This document shows, piece after piece, positions 1 to 64,000 of a DNA stretch of 64,000 bases. The notes beneath the pieces were generated by a model. That model saw nothing but the letters and a program-made list of their open reading frames with translations, had not been told where the DNA came from and did no database searches. The stretch comes from Chromatiales bacterium. GTDB taxonomy: Bacteria > Pseudomonadota > Gammaproteobacteria > SpSt-1174. The stretch spans positions 62,001 to 126,000 of the forward strand of contig JABURS010000032.1 in assembly GCA_014762505.1 (NCBI GenBank). The letters run 5' to 3'. Numbering within the stretch: the stretch's first letter is position 1; the number at the start of each line of letters is the position of its first letter. The translations under genes were made by a program, and so were the position numbers.

Positions 1-1
1 C

Positions 2-175
2 ATCCTCGATGGCGAATACGGCTATGACAACGTCGCCATGGGCGTCCCCTGCGTACTCGGCAGGAACGGCATGGAAGAAGTCGTGGCACTCGAACTCAAC
101 CACGAAGAACACACGATGTTCGACGAATCGCTGGCCGGTGTGGTGGCGGACATCGAGCGCCTGAATGGGACGTGA
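2..175 (+). CDS. mdh: malate dehydrogenase, C-terminal fragment
   Basis: Only the last 57 codons lie in the window; the gene begins upstream. The fragment reads GEYGYDNVAMGVPCVLGRNG followed by MEEVVALELNHEE and ends in LNGT. This is the C-terminal substrate-domain signature of the LDH-like NAD-dependent malate dehydrogenases, which interconvert malate and oxaloacetate in the TCA cycle. Lactate dehydrogenases share the fold, so the substrate cannot be settled from this tail alone. The VPCVLG.NG.EEV pattern favours malate dehydrogenase. The short spacer after the stop carries a GAGGAGTGAGGAGTGAG-type simple repeat. Confidence 0.8.
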   Translation: MLDGEYGYDNVAMGVPCVLGRNGMEEVVALELNHEEHTMFDESLAGVVADIERLNGT

Positions 176-176
176 G

Positions 177-197
177 GGGCGAGGAGTGAGGAGTGAG
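177..197. repeat. short GAGGAGTGAG direct repeat
   Basis: Immediately after the mdh stop, GAGGAGTGAG-type units are repeated head to tail. A similar but longer tract lies at 57001-57060, also directly after a stop codon, where an inverted partner is present. Confidence 0.5.
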
Positions 198-242
198 CGG
201 TAAGACGATACACTAGTGCCTCGCGCCTAACGTCCAGAGCTC

Positions 243-1142
243 ATGCCCAACACCACCTACCTGGTCGACTCCAGCATCTACGTCTTTCGTGCCTGGTTCA
301 CCCTGCCCGCCTCCATCACAGACGCGGCGGGCAATCCCGCCAATGCCGTGTTCGGCTTCTCCGATGTCGTCTACAGGCTGCTGAAGCAGGAGCGCCCGGC
401 GCGCATCGGCTTCGGCTTCGACGAGAGCCTCACCACCTCGCACCGCAACGCGATCTACCCGGCCTACAAGGCCAACCGCGAGAGCGCGCCGGCCGAGCTC
501 AAGCACCAGTTCCAGCTTGCCCGCCGCTTCCTGCGCGGCATCGGCATCAGCGAGTTCGGCAGCAACCGCTACGAGGCCGACGACCTCATCGGCACCCTGG
601 CACGCATCGAGCGTGAACAGGGACAGCGCCTGGTGATCGTCACCGGCGACAAGGACCTGGCGCAGCTCATACACGAACGGGATCTGTGGTGGGAGTTCGG
701 CAAGGATCAGCGCATGGACGCGAAGGGCATCCAGAAGCGCTTCGGCGTGCGTCCCGACCAGATCGCCGACCAGCTCGCCATCGCCGGCGACAAGGTGGAC
801 AACATCCCGGGCGTGCCCGGTGTGGGCATGGCCACGGCCGCCTGCCTGCTGCGCAAGTTCGACAGCGTCGAGATCCTGCTGAGCCGCATCCCCGAGATCG
901 CCCAGATGAAGGTGCGCGGCGCCAAGCGGCTGATGGGACTGATCGACGAACACCAGGACACCATCCGCCTGGCCCGCCAGCTCACCGGTATCCACCTCGA
1001 GGCCGACCTGCCCGCCGATCTCCAGCTCGCGCCCCGACCACCCGAACAGGACGCCTTCGACGCCACCTGCGACGAGCTGGACATGTCCCCAGAACGGCGC
1101 GCGCGCTGGGAACGCCTGCTCGACGAGCTGCACGGGGGATAG
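243..1142 (+). CDS. 5'-3' exonuclease / flap endonuclease family (PolA N-terminal-like, Xni type)
   Basis: This 299-residue protein has the two-part structure of the PolA 5'-3' exonuclease family. The N-terminal nuclease core shows the acidic metal ligands VDSS near residue 9, FDES near 60, RYEADDLIG near 110 and [10 protein letters not shown] near 134. A helix-three-turn-helix DNA-binding motif, [14 protein letters not shown], lies near residue 185. There is no polymerase domain, so it resembles stand-alone ExoIX/Xni rather than DNA polymerase I. The acidic residues look complete, so it is probably an active flap or 5' exonuclease in repair or primer removal. It reads alone, 67 bp after mdh. 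The exact name is uncertain because a full-length polA may exist elsewhere. Confidence 0.88.
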
Positions 1143-1246
1143 CCGTTCGTCACCACCGCGCCAGTCCTCTCCAGGTCCCAGACATGCCAGCGCCTGACTG
1201 CTGCCTTGCAACCACTGATCACGGACAACTGACCAGCAACCGTCTC

Positions 1247-1780
1247 ATGCACACCATCCTGTTCAACAAGCCTTATGACGTCCTCAGCCAGTTCACGGAC
1301 AGCGAGGGCCGGCGCACGCTCGCCGACTACATCCCGGTAGAAGGCGTGTACGCAGCCGGTCGCCTGGATCGCGACAGCGAGGGGCTGATGGTGCTCACCG
1401 ACGACGGCGAACTGCAGCACCGCATCACGCACCCGGACAACAAGATGAGCAAGACCTACTGGGCGCAGGTGGAGGGCATCCCGGACGAGGCAGCGCTCAA
1501 GGACCTGCGCGAGGGGGTGGAACTGAAGGACGGCATGACACAGCCCGCGCGCGTGAGGCGCATCGACGCGCCCTACCTGCTGTGGCCGCGCACGCCGCCG
1601 ATTCGCGAACGCCGGCACATCCCCACCTGCTGGCTGGAGATCACCATCGGCGAGGGACGCAACCGGCAGGTGCGGCGCATGACGGCCGCCGTCGGCCATC
1701 CCACCCTGCGCCTGATCCGCTATCGCATCGGTTCCTGGACACTCGACGGACTCGCCCCGGGCGAGTGGCGCGAGGCCTGA
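1247..1780 (+). CDS. rluE: 23S rRNA pseudouridine synthase, RluE family
   Basis: This 177-residue RsuA/RluB/E/F-type pseudouridine synthase lacks the N-terminal S4 domain, as does RluE. It starts at [11 protein letters not shown], has the catalytic [17 protein letters not shown] loop with the nucleophilic aspartate near residue 43, and ends with the [19 protein letters not shown] motif. RluE modifies U2457 of 23S rRNA. I chose the ATG at 1247 because family members start at this point; the frame stays open upstream over the preceding gene, but that stretch has no similarity to the family. The assignment to RluE rather than RluF or RsuA rests on the short length and missing S4 domain. Confidence 0.88.
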
Positions 1781-1811
1781 TTTACAAGGCCCGGGGGATG
1801 CGACACACTCG

Positions 1812-2798
1812 ATGGCGAATCCTGTTCGGGGAAGGGACGTGATCGGATACCTGCACATCGACGGTCGCTGGCGCGAGATGACCGAGGCGGATCGCCTGGA
1901 TGGCGAGACGCTGTTCTGGCTGGACTTCACCCATCACGAGGACGACTGGCCTGCCGTGCTCGAGCGCCTGGGTGGCCATGCCGTGCACGAACGCCACGTG
2001 AAGGACAGCGTGAACCTCGCGCATCCGCCCTACTACGACGCCACCTCCGATTACGAGATGCTCATCTTCCGCCCGCTGGCCGGCATGCAGACCGCCGACC
2101 TGAGCCTGGAGACCCGCGCCTGCACGCTGCTGATGTTCGCCCACGGGCTGGTCACCATCCGCGCGCCCGACAACGGCCTGTTCGAGGACGTCGGCCGGCG
2201 CCTGCAAAGCCAGACCCCGCGACAGCCGGAGACGGTGGTCGGCCTGGCCCACGCCCTGCTGCACCGCATCGTCGAGGAACAGATGCGCGTGCGCGGCCCG
2301 CTGGCCATGCAGCTCGAGCTCTGGCAGCAGCGCCTGCTCGGCAGCACCGGCAGCATCGAGGACTGGCAGCCCCTGCTGGAACTGCGCGGACGCCTGCGCC
2401 GGTTTTCCACCCTGCTCGCCGAACAGCTCTCCAGCCTCACCCTGTGGCGCAGCGAGACCGAGCTGTATATCAGCGAGCACGTCGGCGTGCGCATGAACGA
2501 CGTGATGGAGCACATCAAGCGCACGACCCATGACATCGATGCCCTGCAGCACGACATCGAGGGCATGATGCAGATCTACTTCTCCATCACCGGCCAGCGC
2601 ACCAACAGCATCGTGCAGCTGCTCACCATCATCTCGGTGATCTTCCTCCCGCTGAACCTCATCGCCGGCATCTTCGGCATGAACTTCGAGCAGATGCCCC
2701 TGCTCGATCACGCCCTCGGCTTCTGGGCCACGGCCATCGGCATGACTGCGCTGGGCCTGGCCGCCCTGCTGCTGCTGCGTCTCAAGCACTGGATCTGA
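1812..2798 (+). CDS. CorA-family divalent cation transporter (ZntB-like)
   Basis: This 328-residue protein has a large cytoplasmic N-terminal domain, a long helical region (about 180-270) and two C-terminal membrane segments. The CorA selectivity motif GMN (FGMNFEQMP) follows the first segment near residue 287. CorA pentamers move Mg2+ or Co2+; the ZntB branch moves Zn2+. The length is close to that of E. coli ZntB (327), and the divergent loop after GMN leaves the ion undetermined. An in-frame GTG at 1839 with GGGGA six bases upstream is an alternative start and may be the better one. The gene is followed 53 bp later by the RimB-like protease gene. Confidence 0.85.
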
Positions 2799-2851
2799 GC
2801 GGCTGCTCCGGATCGGCGATTCGCGTTATAGTCGCAGCCACACGACCACCC

Positions 2852-3355
2852 ATGGCAAATGGCATGAGCGAGACCAACCAGAAGGCGGTACTGGGCTGGC
2901 GCGAATGGATCGCGCTGCCCGATCTGGGCCTGCCGCACATCAAGGCCAAGATCGACACGGGGGCCCGCACCTCCTGCCTGCACGCCTTCAAGGTGAAGGG
3001 CTTTCGCCGCCGGGGCGTGCGCTGGGTGCGCTTTCACGTCCACCCCCACCAGGGCGACCGGCACACCGAGGTGGTCTGCGAGGCACCGGTGAAGGACCGC
3101 CGCTGGGTCACGGACTCGGGCGGACACCGCACCCTGCGCTATGTCATCGATGCCGGTATCGTGGTGGGCAAGCAGCGCTATACCATCGAGCTCACGCTCA
3201 CCAACCGCGACAACATGAAGTTCCGCATGCTGCTCGGACGCACGGCGATGTACGATCATTTCATCGTCGACCCGCAGCGCTCCTACTGTCAGGAACGACT
3301 CGAACTCACCTCCCAGGAATGGGAAACCGAAGAAGAACAGGCCGAAATCGAATGA
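2852..3355 (+). CDS. RimK-associated ATP-dependent zinc protease (RimB-like, PF05618)
   Basis: This 167-residue protein belongs to the retropepsin-like zinc protease family that is genetically linked to RimK. The aspartic-protease-like signature [12 protein letters not shown] is near residue 36 and LLGRTAM near 131. Members have been tied to turnover of the glutamate tails that RimK adds to ribosomal protein S6. The stop overlaps the rimK start (ATGA), so the two are translationally coupled. The C-terminus is acidic (EEEQAEIE). The first codons MANGM could be replaced by the in-frame ATG five codons on (MSETNQK). Confidence 0.85.
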
Positions 3356-4257
3356 AGATCGCCATCCTTTCCCGCAACAAGAGGCTCTACTCCACCCACC
3401 GCCTGGTGGAGGCCGCCGAGGCGCGTGGCCACGAGGCGCACGTCATCGACACGCTCAAGTGCACCATGGACATCACCTCCGCCAGGCCCGCCATCTGGTA
3501 CAAGGGCGAGACCCTGGAGGACTATGACGCCGTCGTCCCGCGCATCGGTGCCTCTATCACCTTCTACGGCCTGGCCGTGGTGCGCCAGTTCGAGATGATG
3601 GGCGTCTACTCCGTGAACGAATCGGTGGCCATCGGCCGCTCCCGCGACAAGCTGCGCGCCCATCAGCTGCTGGCGCGCGCCGGCATCGGCCTGCCGGTCA
3701 CCGGCTTTGCCCATTCGCCCACCGACACCAGTGCGCTCATCAAGCTGGTGGGCGGGGCGCCGCTGGTGATCAAGCTGCTGGAAGGCACCCAGGGGCGCGG
3801 CGTGGTGCTGGCCGAGACCGCCAAGGCCGGCGAGAGCGTGATCGACGCCTTCCGCGAGCTGGACGCCAACTTCCTGGTGCAGGAGTTCGTGAAGGAGGCC
3901 AAGGGGGCCGACATCCGCTGTTTCGTCATCGGCAACCGCGTGGTCGCCGCGATGATGCGCCAGGCCAAGGAAGGGGAGTTCCGCTCCAACCTGCACCGAG
4001 GCGGCACCGCCACCGTGGTCAAGCTCACCCCGCGCGAACGCGCCACCGCCGTCAGGGCGGCGAAGACCATGGGACTCAACGTGGCCGGCGTGGACATCCT
4101 GCGCGGCAAGGACGGCCCGCTGGTGCTGGAGGTCAACTCCTCGCCGGGGCTGGAAGGCATCGAGGCCGCCACCGGCAAGGACGTGGCCGGCCAGATCATC
4201 GAATTCCTCGAGAAGAACGCCAAGCATGGCAAGACGCGCACCCGTGGTCACGGCTGA
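3352..4257 (+). CDS. rimK: ATP-grasp ligase RimK (ribosomal protein S6 glutamate ligase family)
   Basis: This 301-residue ATP-grasp enzyme begins [15 protein letters not shown]. The ATP-binding segment is [15 protein letters not shown] near residue 140. The metal-binding end is [23 protein letters not shown] near 250-275, with the E and N of the LEVNSSPG motif. RimK adds glutamates to the C-terminus of S6 in E. coli; related enzymes ligate amino acids to other carriers. It overlaps the protease gene by four bases and the downstream deacylase gene by 32 bases, forming a tight three-gene operon. Confidence 0.93.
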
Positions 4258-5311
4258 CCCCGTCAACCAGCCGGTCACCATCGGCGACGTCACCGTCAGG
4301 CCGGGCAACCGCGCGCTGGTGCTGCTGCCGGTGACCGTGCTCTACACCAGCAACCCGGTGGAGATGCCGGTACACGTGATCTGCGGCAAGCGTCCGGGAC
4401 CGCGGCTGTTCATCAGCGCGGCGATCCACGGCGACGAGCTCAACGGCATCGAGATCATCCGCCGCCTGCTCAAGTCCAGCGCACTGCGGCACCTGCGCGG
4501 CACGCTCATCGCCGTGCCCATCGTCAACGTCTTCGGCGTGCTCAACCACTCGCGTTACCTGCCGGACCGGCGCGACCTCAACCGCAGCTTCCCTGGCTCG
4601 GACCACGGCTCGCTCACCGCGCGCCTGGCCCACCTGTTCATGGAGGAGATCGTCGCCAAGTGCACGCACGGCATCGACCTGCACACCGGCGCCCTGCACC
4701 GCGACAACCTGCCGCAGATCCGCGCCCACATGGACGACGAGGAGACCGCGCGCCTGGCACGCGCCTTCGGCGTGCCGGTGCTGCTCAACTCGGTGCTGCG
4801 TGACGGCTCGCTGCGCCAGGCGGCGGACGAATCCGGGATCAAGATGCTGCTCTACGAGGCCGGCGAGGCGCTGCGCTTCGACGAGGTGAGCATCCGCGTG
4901 GGCGTGGCGGGGATACTGAACGTGATGCGCGAGCTGGGCATGATCGCCGCCCGGCACAAGAAACCGCACAGGCCGCGCCAGGACCCCATCACCGCGAGGG
5001 CCAGCTCATGGATACGCGCCCCGCAGGGCGGCATCTTCCGCGCCTTCGTGCGCCTGGGGGAATGGATCGAGCGCGACACCGTGCTCGGCATGGTCTCGGA
5101 CCCGATGGGCGTGGAGGAGGAGCCGATCCTGAGCCCCAACTCGGGCATCGTCATCGGCCGCGCCAACCTGCCGCTGGTGAACGAGGGCGACGCCCTGTTC
5201 CACGTGGCTCGCTTCGATCGCTCCAGGCAGGGCGAGCATGCCGCCGTGGCGGTGGCCGAGCTGCACGACTTCCACGAAGGCCTGCCGCCGGACGAGACGG
5301 AGATCCGCTGA
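4226..5311 (+). CDS. succinylglutamate desuccinylase/aspartoacylase (M14-like) family protein
   Basis: This 361-residue protein of the AstE/AspA zinc carboxypeptidase-like group shows [13 protein letters not shown] near residue 63, the H and E of the zinc site. [19 protein letters not shown] near 150 carries the third ligand. [13 protein letters not shown] near 208 carries the likely catalytic glutamate. A C-terminal beta-rich segment (about 270-340) resembles a carrier-type barrel. The family removes acyl groups from N-acylated amino acids. Its recurrent position after a RimK-like ligase suggests it acts on the same glutamylated or acylated product, but that is inference. Start inside rimK implies translational coupling. 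Confidence 0.85.
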
Positions 5312-5340
5312 CGCGAAAGACCCGGGGCCTGGTACTTCTA

Positions 5341-5392
5341 GCCACGGAGGACACGGCGGTGGACAGGACGGGGTATGTCCTTCCTCTGTGGC
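5341..5392. repeat. CACAGAG-family inverted repeat, copy 1 (degenerate)
   Basis: GCCACGGAGG at the left and CCTCTGTGGC at the right are inverted copies 52 bases end to end, lying between two convergent genes. Other copies are at 10951, 16441, 16654, 25672 and 32082. Confidence 0.6.
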
Positions 5393-5406
5393 AAACCGCC
5401 TTTCAG

Positions 5407-5829
5407 TCAGCCCCGCGGTTCGGACGGCCTGCGCGGCATCCCCGGCATCTCGCCCTGCACCACCACCTGGCGCAGGCGCATGGCGATGCCCTCGGCCATC
5501 ATGAACCACTGCTCGGCCAGCTCCGGCTCCATCACCTCGAACAGCGTCTCGCGGAAATAGGCCAGCCAGCGGCCGATGTGCCGGTCCTCGATACCCAGCG
5601 GCATGTGCCGGCCCACCATGTCGATGCCCGGGTCGTGGTCGAGCCGGCCGCCCATGGCCGTCCACCAGAAATCGGCAATGCGCTGCTCGTGCTCCGCGAA
5701 GTCCGGGATGTGGGCGAAGAAGCCCTTCATCTCCTCGTCGTTCTGCAGCTTTTCATAGAAACGATGGATCTGCTGCTCGATACGCTCGCGGCCGATCTTC
5801 TCGCACAGGGGGATGAGTTTGCGCACCAT
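5407..5829 (-). CDS. truncated haemoglobin, group III-like
   Basis: This 140-residue all-helical globin-like protein begins MVRKLIPLCEKIG. It has FYEKLQNDEEMKGFFAHIPDF, then HEQRIADFWW with the candidate proximal-region residues, MVGRHMPLGIEDRHIGRWL (a typical truncated-haemoglobin E/F-helix region) and a tryptophan-rich last helix. Such proteins bind O2 or NO and are cytoplasmic. The frame is open 19 codons further upstream, but that extension would overlap the divergent gene start. The ATG at 5829 with an AAAGG-like site upstream matches the family N-terminus. Haem ligation itself cannot be confirmed here. Confidence 0.8.
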   Translation of the reverse strand: MVRKLIPLCEKIGRERIEQQIHRFYEKLQNDEEMKGFFAHIPDFAEHEQRIADFWWTAMGGRLDHDPGIDMVGRHMPLGIEDRHIGRWLAYFRETLFEVMEPELAEQWFMMAEGIAMRLRQVVVQGEMPGMPRRPSEPRG

Positions 5830-5879
5830 GGGACTGCCTTTGGGCTTCTGGGGAATGAATGGGTAACATTCTATCACCC

Positions 5880-6803
5880 ATGACAACCCCCACCGCAGAG
5901 ACCGACATGGACGCAGACCGGGACAAGCCGCTCTGGGAGACCATCACCGACCGCATCCGCGCGGCCGAGGGCAACGACTTCACGCCGCGCGAGCGGCAGG
6001 CCGTGGGCGGCGGCTGCATCAACCAGGCATACACCCTGGGTGGCGACGGCCGACGCTACTTCGTCAAGCTGAACGACGCCGCGCGCCTTGCCATGTTCGA
6101 GGCCGAGGCCGCGGGCCTGGCCGAGCTGCGCGCCGCCGAGGCCATCCGCGTGCCGCGCCCGGTGGCCACGGGCACGGCCGGCGGGCGGGCATTCCTGGTC
6201 ATGGAACACCTCGCGCTCGGCGGGCGCGGCACCGGCGCCCGCTTCGGCGAGGCACTGGCCGCCCTGCACCGCAGGACCGCCGAACGCTACGGCTGGCAGC
6301 GGGACAACACCATCGGCGCCACCCCGCAGCCGAACGCCTGGCAGGACGACTGGGTGGTCTTCTGGCGCGAACAGCGCCTGGGCTTCCAGCTCGACCTGGC
6401 CGCCCGCCGGGGGGCGGGCAGCCGTCTCATCGCGCGCGGCCGCGAACTGATGGATCGGCTGCCCGGCTTCTTCACCGACTACCGCCCGGCGCCCTCGCTG
6501 CTGCACGGCGACCTCTGGGGCGGCAACATGGACACGGATACCGGGGGTCGCCCGGTGATCTTCGACCCGGCCGTCTACTACGGTGACCGCGAGGCCGATC
6601 TGGCCATGACCGAACTCTTCGGCGGCCCGGGCGGAGACTTCTACCGGGCCTACGACGCCGCCTGGCCGCTGGACCCCGGCTACGGCCTGCGCAAGACGCT
6701 CTACAACCTCTACCACATCCTCAACCACTACAACCTGTTCGGCGGCGGCTACGCCGGCCAGGCCGAGCGCATGACCGACCGCCTGCTGGCCGAACTGCGC
6801 TGA
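5880..6803 (+). CDS. fructosamine kinase family protein
   Basis: This 307-residue APH-fold kinase is of the fructosamine-3-kinase group, which phosphorylates ketosamine adducts of sugars and amines so that they fall apart. The N-terminal substrate and ATP region is AVGGGCINQAYTLGGDGRRYFVKLN. The catalytic loop is LLHGDLWGGNMD near residue 208, followed by the metal site VIFDPAVYYGDREADLAM. Three in-frame starts are possible (5859, 5880, 5907). Most family members begin with a short lead before the WETI helix, favouring 5880 or 5907. It is divergent from the haemoglobin gene with a 50-bp shared promoter space. Confidence 0.87.
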   Translation: MTTPTAETDMDADRDKPLWETITDRIRAAEGNDFTPRERQAVGGGCINQAYTLGGDGRRYFVKLNDAARLAMFEAEAAGLAELRAAEAIRVPRPVATGTAGGRAFLVMEHLALGGRGTGARFGEALAALHRRTAERYGWQRDNTIGATPQPNAWQDDWVVFWREQRLGFQLDLAARRGAGSRLIARGRELMDRLPGFFTDYRPAPSLLHGDLWGGNMDTDTGGRPVIFDPAVYYGDREADLAMTELFGGPGGDFYRAYDAAWPLDPGYGLRKTLYNLYHILNHYNLFGGGYAGQAERMTDRLLAELR

Positions 6804-6858
6804 AACGCCCTACACTCTCTACGCAAAACAACAACAATCACCACCGAAGGGACGCCCC

Positions 6859-9800
6859 ATGCGTGCATTACTGGTCCTGTTCACCCTGCTCGTGATGAGC
6901 CCCGGCGGCCACGCCGCCACCGACCCGGCGACCATCCCGGAACCGCTCAGGCCCTGGCAGGCCTGGGTGCTCAAGGGCCACGAGGACCTCGCCTGCCCCT
7001 TCCTCTACAACAACGCCAGCACCCGCCAGTGCGCCTGGCCGACCACCCTGGTCGTCGAGGCCTCGGCCACGGGGGCGCGCTTCACCCAGGACTGGCAGAA
7101 CTATCTCGAGGGCTGGCTGGCGCTGCCGGGGGATGCCGAGCGCTGGCCCCAGGACGTCACCCTGAACGGCGCGCCCGCGGTGGTGGTCGAGCGCAACGGC
7201 CGCCCCGCCGTCCACGCCGGGCCCGGCAGGCACCGCATCGAGGGCCGCTTCCTCTGGCCGTCCCTGCCCGAGCAGCTGGCCGTGCCGCATGACACCGGCC
7301 TGGTGCAACTGCAGGTGAACGGCCGTGCCATCGGGCGCCCGGACCTCGACACCCAGGGCCGTCTCTGGCTGGGCGAGCGCCAGCGCGATGCCCTGGATAC
7401 GGCGGGCGACCGGCTGGGCGTGGAGGTCTTCCGCCGCGTGATCGACGAGGTGCCACTGCAGGTGGTCACCCGCATCGAGCTCAGGGTCTCGGGCGCCCCG
7501 CGCGAGGTGGTGCTGGGCCGGGCCCTGCTGGCCGACGCCATCCCGGTGCGCCTGGACAGCCCGCTGCCCGCGCGCCTGGAACCCGACGGCCGCCTGCGCG
7601 TGCAACTGCGGCCCGGCAGCTTTCGCATCGACCTGACCAGCCGCCACCCGGCTCCGGTGGAGGCGCTCGCCCCGACCGACAACACCGCCCCCTGGCCCGG
7701 GACCGAGGTCTGGGTGTTCGACGCCCGTCCGGCCCTGCGCCTGGTGGAGATCGAGGGCGTGGCCGCCGTCGATCCGCGCCAGACCAACCTGCCGCGCGAA
7801 TGGCAGGACCTGCCGGCCTACCGGCTCACGGCCGGCGAGCGTCTCGGCTTCACGACCATCCGCCGCGGCGACCCCGAGCCCGAACCTAACCGCCTCACGC
7901 TCCACCGCGACATCTGGCTGGACTTCGACGGCACGGGCTACACGCTGAGCGACCGCATCGGCGGCCAGCTCTCGCAGGGCTGGCGCCTGGAGGCCGATCC
8001 CGCCCTGGAACTCGGGCGGGTGAGCATCGACGACCAGCTGCAGTTCATCACCCGGCGCGGCGAAGACGGGCCGCTGGGCGTGGAGGTGCGCCGCGGCGAG
8101 CTCAACCTCGCGGCCGACAGCCGTATCGAGGGCGACACCCGCCGCCTGCCGGCGGTGGGCTGGCAACAGGACGTGCAGCAGCTCTCCGCCACCCTGCACC
8201 TGCCGCCGGGCTGGACCCTGCTGGCCGCCTCGGGCGTGGACCAGGTGCCGGGCACCTGGCTGCAGCGCTGGACCCTGCTCGACCTGTTCGTGGTGCTGAT
8301 CGCGGCGGCCGCCGTCGGCCGTCTCTGGTCCTGGCGCTGGGCGGCACTGGCGCTGGTCACCCTGGCCCTGATCTGGCACGAGCCCGACGCCCCGCGCGTG
8401 GTCTGGCTCAACCTGCTGGCGGCCATCGCCCTGCTGCGCGTGCTGCCGGAGGGCCTGTTCCGCCGGCTGGTCACCGGCTACCGCCACCTCTCCCTGCTGG
8501 TGCTGGTGCTGATCGCGCTGCCGTTCCTGGTCGACCAGGTGCGCCACGGCCTCTATCCGCAGCTCGAACGCCCGGGCCAGATGGCCACCGCGTTGAAACG
8601 CGCAGACGTCTACCAGACCGTGCCCCAGGCCGGGGTGGTGATGGAGGAGGCCCTGCAGGCCCGCGAACCGGCCAAGTCCGAGATGGCGGATGCGCGCACC
8701 CGGCTGCCGGCCCCGGCGACCCCGCCGCTCACCGAGATCGACCCGGACGCCGCCCTGCAGACCGGCCCCGGCCTGCCGCAGTGGTCCTGGACCCGCATCC
8801 CGCTCGGCTGGAGCGGCCCGGTGGCACAGGAGCAGCACATCGGGCTGACCCTGCTCTCGCCCACCGGCCACCTGCTACTCAACGCCCTGCGCGTGCTGCT
8901 GGTCGTGGTGCTCGCCCTGTTGCTGGCGGGCTGGCGGCCCGGCGGCCGCCTGATGCCGCCGCGTCCCGATCGCAGCGGCTCCTTCGGCGCCCGCCAGACC
9001 GGCGCCGCCGCCGTCCTGCTGCTGGCCGGTGTCACCGGTCTGCTGCCCGCACCGGCCCGCGCCGAGATCCCGGACCCGGCCCTGCTGGAGGAGCTGCGCC
9101 AGCGCCTCGTCGAGCCGGCCCCCTGCCTGCCGCAATGCGCCCAGATCCCCCGCATGTACCTCAGCGCCGCCCCGCAGGCCCTGCAGCTGCGCCTGGAGGT
9201 GCACGCCCGGGAGGCCGTGGCCGTGCCCCTGCCGGGCCAGCGCGACCAGTGGCTCGCCAGCCGGGTGCTGGTCGATGGCCAGCCCGCCACCGGCCTGCGC
9301 CGCGACAGCACGGGGGCCTACTGGCTGGACCTCGCCCCGGGCCGGCACCAGGTGCTGATCGCCGGCGGGCTGCCCGCCGGCGACAGCCTGCAGCTCAACC
9401 TGCCGCTGCCGCCGCACCGCGTCGAGATCGAGGCCCGCGGCTGGAGCGTGGAAGGCGTGCGCGAGACGGGCGTGCCCGAGCGCCAGCTGCAGCTCACCCG
9501 CATCGAGGAGGCCGCCGCCGGCGAGCTGCCGATGCTGGAACCCACCACCCTGCCGCCCTTCGTGCAGGTGACCCGCCACCTGCGCCTGGGGCTGGAGTGG
9601 GAGGCGCGAACCGAGGTGCGCCGCCTCGGCCCGCCCGGCGAGGCGGCCGTGCTGGCCATACCCCTGCTGCCCGGCGAGTCCGTGCTCACCGAGGGCATCC
9701 GCGTGGAGGACGGACAGGTACGCGTGAACCTGCGCGAGGGCAGCCTGCAGTGGCGCTCGGTGCTGGAACCGGTCGGGGCGCTCACGCTCACCGCCCCCGA

Positions 9801-10929
9801 CACCGCCCGCTGGACGGAGACCTGGCGGGCGGACATCGGCACCCTCTGGCACGCCGAACTCGACGGCATCCCGGTGGTGCACCACCAGGCCCCGGGCGGT
9901 CGCTGGCTGCCCGAGTGGCGCCCCTGGCCGGGCGAGTCCGTGACGCTGCACGTCACCCGCCCGGACGGCGTGCCCGGACCCACGCTCACCATCGACCACA
10001 GCCGCCTGACCCTGCGCCCGGGCCAGCGCGCCACCGACGCCTCGCTGGCACTCACCCTGCGCAGCAGCCGCGGCGGCCAGCACGACATCCTGCTGCCGGA
10101 GGACGCGACCCTGCAGACCGTCACCCTCGACGGCCTCGTCCAGCCCATACGCCAGGAAGGGCGGCGCGTCACCCTGCCCCTGCGCCCCGGCACGCAGGAG
10201 GCCCGCCTGGACTGGCGCAGTCCCGAGGGCATCGGCGCGAGCCTGCGCAGCCCGGCGGTGGACCTGGGCCTGCCCAGCGTCAACGCCGAGCTCGTGATCG
10301 AACCGGGCCGCGACCGCTGGGTGCTGTGGACCCAGGGCCCGCTGCTCGGACCCGCCGTGCTGTTCTGGGGCGTGCTCATCGTGCTCGTCATCGTCGCCGC
10401 CGGACTGGCCCGCGTGCCGCTCACCCCGCTGCGCACCCTCTCCTGGCTGCTGCTCGGCGTGGGCCTGAGCCAGGTGCCGGTCATCGTCGGCGTCATCGTC
10501 GTCGGCTGGCTGCTGGCCCTGGGCGCCCGCGCACGCCTCCGGGCCGACAGTGACCCGCTGCTCTTCAACAGCCTGCAGCTCGGCCTCGGCATGCTCACGC
10601 TCATGGCCCTCGCCGCCCTGGTCTTCGCCGTGGAACGCGGCCTGCTCGGCCTGCCCGAGATGCAGATCGCCGGCAACGGCTCCAGCGCCTGGCAGCTCAA
10701 CTGGTACGCCGACCGCGCCGAGAGCACCCTGCCCCAGGCCTGGGTGCTCTCGGCCCCACTCATGGCCTACCGCCTGCTCATGCTCGCCTGGGCGCTATGG
10801 CTCGCCTTCGCCCTGCTGGGCTGGCTGCGCTGGGGCTGGCAATGCTTCAGCCGGAACGGCCTGTGGAAAAAGGTGCAGTTGGTGGAGAAAAAGGCCAAGC
10901 CCGCGCAGCCCGAAGACGACAAGGCCTGA
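6859..10929 (+). CDS. very large exported membrane protein of unknown function (1356 aa)
   Basis: I do not recognise a characterised family. The protein starts with a signal peptide (MRALLVLFTLLVMSPGGHAA) and a long, beta-rich periplasmic region to about residue 470. A cluster of membrane segments follows (about 470-570). A charged loop then leads to another segment near 672-695 and a second signal-peptide-like segment ending LPAPARA near 735. A second large beta-rich domain (about 740-1160) is followed by at least four C-terminal membrane segments and a lysine-rich cytoplasmic tail. The layout looks like two tandem periplasm-plus-membrane modules fused in one chain. It is transcribed alone. 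A role in the envelope is inference from topology only. Confidence 0.8.
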   Translation: MRALLVLFTLLVMSPGGHAATDPATIPEPLRPWQAWVLKGHEDLACPFLYNNASTRQCAWPTTLVVEASATGARFTQDWQNYLEGWLALPGDAERWPQDVTLNGAPAVVVERNGRPAVHAGPGRHRIEGRFLWPSLPEQLAVPHDTGLVQLQVNGRAIGRPDLDTQGRLWLGERQRDALDTAGDRLGVEVFRRVIDEVPLQVVTRIELRVSGAPREVVLGRALLADAIPVRLDSPLPARLEPDGRLRVQLRPGSFRIDLTSRHPAPVEALAPTDNTAPWPGTEVWVFDARPALRLVEIEGVAAVDPRQTNLPREWQDLPAYRLTAGERLGFTTIRRGDPEPEPNRLTLHRDIWLDFDGTGYTLSDRIGGQLSQGWRLEADPALELGRVSIDDQLQFITRRGEDGPLGVEVRRGELNLAADSRIEGDTRRLPAVGWQQDVQQLSATLHLPPGWTLLAASGVDQVPGTWLQRWTLLDLFVVLIAAAAVGRLWSWRWAALALVTLALIWHEPDAPRVVWLNLLAAIALLRVLPEGLFRRLVTGYRHLSLLVLVLIALPFLVDQVRHGLYPQLERPGQMATALKRADVYQTVPQAGVVMEEALQAREPAKSEMADARTRLPAPATPPLTEIDPDAALQTGPGLPQWSWTRIPLGWSGPVAQEQHIGLTLLSPTGHLLLNALRVLLVVVLALLLAGWRPGGRLMPPRPDRSGSFGARQTGAAAVLLLAGVTGLLPAPARAEIPDPALLEELRQRLVEPAPCLPQCAQIPRMYLSAAPQALQLRLEVHAREAVAVPLPGQRDQWLASRVLVDGQPATGLRRDSTGAYWLDLAPGRHQVLIAGGLPAGDSLQLNLPLPPHRVEIEARGWSVEGVRETGVPERQLQLTRIEEAAAGELPMLEPTTLPPFVQVTRHLRLGLEWEARTEVRRLGPPGEAAVLAIPLLPGESVLTEGIRVEDGQVRVNLREGSLQWRSVLEPVGALTLTAPDTARWTETWRADIGTLWHAELDGIPVVHHQAPGGRWLPEWRPWPGESVTLHVTRPDGVPGPTLTIDHSRLTLRPGQRATDASLALTLRSSRGGQHDILLPEDATLQTVTLDGLVQPIRQEGRRVTLPLRPGTQEARLDWRSPEGIGASLRSPAVDLGLPSVNAELVIEPGRDRWVLWTQGPLLGPAVLFWGVLIVLVIVAAGLARVPLTPLRTLSWLLLGVGLSQVPVIVGVIVVGWLLALGARARLRADSDPLLFNSLQLGLGMLTLMALAALVFAVERGLLGLPEMQIAGNGSSAWQLNWYADRAESTLPQAWVLSAPLMAYRLLMLAWALWLAFALLGWLRWGWQCFSRNGLWKKVQLVEKKAKPAQPEDDKA

Positions 10930-10950
10930 GTCCGGCAACGGAAGCACTTT

Positions 10951-11070
10951 GCCACAGAGGACACAGAGAAGGCCATGCCCCGGGATCCAGGCGGCAGGGG
11001 AGGACGGGAACCGGGGAAACAGAAGTGACTGGAACGGGTTTTCCCCTGTGGACTCCGTGCCCTCTGTGGC
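10951..11070. repeat. CACAGAG-family inverted repeat, copy 2
   Basis: GCCACAGAGGACACAGAG at the left is mirrored by GTGCCCTCTGTGGC at the right, 120 bases end to end. It fills the gap between the large membrane protein gene and a convergent small gene. Confidence 0.75.
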
Positions 11071-11109
11071 AGAAAACACCCATGCACCCGGGGCGCCAGA
11101 CCGCCCCGG

Positions 11110-11613
11110 CTACCGCGCCATCAGGATGCGATAGGCCTGCGGCTGGCTGGCGGCGATGTCCCATTGTCCCTGCTCGATGGCCTCGATGAAGCGGTTGCAG
11201 AGGTAGTCCTGCGACGCGTCCGGGCGGGCCTGCAGGGTGGCGGCCAGTTCACGGGCCTGGTGGTGGGTGTCCTCGTGCAGGCGGGCGCGCAGGCGGCTGG
11301 CCTGCGCCTCGCCCGAGCGCGCGGCAACCGCCTCCATCACCCGCTCGCTGAGCTGGCGGCTGCGCACCAGGGCCGGTTCGTTGCGCCGGGCCCAGGCATC
11401 GAGACTGGCACGCCCGGGTCGCGCCAGCTCGGCATGACGTTCCCGGCAGTGACGCATCCCCTCTTCCAGCCCCCGTTCGACGGCCAGCACGGTGGTGGCC
11501 GCGCGCATCACCTCGATGGCGTCTTCCATGGTTAGCTGCATCTCGGCGGCCGGCCCGGCCACGGGCAGGGCGATGAAGGCCGCGAGACAACCTGTGGCGA
11601 CCAGCCTGGGCAT
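11110..11613 (-). CDS. small exported protein of unknown function
   Basis: From the ATG at 11613 this is 167 residues with a clear signal peptide (MPRLVATGCLAAFIALPVAGPAAE). The mature part is mostly helical and charged, with two widely spaced cysteines (CRERHAE and YLCNRF) that could form a disulphide in the periplasm. The frame also opens 12 codons earlier (11649), but that extension would bury the signal sequence. No family was recognised. It faces the large membrane protein gene tail to tail and lies downstream of the esterase gene on the same strand. Confidence 0.7.
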   Translation of the reverse strand: MPRLVATGCLAAFIALPVAGPAAEMQLTMEDAIEVMRAATTVLAVERGLEEGMRHCRERHAELARPGRASLDAWARRNEPALVRSRQLSERVMEAVAARSGEAQASRLRARLHEDTHHQARELAATLQARPDASQDYLCNRFIEAIEQGQWDIAASQPQAYRILMAR

Positions 11614-11703
11614 GGTGGTGTCCTGCAGGGTATCCGGGGAGTCTTCCATTCTGGCCGCCGGCCACCACCCGGCAACCCGCAGGGCCCGGGAACTTGAACC
11701 AGT

Positions 11704-12489
11704 TCACGCTTTGAGGAAGGACCAGAGGGCCTCGAGAAAGGCCTCGGGCTGCTCGGCGTAGACCCAGTGCCCCGCCCCCTCGATGCCCTGCAGCGTGGCC
11801 GCGGGGAAATGGGCCTGGATCACGGGCAGGGCCGCCTCGGTCACGTAGTCCGAGCGGGTGCCGTGGAGGAAGCAGGCCGGGCCGGCGTAATGCCCGGACG
11901 CCAGGGCCGGGGGCACCTCCTGGATGACGGGCACGGCCGCCTCGAGGGCGTCGAGGTCGATGCGCCAGCCCCAGCGCTCTCCCTGCTTCTCCAGGTTCTG
12001 CAGGAGGAACTGGCGCAGGGCCTCGGGGCCGAGCTGCGCGCGCAGCTGCTCGTTGGCATCGCGGCGGCTGCGCACCTGCCCGAGGTCCACCCCGCGCAGG
12101 GCGCGGAAGATGGCCTCGAAGCCATGGGTGTAACGCACCGGCGCGATGTCCACCACCGCCAGGCGGGCCACCTGCGCGGGATGACGCAGGGCGAACTCCA
12201 TGGCGAGCTTGCCGCCCATGCTGTGCCCCACCAGCACCACCTCGTCGAGCCCGCGGGCGGCGAAGAGTGCGGCGAGGTCCGCCGCCATGGCCGGGTAGTC
12301 CAGGGGCTCGGCATGGGGCGACTGGCCGTGGTGCCGCCGGTCCGGCACCAGCACGGGCCCGGCCTCGGCAAGCTGCCGGGCGATGCTGTGCCAGTTCACC
12401 CCGGAGCCGAGAAAGCCGTGCAGCAAGACCACGGGCGTGGCGCCCGTGGCAGCGTCGTAGTCGCGCGTGTACAGGGAGATCGGTGACAT
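11704..12489 (-). CDS. alpha/beta hydrolase, YbfF-type esterase
   Basis: This 261-residue alpha/beta hydrolase has the oxyanion region LLHGFLGSG (residues 22-30), DRRHHGQSPH, the nucleophile elbow VGHSMGG near residue 92, an acid in FLHGTRSDYV and the catalytic histidine in IEGAGHWVYAEQPEAF near 240. This order and the NWHSIARQL stretch match the YbfF/acyl-CoA esterase group acting on short acyl esters. It is cytoplasmic, with no signal peptide. It lies 9 bp downstream of the DUF1992 gene, so the pair is probably co-transcribed. The physiological substrate is unknown. Confidence 0.88.
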   Translation of the reverse strand: MSPISLYTRDYDAATGATPVVLLHGFLGSGVNWHSIARQLAEAGPVLVPDRRHHGQSPHAEPLDYPAMAADLAALFAARGLDEVVLVGHSMGGKLAMEFALRHPAQVARLAVVDIAPVRYTHGFEAIFRALRGVDLGQVRSRRDANEQLRAQLGPEALRQFLLQNLEKQGERWGWRIDLDALEAAVPVIQEVPPALASGHYAGPACFLHGTRSDYVTEAALPVIQAHFPAATLQGIEGAGHWVYAEQPEAFLEALWSFLKA

Positions 12490-12498
12490 GCCAGGGTA

Positions 12499-12903
12499 TC
12501 AGTTGCGGTTCTCGAGAACGGACCGGGACGCCTGCCCCTCGTCCGACAACCGTTCCACCATCTGCTCATAGTAGGCCTGCTCAAGGACCAGCGGGCCGCC
12601 GCGGCCCGCACCCAGGCGATTCATGAGCAGGCGCAGGCGACGGCTGGCGGCCTCGCGGGCATCGGGATCGGCCGCCTCGCGGATCAGGGTCTCGACGTCG
12701 TGGATCTCGCGGCGCAGGCGCACCTCCTCGGGCACGAACCCGGCATTCTTCAGGATGCGGTAGGCCATGCGCAGTTCCGGGGCGACAAAGGGGGCGTCGG
12801 GCTCCTGCGGCAGCGGCCGGCCCGCCCCCGGCAGGTCGTCGAACTCGCCACGCGCCGCCGCCTCGGCCAGACGCTGCTCCACGATGTCGTCGAGTAGTCC
12901 CAT
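12499..12903 (-). CDS. DUF1992 (DnaJ-homologue C28-like) protein
   Basis: This 134-residue cytoplasmic protein has the DUF1992 signature: MGLLDDIVEQRLAEAAARG, FDDLPGAGRPL, LRMAYRILKNAGFVP and the arginine-rich LMNRLG region. The same domain occurs in the eukaryotic DNAJC28 protein and in E. coli YhdN-like proteins. No biochemical function is established. It is the first gene of a short minus-strand pair with the esterase and is divergent from the PA2779-like gene. Confidence 0.85.
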   Translation of the reverse strand: MGLLDDIVEQRLAEAAARGEFDDLPGAGRPLPQEPDAPFVAPELRMAYRILKNAGFVPEEVRLRREIHDVETLIREAADPDAREAASRRLRLLMNRLGAGRGGPLVLEQAYYEQMVERLSDEGQASRSVLENRN

Positions 12904-13012
12904 CCGGGCATTCTAACCGCTATGCCATGACGGGGTTCACTACCTTTCCCGCCTGCTTCCCGCTAGACTCGGGCGAGACCAAGAACAATCCAACCCGCAG
13001 AGGAGATCCACC

Positions 13013-13408
13013 ATGGTACTGTCCAACTTCTCCCGCAATCTCGGTCTGGCCGTCGTCGGCATGGGCCTGATGGGCGCCCAGATCGTCCCCGTGCAGGCCG
13101 CCATGGTCGGCACCCAGCAGGTGGTCCAGGCCGAGCAGTCGCGCGTCGACCGCGCCCAGCTGCTGGCCGCCCTGGAGCGCGAGGACGTGCGCAGCCAGCT
13201 CGAGTCCATGGGCGTCGACCAGGCAATGGCCGCCGAACGCGTGGCCGCCATGACCGATGCCGAGATCGCCGAACTCAACCAGCGCATCGGCGAACTGCCG
13301 GCCGGTGGTGATGCCCTGGGCGTGATCCTGGTCATCTTCCTGGTCTTCGTCATCACGGACGTGCTCGGTGCGACCGACATCTTCCCGTTCATCAATCCGG
13401 TGCGCTAA
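13013..13408 (+). CDS. PA2779 family membrane-associated protein
   Basis: This 131-residue protein has a signal peptide ending PVQAAM, then VGTQQVVQAEQ, a helical region with ALEREDVRSQLESMGVD, and a C-terminal hydrophobic segment (ALGVILVIFLVFVITDVL) before DIFPFINPVR. This arrangement and the coupling to a PA2778-like peptidase match the PA2779/PA2778 pair known from pseudomonads, whose role is undefined. A strong Shine-Dalgarno (AGGAGA) precedes the ATG. The downstream lipoprotein gene overlaps its 3' end, and a strong terminator follows directly. Confidence 0.85.
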   Translation: MVLSNFSRNLGLAVVGMGLMGAQIVPVQAAMVGTQQVVQAEQSRVDRAQLLAALEREDVRSQLESMGVDQAMAAERVAAMTDAEIAELNQRIGELPAGGDALGVILVIFLVFVITDVLGATDIFPFINPVR

Positions 13409-14408
13409 GCACGCCCCAGGCCCGTCGCGCGCCCGCCTCCTGGCGGGCGCGCTTTTTGTGTGGCTGCTGGCCAGCGGCTGTGCCGGCACGCCGCAGACCC
13501 GCGCCCTGCTGGAGGCGCCGCCGGCGACACTGCCACCCGCGCGCGAACTCGCCGACACGCCCTTCTATCCCCAGGAAGACTACCAGTGCGGCCCCGCGGC
13601 GCTCGCCACCCTGCTCACCCCCCTGGGGGTGGATACCAGCCCCGAGGCACTGGTCGGCGAGGTCTACCTGCCCGCGCGCCAGGGCAGCCTGCAGCCGGAG
13701 ATGCTGGCCGCCATCCGCAAGCGCGGGCTGCTGCCGGTGGTGCTGCCGCGCGAGCTGTCCGCCATCCTCGAGGAGATCGATGCCGGCCACCCCGTGCTGG
13801 TGCTGCAGAACCTCGGCCTCGACTGGTACCCCAGGTGGCACTACGCCGTGGTGGTGGGCTACGACCTCGACCGCCGGCAGCTGGTGCTGCGCTCCGGCAC
13901 CACCGAACGCTGGACCACCGCGTTCCGGGTCTTCGAGCGCACCTGGCAACGCGGTGACCACTGGGCCGTGGTGGCCGTGCGCCCGGGCGTGGTGCCGCCC
14001 TCCGCCGACCTGCTGGCCATGCTGCGCGCCACCGCCGACCTGGAGGAGACCGGCCGCGGGGCCCCGGCGCTGACGAGTTACCGCGCCATCGCCAACCGCT
14101 GGCCGGATGCGGCCCTGGCACAGTTCAGCCTGGCCAATGCCCTGATGGGGACCGACGAGCCGCAGGCGGCCAGGGCCCACTACCTGCAGGCCACGGCCCT
14201 CGACCCGGACTTCGCCCCTGCCTGGAACAACCTCGCCTATGCCCTGCAGGGCAGCGGCTGTCATGGCGAGGCGCTGCTGGCGGCGGATTGTGCGCGCCGG
14301 CTCGCGCCGCAGGATGCGACCATCGCCGGCACGCTGGCCGAGCTGCGCGACGCCCCGCCCGTACCGGGTGATCCCGCCTGCCCGGTCATCCGCTGTCCGC
14401 TGGACTAG
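13368..14408 (+). CDS. PA2778 family lipoprotein: C39-like cysteine peptidase with TPR repeats
   Basis: The N-terminal hydrophobic stretch LLAGALFVWLLASGC is a lipoprotein signal with the lipobox cysteine. The peptidase domain carries DYQCGPAALATLL (nucleophile Cys) and WHYAVVVGYD (His), the C39/papain-like pattern. TPR units (LAQFSLANALMGTDEPQAA, FAPAWNNLAYALQGSG) follow to the end. The GTG at 13368 is the only upstream start that gives a workable signal peptide; it overlaps the PA2779-like gene by 41 bases. The signal-peptide codons lie inside a perfect terminator hairpin (13427-13457), which is unusual. A later GTG at 13458 would leave the signal too short. Confidence 0.8.
   Translation: MRPTSSRSSIRCAKHAPGPSRARLLAGALFVWLLASGCAGTPQTRALLEAPPATLPPARELADTPFYPQEDYQCGPAALATLLTPLGVDTSPEALVGEVYLPARQGSLQPEMLAAIRKRGLLPVVLPRELSAILEEIDAGHPVLVLQNLGLDWYPRWHYAVVVGYDLDRRQLVLRSGTTERWTTAFRVFERTWQRGDHWAVVAVRPGVVPPSADLLAMLRATADLEETGRGAPALTSYRAIANRWPDAALAQFSLANALMGTDEPQAARAHYLQATALDPDFAPAWNNLAYALQGSGCHGEALLAADCARRLAPQDATIAGTLAELRDAPPVPGDPACPVIRCPLD
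13427..13457 (+). terminator. perfect rho-independent terminator inside the start of the PA2778-like gene
   Basis: An 11-bp perfect GC stem (GCGCGCCCGCC / GGCGGGCGCGC) with a four-base TCCT loop is followed by five T. It would end the PA2779-like transcript, yet it lies within the coding sequence for the signal peptide of the next gene. Confidence 0.85.
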
Positions 14409-15193
14409 CCGTTTTCCAGCGGCGCCCCGTCCCGGCCCGCCAGGAGGTCCGCCACCCAGGCCGGGAAGTCCCGGGCCAGGGCCGCCCCGGGCCGCTCGAT
14501 CCGCGCCTCGTCGCCCGGCCGGTACTTGCCGGTCTGCACCAGCACGCCCGCAAGCCCAGCTGCCAGCGCGCCCTGCACGTCGGCGAGGGCGTCGTCGCCC
14601 ACCATCACCACCTCGTCCGGCGCACAGCCCAGGGCCTCGACCGCCCCCAGGAAGAAGCCGGCGGCGGGCTTGCCGAGCACCAGGGCCCGGGTATCGGCCG
14701 CGTATTCCAGGGCGCGCAGGAAGGGGCCGATGTCGAGACTCAGGCCCGAATCCTCCATGAAGTAGCGGTTGTCGCCCATGGCGATGAGCGGGGCACCCGC
14801 CATCAGCAGGCGGAAGGCCGCATTCAGGTGCGCGTAGTCGAATGCCTCGCCGGCATCGCCCAGTACCACGGCATCGGGGTCGGTCGTATCCAGATCGGCA
14901 AACTCCGGGGCGAGCTCCGGATGGATGAGCAGAAAGGGCCGCCGCCCCTGCTCCAGCAGGTGGGCACGCACCGCGGCCGGCGCCGTGAAGATCTCCCCGT
15001 CCTCGATGGCAAACCCGAGCCCGCGCAGCTTCTCGCCGATGGCCGCGCGCGTGCTGCGGGTGGTGTTGGTGACAAAGCGCAGCGGCAGCCCCGTCTCCCG
15101 CAGGGCGGCGAGGGCCTGCGGCGCGCCGGGCACGGCCCGGCTGCCCACGTACAGCACCCCCGAGAGGTCCAGCAGTATGCCCCTGATCGTCAT
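14405..15193 (-). CDS. HAD-superfamily IIA hydrolase, TIGR01458/LHPP-like
   Basis: This 262-residue HAD phosphatase carries the nucleophile motif LLDLSGVLY near residue 8, motif [10 protein letters not shown] near 41, and motif III/IV KPAAGFF and [12 protein letters not shown] near 180-205. The DxSGVLY variant, with serine where DxDGT-type enzymes have aspartate, is typical of the LHPP group (phospholysine/phosphohistidine/pyrophosphate phosphatases). Its 3' end overlaps that of the convergent PA2778-like gene by four bases. The true substrate is not deducible from sequence. Confidence 0.87.
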
Positions 15194-15375
15194 GGCCTGA
15201 TTCTAGCCGCCCGGGCGCGGGCCCACCGGGAACGAGGGAAGCCCGTGACGGATTCTGCTATCATACGCGGCCTTGGGCCGGCGCCAGGCGCCGCGTCCCG
15301 CCGGATTCCAGGCCCGGGCGCGCACCGCGCCGGCCAACGACACCGTATTTTTCAACCTCGAAACGGAAGCTGACC

Positions 15376-16386
15376 ATGCATATCGGTAAGACGCTGACCA
15401 ACTACATCATCGAGACCCAGCGCGGCATCGAAGGCGCCACCGGCGAATTCACCGGCCTGCTGAACGACATCGCCACCGCCTGCAAGAAGATCGCCTCCCT
15501 GGTCGACAAGGGCGATCTGATCGGCGTACTGGGCGCCGCCGGCTCCGAGAACGTGCAGGGCGAAGAACAGAAGAAGATGGACATCATCACCAACGAGGTG
15601 TTCATCGAAGCCCTGGAGAACAACGGCCATGTCGCCGCGCTGGCCTCCGAGGAAATGGAAGATGTCTACAATCTGGCGGCCGACAAGCCGCGTGGCCACT
15701 ACATGGTCACCTTCGACCCGCTCGACGGTTCCTCCAACATGGACGTGAACGTCTCGGTGGGCACCATCTTCTCCATCCTCAAGGCCCCCAAGGGCGTCGA
15801 GAACCCCTCCGCCAGCGACTTCATGCAGCCCGGCACCACCCAGGTCGCCGCCGGCTACTGCCTCTACGGTCCGTCCTCCATCATGGTCATCACCACCGGC
15901 CAGGGCGTGAAGATGTTCACCCTGGACCGCGACATGGGCGAGTTCATCATGACCCGTGACGACGTGAAGATCCCGGAAGACACCAAGGAATTCGCGATCA
16001 ACGCCTCCAACTCCCGCCACTGGGAGGCCCCGGTGAAGCGCTACATCGACGAGTGCCTGGCCGGCAAGGAAGGCCCGCGCGGCAAGGACTTCAACATGCG
16101 CTGGGTGGCCTCCATGGTCGCCGAGGTGCACCGCATCCTGACCCGTGGCGGCATCTTCATGTACCCGATCGACGAGAAGACCCGCGCCGCCGGCAAGGAA
16201 GGCAAGCTGCGCCTGATGTACGAGGCCAACCCGATGAGCTTCATCGTCGAACAGGCCGGCGGCGCCTCCACCACCGGCCGCGAGCGCATCCTGGACATCC
16301 AGCCGAAGGAACTGCACCAGCGCGTGCCCGTGGTGCTGGGCTCGAAGAACGAAGTGGAACTGGTGACCCGCTACCACAGCGAGTAA
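15376..16386 (+). CDS. fbp: class I fructose-1,6-bisphosphatase
   Basis: This 336-residue enzyme hydrolyses fructose-1,6-bisphosphate to fructose-6-phosphate in gluconeogenesis and the Calvin cycle. The metal and phosphate sites are visible: ASEEMED near residue 92, the class I signature [13 protein letters not shown] near 114, and [25 protein letters not shown] with the substrate-binding residues near 255-282. The length is typical of the family. It is monocistronic, with its own strong terminator 25 bp downstream. Confidence 0.97.
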
Positions 16387-16410
16387 GTCCACCACACAAG
16401 CGCTTCGCAG

Positions 16411-16438
16411 AAAGGCCCGGCAATGCCGGGCCTTTTTT
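16411..16438 (+). terminator. rho-independent terminator of fbp
   Basis: AAAGGCCCGGC, loop AAT, GCCGGGCC and a run of six T form a textbook intrinsic terminator 25 bp after the fbp stop. Confidence 0.92.
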
Positions 16439-16440
16439 GT

Positions 16441-16513
16441 GCCACAGAGGACACAGAGATCACAGAGGTCCAGGGAGGCAGTTTTCCTTCGTCTGCTCTA
16501 CGTCCTCTGTGGC
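16441..16513. repeat. CACAGAG-family inverted repeat, copy 3
   Basis: GCCACAGAGGACACAGAGAT with a further CACAGAG unit at the left is mirrored by CCTCTGTGGC at the right, 73 bases end to end. It begins two bases after the fbp terminator T-run. Confidence 0.75.
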
Positions 16514-16543
16514 AAGCCCGCTTTCACCCCGAGACGATGATCC

Positions 16544-16620
16544 ATAGGGCGGCCCATGGCCGCCGTGGTCCTGCCGGTCCTATTCACCATCACGCTGGCG
16601 GCGGGCACGGCCCGCCCTAT
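16544..16620. repeat. ATAGGGCGG inverted repeat
   Basis: A 21-base arm at 16544-16564 is mirrored with few mismatches at 16600-16620. Each arm is itself close to palindromic (GGGCGGG..CCCGCC pattern), so a compact double hairpin can form. It sits between CACAGAG copies 3 and 4. Confidence 0.65.
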
Positions 16621-16653
16621 CCGTCCGGGTTCAGATCCCGGGCAGGGACGTCC

Positions 16654-16729
16654 ATGCACGACAGAAGTTACGGAGATCACCGAGCCAGGGCGTCTCGATT
16701 TCCTCTGTGCACTCTGTGTCCTCTGTGGC
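16654..16729. repeat. CACAGAG-family inverted repeat, copy 4
   Basis: The left arm is eroded (CGACAGAAGTTACGGAGATCAC). The right arm is well kept, with three tandem CTCTGTG units ending CCTCTGTGGC. Together with copy 3 and the ATAGGGCGG repeat it makes up most of the 480-base gap between fbp and the DUF4870 gene. Confidence 0.6.
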
Positions 16730-16866
16730 AAACCCGCCCGCCCTACCTCGTCACGTTCAGGGCCGTTGCGCCGCCCTGACCGCCGCGCTAGTCTGGTCAC
16801 CGGCACGCGATGGGGGGCATCGATCCAGCCGTGCCGACCAACAATAAATCCTCTGGAGAAGAATAA

Positions 16867-17205
16867 ATGAACGACACCACCAATTCGGGCACCGCCAAGG
16901 TCGTCTACATCCTCTACCTGGCCAGCCTCATCATCCCCCTGCTCAACATCATCGGCCTGATCATGGCCTATGTGAATCGTGGCCAGGCCCCCGAGTGGCT
17001 GCAGAGCCACTACACCTTCCAGATCCGCACCTTCTGGATCGGCTTGCTGTATGCCGTCCTCGGCATCATCACCGTGATCATCTTCGTCGGCTACCTGATC
17101 CTTCTGTTCCTGCTGGTCTGGCACATCGTGCGCTGCGTGAAGGGCCTGATGTACCTGGACAAGAACCAGGCCGTGCCCCAACCGGCCACCTGGATGTTCG
17201 GCTGA
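16867..17205 (+). CDS. DUF4870-type small membrane protein
   Basis: This 112-residue protein has three hydrophobic segments (VVYILYLASLIIPLLNIIGLIMAYV; FWIGLLYAVLGIITVIIFVGYLI; LLFLLVWHIVRCVKGL) and the motif WLQSHYTFQIRTFWIG, characteristic of the DUF4870/YjgN-like inner-membrane family (SHYxFQIRTFWxG). The function is unknown. CTGGAGAAG, a good ribosome site, lies just upstream of the ATG. It is monocistronic with a hairpin downstream. Confidence 0.82.
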   Translation: MNDTTNSGTAKVVYILYLASLIIPLLNIIGLIMAYVNRGQAPEWLQSHYTFQIRTFWIGLLYAVLGIITVIIFVGYLILLFLLVWHIVRCVKGLMYLDKNQAVPQPATWMFG

Positions 17206-17227
17206 GCCGGACACAACGGTTCTCCGG

Positions 17228-17252
17228 GAAAGCGGGCCGCCGGCCCGCTTTC
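17228..17252 (+). terminator. hairpin after the DUF4870 gene
   Basis: GAAAGCGGGCC, loop GCC, GGCCCGCTTTC is an 11-bp perfect stem about 20 bases after the stop. The T-run behind it is broken (TCGTTTCC), so termination may be partial. Confidence 0.65.
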
Positions 17253-17357
17253 TCGTTTCCGGGACATCGCCTACGCTTTAAGCCTGGTTTCAGGATGGGC
17301 GGCTAGCATGGCCCCCGTTGGTCGAGCTCGACCGCCACGAACCCACGGAGTACTGCC

Positions 17358-17657
17358 ATGAAACTGAAACTTGCTGCCGCCACCGCCGCCCTGTTCGCCG
17401 CCCTGAGCATGGGCGCCCAGGCCGATTCCCACGACAAGGTCCGCGAACTGCGCGAGGCCGGCGACATCCTGCCCCTGGTCACGCTCATCACCGACAGTCC
17501 GGAGCTGCGTGACGCACGCATCCTGGAGGCCGAGTTCGAGCGCGAGGACGGGCGTTACGTGTACGAAATCGAATACCTCACCCGCGACGGCGAGCACCGC
17601 AAGGGCTATTTCGACGCCGCCACCGGCGAGCTGCTGAAGTCCAAACGCAGGGACTGA
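17358..17657 (+). CDS. PepSY domain protein
   Basis: This 99-residue exported protein has a signal peptide ending GAQADS. The rest is a single PepSY domain: ILEAEFEREDGRYVYEIEYLTRDGEHRKGYFDAATGELL, with the closing KSKRRD tail. PepSY proteins are periplasmic and are often encoded just upstream of PhoPQ-like two-component systems, as here, where the response regulator starts one base after this stop. It may sense or modulate the kinase input, but that is inferred from gene order. Confidence 0.88.
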   Translation: MKLKLAAATAALFAALSMGAQADSHDKVRELREAGDILPLVTLITDSPELRDARILEAEFEREDGRYVYEIEYLTRDGEHRKGYFDAATGELLKSKRRD

Positions 17658-17658
17658 C

Positions 17659-18324
17659 GTGCGCCTGCTGCTGGTCGAGGACGATCACGCGCTGGCCGAG
17701 TCGCTCGGCCAGCGTCTTCGTGTCGAGGGCTTTGCGGTGGACATCGCCGGCAACGGCATCGACGCCGAGCACCTGGGACGCGAGGAGGCCTACGACGTGG
17801 CCGTGCTCGACCTCGGCCTGCCGCAGAAGTCCGGCGTGGAGGTGCTCGGGAGCTGGCGTGCCGCCGGCCGCGACTTCCCGGTACTGGTACTCACCGCGCG
17901 CGACGCCTGGCAGGACAAGATCGCCGCCTTCAAGCTCGGCGCCGACGACTACGTCACCAAGCCCTTTCACGAGGAGGAGGTGATCGTGCGCCTGCAGGCC
18001 CTGATCCGCCGCGCCCACGGCCGGGCCAGTCCCGTCATCGAGAGCCATGGCCTGGTGCTCGACGAGAACGACCAGTCCCTGCGCCTGCCCGACGGGACGC
18101 AGACCCAGCTCACCGCCATGGAATACCGCCTGCTGCACTATTTCCTGCTCAACGAGGGCAAGGTGCTGTCCAAGACCCGCCTGGCCGAGCATCTCTACGA
18201 ATACGACGACGAGCGCGACAGCAACGTCATCGAGGTCTACATCAACCGCCTGCGCCAGCTCATCGGCCGGGAACGCATCGTCACCCGCCGCGGCCAGGGC
18301 TACGTCTACGGCGGGCCGGCATGA
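17659..18324 (+). CDS. OmpR/PhoP-family response regulator
   Basis: This 221-residue regulator has a receiver domain with phospho-acceptor Asp51 (VAVLDLGLP), acidic pocket EDDH, conserved Thr79 and Lys101 (YVTKPF). A C-terminal winged-helix domain ends RIVTRRGQGYVYGG. The start is GTG, directly after the PepSY gene. The stop overlaps the kinase start (ATGA), so the regulator and sensor are coupled. The closest known type is PhoP/QseB; the regulon is not visible here. Confidence 0.94.
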   Translation: MRLLLVEDDHALAESLGQRLRVEGFAVDIAGNGIDAEHLGREEAYDVAVLDLGLPQKSGVEVLGSWRAAGRDFPVLVLTARDAWQDKIAAFKLGADDYVTKPFHEEEVIVRLQALIRRAHGRASPVIESHGLVLDENDQSLRLPDGTQTQLTAMEYRLLHYFLLNEGKVLSKTRLAEHLYEYDDERDSNVIEVYINRLRQLIGRERIVTRRGQGYVYGGPA

Positions 18325-19637
18325 ACTCGCTGCGTGCGCGCTTCTTCCTCTGGCTGTCGGCGAGTCTCGTCGTGCTGGTGGCGCTCGCCTGGCTCGGCGG
18401 CATGCTGGCCGCCCGCAGCCTCACCGAGACCTACATCCACACCCGGCTGGAACACGACGCCGAGAATCTGCTGCTGGCCCTCGGTTTCGACACGGATGGC
18501 CATGCCCGGCTCGACACGGCGCGCATCACGCCGATCTACGACCGCGTCTTCTCCGGCCACTACTTCGTGCTCACCACGCCGCGGGAGACCCTGCGTTCGC
18601 GCTCGCTCTGGGACGAGACGCTCACCCTCCCCGCGCACACGACCCCGGGCAAGCCGTTTCACATGGAAGGCCCGCTCGCCCAGCCCGTGCTGGCGGTACG
18701 CATGCGTTACGAGAAGGCGGGCGAGCCGGTCACCATCCTCGTGGCCGAGGACGTGAGCGAATTACGCGAGATGGCACGGCGCTTTCTCCTCGGTTTCGGC
18801 CTGGCCGGCGGCCTCCTGCTGCTCCTGCTGCTGGCCATGCTGCATCTGCTGATCCGGCAATCGCTGCGCCCCGTGCGCGCGACGGTGTCGCAGCTGCGCG
18901 CCATGCAGGCCGGCGAGCGCGAGACCATCGACACCCGCGTGCCCGACGAGATCGCACCGCTCACCCACGAGATCAACAACCTCAATCGCAGCCACACCCG
19001 TCGCCTGGAACGCTCGCGCACCGCGCTGGGCAACCTCGCCCACGCCATCAAGACCCCGCTGGCCCTTGCCCGCCAGAGCCTGCAGGACCTGCCCGAGGCC
19101 CGCCGGGGCGACCTCGACGCGGCCATCGAGCGCATCGACCAGTCCGTCTCGCGCGAACTCAAGCGCGCCCGCCTGGCCGGCGGCGCCCTCGCCCGGCATC
19201 GCATCCACACCCGTGAACTCCTGCAGGACCTGAGCGGCGTGCTGGGCAAGATCCATGGCGAGCGGAATCTCGCGTTCGACATCGACATCCCGCCAGGACA
19301 CGTGCTGATCGGCGATGCCGCCGACCTGAGCGAGCTGTTCGGCAACGCCCTGGACAACGCCGCAAAGTGGGCGCGTCAGCGGGTCCGGGTGCGCTGCACC
19401 GACACCGCCACCCGGCAGTGCCTCTCCATCGAGGACGACGGCCCCGGCATCGACCCCGCCGAGTCCGCCCAGCTCCTCGAACGCGGCACCCGCCTGGACG
19501 AGAACGTACCGGGCCACGGCCTGGGACTGGCCATCATGCAGGACATCGTGAAGGAATACGGCGGGGAGCTGGCGCTGGAACGCAGCGCGCTGGGTGGTCT
19601 GGAGTTGAGGATCTGCCTGCCCCGGCAGGGCGTCTAG
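18321..19637 (+). CDS. PhoQ/QseC-type sensor histidine kinase
   Basis: This 438-residue kinase has an N-terminal membrane segment (residues 8-30), a periplasmic sensor (about 31-150) and a second membrane segment (155-178). A HAMP-like linker, the H box LGNLAHAIKTPLA (His241), the N box ELFGNALDNAAKW, and G boxes DDGPGID and GHGLGLAIM follow. The AIKTPLA variant of the H box is the PhoQ type. It is the last gene of the PepSY-regulator-kinase operon. The periplasmic sensor has no obvious acidic Mg2+-binding patch like that of enteric PhoQ. Confidence 0.93.
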   Translation: MNSLRARFFLWLSASLVVLVALAWLGGMLAARSLTETYIHTRLEHDAENLLLALGFDTDGHARLDTARITPIYDRVFSGHYFVLTTPRETLRSRSLWDETLTLPAHTTPGKPFHMEGPLAQPVLAVRMRYEKAGEPVTILVAEDVSELREMARRFLLGFGLAGGLLLLLLLAMLHLLIRQSLRPVRATVSQLRAMQAGERETIDTRVPDEIAPLTHEINNLNRSHTRRLERSRTALGNLAHAIKTPLALARQSLQDLPEARRGDLDAAIERIDQSVSRELKRARLAGGALARHRIHTRELLQDLSGVLGKIHGERNLAFDIDIPPGHVLIGDAADLSELFGNALDNAAKWARQRVRVRCTDTATRQCLSIEDDGPGIDPAESAQLLERGTRLDENVPGHGLGLAIMQDIVKEYGGELALERSALGGLELRICLPRQGV

Positions 19638-19707
19638 GACGATCCGGTCGTCGCGGATAAACGGCTTACTCTGCTCTTAATAATCTGTAATCTGGTCCTG
19701 CTTCCCG

Positions 19708-19793
19708 CAGGAGCGCTGCGAGGTGCGATCGGGACGATCGGGGATGGTGGCATCGGCTGACATGGGCATCGCGGCTTTCACCGCTCCTACGAG
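19708..19793. repeat. pair of inverted REP-like elements
   Basis: AGGAGCGCTGCGAGGTGCGATC at the left and ATCGCGGCTTTCACCGCTCCTAC at the right have the shape of the REP units known from Pseudomonas (GCTCCTAC tail plus an imperfect hairpin), arranged head to head. A single related unit is at 32419-32446. A degenerate CACAGAG half-site (CTCCGTGCCCCCTCTGGC) follows near 19808. Together these fill the 217-base gap. Confidence 0.6.
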
Positions 19794-19854
19794 ACACCGG
19801 GCCCTGCTCCGTGCCCCCTCTGGCAAAAAGAGCCCCCCAGGACACTGGCACACC

Positions 19855-20601
19855 CTAACGCCAGCTCACCCCCATCCGGCGCAACTCCTCGGCGAACCAT
19901 TCGCTGGCGGCGGCCACCTGCGCGGCCTCGCCCTTCAGGCCGATCTCGATCTGGCGGCGGTTCTCGGTGCTGGGCAGGCTGGCCAGGCGCACCTCCGGAT
20001 GGCGTTTGATACAGGCCTCCATCAGGGGGATGAGTTCGGACTCGGCGACGTTTTGCAGCAGCATCAGCCGCTCGACGGGCGGCGTCTGATTGAAGATGTC
20101 GCGGTACCAGTATTCCAGCACCCACTCCAGCATCGGCCAGGCCATGTTGGGGAAACCGGGCAGGAAGTGATGGTGGCGATAGGAGAAGCCGGCGATCTGG
20201 TTCACCGGGTTGGGAATGAGATCGGCCCCTTCGGGAAACTCGGCCATGAGGATGCGGTTCGGATAGGCCTCCTCGCCGAAGCGCTCCTCGATGATGGCCG
20301 CGGCCTCGGGGTGCAGGGCCAGCTCGACGTCGGCCGCGGCCGCGGCGCACTGGCGGGTGACGTCGTCCGGGGTGGCACCGATGCCGCCGAAGCTGAAAAC
20401 GATGTCGCCTTCGGCAAAGGACTGGCGCAGGGTGTCGGTGAGCAGGGCGACGTCATCGCCGACCATGCGCACCCAGGAGAGCTGCAGGCCGCGCGCGGCC
20501 AGCAGTTCGATGGTCTTGCCCATGTGCTTGTCGGTGCGCTTGCCGCTGAGCAGCTCGTCGCCGATCAGTACCAGCCCGATACGCCGGTTGCGCAGGCTCA
20601 T
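19855..20601 (-). CDS. molybdopterin-binding (MoaB/CinA N-terminal-like) domain protein
   Basis: This 248-residue protein starts SLRNRRIGLVLIGDELLSGKRTD. It shows the MoCF-biosynthesis fold motifs VGDD, FSFGGIGATPDDVT and FLPGFPNMAWPML, as in the N-terminal half of CinA. It lacks the CinA C-terminal amidase domain. In CinA-type proteins this domain has pyrophosphatase activity on nucleotide adducts; here the activity is unproven. Its ATG overlaps the hemH stop by four bases, so it is translated together with ferrochelatase. Confidence 0.88.
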   Translation of the reverse strand: MSLRNRRIGLVLIGDELLSGKRTDKHMGKTIELLAARGLQLSWVRMVGDDVALLTDTLRQSFAEGDIVFSFGGIGATPDDVTRQCAAAAADVELALHPEAAAIIEERFGEEAYPNRILMAEFPEGADLIPNPVNQIAGFSYRHHHFLPGFPNMAWPMLEWVLEYWYRDIFNQTPPVERLMLLQNVAESELIPLMEACIKRHPEVRLASLPSTENRRQIEIGLKGEAAQVAAASEWFAEELRRMGVSWR

Positions 20602-21710
20602 TCGGTGGCGCCCATGGCCCGGGCGCGTGCCACGCGTGCCTCGGCCGCTGCCTGTGCGGCCGTCTCGGCATAGACCTCGGAGAATTCCGGCCAGCCCTGG
20701 CCATGGTGACAGACCAGGTCCGCCAGGGCGTCGATATGGGCGGCATCGTCGTTCAGGGCCGGGATGTAGTGATAGGCCTCGCCGCCCGCCTCCATGAAAT
20801 AGCCGCGGTTCTCCTCGCCGATCTCCTCGATGGTCTCCAGGCAGTCGGCGGAGAACCCGGGGCAGACCACGTCCACGCGCTTCACACCGGCCCGCGGCAG
20901 GGCCTTCATGGTCTCGTCGGTATAGGGCTTGAGCCATTCCTCGCGGCCCACGCGCGACTGGAAGGTGACGCGGTACTCGCCCTCGGACAGCCCCAGTCCC
21001 TCGGCCACCAGGCGCGCGGTCTTCTGGCAGTGGCAGAAGTAGGGATCGCCGTCGTGGAAATAGCGCTGCGGGATGCCGTGAAAGGAAAACACCAGCAGCT
21101 CGCCGCGCGGGTGCTGGGCCCAGTGCCGCTGGATGCCCTGCACCAGGGCGCCGATGTAGGCCGGCTCGTCGTGGTAGTGGTTGATGAAGCGCAGCTCCGG
21201 CACCCAGCGCCACTGCTTCAGCACGTCGGCCACCGCATCGAAGGTGGAGCCGGTGGTAGCGCCCGCATACTGTGGGTAGAGCGGCAGCACCAGGATGCGG
21301 CGCGCCCCGGCGGCCTTGAGCGCCTCGAGCCCGGCCTCGATGGAGGGGTTGCCGTAGCGCATGGCCAGGACCACCTTCACGGGGCCGGGCACGCGCTCGC
21401 CCAGGGCCGTCTCCAGGGCGTCACGCTGGCGCTTCGAGATGGTGAGCAGCGGCGAGCCCTCCTCGGTCCACACGCTCTGGTAGGCCTTCGCGCTGCGGCG
21501 CGGACGCACGTTGAGGATGATGCCGTTGAGGATCAGCCACCAGATCGGCCGGGAGACCTCCACCACCCGCGGGTCCCACAGGAACTGCTTGAGGTAGCGG
21601 CGCAGGGCGCCGGGCTCCGGGGCATCCGGGGTGCCGAGGTTGGTGACCAGGATGCCGGTGCAGCCGGTCTCGGCATGGGTAAAGGCGGTCTCTCCGCGAT
21701 AAAGGCTCAT
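20598..21710 (-). CDS. hemH: ferrochelatase
   Basis: This 370-residue enzyme inserts Fe2+ into protoporphyrin IX. Family landmarks are GILVTNLGTPDAPEPGALRRYL near the N-terminus, LPLYPQYAGATTGS near 145, the catalytic-histidine segment FSFHGIPQRYFHDGDPY near 205, FQSRVGREEWLKPYTDETM, and VVCPGFSADCLETIEEI near 293. The ATG at 21710 was chosen because the open frame further upstream (to 21899) runs antisense through the HNH nuclease gene and matches nothing. An alanine-rich tail follows the catalytic domain. It is coupled to the downstream molybdopterin-domain gene. Confidence 0.95.
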   Translation of the reverse strand: MSLYRGETAFTHAETGCTGILVTNLGTPDAPEPGALRRYLKQFLWDPRVVEVSRPIWWLILNGIILNVRPRRSAKAYQSVWTEEGSPLLTISKRQRDALETALGERVPGPVKVVLAMRYGNPSIEAGLEALKAAGARRILVLPLYPQYAGATTGSTFDAVADVLKQWRWVPELRFINHYHDEPAYIGALVQGIQRHWAQHPRGELLVFSFHGIPQRYFHDGDPYFCHCQKTARLVAEGLGLSEGEYRVTFQSRVGREEWLKPYTDETMKALPRAGVKRVDVVCPGFSADCLETIEEIGEENRGYFMEAGGEAYHYIPALNDDAAHIDALADLVCHHGQGWPEFSEVYAETAAQAAAEARVARARAMGATE

Positions 21711-21786
21711 GGCGTCGGCTTGTGGCGTTGTGGGAACAGGGCGTCCAGCATAGACGGACGCGGGGCGGGTGCCAACAGGGCGGGGA

Positions 21787-22374
21787 TCAGGCCTCCAGGG
21801 CGCGGCTGCGCAGGGGGCTGCTACGCGGGAAGTGGGCGCGCAGGAACTCCATCTGGTCGGCCAGCACGCGGCGGCCCTGCAGGTAGACGTATTCGGCATG
21901 GGTGGGCGTGAAGGGCACGGCCAGCAGCTCCATGCCGGCCTCTTCCGGGGTGCGGCCGGCCTTGTGGTTGTTGCAGCGCTTGCAGGCGGTGACCACGTTG
22001 GTCCAGCAGTCCTCGCCCTCCTGGCTCACCGGGGTGACGTGATCGCGCGAGAGGTCGGCGCGGGAGAAGGGCTGACCACAGTAGAGACAGAGGTGGGCGT
22101 CGCGCTTGAACAGGGCCGGGTTGTTGAGGGGCGGGACGTAGGCGTCGTGGAGGGCGCGGTTGTTGCCGTAGGTGGCGACGATGGAGTTGACGTCGACCAC
22201 GCTGCGCCGGCCGGTGAGGGCGCTGATGCCCCCGTGCAGGCGATAGAGCACCGAACCGAGGCTGTAGGCCACCTGCTCGGCGTGGTAGAGCTTGACCGCC
22301 TCCTGGTAGGTGATCCACTCCAGGGGCATGCCGGACACATCGGTCCTCAAGACCTGCTGGCTGAGGTCGTACAC
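21787..22374 (-). CDS. stand-alone HNH endonuclease
   Basis: This 195-residue protein has an N-terminal helical region (LEWITYQEAVKLYHAEQVAY) of the type seen in housekeeping HNH proteins. The HNH core is CLYCGQPF, LSRDHVTPVSQEGEDCWTN and ACKRCNNHKAGRTPEEAGM, with two CxxC zinc knuckles. The start is GTG, preceded by a very strong AAGGAGGAGG site. These solitary HNH proteins are widespread in Proteobacteria without a defined role; nothing nearby suggests restriction or phage. It is divergent from the pnt operon. Confidence 0.87.
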   Translation of the reverse strand: MYDLSQQVLRTDVSGMPLEWITYQEAVKLYHAEQVAYSLGSVLYRLHGGISALTGRRSVVDVNSIVATYGNNRALHDAYVPPLNNPALFKRDAHLCLYCGQPFSRADLSRDHVTPVSQEGEDCWTNVVTACKRCNNHKAGRTPEEAGMELLAVPFTPTHAEYVYLQGRRVLADQMEFLRAHFPRSSPLRSRALEA

Positions 22375-22753
22375 GTCCTCCTCCTTCGGCTCCTGCCGTC
22401 AAAAGGAGCCCGCGCTCGCGGCGCCACGCCGCGATTACGCAAGCGCTGTGCCAATGTATCCGCAAACCTGTTTGGTTTGCAACTGGTTGATATGACAGAA
22501 AAATGAAATCTGAATTGCGGAAAATGGCGGACCCGGGCCAAAACCATGCAAAGCGGGTGCGATATTCAAACGGCGGGCATTATCCGCTAAGATAACGCCC
22601 TTTTTGGCAGGCGCCCTGCGCGTCGGCCGACTGACCGGGGATACCCGCTCGCCAGCGTATCCGGACCCCCGTAGCAATGAACAAGACGGCGACCGCCAGC
22701 GTCGCCCCGGCCATGAGTGCCCTGACGAACAGGGCAAATGGGAGTGAAGAAGC
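22375..22753. other. intergenic region between the HNH gene and pntAA
   Basis: The 379-base divergent spacer is AT-richer in its middle (about 22440-22600). It holds the candidate pnt promoter and an extended leader of about 160 bases before the pntAA start. No riboswitch or RNA gene was recognised. Confidence 0.5.
22565..22593 (+). promoter_or_regulatory. candidate sigma-70 promoter of the pnt operon
   Basis: TTCAAA (22565-22570) and TAAGAT (22588-22593) are separated by 17 bases. Each is a partial match to consensus. The match is weak; it is proposed because it lies in the AT-rich part of the spacer upstream of pntAA. Confidence 0.28.
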
Positions 22754-23881
<1,128 letters not shown>

Positions 23882-23884
23882 GGA

Positions 23885-24172
23885 ATGGAAGGTTTCATCG
23901 CACTGTATATCTTCATGCTGGCCGCCTTCACCGGTTACGAGGTGATCTCCAAGGTGCCGGTCATCCTGCACACGCCGCTGATGTCGGGTTCGAACTTCGT
24001 GCACGGCATCGTCGTGGTCGGCGCCATGGTCGCCCTGGGCCATGCCGAGACCCCGCTGGAACAGACCATCGGCTTCATCGCCGTGCTGCTGGCCGCGGGT
24101 AACGCCGCCGGCGGTTACGTCGTCACCGAGCGCATGCTCGAGATGTTCAAGAGCAGCAAGGGGGACAAGTAA
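23885..24172 (+). CDS. pntAB: NAD(P) transhydrogenase subunit alpha, part 2 (membrane)
   Basis: This 95-residue membrane subunit has three hydrophobic helices (LYIFMLAAFTGYEVI; GIVVVGAMVALG; IGFIAVLLAAGNAAGGYVVTERML) and the family motif TPLMSGSNFVHGI. It contributes to the proton channel of transhydrogenase domain II. It lies between pntAA and pntB; its stop overlaps the pntB start (TAATG), so all three subunits are made together. Confidence 0.94.
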   Translation: MEGFIALYIFMLAAFTGYEVISKVPVILHTPLMSGSNFVHGIVVVGAMVALGHAETPLEQTIGFIAVLLAAGNAAGGYVVTERMLEMFKSSKGDK

Positions 24173-25569
24173 TGGATTTCATCATCAAGGCCTCCTACTT
24201 CGCCGCGGCCGTCCTCTTCATCCTCGGCCTGAAGAAGATGTCCTCGCCGAAGACGGCGCGTAACGGCATCGTCTGGGCCGGCGTGGGCATGGTCATCGCC
24301 ACGCTGGTGACCTTCGTACACCCGACCCTGCTGCACGCCCCCGACGACGTCATCTTCACCAACTACGCGCTGATCGTGATCGCCATCGCCGTCGCCGGCG
24401 GCCTGGCCTGGTACACCGGCAAGAAGGTCGCCATGACCGACATGCCGCAGATGATCGCGCTGTACAACGGCATGGGTGGCGGCGCGGCCGCCGCGATCGC
24501 CGCGGTGGAGCTGGTGAAGTTCACCGAGATGACGCAGACCGTGCAGATCCTGGCGGTGCTCGGCGCGCTCATCGGCACCGTCGCCTTCTCCGGCTCGCTG
24601 ATCGCCTACGCCAAGCTGCAGGGCATCCTGCGCAAGACCGTGCGCTTCGGCGGCATCCAGCTGGTCAACGGCATCCTGTTCGCCGCCACCGTCATCACCG
24701 GCGCCATCATCGCCTTCTCGGGCGTGGAATACAGCCCGGTGGTCCTGACCGCCTTCTTCGTGCTGGCGCTGGTCTTCGGCGTGATGATGACGCTGCCCAT
24801 CGGCGGCGCCGACATGCCGGTGGTCATCTCCCTGTACAACGCCCTGACCGGTCTTGCGGTCGGCTTCGAGGGTTTCGTGCTGGGCAACCCGGCCATGATG
24901 ATCGCCGGTATCGTGGTGGGTTCGGCCGGTACCCTGCTGACCCAGCTGATGGCCAAGGCCATGAACCGCCCGATCACCAACGTGCTGTTCACCCAGTTCG
25001 GCGCCAGCGGTGGCGGCGAGGGCGAGGAGGTCACCGGCTCCATGAAGGAGATCGAGGCCTCCGACGCCGCGGTGATGATGGCCTACGCGGAGAAGGTGAT
25101 CATCGTCCCCGGTTACGGCATGGCCGTGGCCCAGGCCCAGCACAAGATCTGGGAACTCACCCAGGCCCTGCGCAACAAGGGCGTGGACGTGAAGTTCGCC
25201 ATCCACCCGGTGGCCGGCCGCATGCCGGGCCACATGAACGTGCTGCTCGCCGAGGCCGGCGTGCCCTACGACATCATCTACGACCTCGACGAGATCAACG
25301 ACGAGTTCGCCACCGCCGACGTGGCGCTGGTGATCGGCGCCAACGACGTGGTCAACCCGGTGGCCCGCACCAACCCGGACAGCCCGATCTACGGCATGCC
25401 GATCCTCAACGCCGACAAGGCGAAGAACTGCATCGTCATCAAGCGCGGCAAGGGCGCCGGCTTCTCGGGCATCGAGAACCACCTGTTCTTCGCCGACAAC
25501 ACCCGCATGCTCTACGGCGACGGCCAGAAGGTCGCCGCCGACCTGGTGGCCAACACCAAGGAGCTGTAA
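24172..25569 (+). CDS. pntB: NAD(P) transhydrogenase subunit beta
   Basis: This 465-residue subunit has eight or nine membrane helices in the first 270 residues. The C-terminal NADP(H)-binding domain III shows IVPGYGMAVAQAQHKIWEL, FAIHPVAGRMPGHMNVLLAEA and VIGANDVVNPVAR, followed by MPILNADKAKNCIVIKR. It forms the NADP site and most of the proton path. It is the last gene of the operon, ending at a strong terminator 25 bp on. Confidence 0.96.
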   Translation: MDFIIKASYFAAAVLFILGLKKMSSPKTARNGIVWAGVGMVIATLVTFVHPTLLHAPDDVIFTNYALIVIAIAVAGGLAWYTGKKVAMTDMPQMIALYNGMGGGAAAAIAAVELVKFTEMTQTVQILAVLGALIGTVAFSGSLIAYAKLQGILRKTVRFGGIQLVNGILFAATVITGAIIAFSGVEYSPVVLTAFFVLALVFGVMMTLPIGGADMPVVISLYNALTGLAVGFEGFVLGNPAMMIAGIVVGSAGTLLTQLMAKAMNRPITNVLFTQFGASGGGEGEEVTGSMKEIEASDAAVMMAYAEKVIIVPGYGMAVAQAQHKIWELTQALRNKGVDVKFAIHPVAGRMPGHMNVLLAEAGVPYDIIYDLDEINDEFATADVALVIGANDVVNPVARTNPDSPIYGMPILNADKAKNCIVIKRGKGAGFSGIENHLFFADNTRMLYGDGQKVAADLVANTKEL

Positions 25570-25593
25570 GGGATCCATTGCCTCTGCAGGCAC

Positions 25594-25625
25594 AAAAAAG
25601 CCCGGCCATCGAGCCGGGCTTTTTT
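25594..25625 (+). terminator. rho-independent terminator of the pnt operon
   Basis: AAAAAAGCCCGGC, loop CATCGA, GCCGGGCTTTTTT: a 13-bp stem with A-tract and T-tract, able to terminate in both directions. It lies 25 bases after pntB. Confidence 0.93.
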
Positions 25626-25671
25626 GTGGGCGAGAGGAGTCAGGCCTTGGGCGTTGGGCGAAAATCCAGGC

Positions 25672-25737
25672 GCCACAGAGGGCACAGAGCTCACGGAGAC
25701 AAACCGGTTTATATGCTTCCTCTGTGTCCTCTGTGGC
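25672..25737. repeat. CACAGAG-family inverted repeat, copy 5
   Basis: GCCACAGAGGGCACAGAG at the left is mirrored by CTCTGTGTCCTCTGTGGC at the right, 66 bases end to end. It sits between the pnt terminator and the 3' end of the diguanylate cyclase gene. Confidence 0.78.
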
Positions 25738-25776
25738 CAGAAAAGCGCCTGTGCGTCTTTGCACAACTGACCGGCT

Positions 25777-26742
25777 TCATTCCGCCGTACAGTTGCGTCC
25801 CTGCTGCTTGGCCCGGTACAGGGCCTGGTCGGCGCGGGCGATGAGCTGGTCGGGGGAATCGCCGCCGACCATGGCGGCCAGGCCGATGGAGAGCGTCACC
25901 GGCGGCAGGGCGGTATCGTCGTGGGCGATGATGGGCTGGTCGGCCACGGCCTGATGCAGGCGGGCGGCGACCTTGTGCGCCTCCACCAGGTCGGCACCCG
26001 GGAGGATCACCACCAGCTCCTCGCCACCGTAACGCACCGCCATGTCGCTGCCGCGCAGAGCCACCAGCACCGCGGCGGCCACGGCCTTCAGGGCCTGGTC
26101 GCCGGCCACGTGGCCATGCTGGTCGTTGTACTGCTTGAAGTGATCGAGGTCGGCCACCAGCACCGACAAGGCCCGCTTGCGCAACTGGGCACGCGAGATC
26201 TCGAAGGCCAGGCTCTCGTTGAGCCAGCGACGATTGTACAGGCCGGTGAGCGGGTCGGTGGTGGCATGCACCCGGTACTCCTGCTGCAGGCGCTGGGCCG
26301 AGTGGATCACCAGGTTCAGGTTGGCGATGCGCCGCGCGTAGAGCTGCAACAGGTTGCAGGCGAAGGCCTGGCTCTGCCGGAACACACCCCACAGGGAGCC
26401 GGCGGGGAACTCGATCAGGCGGCAGTGCGTGTCGGCACGCGCAAAGGCCGAGGCCGGCTGACCGGTCACCACCGACATGTCCCCCACCACATCGCCGGCC
26501 TCCAGCAGCGCAATGGCGTCGCTGTCCAGCTGCGTGTGGACGGAGACCCGCCCCTCGAGCAGGATGAAGACATAGGGACTGTGCTGGTCCTTCTCCAGCA
26601 GCACGTCCCCCGGGGCCAGCTCCCGCACGCTGGCCTCCTGCAGGCAGGGGGCGATCTCGGACGCCGCCACGCCCTGGAAGAGCGCGAGTTCGCCGAGGGC
26701 ATCGAGGTAGTCGATGGCGCCGGTTTCCCGGGTTGTGCTCAT
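25777..26742 (-). CDS. diguanylate cyclase with N-terminal cyclic-nucleotide-binding domain
   Basis: This 321-residue protein has two domains. Residues about 17-135 form a CRP-like cyclic-nucleotide-binding fold (FILLEGRVSVHTQLDSDAIA, LEAGDVVGDMSVVTGQPASA). Residues about 160-320 form a GGDEF domain with TTDPLTGLYNRRWL, VADLDHFKQYND and the active site RYGGEELVVILPG. An RxxD inhibitory site (RGSD) lies five residues before GGEEL, so feedback inhibition by c-di-GMP is likely. It makes c-di-GMP, possibly in response to a bound nucleotide. The protein has no membrane segment. It may act in the same signalling sphere as the HD-GYP regulator at 59171. Confidence 0.93.
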   Translation of the reverse strand: MSTTRETGAIDYLDALGELALFQGVAASEIAPCLQEASVRELAPGDVLLEKDQHSPYVFILLEGRVSVHTQLDSDAIALLEAGDVVGDMSVVTGQPASAFARADTHCRLIEFPAGSLWGVFRQSQAFACNLLQLYARRIANLNLVIHSAQRLQQEYRVHATTDPLTGLYNRRWLNESLAFEISRAQLRKRALSVLVADLDHFKQYNDQHGHVAGDQALKAVAAAVLVALRGSDMAVRYGGEELVVILPGADLVEAHKVAARLHQAVADQPIIAHDDTALPPVTLSIGLAAMVGGDSPDQLIARADQALYRAKQQGRNCTAE

Positions 26743-26966
26743 GTGGTGGTGCCCGTGGGTCGATCGTTGTTCTTGTCGAACTTTTCGCCGATGTTACGCG
26801 CCCTGCCGCCGGGTTCGCCCCCTTTCCCGGACAGGCGGCGAAATAAATGTGATGAACGTCACGCTTTGCCTTCTCTGCGTGAACCGGCCCAGGCCCCGGC
26901 CGCAGACACATAAGGGCTCGCTAATACAGGCCATTGTCAAGCCCCTGAAACGCAAATTTTTCCGGC

Positions 26967-26975
26967 TTATGCACA
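26967..26975 (+). promoter_or_regulatory. DnaA box (TTATGCACA)
   Basis: Exact match to the 9-mer consensus TTWTNCACA, left of the AT-rich stretch. Confidence 0.5.
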
Positions 26976-27143
26976 GTCTGCATCACCGGGTCAAGGGCTT
27001 GCATGAATACGTATCGCAGGGCGCGCATCCGCGCAGGCAACAACGCAACCGGTTGTTTTTTATACAAAATATAGTTTGGCTATTTTTTGACCAGTTTAAC
27101 GCCCATGCAACATACGCCGGCCCGGGACGGATTTTGCGACAAT

Positions 27144-27178
27144 GTATCCACAAAGTTATCCACAGGTTCTGTGGACAA
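27144..27178. promoter_or_regulatory. cluster of three DnaA boxes
   Basis: GTATCCACA (27144-27152, one mismatch), TTATCCACA (27156-27164, the perfect R1-type box) and, inverted, TTGTCCACA (27170-27178, one mismatch) lie within 35 bases. The last two form an inverted pair around AGGTTCT. Confidence 0.6.
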
Positions 27179-27236
27179 GCGGAAAACCCCAAAATATCTC
27201 GGCGCTTAGCTGAACTTGTGAGAAGATACTTGAGGT

Positions 27237-29456
27237 TTGAAGACTAACTCACCCAAGCAGCCGGCGGCGCCCATCCTGCGGGTGGCCGTCCCCACGCCCC
27301 TGCCGCGCCTGTTCGATTACCTGCCGCCCGTCCGTACGCAGGATCGCATACAGCCGGGTGCGCGGGTGCGCGTGCCCTTCGGGCGGCGCAGCGTCACGGG
27401 CGTGGTGGTCGAGACGGCCGCGACCTCCGACCTTCCGCGCGAGCGCCTGAAACCCGCCAGCGCCCTGCTCGACCCGCAGGGGCTGCTGCCCGGGGACAGC
27501 CTCGACCTGCTGCGCTGGGCCGCCGACTATTATCAGCATCCCCTCGGCGAGGTGATCGCCACCGCCCTGCCCGTGCTGCTGCGCCAGGGGGAGCCCCCCG
27601 AGGTACCGGGCGTGGAAGGCTGGCGCCTCACCCGGACCGGCGAGGACACCGATCCCGCGACCCTGGCCCGCGCACCGCGCCAGCAGCAGCTGTTCGCGCT
27701 TCTCAAACGACAAACAGACGGGCTCACGGCCGACGCCATCGGCGCCGCGCTCGAGCACTGGCGGCCGGCGGCGAAGGCGCTGGCGGACAAGGGGCTGATC
27801 GAACGCGTGCAGCGCGACTGCCTGCTGGCCGCCACCGACCACCCCGCCGCCGCACCCGCGCTCAACGCGGAGCAGGCCGCCGCCGTCGAGGCGATCACCG
27901 GGGCCCTGGGCGGCTTCGCCCCCCTGCTGGTGGAGGGCGTGACCGGCTCGGGCAAGACCGAGGTCTACCTGGCCGCGATCGACGCGGCCCTGGCCTCCGG
28001 GCGCCAGGTGCTGGTGCTGGTGCCCGAGATCGGCCTCACCCCCCAGCTGCTCGCCCGCTTTCGTGCCCGCTTCGCCGTGCCCATCGCCGTGATGCACTCC
28101 GGGCTCAACGACCGCGAGCGCCTCTGTGCCTGGAACATGGCCCGTACCGGGCGCGCGCCCATCGTCATCGGCACGCGCTCGGCGGTGTTCACGCCCCTGC
28201 CGCGGCTCGGCCTGATCGTGGTGGACGAGGAGCACGACGCCTCCTTCAAGCAGCAGGACGGCTTTCGCTACCACGCCCGCGACCTCGCCCTGGTGCGCGC
28301 CCGCAACGCCGGCATCCCCGTGGTGCTCGGCTCGGCCACGCCCTCGCTGGAGTCGCTGGCCAACGCGGAGCGGGGGCTCTACACGCGCCTGCACCTGCCG
28401 AGCCGGGCCGGCGCCGCCCGACCGCCGCGGGTGCGTCTGCTGGACCTGCGCGCCCAGCCGCTGGACGAGGGCCTCGCCCCTGCGCTGATCCAGGGCGTGG
28501 CTCAGACCCTGGCCGCCGGCGGGCAGGTGCTGCTGTTCCTCAACCGCCGCGGCTATGCCCCCACCCTGCTCTGCCACGAGTGCGGCTGGGTGGCCGACTG
28601 CCAGCGCTGCGACGCGCACATGACCTACCACGCCCGCGGCCAGCGCCTGCGCTGCCACCACTGCGGCGCCGAGCGGGCGGTGAACCACCAGTGCCCGGAC
28701 TGCGGCAGCACCGACCTGCGCACCCTGGGCCAGGGCACCGAGCGCCTGGAGGCCGCGCTGAAACGCCTCTTCCCGGACACCGGCATCGTGCGCATCGACC
28801 GCGACACCACGCGACGCAAGCACGCCATGGCCGAGAAGCTCGCGGGCGTGCACAGCGGCGAGCACCAGCTGCTCATCGGCACGCAGATGCTGGCCAAGGG
28901 CCACGACTTCCCGGGGGTCACCCTGGTGGGCCTCATCGACATCGATCAGGGCCTGTTCAGCGCCGACTTTCGCGGGGCCGAGCGCATGGCCCAGCTCATC
29001 GTGCAGGTGGCCGGACGCGCCGGACGCGGCGAGAAACCGGGCGAGGTGATCATCCAGACCCATCACCCGGACCACCCGCTGCTGCTCACCCTGCTGGAGG
29101 GCGGCTACCGCGCCTTCGCCGCCCAGGCCCTGGCCGAACGCCAGGCCGCCGGCCTGCCGCCCTACGGCCACCTCGCCCTGTTCCGCGCCGAGGCGCCGGG
29201 CCCCGAGGCGCCGGCGGGCTTCCTGCAGGCCGTGCGCAACCGCCTGGGCACCACCGGGGAGGTGAGCGTGCTCGGCCCCATACCGGCGCCGATGGAAAAG
29301 CGCGCCGGCCGCTACCGCGCCCAGTTGCTCCTCATGGCTCGCGAGCGCCGCCCGCTGCATGCGCTGCTGCGCACCGTCATGCCCACGCTGGCCGAGCTGC
29401 CCGAGGCCCGCCGCGTGCGCTGGTCGCTGGATGTCGACCCGCAGGAGATGTTCTAG
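27237..29456 (+). CDS. priA: primosomal replication-restart helicase PriA
   Basis: This 739-residue helicase reloads the replisome at stalled forks. The N-terminal DNA-binding region starts VAVPTPLPRLFDYLPP. Walker A is VEGVTGSGKTEVYL near residue 230 and DEEH (VVDEEHDASFK) lies near 330. The zinc-binding insertion has eight cysteines (CHECGWVADCQRCD, CHHCGAE, CPDCGS) near 445-490. Helicase motifs V-VI are GTQMLAKGHDFPGVTLVG and QVAGRAGRGEKPGEVIIQT. The first codon is uncertain: TTG at 27237 keeps the full frame but its GAGG is too close. GTG near 27281 would start MAVPTPLP. The gene lies next to the DnaA-box cluster. Confidence 0.95.
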   Translation: MKTNSPKQPAAPILRVAVPTPLPRLFDYLPPVRTQDRIQPGARVRVPFGRRSVTGVVVETAATSDLPRERLKPASALLDPQGLLPGDSLDLLRWAADYYQHPLGEVIATALPVLLRQGEPPEVPGVEGWRLTRTGEDTDPATLARAPRQQQLFALLKRQTDGLTADAIGAALEHWRPAAKALADKGLIERVQRDCLLAATDHPAAAPALNAEQAAAVEAITGALGGFAPLLVEGVTGSGKTEVYLAAIDAALASGRQVLVLVPEIGLTPQLLARFRARFAVPIAVMHSGLNDRERLCAWNMARTGRAPIVIGTRSAVFTPLPRLGLIVVDEEHDASFKQQDGFRYHARDLALVRARNAGIPVVLGSATPSLESLANAERGLYTRLHLPSRAGAARPPRVRLLDLRAQPLDEGLAPALIQGVAQTLAAGGQVLLFLNRRGYAPTLLCHECGWVADCQRCDAHMTYHARGQRLRCHHCGAERAVNHQCPDCGSTDLRTLGQGTERLEAALKRLFPDTGIVRIDRDTTRRKHAMAEKLAGVHSGEHQLLIGTQMLAKGHDFPGVTLVGLIDIDQGLFSADFRGAERMAQLIVQVAGRAGRGEKPGEVIIQTHHPDHPLLLTLLEGGYRAFAAQALAERQAAGLPPYGHLALFRAEAPGPEAPAGFLQAVRNRLGTTGEVSVLGPIPAPMEKRAGRYRAQLLLMARERRPLHALLRTVMPTLAELPEARRVRWSLDVDPQEMF

Positions 29457-29599
29457 CAGCCGTTGAAAAACGTAGCGAGGATGACCAGATGCAAGACGCA
29501 CGGAGCGCAGCGACCGAGACATATCAAATAGATAGGCGAGGGAGCGAGCACCGCGCAACGCAGCAGATGGTCCACCGCAGTCGTTTTTCAACAGCTGCT
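29455..29599. repeat. 145-bp element with 18-bp terminal inverted repeats
   Basis: AGCAGCCGTTGAAAAACG at the left and its complement (17 of 18 positions) at 29582-29599 enclose about 110 bases without a gene. The element begins inside the priA stop codon and could form a long stem or be a miniature transposable element. Confidence 0.7.
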
Positions 29600-29715
29600 G
29601 GGGAAACCGCAGGGTTTATCACCCCCGCTGTTTCTGTCCCGCCCGCATTTCTTTAGAATGCAGCTTTCGCGCAGGCGCCCCGCGCCCGGCTTTGCAAGAA
29701 ACCAGGAATCGCCCC

Positions 29716-31476
29716 TTGAAAGAGCAACTCGAATCCCTCGTCCGACTCGCCCTCGGCGGCCTCAAGACCGCCGGCGTGCTGCCCGCCGATGCCGACCCGG
29801 AGATCCAGGTCACGCGCACCCGCGACAAGACGCACGGCGACTTCGCCTGCAACATCGCCATGCAGCTCGCCAAGCCGGCACGCCGCAGCCCACGCGACGT
29901 CGCCCAGGCCATCGTCGACCACCTGCCGGCCTCCGACCTGGTGACGAAGGTCGACATCGCCGGCCCCGGATTCATCAACTTCTTCATCGATCCCTCCAGC
30001 ACCCTGAAGGTCATCGACCGCATCCGCGAGCAGGGCGAGCGCTACGGGCGCAGCGAGCTGGGCGCCGGCAAGCGCGTGCAGGTGGAATTCGTCTCCGCCA
30101 ACCCCACCGGGCCGCTGCACGTGGGCCACGGCCGCGGCGCGGCCTACGGCGCCACGGTGGCCAACCTGCTGGCCGCCGTCGGCTTCCGGGTGCACCGCGA
30201 GTACTACGTCAACGACGCCGGCCGGCAGATGAACATCCTCGCCGCCAGCGTGTGGCTGCGCTACCTCGAACACTGCGGCGTGAAACTCACCTTCCCGAGC
30301 AACGGCTACAAGGGCGAATACGTGCGCGACATCGCCGGCATCCTCTTCGACGAGCACGGCGACCAGTGGGCCTGCACCGCCGAGGAGGCCATGCACGACC
30401 TGCCGCCCGACGAGCCGGCCGGCGGCGACAAGGAGGTACACATCGACGCCGTGGTCGAGCGCGCCCGCCACCTGCTGGGCGACAACCGCTACCGCTACGT
30501 CTTCGAACTGGGGCTCAACAGCATCCTCGACGACATCCGCGACGACCTGGCCGAGTTCGGCGTCACCTACGACGAGTGGTATTCCGAGCGCTCGCTCACC
30601 GACAAGGGCGCCGTGAACAAGGCCCTGGAGCGCCTGCGCGACGCCGGCCACGTCTACGAGCAGGACGGCGCGCTCTGGTTCCGCTCCACCGAGTTCGGCG
30701 ACGAGAAGGACCGCGTGGTGCAGCGCGACAACGGCCAGACCACCTATTTCGCCTCCGACATCGCCTACCACATGGACAAGATGGAGCGCGGCTTCGACCG
30801 CGTGATCGACGTGTGGGGCGCCGACCACCACGGCTACGTGCCGCGCGTGAAGGCCGCGCTCCAGGCGCTGGGCGACGACGACGCGAAGCTCGACGTGCTG
30901 CTGGTGCAGTTCGCCATCCTGTACCGCGGCGGCGAGCGCGTGCAGATGTCCACCCGCTCCGGCTCCTTCGTCACCCTGCGCGAGCTGCGCGACGAGGTCG
31001 GCAACGACGCCGCGCGCTTCTTCTACGTGATGCGCAAGTGCGAGCAGCACCTGGACTTCGACCTGGATCTGGCCAAGTCGCAGTCGGCCGACAACCCCGT
31101 CTACTACATCCAGTACGCCCACGCCCGCGTGTGCAGCGTGCTGCGCCAGCTCGCCGAGAAACAGCTCGAACGTGACCCGGCGCGCGGCAGCGCCAACGTG
31201 GAGCGGCTCACCGAGGAGCACGAACAGGACCTCATCACCCTGCTCGCCCGCTACCCCGAGGTGGTCGAGGCCGCCGCGCTCTCCGAAGAGCCGCACCAGC
31301 TCGCGCACTTCCTGCGCGACGTGGCCAACGCCTTCCACACCTACTACAACGCCCACCAGTTCCTGGTGGACGACGCCGCTCTGCGCGATGCGCGCCTGAA
31401 TCTCTGCGAGGCCACCCGCCAGGTGATCCGCAACGGTCTGGAACTTCTCGGCGTCGGCGCCCCCGAAGAGATGTAA
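29716..31476 (+). CDS. argS: arginyl-tRNA synthetase
   Basis: This 586-residue class I synthetase charges tRNA-Arg. The N-terminal Add-1 domain is followed by the signature [19 protein letters not shown] near 115-133, the HIGH-like HVGH motif. [27 protein letters not shown] and [17 protein letters not shown] (in place of KMSKS) come next, and the C-terminal anticodon domain ends [12 protein letters not shown] chose TTG at 29716 (MKEQLESLV) because AGGA lies nine bases upstream and family members begin here; an earlier in-frame TTG at 29692 is the alternative. The stop overlaps the start of the SPOR gene. Confidence 0.96.
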
Positions 31477-32066
31477 TGGCCACCCGCGACTACAAGCACT
31501 CCGGCAGGAAGAAGCAGAAGCCCGCGCTGCCCGGCTGGGTGTGGCTGCTCTCCGGCCTGGCCATCGGCCTGTTCGTCGCCCTGCTCGTGTACCTGAAGGA
31601 CGCGCCCACGCCCGAGACGGTCACGGCCACGCCGAGCATCAGCGTGAGCAAGGGCACGCAGGACACCCGCGACGTGCGCAAGCCCGACGCCGAGGAGATC
31701 CCCCCGCCGCCCAAGCCGCGCTTCGACTTCTACACCCTGCTGCCCGAGCTGGAAGTGGTGGTGCCGGAAGACGAGATCAGCGGCGAGCGCACGCCCGAGT
31801 CGCGCGAGGCCGCCCCCAAGGTGATGACCGAGGGCGGCCGGTTCATCCTGCAGGCCGGCTCCTTCCGCAAGTTCGAAGAGGCCGACCGCCTCAAGGCCAG
31901 CCTCGCCCTGCTCGGCGTGCAGGCCCACATCCAGAAGGTCGAGGTCAACGACGACACCTGGCACCGCGTGCGCATCGGCCCCATCGCCAGCCTCGCCGAG
32001 ATCAACGACATCCGCTCCCGCCTCAAGGCCAACGACATCGACACGATGCTGTTGAAGGCGCGTTAG
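31476..32066 (+). CDS. SPOR-domain (FtsN-like) membrane protein
   Basis: This 196-residue protein has a short basic cytoplasmic tail (TRDYKHSGRKKQKPALP) and one membrane segment (WVWLLSGLAIGLFVALLVYL). A proline-rich linker leads to a C-terminal SPOR domain (FILQAGSFRKFEEADRLKASLALLG to the end). SPOR domains bind denuded septal peptidoglycan, so it should act at the division site like FtsN. argS-SPOR coupling (TAATG) is conserved in many Gammaproteobacteria, where hslVU often follow; here hslVU are replaced by repeat-rich DNA. Confidence 0.9.
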   Translation: MATRDYKHSGRKKQKPALPGWVWLLSGLAIGLFVALLVYLKDAPTPETVTATPSISVSKGTQDTRDVRKPDAEEIPPPPKPRFDFYTLLPELEVVVPEDEISGERTPESREAAPKVMTEGGRFILQAGSFRKFEEADRLKASLALLGVQAHIQKVEVNDDTWHRVRIGPIASLAEINDIRSRLKANDIDTMLLKAR

Positions 32067-32081
32067 GCGGAAAGTCCAAGC

Positions 32082-32189
32082 GCCACAGAGATCACAGAGA
32101 TCACAGAGATCACAGAGATCACAGAGATCACAGAGATCACAGAGGAACAACATAGCCCGGTTTACCTTTGTGTATGTGCCCTCTGTGGC
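32082..32189. repeat. CACAGAG-family inverted repeat, copy 6, with internal tandem array
   Basis: GCCACAGAG at the left and CCCTCTGTGGC at the right bound the element. The left arm has been expanded into six perfect 9-base units (ATCACAGAG) at 32091-32144. It starts 15 bases after the SPOR gene stop. Confidence 0.85.
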
Positions 32190-32418
32190 TAAAGCAGCCT
32201 CAGGCGCGCAGCGCCGCCCACGCCCGACACCGCTCCTCTCCCCTCCTGCATCACACACCGCCGCAGGAGGCCAGCCCCCTGGCCGATGGGGTTATGCAGC
32301 CAGCCTGGTCGTTATCGCCGAGAGGGCTCGGCTACGAGCAAAGGGGGTTGTTGGTGCGGTGTTTATGCCCTCCGGGTGCGAGCCGCGATTGTCCATGCCT
32401 GGGGCAATGTGCCAGTCC

Positions 32419-32446
32419 TGATCGCGCCTCGCGGCGCTCCTACGAG
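32419..32446. repeat. single REP-like unit
   Basis: GATCGCGCCTCGCGGCGCTCCTACGAG matches the right-hand REP-like unit at 19766-19793 (ATCGCGG..CGCTCCTACGAGAC) and carries an internal GC hairpin. Confidence 0.55.
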
Positions 32447-32456
32447 ACAACGTCCT

Positions 32457-32475
32457 GCTCTGTGACCTCTGTGGC
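32457..32475. repeat. CACAGAG-family half-site
   Basis: CTCTGTGACCTCTGTGGC is a right arm of the CACAGAG family without an evident left partner nearby. The partner may be the array at 32082, giving a nested arrangement. Confidence 0.5.
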
Positions 32476-32634
32476 ACACGGACTTTCCACCTCACACCTG
32501 TATGTGACACGACTCCCACTACGGTGACCTCCACCTTGAAGGCTCGGGCCGGCTTCGGCAGCCTCGACCTGTCCGGCTGTGATGCCGGGCGTGGAATAAC
32601 AAGAAACAAGACATGGAAACCAAAGGAGCAAGTC

Positions 32635-33030
32635 ATGAGTGATCTGTTTACTGCCACGTGGATGGAAAAGTTCCAGAACGAATGGAACGGTGAGAAGGAA
32701 CTGGCCGAGGCCCTGGGCAAGATCGGCTTCAATTCCGTGATCGGCTACGGCTACCCGGAGGATGAGACGCCGCGCGGTGTGCTTCACGTGGAGAACGGCC
32801 AGGCGGTGAAGGCCGGGGCCTACGACGGCGAGGACCTGAACTGGGACCTGCGTGCCAGCCCCGACCAGTGGCAGCACTGGATGCAGAAGGGACCGGGCAT
32901 GACCGGCCTCGGCCTGGCCTTCACCACGGGCAAGCTCAAGTTCAAGAAGGGCGACTACAGCGCGATGGTGAAGGACCCGCGCATGGCCGGGCCCTTCGTC
33001 AAGAGCTTCGACGTGATGTCGCGCATCTAG
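32635..33030 (+). CDS. SCP2 sterol-binding-like domain protein
   Basis: This 131-residue soluble protein has the SCP2-like pattern seen in many small bacterial proteins. A helix FTATWMEKFQNEWNGEKELAEALG is followed by a beta-sheet, the RASPDQWQHWMQKGPGM segment, and FTTGKLKFKKGDYSAMVKDPRMAGPFVKSFDV at the end. The fold binds hydrophobic ligands such as lipids or acyl-CoA. The ATG at 32635 is set by AAGGAG seven bases upstream. It is monocistronic, with its own terminator. Confidence 0.8.
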   Translation: MSDLFTATWMEKFQNEWNGEKELAEALGKIGFNSVIGYGYPEDETPRGVLHVENGQAVKAGAYDGEDLNWDLRASPDQWQHWMQKGPGMTGLGLAFTTGKLKFKKGDYSAMVKDPRMAGPFVKSFDVMSRI

Positions 33031-33050
33031 ACATCCCGCCAGCTAAACGA

Positions 33051-33079
33051 GAAAGCGCCCCGAGGGGCGCTTTCTTTTT
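33051..33079 (+). terminator. rho-independent terminator after the SCP2-like gene
   Basis: GAAAGCGCCC, loop CGAG, GGGCGCTTTC followed by TTTTT: a 10-bp perfect stem 20 bases after the stop. Confidence 0.9.
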
Positions 33080-33110
33080 GCGCATTCTTTTTTTCGGATG
33101 CGCCGCGCCG

Positions 33111-33386
33111 CTAGCCGAAGGTGTAGTGCTTCTTCACCGGCCGGCTCACGCTCCAGGTGCAGGACAGGCCCTCGGGGAAGGTGACGAGATCCCCGGCGCC
33201 GACCTCGACGGGCTCGCCGCCATTGGGGGTGACGGTGACCGCGCCTTCCAGGAAGTAGCAGGTCTCCTCGTCGACGTAGGTCCAGGGGAAGATAGAGGCC
33301 TCCTTGGTCCAGATGGGCCAGTCGTGGACGCCCAGTGCATTCAGGGTGGCCTCGTCGGGGTTGCGTACGACCTTGATCTCGCTCAT
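33111..33386 (-). CDS. small cupin-domain protein (EutQ/DUF861-like)
   Basis: This 91-residue single-domain cupin begins MSEIKVVRNPDEATL. WTYVDEETCYFLEGAVTVTP and VEVGAGDLVTFPEGLSCTW match the Cupin_3 pattern seen in EutQ-related proteins and ureidoglycine aminohydrolase-like proteins. Only part of the usual cupin metal set is present: glutamates but no HxH, so metal binding is uncertain. The ATG at 33386 was chosen over the earlier in-frame start for fit to the family. It lies downstream of pbpC on the same strand, 111 bp away. Confidence 0.8.
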   Translation of the reverse strand: MSEIKVVRNPDEATLNALGVHDWPIWTKEASIFPWTYVDEETCYFLEGAVTVTPNGGEPVEVGAGDLVTFPEGLSCTWSVSRPVKKHYTFG

Positions 33387-33426
33387 GGGCTGACCTCGTC
33401 CGGTTGCGTCAAACCCCAAGGGTAAA

Positions 33427-33441
33427 GGCCCCGACGGGGCC
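33427..33441 (-). terminator. possible weak terminator after pbpC
   Basis: GGCCCC-GTC-GGGGCC on the minus strand, followed by only TTTA, lies between pbpC and the cupin gene. The short T-run makes strong termination doubtful. Confidence 0.35.
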
Positions 33442-33497
33442 GTGACAAACCTTTTTTCCCCGCCCGAATCAACGCCATAACCCGCTGTTTTTCATGC

Positions 33498-35699
33498 CTA
33501 TTTCACCCGGAAGTGCACCATCGGCGTGGGCGTGGCCGTCTCCGAGTCCGCCAGCCACACCCGCGCGGCGGCCTCGTGTTCGCCGCGACGCACCGGCCAC
33601 AGCCAGCGGGTCACCCCCGCCCCCGTGGTGGCCACCCGCTCCCCGTCCACCCACCACTCGGTGCGCTGCGGCTGCACGCCGTCCACCAGGGTCAGGGCGA
33701 AGGCCTCGTGGCCGTCGGGGATGCGCGGGTCCATGGCCAGCAGGAGGCCGGGGCTCGGTTCGGCCAGGCGCAGTTCGGGGGCCAGGCGCACGGGTTCGGG
33801 TGCGCTCTGCGGCGCGGTACCGGCCAGGAACCATTCGTGACGGCTGGCGCAGTCGCCGTCGGCCGCGCGCCCGTCCTCGCGGCAGATCGCCCGGCGTTGC
33901 AGCCGCGGGCTCAGCCACAGCGGGCGCGTGGTCTCGAAGCGGTTGAGCTCGGCGAAGATGGCGCGCAGCACGAGCGCGGGGCCGCTGGCACCGGTGACCT
34001 CGCGCATGGGCCGGTAGTCCAGATTGCCCATCCACACGCCCACCGTGTAGCGGTGGTTGTAGCCCAGGGTCCAGGCGTCGCGGTAGTCGCTGGAGGTGCC
34101 GGTCTTGAGCGCGGTCTCCACCGGCAGGCGCAGCAGGCCGCCGCCGCCGAACTCGAGCCGGCGCGCCTCGGGGTCGGCGAGGATGTTGCCGATCAGCGAG
34201 GCCGCCTGCGGATCGATGACCGCGCGTGCCGGCCGCAGGACGGCCTCCTCCATCAGGCCGGTGAAGGGCCGGTACTGCCCCCGGCGGGCGAGTGCGGCGT
34301 AGGCCCCCACCAGCTCGTAGAGGCTCACCTCGCCGTTGCCCAGCGCCAGGCCGTCGCCGTAGTGGTCCGGGTGGGCCGACAGGCTCTCGATGCCCAGCGC
34401 GTGCAGGCGCGCGAGCAGCGCCTCCACGCCCACGAACTGCGCGGCGCGCACGGCCGGGATGTTGAGCGAGTTGCCCAGGGCCTCGCGCAGGCGCAGCGGG
34501 CCGTAGTGGGTGTTGCTGTAGTTGCGGTAGCGGTGCGAGCCGTGGCCGATCCAGGCGGAGACGGGGGCGTCGTCGATGAGCGTGGCCGCGGTCCAGCCCC
34601 GCTCCAGCGCCAGGGCGTAGACGAAGGGCTTGAGGGTGGAGCCGGGCTGGCGCGGCGTGCGCACGGCGTCGATCCCCAGCCCCTGCGCCGCATCACGGCG
34701 CGCGTTCGCCCAGGCCAGGATCTCGCCGCTCTCGTGGTCCACCACCAGGGCGGCGGCATGGCCGACATCCTGCGTGGCCAGCGCCGCGAGACGGGCGTCG
34801 AGTATGCCCTGCACCGCCTGCTGCAGCCGGGCATCCAGCGTGGTGTGGCGCAGCGCCGATGCCTGCCCCTGCCGGCGTTCCAGGTACTGGATGAACTCGG
34901 GCGCGGCCACCGGCAGGGGCGGCGAGGCACGAAACACCAGCGGGGTCTCCAGGATGCGGGCGTAGGCGGCCGCATCGAGCCGGCCGTCCGCGTGCAGCCG
35001 CGCGGCCAGGCGCCGCAGCGGGGCCTCCAGGCGACCGGGATGGCGATAGGGGTCCCAGGCGCCGGGGGCGCGCACCAGCACCACCAGGGCCAGCATCTCC
35101 TTCGCCGAGAGGGCGTCGAGGTCGCGATCGAAGTAGTAACGGGCCGCCTGCGCCACGCCGCGCCGGCGCGCCCCGTAGGGCACCTGGTTGAGATAGAACT
35201 CGAGGATCTCGCCCTTGCTGAAGCGCCCCTCCAGCGCCCCCGCCTCGAAGCCCTCCAGCCAGCGCGACCAGGGCGTGCGCGGCCGCGGATGCAGCAGGCG
35301 CACGGACTGCTCGGTGAGCGTACTGGCGCCGCGCACCACGCCACCGGCGCGCAGGTTCTGCCAGAGCGCGTGGCCGCGCGCGAGCCAGTCCACACCGTCG
35401 TGGGCGAAGAAGCGCCGGTCCTCGGAAAGGACGAAGGCCTCGACCAGCAACGGCGGCACGGCATGCAGGGCCACCTGCTCGTGCAGGTTCCAGCGGTTGG
35501 CGTAGGTGACGGTGAGCACCTCGCCGTGACGGTCGCGATACTGGGGCCGGGCGTCCCCGGCCGTCACCAGCCGCGCGGGCGGCGGCTCGATGGCCAGCCG
35601 GGTGGCCACGGCCAGCAGCCCCGCCGCGCCCGCAAGAACGGCCAGGCCGGCAATCCCCCAGCGCCACCGTCCCGGGCCCTGCCGTCGTCGCTGCGTCAT
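33498..35699 (-). CDS. pbpC: penicillin-binding protein 1C
   Basis: This 733-residue bifunctional peptidoglycan synthase has a basic N-terminus and one membrane anchor (WGIAGLAVLAGAAGLLAVATRLA). The GT51 transglycosylase has FVLSEDRRFFAHDGVDWLA, RGASTLTEQ and KGEILEFYLNQVPYG. The transpeptidase domain has SxxK (PGSTLKPFVYALA), SxN in GNSLNIPA and KTGT (KTGTSSDYRDAW). A C-terminal beta domain (about 645-733, BiPBP_C type) is characteristic of PBP1C. The ATG at 35699 gives the standard short cytoplasmic tail; the longer frame upstream is antisense to the next gene. No alpha-2-macroglobulin gene, its usual partner, is adjacent. Confidence 0.93.
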   Translation of the reverse strand: MTQRRRQGPGRWRWGIAGLAVLAGAAGLLAVATRLAIEPPPARLVTAGDARPQYRDRHGEVLTVTYANRWNLHEQVALHAVPPLLVEAFVLSEDRRFFAHDGVDWLARGHALWQNLRAGGVVRGASTLTEQSVRLLHPRPRTPWSRWLEGFEAGALEGRFSKGEILEFYLNQVPYGARRRGVAQAARYYFDRDLDALSAKEMLALVVLVRAPGAWDPYRHPGRLEAPLRRLAARLHADGRLDAAAYARILETPLVFRASPPLPVAAPEFIQYLERRQGQASALRHTTLDARLQQAVQGILDARLAALATQDVGHAAALVVDHESGEILAWANARRDAAQGLGIDAVRTPRQPGSTLKPFVYALALERGWTAATLIDDAPVSAWIGHGSHRYRNYSNTHYGPLRLREALGNSLNIPAVRAAQFVGVEALLARLHALGIESLSAHPDHYGDGLALGNGEVSLYELVGAYAALARRGQYRPFTGLMEEAVLRPARAVIDPQAASLIGNILADPEARRLEFGGGGLLRLPVETALKTGTSSDYRDAWTLGYNHRYTVGVWMGNLDYRPMREVTGASGPALVLRAIFAELNRFETTRPLWLSPRLQRRAICREDGRAADGDCASRHEWFLAGTAPQSAPEPVRLAPELRLAEPSPGLLLAMDPRIPDGHEAFALTLVDGVQPQRTEWWVDGERVATTGAGVTRWLWPVRRGEHEAAARVWLADSETATPTPMVHFRVK

Positions 35700-35781
35700 G
35701 AAAATGCGCCCCTCTCCCCTGCACCGCCGGCAACCCGTGGTTATCATGTATCTGTTCTCATCGGCCGACCTGGAGCCCCGC

Positions 35782-36183
35782 ATGCGGCAATACGTGAAGA
35801 CCCTCGGCGCCATCGTCCTGGTGGTCTCGCTCCTGCTGCTGGCCGTGGCGCAGCAGGCCACGCAGGGCATCAGGGCCGATTGCCGCAACACCGAGCTTGG
35901 CCGCGTGGTGTCGCCGGATGCGGCCCATGCGGCCGTGCTCTTCACCCGCGACTGCGGGGACGGCACCGAACCCTCCACCCAGGTGAGCATCGTGCGTGCC
36001 GGGCGCGAGTTCAATCACCTGCCGGGCAACGTGCTCGCCACCCGCCAGGTGGTGGACGGTATCACGCTGACCTGGCGCGACGCCCGCCGCCTGGAGATCG
36101 GCGGCCTGCCCGCCGACGCGGCCGGCGAGCCCATCCGCCAGCGCGCGCAGCTCGAGGACTTCACCATCCATTATCGCCCCTGA
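35782..36183 (+). CDS. small membrane-anchored protein of unknown function
   Basis: This 133-residue protein has an N-terminal hydrophobic segment (YVKTLGAIVLVVSLLLLAVAQQ). The periplasmic part has two cysteines (RADCRNTELGR and FTRDCGDG) and the motif TQVSIVRAGREFNHLPGNVLAT. It resembles the small DUF-type lipoprotein-like proteins in which a short beta domain follows an anchor, but I do not recognise a named family. GGAG six bases before the ATG supports this start over the one at 35746. It overlaps the convergent DUF2784 gene by 13 bases. Confidence 0.65.
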   Translation: MRQYVKTLGAIVLVVSLLLLAVAQQATQGIRADCRNTELGRVVSPDAAHAAVLFTRDCGDGTEPSTQVSIVRAGREFNHLPGNVLATRQVVDGITLTWRDARRLEIGGLPADAAGEPIRQRAQLEDFTIHYRP

Positions 36184-36545
36184 TGCCGGCGGCGGCGCCA
36201 GAGCACGAACCCGTACACCCCCGCGTTCCACGCCAGCGCCGCCAGCCCCAGCACAAGCCCCAGCTGCTCGGACGGGATCTGCGGGTAGACCACGGCACCC
36301 ACGTAGTGCTGGATGAACCCGCCGCTGTAACCCGACTCGCCGGCGAGCGCGCGCAGGCGGTTCTCCCAGGGCGTGAGCGGACACACCCAGTGCATCAGGT
36401 TCACCAGCGCGCCCCAGACGAACACCGGCACGTGCAACAAGGCCCAGCGCCCGTCACGCAGGGCGAGCAGGCCGCCGAAGATCACGAACAGGATGAAGCC
36501 CAGGTGCAGCAACAGCACCGCGTTGGCCAGCCACAGATAGCTCAC
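36171..36545 (-). CDS. DUF2784 membrane protein
   Basis: This 124-residue protein has four hydrophobic segments and the DUF2784 landmarks: ANAVLLLHLGFILFVIFGGLLAL, VPVFVWGALVNLMHWVCPLTPWENRLR and GESGYSGGFIQHYVG. It is an inner-membrane protein of unknown role. The start is GTG at 36545. The open frame continues far upstream but antisense to the transporter operon, so the conserved SYLWLANAV start was taken. It is divergent from the Ni/Co transporter operon across an 81-base gap. Confidence 0.85.
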   Translation of the reverse strand: MSYLWLANAVLLLHLGFILFVIFGGLLALRDGRWALLHVPVFVWGALVNLMHWVCPLTPWENRLRALAGESGYSGGFIQHYVGAVVYPQIPSEQLGLVLGLAALAWNAGVYGFVLWRRRRHQGR

Positions 36546-36626
36546 GCGCCCACCACGCTTGCGAAGATCATGGTCACATCGTAGTGTGGACCTGAATCGA
36601 CCCGGAACACATACCGCCTTCCCATC

Positions 36627-37052
36627 ATGCGCCTCCTGCTCCCCTGCCTGCTCCTGATCGTCACCGGCATCGCCCAGGCCCACGAGGTGCAACACGTGCT
36701 CACCCAGTCCAGCGCCACCATCATCACAATCCGCTACAGCGACGATGTTAGCGTGGCCGGCGCCCCCTACGAAATCCGCCCGCAGGGCGAGGCCGACCCG
36801 GTGCAGATGGGCTGGACGGATCGCGACGGCCGCATCGCCTTCGCCCCGCGCACACCAGGCAGCTACCGGGTCAGCGTCTTCACGGCCGACGGCCATGGCG
36901 TGAACCTCGACGTGCAGGTGGACGACTCGCTCGCCAGCGCCCATGCCGAAGCGCCACTGGTCGAGCGCCATGCGCGGCTGGTGGCCGGCGTCGGCATCCT
37001 CTTCGGCCTGTTCGGGCTGCTCATGCTGTTCTACCGGCGCCGGCCCGTCTGA
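36627..37052 (+). CDS. NikL-like accessory component of a Ni/Co ECF transporter
   Basis: This 141-residue protein has a signal peptide ending IAQAHEVQHV, which leaves a histidine at or near the mature N-terminus. A small beta domain follows (VSVAGAPYEIRP, DRDGRIAFAPRTPGSYRVSVF), then a C-terminal membrane helix with an RRR tail. This is the organisation of NikL/CbiL-type periplasmic accessory proteins that accompany CbiM-NikM. It lies three bases before cbiM. The exposed histidines probably help deliver metal, by analogy to NikL. Confidence 0.78.
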   Translation: MRLLLPCLLLIVTGIAQAHEVQHVLTQSSATIITIRYSDDVSVAGAPYEIRPQGEADPVQMGWTDRDGRIAFAPRTPGSYRVSVFTADGHGVNLDVQVDDSLASAHAEAPLVERHARLVAGVGILFGLFGLLMLFYRRRPV

Positions 37053-37055
37053 GCC

Positions 37056-37700
37056 ATGCACATCCCGGACGGCTTTCTCTCGCCCCAGACCTTTCTGCCG
37101 CTCTACGCCGTGGCGGGGGCGGCCTGGGCCGTCGGCCTGCGCCGCGTGCGCCGGCGGCTCGACGAGGAGACCATCCCGCTGCTGGCCGTGGTCACCGCAC
37201 TGGCCTTCGTGCTCCACATGATCGCCCTGCCCCTGCCCGGCGGTGCCACCGTGCATGCCACCGGCATCGGCCTGCTCGCCATCCTGTTCGGCCCCTGGAC
37301 GGCCTTTCTCTGCCTGTCGCTGGTGTTCCTCATGCAGGCCCTGCTGTTCGGCAACGGCGGCGTCACCGCCCTGCCGCTCGCCGCCCTGGCCATGGGACTG
37401 GCCGGCAGCGTCACGGCCGCCGGCCTGTATCGCCTGCTGCGCCCGCGCAGCGAGACCCTCGCCCTGTTCCTCGGCGCGGCCGCTGCCGTGCTGGTGGCCG
37501 CCGCGCTGGTGGCCGTGGTGCTCGGCATCCAGCCACTGATCGCCCAGCGCGCGGACGGCACGCCCCTGTTCTTCCCCTTCGGCCTCGCCATCACCCTGCC
37601 GGCCGTGCTGCTGCCGCACCTGGCCGTGGCGCCGGGCGAGGGCGTGCTCACCGTGCTGCTGTACCGCTTTCTCACCCGGCTGCGCGGGGTCACGGCATGA
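37056..37700 (+). CDS. cbiM: Ni/Co ECF transporter substrate-specific component CbiM
   Basis: This 214-residue membrane protein begins MHIPDGFLS. The N-terminal Met-His and a second histidine in LHMIALPLPGG form the square-planar metal site known from NikM/CbiM structures. Six hydrophobic helices and GATVHATGIGLLAILFGPW complete the family pattern. It binds Co2+ or Ni2+ and delivers it through CbiQ. Its stop overlaps the cbiQ start (ATGA). No cbiN is present; the NikL-like protein upstream takes that place. Confidence 0.92.
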   Translation: MHIPDGFLSPQTFLPLYAVAGAAWAVGLRRVRRRLDEETIPLLAVVTALAFVLHMIALPLPGGATVHATGIGLLAILFGPWTAFLCLSLVFLMQALLFGNGGVTALPLAALAMGLAGSVTAAGLYRLLRPRSETLALFLGAAAAVLVAAALVAVVLGIQPLIAQRADGTPLFFPFGLAITLPAVLLPHLAVAPGEGVLTVLLYRFLTRLRGVTA

Positions 37701-38254
37701 GAGACCGGCTGCTGCTCGGCGTGTATCTGGCCGCGGTGCTCGCCGCCACCCTGGTACACGCCATTCCCCTGCTCGCCGCCGGACTCGGGCTCGTCGCCCT
37801 ACTCGCCTGGCGCCGCGCCGCGGACGTGTTCCGCCGCGCGCTGCTGGCCGTGCTCGCCTTCAACCTGCTGGTGAGCGTCTCCTACGTGATCCTCGGCTGG
37901 CTGCGCGGCGACCTCGCCTGGCACTACCTGCTGCTGATGAACCTGCGGGTGCTGCTCATCACCGCCATGACCTTCCTGCTCATCGCGCGCATCAATATCT
38001 TCAAGGCCCTGGCCTTCTCGCCCACGCTGTCCTACCTGCTCACCCTGGCCAGCACGCAGTACCTCGGCTTTCGCCGCCTCTACCAGGACATGCGCCTGGC
38101 ACTGACCAGCCGCACGCTGGGCCGGCCCGGCCTGCGCCAGGTCTATCGCCATGGTGCGGCCAGCGGCTCGTTCTTCGTCGAAAAGGCCCTGTCCAACGCC
38201 ACGGAATCGGCCCAGGCCATGCGCTCGCGGGGGTTCTTCAATGATCCGGCTTGA
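37697..38254 (+). CDS. cbiQ: ECF transporter transmembrane component CbiQ
   Basis: This 185-residue T component is shorter than typical CbiQ (about 230), apparently through a reduced N-terminal helix set. It retains the coupling-helix region with RRLYQDMRLALTSRT and EKALSNATESAQAMRSRGF. The ARxxG-like AMRSRGF motif contacts the ATPase. It links CbiM to CbiO. The last 14 bases overlap cbiO, so translation is coupled. Confidence 0.87.
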   Translation: MRDRLLLGVYLAAVLAATLVHAIPLLAAGLGLVALLAWRRAADVFRRALLAVLAFNLLVSVSYVILGWLRGDLAWHYLLLMNLRVLLITAMTFLLIARINIFKALAFSPTLSYLLTLASTQYLGFRRLYQDMRLALTSRTLGRPGLRQVYRHGAASGSFFVEKALSNATESAQAMRSRGFFNDPA

Positions 38255-39026
38255 GGGCGTGAGCCACGCGGTCGACGACGGCACGCCGACCCTGTGCGAC
38301 GTGAGCCTCGAGATCATGCCCGGCGAACAGGTCGTGCTGCTCGGCGCCAACGGCAGCGGCAAGTCCACCCTGCTCAAGCTCGTCGACGGCCTCCTGTTCC
38401 CCGTCGCCGGCCGCTATGCCTACGACGGCACCGCCATCACGCCCGCGCAGCTGAAACGGGCCGACTTCAACCGCCGCTTCCGCCGCGAGGTCGCCCTGCT
38501 GTTCCAGAACCCGGACAGCATGCTCTTCAATCCCACCGTGTTCGACGAGATCGCCTTCGGCCTGCGCCAGCTCCTGCCAGACGACGAAGGGGACGTGGGC
38601 GAGCGCGTGCAGCACTGGGCCGGGGTGGTCGGCCTGGGCGGGCAGCTGCACCGCCCGCCCTTCAGCCTGTCGGGCGGGGAGAAGCAGAAGGTCTGCCTCG
38701 CCGCCCTGCTGGCGCTGGAACCAAGGGTCCTGCTGCTCGACGAGCCCACCGCAGCACTGGACCCGCGCTCCACCGGCTGGCTCATCGACCTGCTGCAGGA
38801 GCTGCACATCACCACCCTCACCGCCACCCACAACCTCTCCATGGCGCCCGAGCTGGGCGAACGCGCCCTGGTGCTCGGCGAGGACCACCGCCTGCTCCAC
38901 GACGGCCCCATCGAGCCCTTCCTCAAAGACCGCGGGCTGCTCATCGAGGCCAACCTGGTGCACAGCCACCGGCACCGCCACGGCGACACCAGCCACCGGC
39001 ATTTCCACATCCACGATTGGGAATGA
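38241..39026 (+). CDS. cbiO: ECF transporter ATPase CbiO with histidine-rich tail
   Basis: This 261-residue ABC ATPase has Walker A LLGANGSGKSTLLK near residue 40, Q-loop LFQNPDSMLF, signature FSLSGGEKQKVCLA, Walker B VLLLDEPTAALDPRS and the switch His in TATHNLSMA. After the ATPase fold, the last 20 residues are histidine-rich (HSHRHRHGD, HRHFHIHD). This tail is a probable Ni2+/Co2+ store or chaperone and supports the metal substrate. The ATG at 38241 lies within cbiQ. Confidence 0.93.
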   Translation: MIRLEGVSHAVDDGTPTLCDVSLEIMPGEQVVLLGANGSGKSTLLKLVDGLLFPVAGRYAYDGTAITPAQLKRADFNRRFRREVALLFQNPDSMLFNPTVFDEIAFGLRQLLPDDEGDVGERVQHWAGVVGLGGQLHRPPFSLSGGEKQKVCLAALLALEPRVLLLDEPTAALDPRSTGWLIDLLQELHITTLTATHNLSMAPELGERALVLGEDHRLLHDGPIEPFLKDRGLLIEANLVHSHRHRHGDTSHRHFHIHDWE

Positions 39027-39146
39027 GCCCGAAGGCAACGCATGTTGCCGATAAACCCCATGCGCCATAAGGCGCAACATCCCCATGGTTGAATTCCCCC
39101 GCCCGGGCACCACACTGAGTAGACAGACCTCAACCGGGACAGGACC

Positions 39147-39890
39147 ATGACCGACTGGCTGGAAGGCAGGGTGGTGGAACGGCGGCGCTGGACCGGGCGC
39201 CTGCATACACTGCGCTTCGAGGCGCCGCTCGGGGAGTTCCGCGCCGGGCAGTTCACGCGCGTGGCGCTGGACATCGACGGCGAGCGCGTCGGGCGTCCCT
39301 ATTCGCTGGTGAACGCGCCGGACGAACGGCCGCTGGAGATCTACTTCAACGAGGTGCCGGAGGGCCCGCTGAGCCCGCGCCTGTCCGCGCTCGAACCCGG
39401 CGACCGCCTCTGGGTGGACCGCACCCCGCGCGGCTTCTTCACCCTGGACGAGGTCCCGGAGGCGGAGCAGCTGTGGCTGTTCTCCACCGGCACCGCGCTG
39501 GGCGTGTTTCTCTCCCTGCTGAAGACGGACGAGCCCTGGCAGCGCTTTCGCGACGTGGTGCTGGTGCAGGGCGTGCGCCAGGCCGACGAACTCACCTACG
39601 ACGACACGCTGGCACGCATCGCGTCACGGCACACCGGGCAGTTCACCTTCGTGCCGGTGCTCAGCCGCGAACAGCGTCCCGGCACCCTGCACGGACGCAT
39701 CCCGCCCCTGCTGGCCGACGGCAGTCTGGAAGAGGCGATCAACCTGCGGCTTGCCCCCGAACGCGCGCAGATCATGCTCTGCGGCAACCAGGGCATGATC
39801 ACGGACGCCAGCGAACACCTGAAGGATCGCGGCTTCAGGCGTAACCGGCGCAACGAGCCCGGCCACATCACCACCGAAAAATACTGGTGA
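39147..39890 (+). CDS. fpr: ferredoxin/flavodoxin-NADP+ reductase
   Basis: This 247-residue FAD enzyme has the FAD-binding motif RPYSLVNAPDE (RxYS) near residue 51, a phosphate-binding GPLSPRL, the NADPH region FSTGTALGVFLSLL near 112 and MLCGNQGMI near 210. The C-terminal EPGHITTEKYW is the aromatic-ended tail of E. coli-type Fpr. It passes electrons between NADPH and flavodoxin or ferredoxin in oxidative stress and biosynthetic reactions. It is monocistronic; the 120-base upstream gap includes a small TGCGCCATAAGGCGCA palindrome. Confidence 0.93.
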   Translation: MTDWLEGRVVERRRWTGRLHTLRFEAPLGEFRAGQFTRVALDIDGERVGRPYSLVNAPDERPLEIYFNEVPEGPLSPRLSALEPGDRLWVDRTPRGFFTLDEVPEAEQLWLFSTGTALGVFLSLLKTDEPWQRFRDVVLVQGVRQADELTYDDTLARIASRHTGQFTFVPVLSREQRPGTLHGRIPPLLADGSLEEAINLRLAPERAQIMLCGNQGMITDASEHLKDRGFRRNRRNEPGHITTEKYW

Positions 39891-40013
39891 GCGCCACACG
39901 GATCACGCATACACGGCCTGCTGCCCACCCTGTCCGGCTCGCCGGTTTATGCTATACATGCTCTGACCTCGCACGGTCATGACGCCAACCAGCATCAGGG
40001 AAGAACGATCCGC

Positions 40014-40961
40014 ATGGCCACGATGGACCAGACCCTCGCCGTAGTCCTCTTCATCGTCTTCAACGCAGTCACCCTCCTCGCCGGCATCATCTGGCTGATC
40101 TGGCGCGACACCCAGGGCAGGCCCTGGTGGAAACATGCCGGCATGCTGACCGGGCTTGTCCTCACCCTGCTCTGCGCGGTCCTGCTCGGCATCGGCATGG
40201 GCAGCCAGTGGCAGGGCATGGAACTGAACGGCTGCATTGCGGCCGGCAAGTGTTACTGCGAAAACCTGCCCCTGCTCGGCACGCCCATGGCCATCGCCCA
40301 GCCGGTGAGCACGCTCACGGCCTTTGCCCCCATCATCAGCGGCCTGCTCATCCTGGGCTGGGCAGACATCGACCGCCTGTCCGGCCGCCGCGACGGCAAC
40401 CCCATGAAGACCGGCAGCGTCTATGCACTGCTCTTCGGCAGCATCGTGCTGCTGCTGGGGCCCGGCAGCATGGCCTTTCATGTGAGCATGACCGAGGTGA
40501 TCAGCCGCTTCGACCCGCTCTCCATCAGCCTGTTCGCCATCTTTGCCGCGCTCTACGGCATCTGGCGCGCCTCGCTGGCCGATGCGACCCGCTGGGGCCT
40601 GATCGTCTTCCTGCTCGGTTTCGCTCTGCTGGTGGCCGCCGCCCTGGTCGCCATCTTCGTCTTCGGCCTCACCGATGAGGTGAGCATGGCGACGCTGGTG
40701 GTGCTGGTCATCGTCGAGCTCGTGCTCATCATCGCGACGGCGGCCGGCGGCATCAATCGCCTGCGGCGCAACTTCGGCTATTTCTTCGCCATCCTGGTCG
40801 GGTTCGGCCTGGCCTTCTTCCTCTGGTTCGCCTCCGAGACCGGCCGCAGCCTGTGCGTCACGGACTCCTTCTGGCAGGGCCACGGCGGCTGGCACCTCCT
40901 CGCCATGGGCCTCGTGCCATTCCTCTTCTTCCTGCACTTCCGCGCCGAGTCCCGGCCCTGA
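40014..40961 (+). CDS. ceramidase-like CREST-superfamily membrane hydrolase (putative)
   Basis: This 315-residue protein has about eight membrane helices and carries the scattered motifs of the alkaline ceramidase/CREST superfamily in the right order. CYCEN (residues 80-84) is followed by IAQPVSTLTAFAP, resembling WCExN...IAExxNTxS. GSMAFHVSMTE follows with Ser152 and His156, then Asp167 (RFDPLSI). C281 is followed by QGHGGWHLL near the C-terminus, giving His290 and His294 (HxxxH). In known members these histidines, serine and aspartate bind catalytic zinc and hydrolyse an amide bond in a lipid. The substrate here is unknown. It begins a cluster with two small membrane proteins 20 and 12 bases apart. 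Confidence 0.75.
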   Translation: MATMDQTLAVVLFIVFNAVTLLAGIIWLIWRDTQGRPWWKHAGMLTGLVLTLLCAVLLGIGMGSQWQGMELNGCIAAGKCYCENLPLLGTPMAIAQPVSTLTAFAPIISGLLILGWADIDRLSGRRDGNPMKTGSVYALLFGSIVLLLGPGSMAFHVSMTEVISRFDPLSISLFAIFAALYGIWRASLADATRWGLIVFLLGFALLVAAALVAIFVFGLTDEVSMATLVVLVIVELVLIIATAAGGINRLRRNFGYFFAILVGFGLAFFLWFASETGRSLCVTDSFWQGHGGWHLLAMGLVPFLFFLHFRAESRP

Positions 40962-40981
40962 TCGACAAGGACGACCCATCC

Positions 40982-41449
40982 ATGGAAGCCACCACACGCA
41001 ACCGGATCATCACGCACCTCATCCTGTTCTGCTCGCTCGCGCTGGCCATGTTCCTGGCCCTGTTCGCACCGCAGTGGATACAGACCACCGCCGGGGCATG
41101 GATCATCGGCATCGTCGGGCTGGTCTTCGTCGCCACCCTGCTGGTGCTCACCTCCATCGCCTCCTTCGGCGACAGCATTCCGGGCAACACCTTCAGCGAG
41201 CTGCTGCGCGAGAGCACGCTCAACAGCACCTTCTATCCATGGGCGCTTTCCGTCTACATGGGCCGCTGGTTCCATCCGGTGGACGGACTCGAATCCCCAC
41301 TGGGTCTCTTCGGTCCCGTGCTGCTGATGGCGCTGACCTGGGGGATCATCGTGCTGGGCGATGTACTGAGGAAGAAGGGAAAACGCATCTGGCCGTGGCT
41401 GATCGTGGCCCTGGGCTTTGCAACTGGCATCATCACCTGGCCGGCATAG
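40982..41449 (+). CDS. small membrane protein with WFHPVD motif (A)
   Basis: This 155-residue protein has four hydrophobic segments. The sequence YMGRWFHPVDGL lies between the second and third, and GFATGIITWPA is at the end. The next gene has the same core, so the two are paralogues. No family with known function was recognised. The start at 40982 (MEATTRNR) follows AAGGACG after the CREST gene stop. It is probably co-transcribed with the CREST-like gene, which suggests a shared membrane function. Confidence 0.75.
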   Translation: MEATTRNRIITHLILFCSLALAMFLALFAPQWIQTTAGAWIIGIVGLVFVATLLVLTSIASFGDSIPGNTFSELLRESTLNSTFYPWALSVYMGRWFHPVDGLESPLGLFGPVLLMALTWGIIVLGDVLRKKGKRIWPWLIVALGFATGIITWPA

Positions 41450-41461
41450 GGAGAAACCGAC

Positions 41462-41848
41462 ATGCTCAGCAAACAGTTCATGACACACTTTGGCGTCGGC
41501 ATGGCGCCCATCGCCGTGGTGCTGCTCGATGTGATCTTCGTCGGCCCGGGCGCGGGCAACGAACTGGTCGATGCCATGCGCTCCTCGGGCGCCACCCCGT
41601 TCATCGCCTGGGTGGTCGCCCTGTTCGTCGGGCACTGGTTCCATCCGGTGGATGACTTGAAGCCCGGCTTCGGCGTGATCGGCTTCCCCTGGAACTACAT
41701 CATCTTCGGCGGGCTCACGCTCCTGGTCGGCCTGCTCAGCTTCCTGGTGATCCCCACCGAGAGCGTCTCCGGCTGGTTTCCGTTCGTGATGGTGTTTGCG
41801 GGCTATGCCGCCGGGGCCATCTTCTGGCCGGTGGGTCTGCAGCGCTAG
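41462..41848 (+). CDS. small membrane protein with WFHPVD motif (B)
   Basis: This 128-residue protein has four hydrophobic segments. Its core FVGHWFHPVDDLKPGFGVIG aligns with YMGRWFHPVDGLESPLGLFG of the preceding protein, and its ending GYAAGAIFWPVG aligns with GFATGIITWPA. It lacks the N-terminal extension of its paralogue. Function unknown; the HPVD loop and tryptophans recall membrane-interface sites. Its stop codon shares a CTAG tetranucleotide with that of the convergent peptidase gene. Confidence 0.75.
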   Translation: MLSKQFMTHFGVGMAPIAVVLLDVIFVGPGAGNELVDAMRSSGATPFIAWVVALFVGHWFHPVDDLKPGFGVIGFPWNYIIFGGLTLLVGLLSFLVIPTESVSGWFPFVMVFAGYAAGAIFWPVGLQR

Positions 41849-42546
41849 AGGCCGTGCAGCCGCCGGATCTCGGCCAGGCGGTCATTGTCGTAGAACTGCA
41901 CGTGGGCGTAATCCCTGAAGCTCTCCCAGCTGCCGCCCCAGTAGAGGCCCAGTATCGCGGCCTCTTCCCCCAGCGCCTGCCAGAAGGCGGCCGTCTCCGG
42001 CCGGTCCTCCCAGCCATAGCGTGAGTCGATGATGTCCACCGCCAGCGCCTCGGGGTGGCCATCGGGGCGGGTGGCGTTGTGAAAGCTGAAGGCGACCTGG
42101 CTGCGCCCCGTCTCGTACAACGCCTGCTGCAGCCCCAGCGAACGCCAGGCATAGAAGATCTTCGGCCGGAACCCCCTGGCGCGCAGCTTCTCGAGCATGA
42201 GCTCCACGGCCCGACGCATGGACGGGTGCAAGCTGAGCAGCTTCTTTTTCTCCGGCCACTGCGCGCTGTCGCCCGTCCAGTCTTCCTGCCCGCCGGCGAC
42301 CGGCGCCGCAGAGAGCAGCGACAGGGTGCGACCGCCCGGGTCGACCCGGCCATCGGGCAGCGCCATCCCCACGTGCCGGCCCTGGAATGTCTCGATGGCC
42401 GCGATGGTCACGGGGCCGATCACGCCATCCACCAGCAGCGGCACACCGGGCAGGTCCGGATGGCGGTTCAACAGGGTCTGGATCTGTCTCGTGTCCTCGG
42501 CGTGATTCAGACCGCCCCGACCGACCGATGCCTGGATGCTCGACAT
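41845..42546 (-). CDS. peptidoglycan-binding M15-type peptidase (endolysin-like)
   Basis: This 233-residue protein has two parts. Residues about 15-75 form a peptidoglycan-binding-1 repeat (QIQTLLNRHPDLPGVPLLVDGVIG and IAAIETFQGRHVG). The C-terminal part is a VanY/M15-like zinc peptidase with the ligand pattern SFHNATRPDGHPEALAVDIID (His, Asp) and DYAHVQFYD (His). It would cleave peptide cross-links or stems in peptidoglycan. There is no signal peptide; export may rely on lysis or another route, and a prophage origin is possible. The ATG at 42546 follows GGGAGGGG. Confidence 0.85.
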   Translation of the reverse strand: MSSIQASVGRGGLNHAEDTRQIQTLLNRHPDLPGVPLLVDGVIGPVTIAAIETFQGRHVGMALPDGRVDPGGRTLSLLSAAPVAGGQEDWTGDSAQWPEKKKLLSLHPSMRRAVELMLEKLRARGFRPKIFYAWRSLGLQQALYETGRSQVAFSFHNATRPDGHPEALAVDIIDSRYGWEDRPETAAFWQALGEEAAILGLYWGGSWESFRDYAHVQFYDNDRLAEIRRLHGL

Positions 42547-42702
42547 ATCGCCCCTCCCTTTGCAGATTAACGTCCGTATACACGCCGATGGCACGCCGCG
42601 ATGGCGCCGCCGCTCACATCGGGTGTGAGTATAGACCAGGCATCGGTCGCACCCTCAGCCGCACGGCTGCGGCCCGCCGGCGGCCTCACACCGGGTCGTC
42701 GC

Positions 42703-42942
42703 TCAGACCCGCGGGCGCATCAGCAGGCCGAACACCCACCACAGCAGCCCCACACCCATGCCGAGCACCGCGAGCAGCGTGCCCGCCATGGCCAGCAGGC
42801 CGAGGCCGATGGGATTGCCATCCGCCGGACCGAAGGGGATGTACAGCAGCAGCGGCATCCAGCAGAGCATGCCCACCACCAGGCTCGTCACCAGGATCTT
42901 GAGCCCGATGTGCAGTTCACTGCGAAAGAATTCGGCGATCAT
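42703..42942 (-). CDS. small two-helix membrane protein
   Basis: This 79-residue protein starts MIAEFFRSELHIGLK. Two long hydrophobic helices (ILVTSLVVGMLCWMPLLLYIPFG; GLLAMAGTLLAVLGMGVGLLWWVFGLL) follow, with an RPRV tail. No family was recognised. The longer open frame upstream was rejected because it lacks a ribosome site and reads across a gap. It lies between the peptidase and methyltransferase genes on the same strand. Confidence 0.6.
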   Translation of the reverse strand: MIAEFFRSELHIGLKILVTSLVVGMLCWMPLLLYIPFGPADGNPIGLGLLAMAGTLLAVLGMGVGLLWWVFGLLMRPRV

Positions 42943-43036
42943 GCCTCGATTCCTCTTTCCATTCCTGTTGATGCCTGTCGACACGAACCCGTGTGTCTTT
43001 CTACCGCCTGCCGCCTCGGCAGGCAAACCTGCGGCC

Positions 43037-44245
43037 TCATGCCGGCCCCGCCGGCCGCGCCATCAGCAGCAGGTTGCGCGGCGTGAGGGCGCGCGGGCAG
43101 AAGGCGGTCAGCGACACTGCGTAGCCCTGCGCCTCGAGCCCCAGCGCCATGTCGATCACCAGCAGGGCCTCCAGCGGGCGGCGGATGGCATGGCGCAGCA
43201 GCTCGAAGGCACGCACCTCGCGGGCGCGCCCGGCCGCCATGGTCCACAGGTGCATGGCCTCGTCGGCATCGGGCAGCGGCAGGTGCGCGGCCTGCGCGAG
43301 GCGACGCAGGTTGGCCGGCACGTCCTCGTCCCGCCGCCAGTCCAGCCCCGCCACCGAGGCCAGCGGCTGGCCGCTGGCCTGCGCCCAGCCCAGCAGCGCC
43401 AGCAGCCCCTGCTGCCGTGCCCGCGCCTGTGCCCGCTCGCGCGGGGCCGAGGTCACGGACTCCAGCACGGCGAGGCGCAGGTCCTCGCGCCCCAGCACGA
43501 GCCCGCTCGCCCGCCCGGCCGGCGAGCGCCAGTGCCAGGCGGCGTGCCGGGTGCGGTGATAACAGCAGGGGGACAGCGCGAGGTGTTCCACCGACGCGGC
43601 ACCGGCGAGGTCCAGCAGGTGCAGATGCAGGTCGCCGCAGGCATGCAGGGCCACCACCTGGCTGTCCGCCGGGAGCGTGTCGGCCCGCGCAAGCACATCG
43701 CCCTGCACGGCCTTAAGCGCCACCCGGTCGCGGCGCGCCAGGGCGTCCGCCTGTGCGCAGAGCGCGGCGTCGCGCTCATACAGCACCACCGGCCGGCCAC
43801 TGTGCATCGCCAGTAGCCGGCCGAGGTGCGACTTGCCGCCGCACCAGTCCACGATGCGCGCGGCCCGCAAGGGCCCGGTGGATAACACCGCCGCGGCGAA
43901 GCGCTCGATCTGCGACCACTTGCGCCCCGGCACGTCCCGGCTGGGGGCATGCCGGTCCGCCGGTGCCGGCAGGGGCGCGTCGCGCAGGGGGAAGGCCAGC
44001 AGGGGTTCGAGCGTGCCGAGGGCGGGCAGCCAGTTGGCGAGCCAGGCCCGCAGGGCCGCATCGTCGGCGGCATAGGCCGCGATCTCCTCGTCCGTCAGCG
44101 CCCGCAGGGCGGCGGCGAGTTCGGGGTGGTCGGCCTCCCAGGGAAGGCGGGGATGGTAAAACGGCGCCGGCCGCCACAGCGGGGCCGTCTCGCCGACGAC
44201 ACGGGCGAGGTGGGCAAGACGCTGTTCCAGGGAGGGCGAGGACAT
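43037..44245 (-). CDS. SAM-dependent methyltransferase (Methyltransf_32-like)
   Basis: This 402-residue protein has a helical N-terminus followed by KWSQIERFAAAVL. SAM-binding motif I is IVDWCGGKSHLGRLLA near residue 165, with VVLYERDAALC as motif II, QVVALHACGDLHLHLLDLA as motif III and LALSPCCYHRT near 260. The order and the HACG/PCCY pairing are those of the PF13679 group that includes METTL25/RRNAD1-like proteins. The methyl acceptor is unknown. The start at 44245 is set by GGGAGGGCGAGG upstream; the longer frame is antisense to the acetyltransferase region. Confidence 0.82.
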   Translation of the reverse strand: MSSPSLEQRLAHLARVVGETAPLWRPAPFYHPRLPWEADHPELAAALRALTDEEIAAYAADDAALRAWLANWLPALGTLEPLLAFPLRDAPLPAPADRHAPSRDVPGRKWSQIERFAAAVLSTGPLRAARIVDWCGGKSHLGRLLAMHSGRPVVLYERDAALCAQADALARRDRVALKAVQGDVLARADTLPADSQVVALHACGDLHLHLLDLAGAASVEHLALSPCCYHRTRHAAWHWRSPAGRASGLVLGREDLRLAVLESVTSAPRERAQARARQQGLLALLGWAQASGQPLASVAGLDWRRDEDVPANLRRLAQAAHLPLPDADEAMHLWTMAAGRAREVRAFELLRHAIRRPLEALLVIDMALGLEAQGYAVSLTAFCPRALTPRNLLLMARPAGPA

Positions 44246-44309
44246 CGGCGGATCATAGCAGCCCGGCTGCCGACCCACGCGCTGGATTTGCGACCGGCCG
44301 GCGGCGCGC

Positions 44310-44831
44310 CTACCAGAGCTCGGGGCGATCCAGCGAGCGCGCACACCGCAGCCGGCCGCCAACCGCATCCAGCGCCTCGTCCTGCAAGGCCAGGGCCATC
44401 CATGCCTCCGGAAACACCGGCGTGTACGGCGCCTGCACCCGGTGCCGGTGGCTGAAGCCGAAGCGGCCGTAGTACTGCGGATCGCCCAGCACGAACACCA
44501 GCCGGACACCCTGCGCCCGCAGCCGCTCCAGCCCCTGTTCGACCAGCGCCCGCCCGATGCCCTGGCGCTGGCAGCGCCCCGCCACCGCCAGCGGCGCCAG
44601 GATCCGGGCCGGCACGTCCTCCCGGCCCGTCACCTGCACGGCACTGAAGATCACGCTCCCGACCACCTCGCCCTCCGACTCGGCCACCAGCGCGAGTACC
44701 GGCCTGGCCGTCTCGTCCGCCAGCAGCGCCAGGGCGAGCGCTGCCACCGCCTCGCCCTCCTCGCCGAAGAGGGGAAGATGCAGGGCCCTGATCGCCGCGT
44801 GATCGGCCGCCACCGCCTCGCGTATCTGCAC
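44310..44831 (-). CDS. GNAT-family N-acetyltransferase
   Basis: This 173-residue protein has the GNAT fold: QIREAVAADHAAIRALH at the start, VAESEGEVVGSVIFS, LAVAGRCQRQGIGRALVEQGLERLRAQG (the acetyl-CoA pyrophosphate loop, QRQGIG) and VFVLGDPQYYGRFGF. The YYxRFGF ending is typical of YhbS-like members. The GTG at 44831 has GAGGGG six bases upstream and is preferred over the ATG at 44861, which has no ribosome site. The substrate is not predictable. Confidence 0.88.
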   Translation of the reverse strand: MQIREAVAADHAAIRALHLPLFGEEGEAVAALALALLADETARPVLALVAESEGEVVGSVIFSAVQVTGREDVPARILAPLAVAGRCQRQGIGRALVEQGLERLRAQGVRLVFVLGDPQYYGRFGFSHRHRVQAPYTPVFPEAWMALALQDEALDAVGGRLRCARSLDRPELW

Positions 44832-44975
44832 GGTAATCCCCCTCGATAAAGATGCATGCATGATAGCAGCGGGGCTCTCAAAGCACGCCCCATCGTCTAC
44901 CATGAGACCAGCACCGCTGCGGCAACCACCACGGCGACCAACCCCGCCCCCCATCAACCGAGAGGCCCGCGCCGC

Positions 44976-45413
44976 ATGCAGCAGCCCACCCCCGACACCC
45001 GCCGCCGCAACAACCCACGCCGACAGCTCAACCGCCTGCTGCCGATCCTCATCATCGCCGCCTCCGGCGGCTACATCCTCGTGCAGGAGGTACCAGCCGT
45101 GAACCGCTGGTACCAGCAACTCACCGACCCCGGCCGCCTCGCCGCCACCGAGGCCTGCCAGCGCGCCGCCCTGGGCGCGGCCGACCGCCCCGAAACCGCG
45201 CGGCTGCGGCAGGAAGGCAAGGTGCACGAAACCCGGGACGGCTACTACATCGAGGGCGTGGAGATCGGCCACATGGGGGCAGACGGCGCGGAGGCGAGCT
45301 ACCGCTTCAGCTGCTACACCGACCGGGACGGGCGGTTGCTGAGCGGGAGCCGGGAGGAGGAAGGGGTGGAGTCTGAGAGCCAAAAAACCGGGTCAGAGAG
45401 GAATTCCTTGTAA
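44976..45413 (+). CDS. membrane-anchored hypothetical protein with repeat-derived C-terminus
   Basis: This 145-residue protein has a basic, proline-rich cytoplasmic start (MQQPTPDTRRRNNPRRQLNR) and one membrane segment (LLPILIIAASGGYILVQEV). The periplasmic domain has two cysteines (EACQRAAL and RFSCYTDRDGRLL). No family was recognised. The last ten or so codons (KTGSERNSL) are encoded by hairpin repeat A at 45382, so the native stop has been replaced by repeat insertion. An earlier start at 44856 would only add a low-complexity tail. Confidence 0.65.
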   Translation: MQQPTPDTRRRNNPRRQLNRLLPILIIAASGGYILVQEVPAVNRWYQQLTDPGRLAATEACQRAALGAADRPETARLRQEGKVHETRDGYYIEGVEIGHMGADGAEASYRFSCYTDRDGRLLSGSREEEGVESESQKTGSERNSL

Positions 45414-45443
45414 CATCAAAGAATATTGCCCTCTGACCCGGGC
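45382..45443. repeat. 62-bp hairpin repeat A
   Basis: A run of six A is followed by CCGGGTCAGAG, 32 AT-richer bases and CTCTGACCCGG: an 11-bp perfect terminal stem. It is 62 bases long and matches repeat B (45999-46060) at about 54 of 62 positions. It lies across the 3' end of the preceding gene. Confidence 0.85.
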
Positions 45444-45563
45444 TTTCTGCGCGTGCTTTTGCATTAGCGAAAGTGCGCGTCGGGTCAAACGCCCGCTGTA
45501 ACGACTTGTTAATTGGCTGTTTGCGGGCTCTGCTCAACATTGCAATCAAATAGCCCCGGAATA
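45444..45563. other. non-coding stretch with attC-like half-site (tentative)
   Basis: Downstream of the GFA gene on the minus strand, TTAACAAGTCGTTACAGCGG resembles the first half of integron attC sites (TAACAA..CGTT..AG). The second half (GTTRRRY) is not evident. It could be a decayed cassette end interrupted by repeat A. Confidence 0.3.
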
Positions 45564-45962
45564 CTAGGCTGGAAAGGAAGCATATTTAGGAAGAGCCTCC
45601 AACTTTTCATCCCAATTCGCCCTGCTGTCCATGAATATATGCCCTTGGGGTCGGAGCGGCACATCTGTATCAAGGCTCCCAGCAGGCACGAGTAACGTGC
45701 CGTTCGTTTGCAGACTTGGCAGCGCCGAACCACAAACCGCACAAAAGCTTCTAACGTGGCGCGTTTCAGGCAAGTTATAGATGGTGACTTGCGATTCTCC
45801 AGACAGCCAACGCAGTTCAGCAACCTTAGAGAAAAGATTAGCGGCGTTGGATGAGCCCGTGTCTTTCCGGCAACGCGAACAATGGCAAAGAAAGAAACCC
45901 TCAAAGGGCCCGGTCACCTCGAAGCTAATCGCCCCGCATAGACATCCACCAGTATGTTTCAC
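45564..45962 (-). CDS. GFA-family (Mss4-like) zinc protein
   Basis: This 132-residue protein has the seven-cysteine zinc pattern of the GFA/CENP-V family: GGCLCGAISFEV, FLCHCSRCRKDTGSS and FCAVCGSALP. Founding members act on S-hydroxymethylglutathione, but most are of unknown activity. The preferred start is GTG at 45962 (MKHTGGCLCG), matching the family; GTG at 45974 is also possible. Its base composition is lower in GC than its neighbours, and the 62-bp hairpin repeats flank it on both sides. Together with its position next to an IS, this indicates transfer. Confidence 0.88.
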   Translation of the reverse strand: MKHTGGCLCGAISFEVTGPFEGFFLCHCSRCRKDTGSSNAANLFSKVAELRWLSGESQVTIYNLPETRHVRSFCAVCGSALPSLQTNGTLLVPAGSLDTDVPLRPQGHIFMDSRANWDEKLEALPKYASFPA

Positions 45963-45998
45963 AGCATCACCCACCTGAATTTGTCGGCACGACCTAGC

Positions 45999-46060
45999 AA
46001 AAAACCGGGTCGGAGAGGAATCCCTTCTAATATTAAAGATTATTGCTCTCTGACCCGGGT
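45999..46060. repeat. 62-bp hairpin repeat B
   Basis: Second copy of repeat A in the same orientation, same length, with one mismatch in the terminal stem (CCGGGTCGGAG / CTCTGACCCGG). It lies 36 bases upstream of the GFA start codon. Confidence 0.85.
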
Positions 46061-46156
46061 TTCCGCTGCCATATATTCCGCCTTCGAGAAACCCAGGGGC
46101 AACATGCCGATAAACATTTGACGACCACCGTATTAGGTATACCGTAAGCTTCCCCG

Positions 46157-47014
46157 TCAAGTAGACAACCCAAAAGTAGAATCACTTGCCTGCTTGAGCA
46201 CCTCTGCCGGCGTGAGCCCGCCGAGGCTGTCGTGGTCGCGCTCTTCGTTGTACTCGATCATCCAGGCCCAGGTCAGCTCGCGCACCTCGTCCAGGTCACG
46301 GAACAGCCAGGTGTTCAGTACCTCCGTCCGGTAACTGCGGTTGAACCGTTCGATATAGGCGTTCTGATTCGGCTTGCCGGGCTCGATGTAGTCGATCATG
46401 ACACCATTGTCCTGGCACCACTGGGTGAAGACCTCGCCGAGAAACTCCGGGCCATTGTCGGTCCGCAGCACGTCCGGTAGGCCACGTTCCGCTTTGAGCT
46501 GCTCAAACACCCGCACCAGACGGGCACTCGGCAAGGATGTGTCGATCTCGATCGCCAGCGCCTCCCGGTTGAAGTCGTCGAGCACGTTGAAGGTGCGAAA
46601 ACGCGTGCCGTTGTATAACGCATCGCTCATGAAGTCGGCCGACCACACCTGATTGGGGCGCTGCGGCACCATGAGCGGCTGAGGATCCCGGCTGGGGAGC
46701 CGTTTCCTGGTGCGCGCGCCCTGGTTCAGCCGTAGGCGGCAGTAAATCCGGTGCACTCGCTTGTGGTTCCAGCGGTGGCCATGACGGCGCAAGCGCCGGA
46801 ACAGCTTCCAAAAACCCAGTCCCGGCTTCTCGGCGGACAAGGCCAGCAGCGCCTCCGCTACCGGACGGTCTCGCGCCATCCAATCGGTTAAGGGCCGATA
46901 CCAGGCCGCACGGCTAAGCCCAACGCAGCGGCAGGCCTGCCGGACGGACAGGCCCTCTTCATCGAGCAGGAACTGCACCGCTGCGCGATTCTCCGGCGGC
47001 CTTAGAGCTTTTTT
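46157..47014 (-). CDS. IS3-family transposase OrfB (expressed by frameshift)
   Basis: This is the 285-residue catalytic part in the -1 frame relative to orfA. It opens with a helix-turn-helix region (LSVRQACRCVGLSRAAWYR), then the HTH_21-like region (GFWKLFRRLRRHGHRWNHKRVHRIY). The rve integrase core carries the DDE triad: VWSADFMSD, RTDNGPEFLG and PNQNAYIERFNRSYRTE. It lacks its own well-placed start, so it is normally made as an OrfAB fusion by slippage at A AAA AAG (47014-47008). The reading frame is undamaged. Confidence 0.9.
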   Translation of the reverse strand, partial: KKALRPPENRAAVQFLLDEEGLSVRQACRCVGLSRAAWYRPLTDWMARDRPVAEALLALSAEKPGLGFWKLFRRLRRHGHRWNHKRVHRIYCRLRLNQGARTRKRLPSRDPQPLMVPQRPNQVWSADFMSDALYNGTRFRTFNVLDDFNREALAIEIDTSLPSARLVRVFEQLKAERGLPDVLRTDNGPEFLGEVFTQWCQDNGVMIDYIEPGKPNQNAYIERFNRSYRTEVLNTWLFRDLDEVRELTWAWMIEYNEERDHDSLGGLTPAEVLKQASDSTFGLST

Positions 47015-47268
47015 GCGATCAGGTTCTTCATGGCGTTGTTTTCCAGCGCCATCTCGGCGTACATGTGCTTGAGCTTCGCATTCTCCGCTTCCAGCTCCTT
47101 CAGCCGCTTCAGTTCGGAGGCGCCCAGGCCGCCGTACTTGGCCTTCCACTGGTAGTAACACGCCGAGCTGATGCCATGCTTGCGGCACACGTCCTTCACC
47201 GGCAAACCCGCTTCCGCCTCGTTCAGGATCGAAACAATCTGTGTTTCCGTAAATCGGGACTTTTTCAT
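47002..47268 (-). CDS. IS3-family transposase OrfA
   Basis: This 88-residue OrfA begins MKKSRFTETQIVSILNEAEAG. It has the HTH motif VKDVCRKHGISSACYYQWKAKYGG and a leucine-zipper-like coiled coil (ELKRLKELEAENAKLKHMYAEM). It binds the element ends and regulates transposition. It ends AKKL at 47002 just after the AAAAAAG slippery heptamer, where a -1 shift would continue into OrfB. AGGAGAGG precedes the ATG at 47268. Confidence 0.9.
   Translation of the reverse strand: MKKSRFTETQIVSILNEAEAGLPVKDVCRKHGISSACYYQWKAKYGGLGASELKRLKELEAENAKLKHMYAEMALENNAMKNLIAKKL
47008..47014 (-). promoter_or_regulatory. programmed -1 frameshift heptamer
   Basis: A AAA AAG in the orfA frame, immediately before the orfA stop, is the standard slippery sequence of IS3-family elements and joins OrfA to OrfB. 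Confidence 0.8.
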
Positions 47269-47357
47269 ATGACCTCTCCTCGTGATATTTTGCCAAATAT
47301 CCACTTCAGAGTGGTCTACTTATTGGGGAAGCTTACGATCATTCATGAGGGAGAGAG

Positions 47358-47849
47358 ATGAAAGTTATTATTGGACTTCTTCTGGCGGCATCTGTCTTTT
47401 ATATAACTCCCGCATTTTCTGAGGAGCTGACAGACGAAAAGCGTGCTGATATCGAAGAGCTACTGGAAGTGAGTAACTCGCTGGCTCTCGCTCAACAGAT
47501 GAGCGAGGCATTCAACATGCAGATGATGGCTTATCTGAAAAGAGAAAGACCGAATGTTCCGTCGCATGTGATAGAAGGTCTGACTGAAGAAATTAATCGT
47601 GTGATTAGAGAGAATCTTCCAGATTTCGTAGAGCATGTCATCCCTATCTACCACAAACACTTCACTGCCGAAGAGATCAAGCAAATGATTGAGTTCCACT
47701 CAACAGATCTCGGTAAAAAGATAGTCAGGACGATGCCCATGCTTATGAAAGAGTCTATGGAGGCCGGGCAAGCATGGGGCAGAGGGCTGGAGAGTGTTAT
47801 GGAAGAGAGAATAAGGACGAGGCTGGCGGAAGAAGGGTATCCACTCTGA
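47358..47849 (+). CDS. DUF2059 exported protein
   Basis: This 163-residue protein has a signal peptide (MKVIIGLLLAASVFYITPAFS) and the all-helical DUF2059 pattern: KRADIEELLEVSNSLALAQQM, then PIYHKHFTAEEIKQMIEFHSTDLGKKIV. The domain is periplasmic and of unknown function. Its AT content is clearly higher than that of flanking genes, with AAA/GAA/ATT codons common. It starts 20 bases from the IS end, so it belongs to the acquired block, or the IS inserted in its promoter region. Confidence 0.85.
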   Translation: MKVIIGLLLAASVFYITPAFSEELTDEKRADIEELLEVSNSLALAQQMSEAFNMQMMAYLKRERPNVPSHVIEGLTEEINRVIRENLPDFVEHVIPIYHKHFTAEEIKQMIEFHSTDLGKKIVRTMPMLMKESMEAGQAWGRGLESVMEERIRTRLAEEGYPL

Positions 47850-47933
47850 TCGCACAGAGTGGCCATTTTCCGATATGGCAGTGAGTCAGGGCATCTCCAT
47901 GCCCATTGCAGGCGAACGAGTTAAAGCAGTGTA

Positions 47934-49385
47934 TCAGCCCTTCCGCCCCGGCTTCTTCGTCACCACATGTATCGCCCGCCCCTCGATCGCAAGCGCGGCT
48001 TCGTGCACCGCCTCCGATAACGTCGGGTGGGCGAAGCAGGTGCGGGCGAGGTCTTCGGCCGAGGCCTGGAGTTCCATGGCGATGGTGGCCTCGCTGATGA
48101 GTTCGGACGCGCTGGGGCCGACGATGTGGGCGCCGAGGAGGCGGTCGGTGGCGGCGGCGGCGAGCAGTTTGACGAAGCCGTCGGTCTCGCCACGGGCCTG
48201 GGCACGGCCGCTGGCGGCGAGGGGGAAGACGCCCTTGTGGTAGGCCTCGCCAGCGGCAGTGAGTTCTTCCTCGCTACGCCCGACCCAGGCGATCTCCGGC
48301 TGGGTGTAGATCACCGAGGGGATGCAGCAGTAGTCCAGCGTGGAGGCCTGGCCGTTGATGCGCTCGACGACCATGATGCCTTCTTCCGATCCCTTGTGGG
48401 CCAGCATGGGGCCGCGCACCACGTCGCCGATGGCATACACGCCGGGCAGGTTGGTCTCGCAGTGTTCGTTGACGTGGATGTAACCCCGCTCGTCGAGCAG
48501 CAGCCCGCTCTCGGGGGTGTGGACGTCGTCCGACAGCGGGCGGCGGCCGACGGCGACGACCACGCGGTCGGTCTTGAGCGTGTGTGTCTTGCCGTCGGCG
48601 TCGGTGTAGTCGAGGCTGGCGCCTGACTTCGTGACGCGGGTGGTCATCAGCCGGCAGCCGAGGCGGATGTCCAGGCCCTGGTCGCGGAAGAGCTTGAGTG
48701 CGGTCTTGCCGACCTGGCCGTCGGCCACGGGCAGGAAGCGGTCCTGGGCCTCGAGCATCACGACCTCGGCACCGAGGCGACGCCAGACGCTGCCGAGCTC
48801 CAGGCCGATGACCCCGGCGCCGATCACGGCCAGGCGTTTCGGTACCTGGTCGAAGGCCAGGGCGCCGGTGGAGTCGACGACGACATCGCCATCCAGCGGT
48901 GCGCCGCCGAGTTCGATGGGGGTGGAGCCGGTGGCGATGATGACGTGCGCGGCGGTGAGTTCGCGGGGCTTCTGTTTGCCATGGGGGGTGAAGGCGACCT
49001 TGCCCGGTCCGAGCAGGCGGCCTGCGCCCTGCAGCCAGGTGATGCCGTTGCCCTTGAACAGGGTCTCGATGCCCTGGGTGAGGTGGTCGACCACGCCCTG
49101 CTTGCGCGCGTGCATGGCGGCGAGGTCCAGCTCGAGCTTGCCGATGCGGATGCCGTGATCGGCGCAGTGCCCGGCGGCCATCTCGTAATGTTCGCTGGAT
49201 TCGAGCAGGGCCTTGGAGGGGATGCAGCCGGCGTTGAGGCAGGTGCCGCCGAGGGCGGGCCTGCCCTCGGGCGTGAGCCAGCGATCGATGCAGGCGGTCT
49301 TCATGCCGAGCTGGGCGGCGCGAATGGCGGCCACGTAGCCGGCCGGGCCGGCGCCGATGATGAGGATGTCGTAGTCTGCGCTCAT
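47934..49385 (-). CDS. lpdA: dihydrolipoyl dehydrogenase (E3)
   Basis: This 483-residue flavoenzyme reoxidises the dihydrolipoyl groups of 2-oxo acid dehydrogenases. FAD motif DILIIGAGPAGYVAAIRAAQLG comes first, then the redox disulphide GGTCLNAGCIPSKALL (residues near 47-52). The NAD motif is VIGAGVIGLELGSVWRRLGAEV, the second FAD motif is GVYAIGDVVRGPMLAHKGSEEG, and the C-terminal catalytic HAHPTLSE-type motif appears as CFAHPTLSEAVHEA. It is the last gene of sucA-sucB-lpdA, 55 bases after sucB, and so is dedicated to the oxoglutarate complex. Confidence 0.96.
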   Translation of the reverse strand: MSADYDILIIGAGPAGYVAAIRAAQLGMKTACIDRWLTPEGRPALGGTCLNAGCIPSKALLESSEHYEMAAGHCADHGIRIGKLELDLAAMHARKQGVVDHLTQGIETLFKGNGITWLQGAGRLLGPGKVAFTPHGKQKPRELTAAHVIIATGSTPIELGGAPLDGDVVVDSTGALAFDQVPKRLAVIGAGVIGLELGSVWRRLGAEVVMLEAQDRFLPVADGQVGKTALKLFRDQGLDIRLGCRLMTTRVTKSGASLDYTDADGKTHTLKTDRVVVAVGRRPLSDDVHTPESGLLLDERGYIHVNEHCETNLPGVYAIGDVVRGPMLAHKGSEEGIMVVERINGQASTLDYCCIPSVIYTQPEIAWVGRSEEELTAAGEAYHKGVFPLAASGRAQARGETDGFVKLLAAAATDRLLGAHIVGPSASELISEATIAMELQASAEDLARTCFAHPTLSEAVHEAALAIEGRAIHVVTKKPGRKG

Positions 49386-49440
49386 GATGTCCGTGTCTTC
49401 GTCGCTGGTTGGGTGGGCGCCCCGCGGGGCGCGGGCTTCG

Positions 49441-50661
<1,221 letters not shown>

Positions 50662-50691
50662 GTCGGTCTCGTTTCTTGTTCGTTGTCTGCG

Positions 50692-53556
<2,865 letters not shown>

Positions 53557-53674
53557 CGAGGGTTGCGGGTCGTCTGTATGTCGTTTGTCTTTATATAGTG
53601 TAGCCAAAGCAGGACATGTTCCGCCTGTTGGTGTTTTGTCGGGTGCGGCCGGTGCATCTGGTAGAATTCCGCCG

Positions 53675-55843
53675 ATGGACGTCACTCCGATCATCGATCC
53701 CCTCAACGCCGCCCAGCGCGAGGCCGTCACCGCGCCTCCCCAGCCGGTACTGGTGCTTGCCGGTGCCGGCTCCGGCAAGACCCGCGTACTGGTGCACCGC
53801 ATCGCCTGGCTGATCCAGGTGGAGAATGTGTCCCCCTACGCCATCATGGCCGTGACCTTCACCAACAAGGCGGCCGGAGAGATGCGCGGGCGCATCGAGG
53901 CGCTGCTGGGCGTGCCGGCCGGCGGCATGTGGGTGGGCACCTTCCACGGCCTGGCGCACCGCCTGCTGCGCGCCCACTGGCGCGAGGCCGACCTGCCGCA
54001 GGGCTTCCAGATCATCGACGCCGACGACCAGCTGCGCATGGTCAAGCGCGTGATGCGCGAGCTGGAGGTGGACGAGTCGCGCTGGCCGCCCAAGCAGGCC
54101 ATGTGGTACATCAACGGCCGCAAGGACGAGGGTCAGCGCCCTGAACACATCCCGGACACCGGCGACCCCTTCGTGCGCCAGATGGTGCGCATCTACAGCG
54201 CCTACGAGGCCGCCTGCCGCCGCGCCGGCGCGGTGGACTTCGCCGAGCTGCTGCTGCGTGCGCTGGAGCTGTTGCGCGACAACGCCTCGCTGCTGCACCA
54301 CTACCAGCAGCGCTTCCGCCACATCCTGGTGGACGAGTTCCAGGACACCAACGGCCTGCAGTACGCCTGGCTGCGGCTGCTCGCCGGCGAAAAGAACCCG
54401 ATCTTCGCCGTGGGCGACGACGACCAGTCCATCTACGGCTGGCGCGGCGCGCGCATCGAGAACATCCAGAGCTTCACCCGCGACTTCCCGCAGGCGCAGA
54501 CCGTGCGCCTGGAACAGAACTACCGCTCCACCCAGACCATCCTGGATGCCGCCAATGCCCTGATCGAGAACAACGACGGGCGCATGGGCAAGAACCTGTG
54601 GACCGAGGGCGAGCGCGGCGAGCCGATCCGCCTGTACACGGCCTACAACGAGCAGGACGAGGCGCGCTTCGTCGCCGACCGCATCCGCGACTGGGTGGCG
54701 CAGGGCCATCGCCGCGACGAGGCGGCCATCCTCTACCGCTCCAACGCCCAGTCGCGCGTGTTCGAGGAGACCTTCATGGCGCTGGGCATCCCCTACCGCG
54801 TGTACGGGGGGCTGCGCTTCTTCGAGCGCGCCGAGATCCGCGACGCGCTGGCCTACCTGCGCCTGGTGGCCAACCGCAACGACGACGCCTCCTTCGAGCG
54901 TGTGGTCAACCAGCCGGCGCGCGGCCTGGGCGAGCGTACCCTGGCACAGATCCGCGAACGGGCGCGCCACGATGACGTGCCGCTGTGGCAGGCCGCCGAG
55001 ACCCTGCTGGCGCACCAGGCCCTGACCGCGCGCGCGGCCAATGCCCTGCGCGGCTTCACCGCCCTGATCGAGGCCATGGCCGCGGCCGTCGGCGACCTGC
55101 CGCTGGCCGAGCAGGTCGAGCACGTGGTCGCGCACTCGGGGCTGAAGGAACACTACGGCAAGGAGAAGGGCGAGAAGGGCCAGGCGCGGCTGGACAACCT
55201 GGACGAGCTGGTTAACGCGGCGCAGGGCTTCGTGCTCGACCCCGAGGTGCATGAACACATGGACGCGCTGTCGGCCTTTCTCTCCCACGCCGCGCTGGAG
55301 GCCGGCGAGGGCCAGGGGGCGGCCTGGGAGGACTGCGTGCAGATGATGACCCTGCACGCGGCCAAGGGCCTGGAGTTCCCGCTGGTGTTCCTGGCCGGCA
55401 TGGAGGAGGGGCTGTTCCCGCACCAGATGTCGCTGGACGAGCCGGGGCGGCTGGAGGAGGAGCGCCGGCTCTGCTACGTGGGCATCACCCGCGCGCGCCG
55501 CCTGCTCTACCTCAGCTGCGCCGAGCGCCGTCGCCTGCACGGCTCGGAGCGCTACAATCTGCCTTCGCAGTTCATCGGCGAGATCCCGGGCGAGCTCATC
55601 GAGGAGATCCGCCCGCGGGTGTCGATCTCCCAGCCGGTGTACCGGCCGGCGGCCCACAGGCCGGTCGACCCGCCGCCCGAGCCGGGGCTGGGCGTCGGCC
55701 AGCGCGTGCGTCATCCCAAGTTCGGCGAGGGCCTGGTGATCGACTACGAGGGGCAGGGCAGCCACGCCCGCGTGCAGGTAAACTTTGCCGACGCGGGCGA
55801 CAAGTGGCTGGTGCTGGCCTACGCGAACCTGCAACCGCTCTAG
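53675..55843 (+). CDS. uvrD: UvrD/PcrA-type DNA helicase (helicase II)
   Basis: This 722-residue superfamily 1A 3'-5' helicase functions in excision and mismatch repair. Motifs in order: Walker A AGAGSGKTRVLVHR (residues 30-43), TFTNKAAGEMRGR, WVGTFHGLAHRLLR, Walker B LVDEFQDTN, GDDDQSIYGWRGA, VRLEQNYRSTQTI, LHAAKGLEFPLVFLAGMEEGLFP and ERRLCYVGITRARRLL. The C-terminal tail contains the RNA-polymerase-binding-like Tudor segment GQRVRHPKFGEGLVIDYEG. The start at 53675 is typical for the family. It is divergent from sucA with a 118-base gap. Confidence 0.95.
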   Translation: MDVTPIIDPLNAAQREAVTAPPQPVLVLAGAGSGKTRVLVHRIAWLIQVENVSPYAIMAVTFTNKAAGEMRGRIEALLGVPAGGMWVGTFHGLAHRLLRAHWREADLPQGFQIIDADDQLRMVKRVMRELEVDESRWPPKQAMWYINGRKDEGQRPEHIPDTGDPFVRQMVRIYSAYEAACRRAGAVDFAELLLRALELLRDNASLLHHYQQRFRHILVDEFQDTNGLQYAWLRLLAGEKNPIFAVGDDDQSIYGWRGARIENIQSFTRDFPQAQTVRLEQNYRSTQTILDAANALIENNDGRMGKNLWTEGERGEPIRLYTAYNEQDEARFVADRIRDWVAQGHRRDEAAILYRSNAQSRVFEETFMALGIPYRVYGGLRFFERAEIRDALAYLRLVANRNDDASFERVVNQPARGLGERTLAQIRERARHDDVPLWQAAETLLAHQALTARAANALRGFTALIEAMAAAVGDLPLAEQVEHVVAHSGLKEHYGKEKGEKGQARLDNLDELVNAAQGFVLDPEVHEHMDALSAFLSHAALEAGEGQGAAWEDCVQMMTLHAAKGLEFPLVFLAGMEEGLFPHQMSLDEPGRLEEERRLCYVGITRARRLLYLSCAERRRLHGSERYNLPSQFIGEIPGELIEEIRPRVSISQPVYRPAAHRPVDPPPEPGLGVGQRVRHPKFGEGLVIDYEGQGSHARVQVNFADAGDKWLVLAYANLQPL

Positions 55844-55889
55844 ATCTGCAGACACCGGAACGAGAACACATACCAAGGAGGCCTGTTTC

Positions 55890-57000
<1,111 letters not shown>

Positions 57001-57002
<2 letters not shown>

Positions 57003-57060
57003 GGAGTTAGGGGTGAGGAGTTAGGGTCTCTATCCCTCACGCCTCACTCCACCCTCCTCA
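57001..57060. repeat. GAGGAGTTAGGGG inverted/direct repeat
   Basis: GAGGAGTTAGGGGTGAGGAG is repeated directly and mirrored by CTCACGCCTCACTCC and CCTCCTCA. This forms a hairpin-rich tract in the 62-base gap after the TRAP gene and may act as a transcription stop between the converging genes. Confidence 0.5.
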
Positions 57061-57064
57061 TGTC

Positions 57065-57565
57065 TCAGAACAGATTGACCGTCAGGCTGATGAAGTCGAC
57101 GTCGGCATCGTCGCCGTCGATGCGGGTGTATTCCAGCTCGAGCTGGGCGACGCCCAGGCTGAAGCCCACGCCCAGTCCGGCGGAGGGGTCGGTGCTGGTC
57201 TGCGAGAAGCTGCCGACGGAGACGTCGGAGCGCACGATGCCGCCCTTGGCCTTGAGGTAGGCGGGCCCGGCGGAGCGGAACACGGCGTAGCCGCCCAGGG
57301 TGTCGATCTCCCAGTCGCTGTTGCCAAAGCCGCTGCCCTCGTCGACGGTGGTGGTGTATTCCCCCTCCAGGCTCAGGTCGCCGGCCACCAGGCCGGCGAT
57401 GTCGCGACCGATCACGACCCCGGCATTGGTGGCGTCATCGAAGCCGTTGGCGTCGGTGGCCATGAGGCCGGCCTTGGCGCCGAGGTACCAGCCATCGGCC
57501 AGGGCGGCACCGGGACCGGCGAGCAGGGCGGCAGCGAGCAGGGCGTGGGAGATGCGGTGTGTCAT
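57065..57565 (-). CDS. outer-membrane beta-barrel protein (YfaZ/OmpA-barrel-like)
   Basis: This 166-residue protein has a signal peptide ending GAALADG and starts its mature part WYLGAKAGLMATDANGF. Alternating beta strands (GEYTTTVDEGSGFGNSD, AYLKAKGGIVRSDVSVGSF) and a final aromatic strand (VDFISLTVNLF, terminal Phe) suggest an 8-stranded barrel. The terminal Phe is the outer-membrane insertion signal. No specific function can be assigned. It is convergent with the TRAP gene. Confidence 0.82.
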   Translation of the reverse strand: MTHRISHALLAAALLAGPGAALADGWYLGAKAGLMATDANGFDDATNAGVVIGRDIAGLVAGDLSLEGEYTTTVDEGSGFGNSDWEIDTLGGYAVFRSAGPAYLKAKGGIVRSDVSVGSFSQTSTDPSAGLGVGFSLGVAQLELEYTRIDGDDADVDFISLTVNLF

Positions 57566-57753
57566 CGGGTCGTCCTCGTTGGGTGGTTTGACCCAGTCTA
57601 GCCGGCCGGACCGGTAGGCGCTGCGACCCGTCTCACGAATGCACGGGCCCGGATACCCGCGGCCCCGGTGTGGTGATAGCATCGCAGGGCCAGGGGGGAT
57701 GCCGTCCGTCGGGCGGCAACTGCTGGAACCATAACAACACAGGGAGAAACACC

Positions 57754-58323
57754 ATGTCTGAAGCAAATCCGTATACCGCGCCGGGCAGCGCGGTGGCCGA
57801 TGCCACCGTGGCCTTTGCCGAGCCGAAGTTCTTCGGTACCGGGCGCCTGGGTCGCCTGCGCTATTTCGGTTACAGCGTCCTGTTCTCGCTCCTGCTCTTC
57901 GTCGTGCTGGGTATCGCCGGGGCGGTGCTGACGCCGATGATGAGCGCCAGCCCCGAGGCGGCCGGCGCGACCATCATGGCCGTCTATGGGGCGGTCGTCA
58001 TCCTCAGTATCGTGATTTCCGTATTCCTCGGCGTGCAGCGTCTGCACGACATGGGCTACAGCGGCTGGCTGTGGCTGCTGCTGCTGGTGCCGATCGTCAA
58101 CATCCTCATGTCGCTGTTCATGCTCTTCGCGCCGGGGACGGACGGCGAGAACGCTTATGGCCTGCCGCCCAAGCCGAATACGACGGGCGTCTACCTGATG
58201 GCCCTGGCCGTGCCGGTGGTCATGATCTTTGTCGTCGGTGTGCTGGCGGCGATCGCGATCCCGGCCTACCAGGACTATGTCGAGCGTGCGCAGCAGATGC
58301 AGATGGACGGTTACAACCGCTGA
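57754..58323 (+). CDS. DUF805 membrane protein with pilin-like C-terminal helix
   Basis: This 189-residue protein starts MSEANPYTAPGSAVADATV. The DUF805 core is GRLGRLRYFGYSVLFSLLLF, FLGVQRLHDMGYSGWLWLLLLVPIVN and FAPGTDGENAYG. The C-terminus carries a hydrophobic helix GVLAAIAIPAYQDYVERAQQ, which is like the start of mature type IV pilins. DUF805 proteins are inner-membrane proteins of unknown role. GGGAGA precedes the ATG. A strong terminator follows. Confidence 0.85.
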   Translation: MSEANPYTAPGSAVADATVAFAEPKFFGTGRLGRLRYFGYSVLFSLLLFVVLGIAGAVLTPMMSASPEAAGATIMAVYGAVVILSIVISVFLGVQRLHDMGYSGWLWLLLLVPIVNILMSLFMLFAPGTDGENAYGLPPKPNTTGVYLMALAVPVVMIFVVGVLAAIAIPAYQDYVERAQQMQMDGYNR

Positions 58324-58344
58324 CCGGCCGCGCTATGCTGAACG

Positions 58345-58377
58345 GACGAACGGCCGGGTTTCCGGCCGTTCGTCTTT
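58345..58377 (+). terminator. rho-independent terminator after the DUF805 gene
   Basis: GACGAACGGCCGG, loop GTTT, CCGGCCGTTCGTC is a perfect 13-bp stem followed by TTTC. It lies just before the DUF938 gene start. Confidence 0.75.
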
Positions 58378-58400
58378 CTGCGCCTGCCCGGGAGTCCCGT

Positions 58401-58997
58401 ATGAACAAGCCCTTTGCCGAATCCTGTGAACAGAACCGCGGCCCCATCCTCGAGGTGCTGGTCGCGCTCTTCGACCGGCCGGGGCGGGTGCTGGAGCTGG
58501 GGTCGGGGACCGGCCAGCACGCGGTGTATTTCCCGCTGCATCTGCCGCAGCTGGACTGGCAGCCGACGGACGTGGCCGGGGCCCTGCCGGGCATCCGGCT
58601 GTGGCTGGCCGAGGCCGGCCTGCCCAACGTGCGGGAGCCGCTGGCGCTGGACGTATGTGCGGACCCGTGGCCGGCCGGGCCCTACGACTACGTCTTCTCC
58701 GCCAATACCGCGCACATCATGCACTGGGCCGCGGTGGAGGCGATGTTCGCCGGCATCGGCCGGGTGCTGGGCGCCGGCGGGCGCTTTGCGCTCTACGGGC
58801 CCTTCAACCGCGAGGGGCGCTACACCAGCGAGAGCAATGCGCGCTTCGATGCCTGGCTGAAGGCGCGCGATCCGGGTAGCGGCGTGCGCGACCTGGAGGC
58901 CCTGGATGCCCTGGCACGGGCCGAGGGACTGGTGCTCGCGCAGGACATCGCCATGCCCGCCAACAACGCCATCCTCTGCTGGGAACGGCCGGCCTGA
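58401..58997 (+). CDS. DUF938 SAM-dependent methyltransferase
   Basis: This 198-residue class I methyltransferase begins NKPFAESCEQNRGPILEVL. SAM motif RVLELGSGTGQHAVYFP lies near residue 30, then WQPTDVAG, DYVFSANTAHIMHW and LYGPFNREGRYTSESNARFDAWLKARDPGSGVRDLE, all typical of DUF938. The substrate is unknown. It is separated from DUF805 by a terminator, so it has its own promoter. Confidence 0.88.
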   Translation: MNKPFAESCEQNRGPILEVLVALFDRPGRVLELGSGTGQHAVYFPLHLPQLDWQPTDVAGALPGIRLWLAEAGLPNVREPLALDVCADPWPAGPYDYVFSANTAHIMHWAAVEAMFAGIGRVLGAGGRFALYGPFNREGRYTSESNARFDAWLKARDPGSGVRDLEALDALARAEGLVLAQDIAMPANNAILCWERPA

Positions 58998-59170
58998 GCC
59001 CAACCCGCGTGGCGCCAGCGACGCGTATGGGCAAATCGCCCAAATCGCGGTTTTGCGCCCGATTTCTTTGCCCGCCCCCGCCGGCCTGCGTAAAATCGCG
59101 CCCATATCTGAACAGAGCGGACACCGATCCGCCGTTGAGCGCCCGCGGGCGCAGCCAAAGGAAGACAGAG

Positions 59171-60322
59171 ATGACCCATATCCGGAGACTCGAGCCGGGT
59201 GGGCTGCGCAGTGCCGCCATGCCGGCCGACGGCCTCGGCGGACACTGCAGCCAAGTGCGGTCAACGGACTCGCGCCGCAAATCCCAGGTGGTCGTCATCG
59301 ACGACCAGCTCACCGGCCGCCGCATCCTCGAGGAGCTGTTGCGCTCGCTCGACGACGCCGTGGAGGTGGTGGGCTATCCCGACGCCGAGACGGCACTGGC
59401 GGCCTGCGGCGGGCGCCTGCCCGACCTGGTGCTGACCGATTACCGGATGCCGGGCATGGACGGCATCGAGCTGGTGCGCCGCCTGCGCCAGCTGCCCGAT
59501 GGCCAGGACCTGCCCGTGGTGATGGTGACCGTGGTCGACGACCGCGCGTTGCGTTACCGCGCGCTGGATGCCGGTGTCACCGACTTCCTGAACCGCCCCA
59601 TCGATCCCCACGAATGCCGTGCACGCTGCCGCAACCTGCTCGCGCTGCGCCGGCAGCAGAGGCTGCTGCGCGACCGCAGCCGCTGGCTGGAGGACCAGGT
59701 GGCCGTGGCCACCCGCGAGATCCGGGCGCGCGAACGCGAGGCCCTGCTGCGGCTGGCGCGGGCGGGCGAATACCGCTGCGAGAGTACCGGCAACCACATC
59801 CACCGCATCGCGGCCTTCTCCCGCCTGATCGCCGAAGGCCTGCAGCTGCCGCTGGCCGACTGCCTGGAGATCGAGATGGCGGCCACCCTGCACGACGTGG
59901 GCAAGACCGGTCTGCCGGACAGCGTGCTGCACAAGCAGGGCTCGCTGAGCGCGGCCGAGGTCGAGATCCTGCAGGGACATACCGTGATCGGCTACGAGAT
60001 CCTCAAGGACAGCCCGTCACGCTACATCCGTCGCGGTGCCGAGATCGCACTGGGTCATCATGAGCACTACGACGGAACCGGCTATCCTAATGGTCTGAGC
60101 GGTGAGGAAATTCCGCTGGCGGCGCGCATCGTCGCGGTGGCCGATACCTTCGAGGAGCTGACGGCGCGACGTCCGTACAAGACGGCCCTGTCGCTCAGCG
60201 AGGCCACGGCCCGCCTGCGGGAGCTCAGTGGTCGTGCCCTGGACCCGACCTGCGTGGATGCCTTCCTGCAGGGCATCGGGCAGGTGCGCGAGATCCAGCA
60301 ACGCTACGCCGACCACGCGTAA
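59171..60322 (+). CDS. rpfG: RpfG-like response regulator with HD-GYP phosphodiesterase
   Basis: This 383-residue protein has an N-terminal receiver domain with phospho-Asp90 ([12 protein letters not shown]). The C-terminal HD-GYP domain has the HD dyad His241-Asp242 ([12 protein letters not shown]) and the GYP-loop [25 protein letters not shown]. In Xanthomonas, RpfG is phosphorylated by RpfC in response to DSF and then degrades c-di-GMP. It is 28 bases upstream of the hybrid kinase, in the RpfG-RpfC order. The receiver begins about 40 residues in, after a low-complexity leader; a later start is possible. Confidence 0.9.
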
Positions 60323-60350
60323 GCCCGGCGGCCAGGAGATCCCAACGCGC

Positions 60351-62921
60351 ATGCAGCCTGTCCCCTCGTCCGATCCCGGTCTGCTCGCCCGTCTGCGGGT
60401 GCGCCTGAGACAGCGCCCCGACAGCGAGCACGAGCAGGCCCTGGTACGCATCGGCCTGGTTCTGCTGTTTGCGATCTACCTGTTCTCGCCCTGGTTCTCC
60501 GAGCTCAACGAACACACTGCCCACATCGTCGTCGGCATCGGTGTCTTCTACATCCTGGTCTCGTTCGGCATCTTCCTCTCCATCGTGATCTCGCCGGCCA
60601 TTTCGCCGCTGCGCAGGCTGATCGGCCTGCTGGGCGACATGATCGTGACCAGCGCACTGATGTCCCTGAGCGGCGAGGCGGGCACCCCGCTGGTGGCGGT
60701 GTATCTCTGGGTCACCATGGGCAACGGCTTCCGCTACGGGATTCCCTATCTGGCCGCCGGCACGGTGCTCAGCATCGCGGGCTTCAGCTATGTCTACCTG
60801 AGCACGCCGTTCTGGGCGGACAGCCCGGTGCTCAGCATCAGCATCATGCTCATCCTGGCGGTGCTGCCGATGTACATGGCGACCCTGCTGCGCAAGCTCA
60901 ATGCCGCCATCGAGCGGGCCGAGGCGGCCAACAAGGCCAAGAGCCAGTTCCTGGCCAACATGAGTCATGAACTGCGCACGCCGCTCAACGGCGTGATCGG
61001 CATGACCGACCTGCTGATGGATACCGAGCTCAACAGCGAGCAGCGGGAGCTGGCGCAGACCATCCACAGCTCCGGCGACACCCTGCTGCAGCTCATCGAG
61101 GACATCCTCGACTTCTCCAAGATCGAGGCCGGCAAGCTCACGCTCGAGACCACGGACTTCGACCTGCACGCCCTGGTGGCGAAGACCGCCGGGATGTTCG
61201 AGCACCAGGCCGAGGAGAAGGGGCTGTCCTTTTCCGCGCACGTCTCGCCGAGCACGCCCTTCCTGCTGCGCGGCGATCCGCATCACATCCGCCAGGTGCT
61301 GATCAACATCGTCGGCAACGCGGTCAAGTTCACGCAGGAGGGGCGCGTGGAGCTGCGTGTCTACGCCACCGAGCGGGAGGAGGGCGTGAAGATCCGCTTC
61401 GACGTCATCGATACCGGCATAGGCATCCGCCCCGAGGACCAGCAGCGCATCTTCGACAGCTTCCAGCAGGCGGACACATCGACGACACGCCGCTATGGCG
61501 GCACGGGCCTGGGTACGGCGATCTCGCGCCAGCTGGTCGAGCTCATGGGCGGGCGTATGGGCCTGTCCAGCGAGTACGGCAAGGGTTCGCTGTTCTGGTT
61601 CGAGCTGCCCTTCGACCTGCAGCCCGGCGTCACGGTGGACGCGACCCCGGTGGAGGCGCTGGGTACGCCGCACGTGCTGATGCTGGCCAGCGAGACCACG
61701 GCCGGCAAGCTGGCGCAGCACCTCGGGGGCTGGGGGCTGGAGTCCCGCCGCGTGGCCAGTGGTGCCCGCACGCTCGCCGAGCTGCACGCGGCCGCGGCGG
61801 GCGGCGACCCCTACACCGTCGCACTGATCGAGCGACAGGTGCTGGGGCGTTCTGCCATCGAGTTCGCGCATGACGTGCGGGCCGAACGCGCCCTGCGCCA
61901 TGTCGCCCTGGTGCTGCTGCAGCCCGTGACGGCGAGCGAGGACGACGAGGCCTGGCTGCAGGCGGGCTATTCGGCGGTGATCCATGCGCCGATCGACAAG
62001 ACGCTCCTGTTCAATGCCCTGCACGCCGCCAACTGCCAGCACGAGACCGGCGGTAACGTGGTGTCGCTGGCCGAGCAGTTCCAGAAGCGCCAGCGGGGCG
62101 GCATGCGCATCCTGGTGGCGGAGGACAACGAGACCAACCAGCAGGTGATCCGCGGCATCCTCGCGCGCGGTGGCCATCAGGTCACCGTGGTCGACGACGG
62201 GCAGAAGGCCATGGACCTGCTCGAGGACGATGCGCGGTTCGACATGATGGTGCTGGACATGAACATGCCGAACATGGGCGGCGTGGAGGTGCTGCGCGCC
62301 TATCGCTTCATGGCCCGCAGGAAACCGATCCCCGCCATCATCCTCACCGCGGACGCGACCGTGGATGCCCTGCGCGCCTGCGAGGAGGCCGGGGCCACGG
62401 CCTATCTGACCAAGCCGGTGAACGCGCGCAAGCTGCTCGAGACGATCGCCCGGCATGGCACGCCCGCCGCTGCGAGGGGCGACGACGTGCGGGAGGATCG
62501 GCCGCCCTACGGTGACGATGCCGGGGGCCGCCGGGGAAAGGGGAAGGCCGGCGCGGCGGGGGTGATCGACCGGGACATCCTGGACGGACTGGTGCAGCTG
62601 GGTTCCGGCATGGACTTCCTGCGCGACCTGATCCGCGGCTACACGCGGGACGGTCGCCGGCAGCTCGAGGGTCTGGCCGAGGCGGTACGCGAGGGGGATT
62701 ACCCGGCCTTTCAGGATGCCGTGCACGCCCTGCGCGGCAGCTCCAGCGAGCTGGGCGCCGAGCGGCTGGTCGGGCTCTGCCTCGAGGCGAGGCAGCTAAG
62801 GGCGCTGGATATGGGCGGGGAACGGCCGCAGGATCTGGCGGACCAGATCCATGCGGCGTTCGAGGAGGTCCTGCTGGCGCTGGAGGCCTATGTCTCGGCG
62901 CGACGGGATGCCATGACCTGA
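60351..62921 (+). CDS. rpfC: RpfC-like hybrid sensor histidine kinase
   Basis: This 856-residue protein has about five N-terminal membrane helices with short loops (35-185), the RpfC-type DSF sensor. A histidine kinase follows with H box [19 protein letters not shown] (His206), N box [10 protein letters not shown] and G boxes [11 protein letters not shown] and [12 protein letters not shown]. Next are an eroded receiver-like stretch (about 440-560), a receiver with Asp636 ([11 protein letters not shown]) and an HPt domain with His792 ([13 protein letters not shown]). The order HK-REC-HPt allows an internal phosphorelay to RpfG. Its stop is 11 bases from that of convergent rpfF. Confidence 0.92.
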
Positions 62922-62932
62922 GGCCCCGGGTC

Positions 62933-63811
62933 TCAGGCCGCTTCGGTGTCGGCCTTCTGCGACTGACGGCTGACCAGGCGTTCCATCATGCGCAGGTCGC
63001 GGCCGTTGAGCGCGAGGGCCGCGTCCACCCAGATATCGGTGATGTCTGCCAGCTCCTGGTAGGTGACCGGGTCCACGTGGGCACGCACCTTGCGCAGGGC
63101 ACGGAAGCCGTTGCGTGCACGGTTCTCGCGCTTGATGTACTCATACACGGCCATCTCCCCCTCGCCGGCCTCCGCCAGCACGTCCACCACACCCATGTCG
63201 TAGAGTTCCTCGGCGGTGAAGATGCGGCCGCTCAGGATCAGGCGCTCGGCCTGGGCCGGGGTGAGTTTGCGCGACAGCAGGCTGTAGGCGCCCATGCCCG
63301 GGAACAGGTTGAACAGCACCTCCGGCAGGCCGAGCTTGCTGCCCTTCTCGGCGATCAGCACATCGCTGGACATGGCCGTCTCGAAGCCCCCGCCCAGGGC
63401 ATCGCCCTGTACCAGCGAGATGGTGGTGATGTCGCGGTCGAAATGACGGATGTTGGCATGCATGGCGTCGATGCAGCGGCGGGCGTAATGCAGCAGGCCC
63501 TCGCGGTCGCCGGCCTCGACCAGCTGGCGGAACAGGGCGAGGTCGCCACCCAGGTTGTAGACGCCGGGCACGTCGGAGGCGAGCACGTGATAGGCGATGG
63601 GCTGGCCGTTGCAGGCCTGGCCCGAGGCCAGCTGGTCGCACCAGGCGTTCAGGTCCTCGAGCAGGGCGGGCGTGAAGCTCGGGCGCGGCTGGGCATGCAT
63701 GTAGCACCAGGCGACCTCGTGCTTGGCGTCGTAGTGGGTCTTCAGGTTGGTGTAGCGCTTGCTGTTGCGAAGGTCGGTGAGCTTGGCAGTGGCGGCGGTC
63801 TGGCTGTTCAT
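62933..63811 (-). CDS. rpfF: DSF synthase RpfF (crotonase family)
   Basis: This 292-residue crotonase-fold enzyme makes the diffusible signal factor, a cis-2-unsaturated fatty acid, by acyl-ACP dehydration and thioester hydrolysis. It carries both catalytic glutamates in the RpfF pattern: DALGGGFETAMS (Glu144) and GLPEVLFNLFPGMGAY (Glu164). The 20-residue spacing is as in Xanthomonas RpfF (Glu141 and Glu161). RDITTISLVQGDA and LTPAQAERLILSGRIFTAEEL are further family landmarks. AGGAGAG precedes the ATG at 63811. It is convergent with rpfC, giving a complete DSF synthesis, sensing and output set. Confidence 0.92.
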   Translation of the reverse strand: MNSQTAATAKLTDLRNSKRYTNLKTHYDAKHEVAWCYMHAQPRPSFTPALLEDLNAWCDQLASGQACNGQPIAYHVLASDVPGVYNLGGDLALFRQLVEAGDREGLLHYARRCIDAMHANIRHFDRDITTISLVQGDALGGGFETAMSSDVLIAEKGSKLGLPEVLFNLFPGMGAYSLLSRKLTPAQAERLILSGRIFTAEELYDMGVVDVLAEAGEGEMAVYEYIKRENRARNGFRALRKVRAHVDPVTYQELADITDIWVDAALALNGRDLRMMERLVSRQSQKADTEAA

Positions 63812-64000
63812 GGCGTACTCTCCTGCGAAATGGCGATACGGGACTGGTTTACGGGGTCCGTTCAGGACCTTGGTTTCCAGCGGCGTTACCCACCCCCCAG
63901 TGTGCAGCCGCAATTCCTAGAGCTTAGTCAGCATTTCTTCTTTCCGGTTTTTCCGATGGCGATGGATCAGCGGAGCGTGACGGAATCCGTTGTCTGATGC
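63812..64000 (-). other. upstream region of rpfF
   Basis: These 189 bases contain the ribosome site of rpfF and probably its promoter. No clear -35/-10 pair, sigma-54 site or Clp-like palindrome was recognised. No gene is seen; a next gene may begin outside the window. Confidence 0.4.

Follow-up and report, generated by a model that had tools for sequence, protein, structure and literature searches.

ATP-DnaA recycling at DARS elements was worked out in E. coli, and most later study has concerned its close relatives. We located the two E. coli elements, DARS1 and DARS2, by sequence in strain MG1655, and the assignment of boxes I–III in them is our own reading of the sequence; on the right strand, both consist of a box, 3 bp, the box TTATCCACA, 5 bp and an inverted box. 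According to published accounts, the spacing of the core boxes is equal in DARS1 and DARS2, with box I opposing boxes II and III (PMC5742627), and the head-to-head box pair is essential and a hallmark of DARS (PMC10380432). Published work also describes a minimal DARS1 of 101 bp that is active without other factors (PMC5742627) and a DARS2 that needs IHF and Fis, in which spacing matters and extra boxes are present (PMC4245941, PMC8682772), with box V acting as a sensor (PMC8682772). DARS-like sequences in other proteobacteria are also already in print (PMC10380432, PMC5742627, PMC8682772). In the open-licence PMC literature, we found no description of the layout reported below, of its location beside priA or rpmE, or of its match to the DARS1 flank, and likewise no known priA/rpmE site, Thioalkalivibrio origin, or Legionella or Xanthomonas DARS.

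The window, that is, the whole 64-kb stretch of DNA analysed here, corresponds to positions 62001–126000 of contig C32 of a 2.77-Mb genome in 43 contigs. Judged by PriA, which is 90% identical, its closest named relative is a metagenome-assembled genome of Thioalkalivibrio. A cluster of DnaA boxes lies in the non-coding spacer between a cNMP-binding/GGDEF protein gene (25777–26742, reverse strand; Pfam) and the divergent priA (27237–29456, forward strand), a downstream neighbour that is probably outside the element and whose identity, proposed in the first-pass annotation, was confirmed by Pfam. The box search returned the four boxes of that annotation at the same places. The distal box TTATGCACA (26967–26975, forward strand) precedes box II by 189 bp. 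The core, about 80 bp upstream of the priA start, comprises box III, GTATCCACA (27144–27152, forward strand), then after 3 bp the perfect box II, TTATCCACA (27156–27164, forward strand), and after a further 5 bp the inverted box I, TTGTCCACA (27170–27178, reverse strand), head to head with box II. Order, directions and spacing equal those that we read in the core of the two E. coli elements. The core has the three boxes, the fixed spacing and the opposition of box I to boxes II and III that are given for DARS in PMC5742627, and, as expected of a DARS, it occupies non-coding DNA in the spacer before priA.

Two further sites, which the first-pass annotation missed together with the 3-bp/5-bp spacing and a copy outside the window, lie between the distal box and the core: an IHF-like site, CAACCGGTTGTTT (27046–27058, forward strand; −110 from box II), with two mismatches to TAANNNNTTGATW, and a Fis-consensus site, GGCTATTTTTTGACC (27078–27092, no strand assigned; −78 from box II), with none. 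Both are covered by the most AT-rich stretch of the window (27039–27115, no strand assigned). The annotation had remarked on an AT-rich stretch of 60 bases between the boxes, and the six 60-base stretches tied as the most AT-rich of the window (42/60) all start within 27039–27056. GATC is missing from 26940–27236, as had been noted, with one occurrence at 26762 in the same spacer. Allowing up to one mismatch, we found 7 DnaA boxes in the window against 2.6 expected, 4 of them inside 212 bp, and this search detected no comparable cluster elsewhere in the window. By comparison, no 215-bp stretch held more than 2 boxes in 200 first-order Markov sequences, each 64 kb long, and this maximum was reached 7 times.

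We consider it fairly probable that 26967–27178 is a non-coding, chromosomal element of the DARS type, which would regenerate ATP-DnaA from ADP-DnaA. By analogy with E. coli, we infer a mechanism in which DnaA, IHF and Fis would bind the element, the DNA would fold, ADP would be released and initiation would be affected. ADP-DnaA would bind boxes III, II and I, and an IHF bend would lie about 110 bp upstream of box II. The reaction would be gated by Fis (at −78) and by DnaA bound to the distal box (at −189), both folded back onto the core, and apo-DnaA would then depart, take up ATP and be able to start replication at oriC. Fis and IHF-alpha are encoded in this genome (scores over the curated cut-offs). 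The distal box has the same direction as box II and is about 18 helical turns away from it, as would suit a loop that IHF closes. This box could be a sensor like box V of DARS2 (PMC8682772), or the site could be partly datA-like.

We compared the flank of the core with those of the E. coli sites by using a profile of the inner stretch (boxes excluded), trained without the two copies of this genome and tested on 61,808 positions (four E. coli regions). Within the window, the element scores higher on this profile than any other position. Among the E. coli positions, the IHF/Fis stretch of DARS1 ranks 1 of 61,808, compared with 2596th for the DARS2 flank, which does not fit, and on this ground DARS1 is, by sequence, the nearest known relative on the flank; DARS2 was rejected as the closest relative on its weaker flank fit. 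DARS1, in the bioD–uvrB spacer, also resembles the element in an IHF match at −111, which is degenerate, and in a box with one mismatch, although this box is at −209 instead of −189 and there is no Fis match at −78. Because the minimal DARS1 of 101 bp is active alone, the flank may be dispensable in DARS1. The comparison would point to a conserved DARS1 flank, seemingly outside the minimal site. DARS2, upstream of mutH, shares the core and has an IHF-like match at −109 with two mismatches (our assignment), but it differs from the element in its consensus box at −127 and in having no box near −190. By our reading, the Fis site of DARS2 lies beyond IHF, whereas in the window element it lies between IHF and the core. 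Set against the DARS2 subtype, in which IHF and Fis sites accompany the core, the window element shows an IHF-like match with two mismatches and a perfect Fis consensus in an order unlike that of DARS2, and both sites are conserved in the family.

The similarity to datA requires separate consideration. In a site for datA-like inactivation, the IHF bend would bring the ATP-DnaA of the distal box head to tail with that of boxes III and II, and ATP would be hydrolysed; a titration site would simply sequester DnaA. E. coli datA consists of a box, an equally directed IHF site and a box pair, in the order and directions of the element, and several near-origin copies of the element lie 2–13% of the chromosome from dnaA, with datA at about 10%. 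However, the spacings of datA differ (box at −162, IHF at −97), it has neither the 3-bp/5-bp DARS core nor a Fis match at −78, and its flank misfits the profile, its score being reached by 42 of 500 shuffles. The window site does not show the datA combination of datA spacing, head-to-tail boxes and no DARS core. We regard a datA-like or titration role as unlikely; datA was rejected as the closest relative on spacing and core. The first-pass suggestion of a titration site was right in kind, in that this is a chromosomal DnaA site other than an origin, but the layout is that of a DARS and not that of a plain titration cluster.

The same arrangement of boxes is present upstream of priA in many relatives, and in their alignment two more blocks, located between distal box and core triple, are conserved. 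Many more distant relatives have no such boxes upstream of priA. Searching without requiring the distal box, IHF or Fis, we obtained 59 distinct cores upstream of priA, of which 4 with less than 250 bp upstream were left out; the remaining 55 form a fairer set than the 115 elements described below. TTATNCACA was found at −194 to −186 in 48 of these 55 cores and was absent outside −202 to −177. An IHF match (≤1 mismatch) was located at −113 to −108 in 36/55, and a perfect A/T-centred Fis match at −80 to −76 in 18/55 and nowhere else in the 230 bp searched. At five loci (L016, L042, L045, L047 and L066), a second box cluster was observed about 270–350 bp upstream of the first, so these second clusters are tandem or partial elements before priA.

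The full pattern of the element was present in 173 of 369 genomes of Gammaproteobacteria, and the core alone in 262 of 369; the reversed control gave zero. In a phylum-wide draw, for which the split between class and non-class genomes, including the total of 261, is a hand count of rows, the full pattern occurred in 20 of 137 genomes belonging to the class and in 2 of the 261 others. We collected 115 elements: 30 loci returned by the pattern search, 80 picked by hand from the listed matches, and 5 others (the window, C32, two from G036 and one from G021). These are neither random nor phylogenetically independent, and the way they were collected means that every one has the full pattern. The distance from distal box to box II was 189–191 bp in 70 and 186–193 bp in 108 of the 115. 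IHF matches with at most one mismatch numbered 81, of which 69 fell at −109 to −112; with up to two mismatches, a match was present at −113 to −107 in 98/115 elements. A Fis match (≤1 mismatch) was located at −78 in 79/115, and the IHF and Fis peaks at −110 and −78 vanished in shuffled inner sequences. Among 20 hand-picked core-only sites, that is, sites without the full pattern, which also form a fairer set, IHF (≤1 mismatch) was found near −110 in 8, Fis at −79 to −77 in 11 and a one-mismatch box at −187 to −193 in 7, while an IHF match within two mismatches near −110 was missing in 9. In two families (f160 and f189), the distal box was about 176–180 bp from box II, as judged from match lengths, or about one helical turn under the usual 189–191 bp. 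Two viral contigs (L327 and L328) also matched the full pattern; the matches may represent host DNA, or else copies carried by phages. Since no other viral contig matched, we set aside the idea that the element came from a phage or another mobile element.

These copies also bear on the proposal of the first-pass annotation that DnaA controls priA. A cluster on which DnaA represses or activates the promoter of priA (and rpmE) would agree with the short distance, about 80 bp, between the core and the priA start in this genome and with the neighbourhoods of many copies: priA was found within 2.5 kb in 40/115 elements, always on the element's strand and with the element upstream, and rpmE was nearby in 18. 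However, 57 of the 115 were near neither gene. In 36 priA cases, box II lay anywhere between 32 bp downstream and 323 bp upstream of the predicted start, whereas the internal spacing remained constant, and E. coli has no such cluster at priA–rpmE. Promoter control is therefore very unlikely to be the main role. A promoter reading of the spacer itself was rejected, with no sigma-70-like match in the priA spacer. Other neighbours, assigned by Pfam in cluster representatives only, were genes for shikimate dehydrogenase, rRNA adenine dimethylase, UPF0093 and DctM proteins, and a predicted ORF overlapped 6/115 elements.

Box search of this genome (≤1 mismatch) revealed, among the matches listed, a second copy of the element at C32:57022–57234, between rimO and rpmE, about 32 kb before the priA copy and about 5 kb outside the window start. 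rpmE was identified by Pfam, and rimO was named from its own sequence and a Pfam match in a relative. In both copies, the distal TTATGCACA is 189–190 bp before TTATCCACA, a CCACA half ends 3 bp before TTATCCACA and an inverted box follows 5 bp after it. About 70 bp of the two copies have 81% identity. The rpmE copy has an IHF-like match at −100 and none at −110.

We further determined the placement of 28 core matches in 18 one-contig genomes, with distances from dnaA worked out by hand, some genome lengths known to 0.1 Mb only and G673 (3 contigs) left out. Fifteen lay at 2–13% and 13 at 17–42% of the chromosome from dnaA, and no core copy was found between the two zones in these genomes (G036, G021, G357, G108 and others); the near-dnaA copy was often beside priA or rpmE. 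A placement between oriC and terminus thus holds for the core matches of these 18 genomes; the genome of the window is a draft. On the E. coli chromosome, the corresponding values are about 10% for datA, 21% for DARS2 and 33% for DARS1, reckoned from oriC.

The annotation had also raised the possibility of a replication origin, with the caution that dnaA was not nearby, and dnaA is indeed on another contig (C37:74363). An oriC of this chromosome could explain why an AT-rich stretch containing an IHF-like site lies between the boxes, and the skew of the draft offers it some room, with a switch about 20 kb away on the same contig and a flat minimum without a clean switch on the dnaA contig. In two one-contig relatives, however, the GC skew switches at dnaA (G036, 574 kb; G021, 1509 kb), and the priA element is inside an arm (828 kb and 1261 kb, respectively). 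Moreover, the dnaA–dnaN spacer of this genome, dnaN being named from its position beside dnaA, carries an oriC-like box cluster, and two copies per genome are unsuited to an origin. We consider an origin at this site extremely improbable. The GC-skew check proposed in the annotation was ambiguous in the draft. Its clearest switch, from negative to positive, is near window positions 46000–48000 (C32, about 108000–110000) and coincides with a transposase gene (integrase core domain; 46157–47296), and the window search found no DnaA boxes near it. On these two grounds, the switch is likely a rearrangement or a misjoin, with an origin-like switch as a possibility. The low GC there was not put down to an rRNA operon, since the window has no Rfam match.

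A broader reading is that the element, with its distal box at −190, IHF at −110, Fis at −78 and DARS core, is ancestral, class-wide and bifunctional. It would combine a datA-like loop, in which the IHF bend connects distal box and core and which would sense ATP-DnaA, with a DARS-like head-to-head pair that would release ADP. E. coli DARS1, and perhaps DARS2 and datA, would have descended from it by specialisation or degeneration. We put this forward tentatively, as an improbable extension of the DARS reading. If it were true, one or two such sites would drive the DnaA cycle in many gammaproteobacteria, with one of them close to the origin and another roughly a third of the chromosome away. For the DARS-type element, recurrence would suggest that the DnaA-recycling system is old within the class. 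A precise, pattern-searchable layout that recurs in roughly half of the Gammaproteobacteria genomes sampled would open DnaA recycling to testing in organisms for which the origin is all that is known, and it would give helical-phasing predictions for the distal box at 189–191 bp, IHF at −110 and Fis at −78.

Several other features were observed in the window. In the spacer before the cNMP-binding/GGDEF gene, TGTGATGAACGTCACG at 26846–26868 resembles a CRP-type palindrome. A perfect 9-bp tandem repeat, CACAGAGAT, extends over 32084–32144 in 6.8 copies after the gene following argS, and similar repeat-like protein strings occur in ORFs near 25.5–25.8 kb.

Follow-up and report, generated by a model that had tools for sequence, protein, structure and literature searches.

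The window, that is, the whole 64,000-nucleotide stretch of DNA that was analysed, belongs to a host genome of 2.77 Mb and contains three closely packed genes for membrane proteins, designated P1 to P3:

40014-40961, + strand: P1, 315 aa, putative CREST/alkaline-ceramidase-type membrane hydrolase with a seven-transmembrane (7-TM) core and about two additional N-terminal helices
40982-41449, + strand: P2, 155 aa, orphan membrane protein with about five hydrophobic segments and the motif GRWFHPVDGL at residues 94-103
41462-41848, + strand: P3, 128 aa, orphan four-helix membrane protein with the motif GHWFHPVDDL at residues 57-66

The first-pass annotation of this DNA placed a three-gene cluster with 12-20 bp spacing at 40014-41848, and this layout is borne out by three open reading frames on the same strand, separated by 20 bp (P1-P2) and 12 bp (P2-P3) in an operon-like manner and each with a purine-rich ribosome-binding site ahead of its ATG. 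No sigma-70-like promoter was found for the cluster, an absence that says little. Upstream of P1 and in the same direction lies a ferredoxin-NADP reductase-like gene (39147-39890), whose best NCBIfam model is PRK10926 at 266.6 bits, under the cutoff of 390; it is preceded by a CbiM-CbiQ-CbiO cobalt/nickel-type transport cluster (36627-39026, + strand, read by eye), the ATPase of which has a histidine-rich C-terminus, HSHRHRHGDTSHRHFHIH. Downstream of P3 is a convergent peptidoglycan-binding/M15 peptidase gene with a stop codon overlapping that of P3. Further along, at 46157-47304 on the - strand, two overlapping frames of 100 aa and 379 aa form a transposase-like gene pair, similar to a frameshifted IS3-type element. 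An empty-site comparison with the same-family genome G002 gave no clean before-and-after picture, as the fpr gene of G002 has different neighbours.

The same P1-P2-P3 order, with spacing and flanks nearly identical to those in the window, occurs in the sister genome G001, a metagenome-assembled genome (MAG) of the same genus submitted as Thioalkalivibrio sp. SpSt-1174; among the genomes searched, this is the only one beyond that of the window in which the order is intact. The NG86 dN/dS ratios between the two are about 0.24 for P1, 0.06 for P2 and 0.16 for P3, so that P2 is the most constrained of the three, and this purifying selection indicates that P1, P2 and P3 are all genes. The P1 copy in G001 contains an in-frame TAG at codon 191 (L052, G001:C57, 778-780) where the window has GCG, a difference of two bases, and this stop codon may be real or may be an assembly error; P2 and P3 of G001 are intact despite it.

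Our analysis of P1 shows that it is a CREST superfamily protein by profile, catalytic residues and predicted fold. The annotation had read ceramidase/CREST motifs in order in this protein, and all are present exactly: CYCEN at 80-84, S152-x-x-F-H156, D167 and H290-x-x-x-H294, which amounts to the CREST pattern of SxxxH in TM2, Asp in TM3 and HxxxH in TM7. The profile search that it had called for also came out in its favour, with P1 scoring 39.8 bits against the Pfam Ceramidase model PF05875 (curated cutoff 32.5), and the fold agrees; the Pfam models of AdipoR/PAQR and SID-1 gave no match. In an alignment of 26 sequences (P1, 24 PF05875/P1-type genes of the class and the N-terminal part of the sister P1), only six columns reach 90% invariance, namely G151, S152, H156, D167, H290 and H294; apart from the one glycine, these are the catalytic residues of CREST proteins. 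With the profile of this alignment, human ACER3 is retrieved from the PDB (E 9.5e-18), and the motifs SxxxH, D and HxxxH fall in register. An AlphaFold2 model of P1 has a core pLDDT of mostly 70-93, and its best Foldseek matches are SIDT1, ACER3 (6g7o) and AdipoR1 (5lxg), all CREST proteins, with a probability of 1.00 and modest TM-scores of 0.47-0.53, none at an E-value below 1e-3. P1 is thus an added member of an already known superfamily, and the new part of the locus is the P2/P3 module.

The likeness of P1 to the alkaline ceramidases covers the 7-TM core, the SxxxH/D/HxxxH set and the CE motif. ACER3 loses all activity when alanine replaces H81, H217, H221 or D92, and keeps about 0.2% of it in S77A (PMC9436119); the counterparts of all five essential residues are kept in P1. 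The cysteine pair C21-C196 of ACER3 likewise has counterparts in C82 and C281 of P1, which probably form a disulfide. In contrast to ACER3, with which it shares about 17% identity in the structural alignment, P1 has extra N-terminal helices and linked orphan P2/P3 genes, and its putative calcium site is degenerate. The ACER calcium site comprises D19-W-C-E-x-N24 and 32-AEF-34 (PMC6303388), whereas the matching stretches of P1, aligned by eye, are C80-Y-C-E-N-L85 and A95-Q96-P97, so that C80 stands in place of D19 and Q96 in place of E33. Since P1 lacks a large part of this site, a ceramide substrate or ACER-like regulation of P1 is doubtful. P1 carries two lysines and arginines on the side of the active site and 14 on the opposite side, and its active site would therefore most likely lie at the periplasmic face. 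The same genome encodes an OlsB-like N-acyltransferase, which exceeds the cutoff of PF13444 and has L-ornithine N-acyltransferase as its best NCBIfam model (E 5e-48, below the equivalog cutoff); this enzyme is a possible source of amide lipid for P1, and on account of its presence an ornithine-lipid-like amide is one candidate substrate.

Among other gammaproteobacterial PF05875 proteins, the hypothetical CREST groups share the Pfam model and catalytic residues of P1, the closest being CER...EPxNALSN and GPGS-type proteins such as L022, L023 and L026 (21-24% identity). Unlike P1, most of the others fall in a PQDPAYH...SGHxxKHL subgroup, and their genomes have no detected P2/P3. AdipoR/PAQR and SID-1 proteins have the same zinc-site plan and are matched by the P1 model at Foldseek probabilities of 0.85-1.00, but are more weakly related to it in sequence.

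P2 and P3 are real paralogues, judging from their sequences. The GxWFHPVDxL core that the first-pass annotation saw in both lies within a homology of about 100 residues (BLASTP E 4e-10, 29%), and the relation is also found in a whole-genome search (E 1.2e-6, 33%); a shared six-letter word turned up in 78 of 20,000 shuffles, and the conserved last helix of both proteins ends in WP. Their description as belonging to no recognised family stands as well: nothing scored above threshold in Pfam, NCBIfam or PADLOC, among which Pfam and NCBIfam gave no transporter-family match above cutoff, nothing significant was found in PHROGs (matches at E 0.025 and 0.2) or among PDB sequences, and viral, phage and plasmid collections contained no homologue of P3 or of the P2/P3 profile. 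Holins, phage proteins and defence proteins were considered and set aside, the PHROG matches being sub-threshold, and a profile comparison gave nothing to suggest that the pair are distant CREST proteins or relatives of P1. The label "four-helix" given to both fits P3, for which four helices are predicted, and fails for P2, which has about five, the extra one being N-terminal. The positive-inside rule would place the N-termini of both proteins inside: P2 has MEATTRNR and RKKGKR inside, and in P3 residues K4, K67 and R128 lie on the side of the N-terminus, as opposed to R40 in the region of the first loop, a small bias of 3 or 4 residues; a copy of P3 in another genome, G342, has KKR at its N-terminus. 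Together, the one-helix offset and these counts hint weakly that the core common to P2 and P3 may lie in opposite orientations in the two. The structure model of P3 has a pLDDT of 56, too uncertain for inference of fold or contacts.

The set is extremely rare. Among 369 genomes of the class, P1 is matched in four (G000, G001, G342 and the distant G283) and P2/P3 in G000, G001 and G342, with a further match in G077 that is doubtful and has internal stops. In G342, a MAG of a different family that is 85% complete, P2 and P3 are adjacent, P3 being 61% identical and P2 71% identical over the part kept, as it is 5'-truncated and cut at residue 68. P1 is represented there by a 5'-truncated C-terminal remnant of 30-40% identity at the end of another contig, not beside P2-P3, and the N-terminal half of P1 is not present in that MAG. 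The linkage that the annotation had taken as the condition for a new system is accordingly conserved only weakly, with an intact trio in one same-genus genome and adjacent P2-P3 in G342, but with the P1 fragment of the latter on a separate contig. A 132-bp repeat with copies 97.7% identical (L016 7469-7600 and L017 1-132) sits at the ends of two G342 contigs, the one with the P1 remnant and the one with P2-P3, and a further inverted copy lies at about L016 1897-1997. Joining the contigs through this end repeat was rejected because it is dispersed and its copies are 97.7% identical, which leaves the adjacency of P1 and P2-P3 unproven. The P1-like ceramidase gene of G283 (L018 6369-9029 region, in a 1.3 Mb genome) has a different neighbourhood, just downstream of two electron-transfer-flavoprotein-subunit-like genes. 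About 400 genomes of the phylum and the viral-contig, phage and plasmid collections contained no further cluster homologues, and matches in G605 and G462 of the phylum proved to be an MFS-like transporter and a large unrelated membrane protein.

Counted by genus, P1 occurs in 3 of 272 and P2/P3 in 2 of 272, both of these being shared (p about 8e-5, or 2e-4 with G077), a count that involves two lineages only and was made after inspecting the data. The co-occurrence that was to be checked is thus above chance, and coincidence is unlikely (p about 1e-4), albeit for those two lineages. PF05875 genes as such are present in 62 of the 369 class genomes, and no P2/P3 was detected alongside the other bacterial ones in the genomes examined. 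As PF05875 is widespread without them, P2/P3 are not general CREST partners and at most serve the divergent P1 type.

The reading we favour, somewhat tentatively and at a little less than an even chance, is that P1 is a divergent CREST zinc amidase, probably facing the periplasm, and is accompanied by an orphan paired membrane module that serves it. P1 would cut the fatty acyl amide of a membrane lipid in a zinc-dependent manner at a periplasmic active site, the zinc being held by His156, His290 and His294, with Asp167 activating water and Ser152 stabilising the oxyanion, as in human ACER3. P2 and P3 would stem from one duplication, after which P2 gained or P3 lost the N-terminal helix, and would form a hetero-pair in the same membrane as P1, presenting the lipid or handling the product. 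P2/P3 are probably helpers of P1, on thin evidence, since the set is rare and, of the three carriers known, two have it in a partly broken form; a new lipid-amide hydrolase system with dedicated partners, as the first-pass annotation envisaged, is plausible and thinly supported. Its strictest form, a three-component lipid-amidase in which a periplasm-facing CREST hydrolase needs an antiparallel WFHPVD pair to present substrate or export product, we regard as unlikely.

The module could also work on its own account, P2 and P3 forming an independent antiparallel hetero-pair that acts as a small transporter or flippase for a lipid or breakdown product, with P1 supplying or removing the substrate. 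The extra N-terminal helix of P2, combined with the predicted inside location of both N-termini, would flip the shared four-helix core between the two proteins, and paired genes of this sort occur among SMR and dual-topology proteins; as in SMR paired proteins, there are two small tandem paralogues, possibly in opposite orientation. Unlike in that family, the orientation of P3 is weakly predicted, given its charge bias of so few residues, and no sequence relation of P2/P3 to SMR proteins was detected; moreover, in the G342 copy as well as in P2 one helix falls below a simple prediction threshold, and neither a transporter family nor usable fold information speaks for this function, which we consider possible but somewhat improbable. 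Alternatively, P1 may in practice be no lipid-amide hydrolase but a PAQR/hemolysin III-like protein of membrane homeostasis, and P2/P3 small membrane proteins unrelated to it. CREST members are diverse in role, PAQR homologues in bacteria have an effect on membrane energetics (PMC9017321, PMC3146951), and the degenerate ACER calcium site would suit such a role; however, P1 fits the Ceramidase model and not that of hemolysin III, and its five catalytic residues are all kept, which makes this quite unlikely in our view. Equally doubtful is that the three are chance neighbours, a genus-specific cassette passed on by vertical descent with no functional link and already decaying. The confinement of the intact trio to one genus, the TAG in the sister P1 and the truncated copies on two G342 contigs are in keeping with it, and P1 may indeed be dispensable or decaying in view of that TAG and of the 5' truncation in G342, which also counts against the reading favoured above. 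Against chance neighbourhood stand the low dN/dS of all three genes, the co-occurrence above chance and the adjacency of P2-P3 across different families.

Bacterial CREST proteins are common, as the PF05875 count illustrates. In the founding CREST survey, neither of the two bacterial groups of ceramidase-like proteins had gene neighbours that were informative (PMC3146951). The tight operon that joins P1 to a pair of orphan membrane proteins, of which P2 is very strongly constrained, offers a concrete handle for co-expression, a zinc amidase assay on aminolipids and a test of complex formation. If the three-component lipid-amidase were true, P1 would be, to our knowledge, the first bacterial CREST enzyme with dedicated partner subunits.
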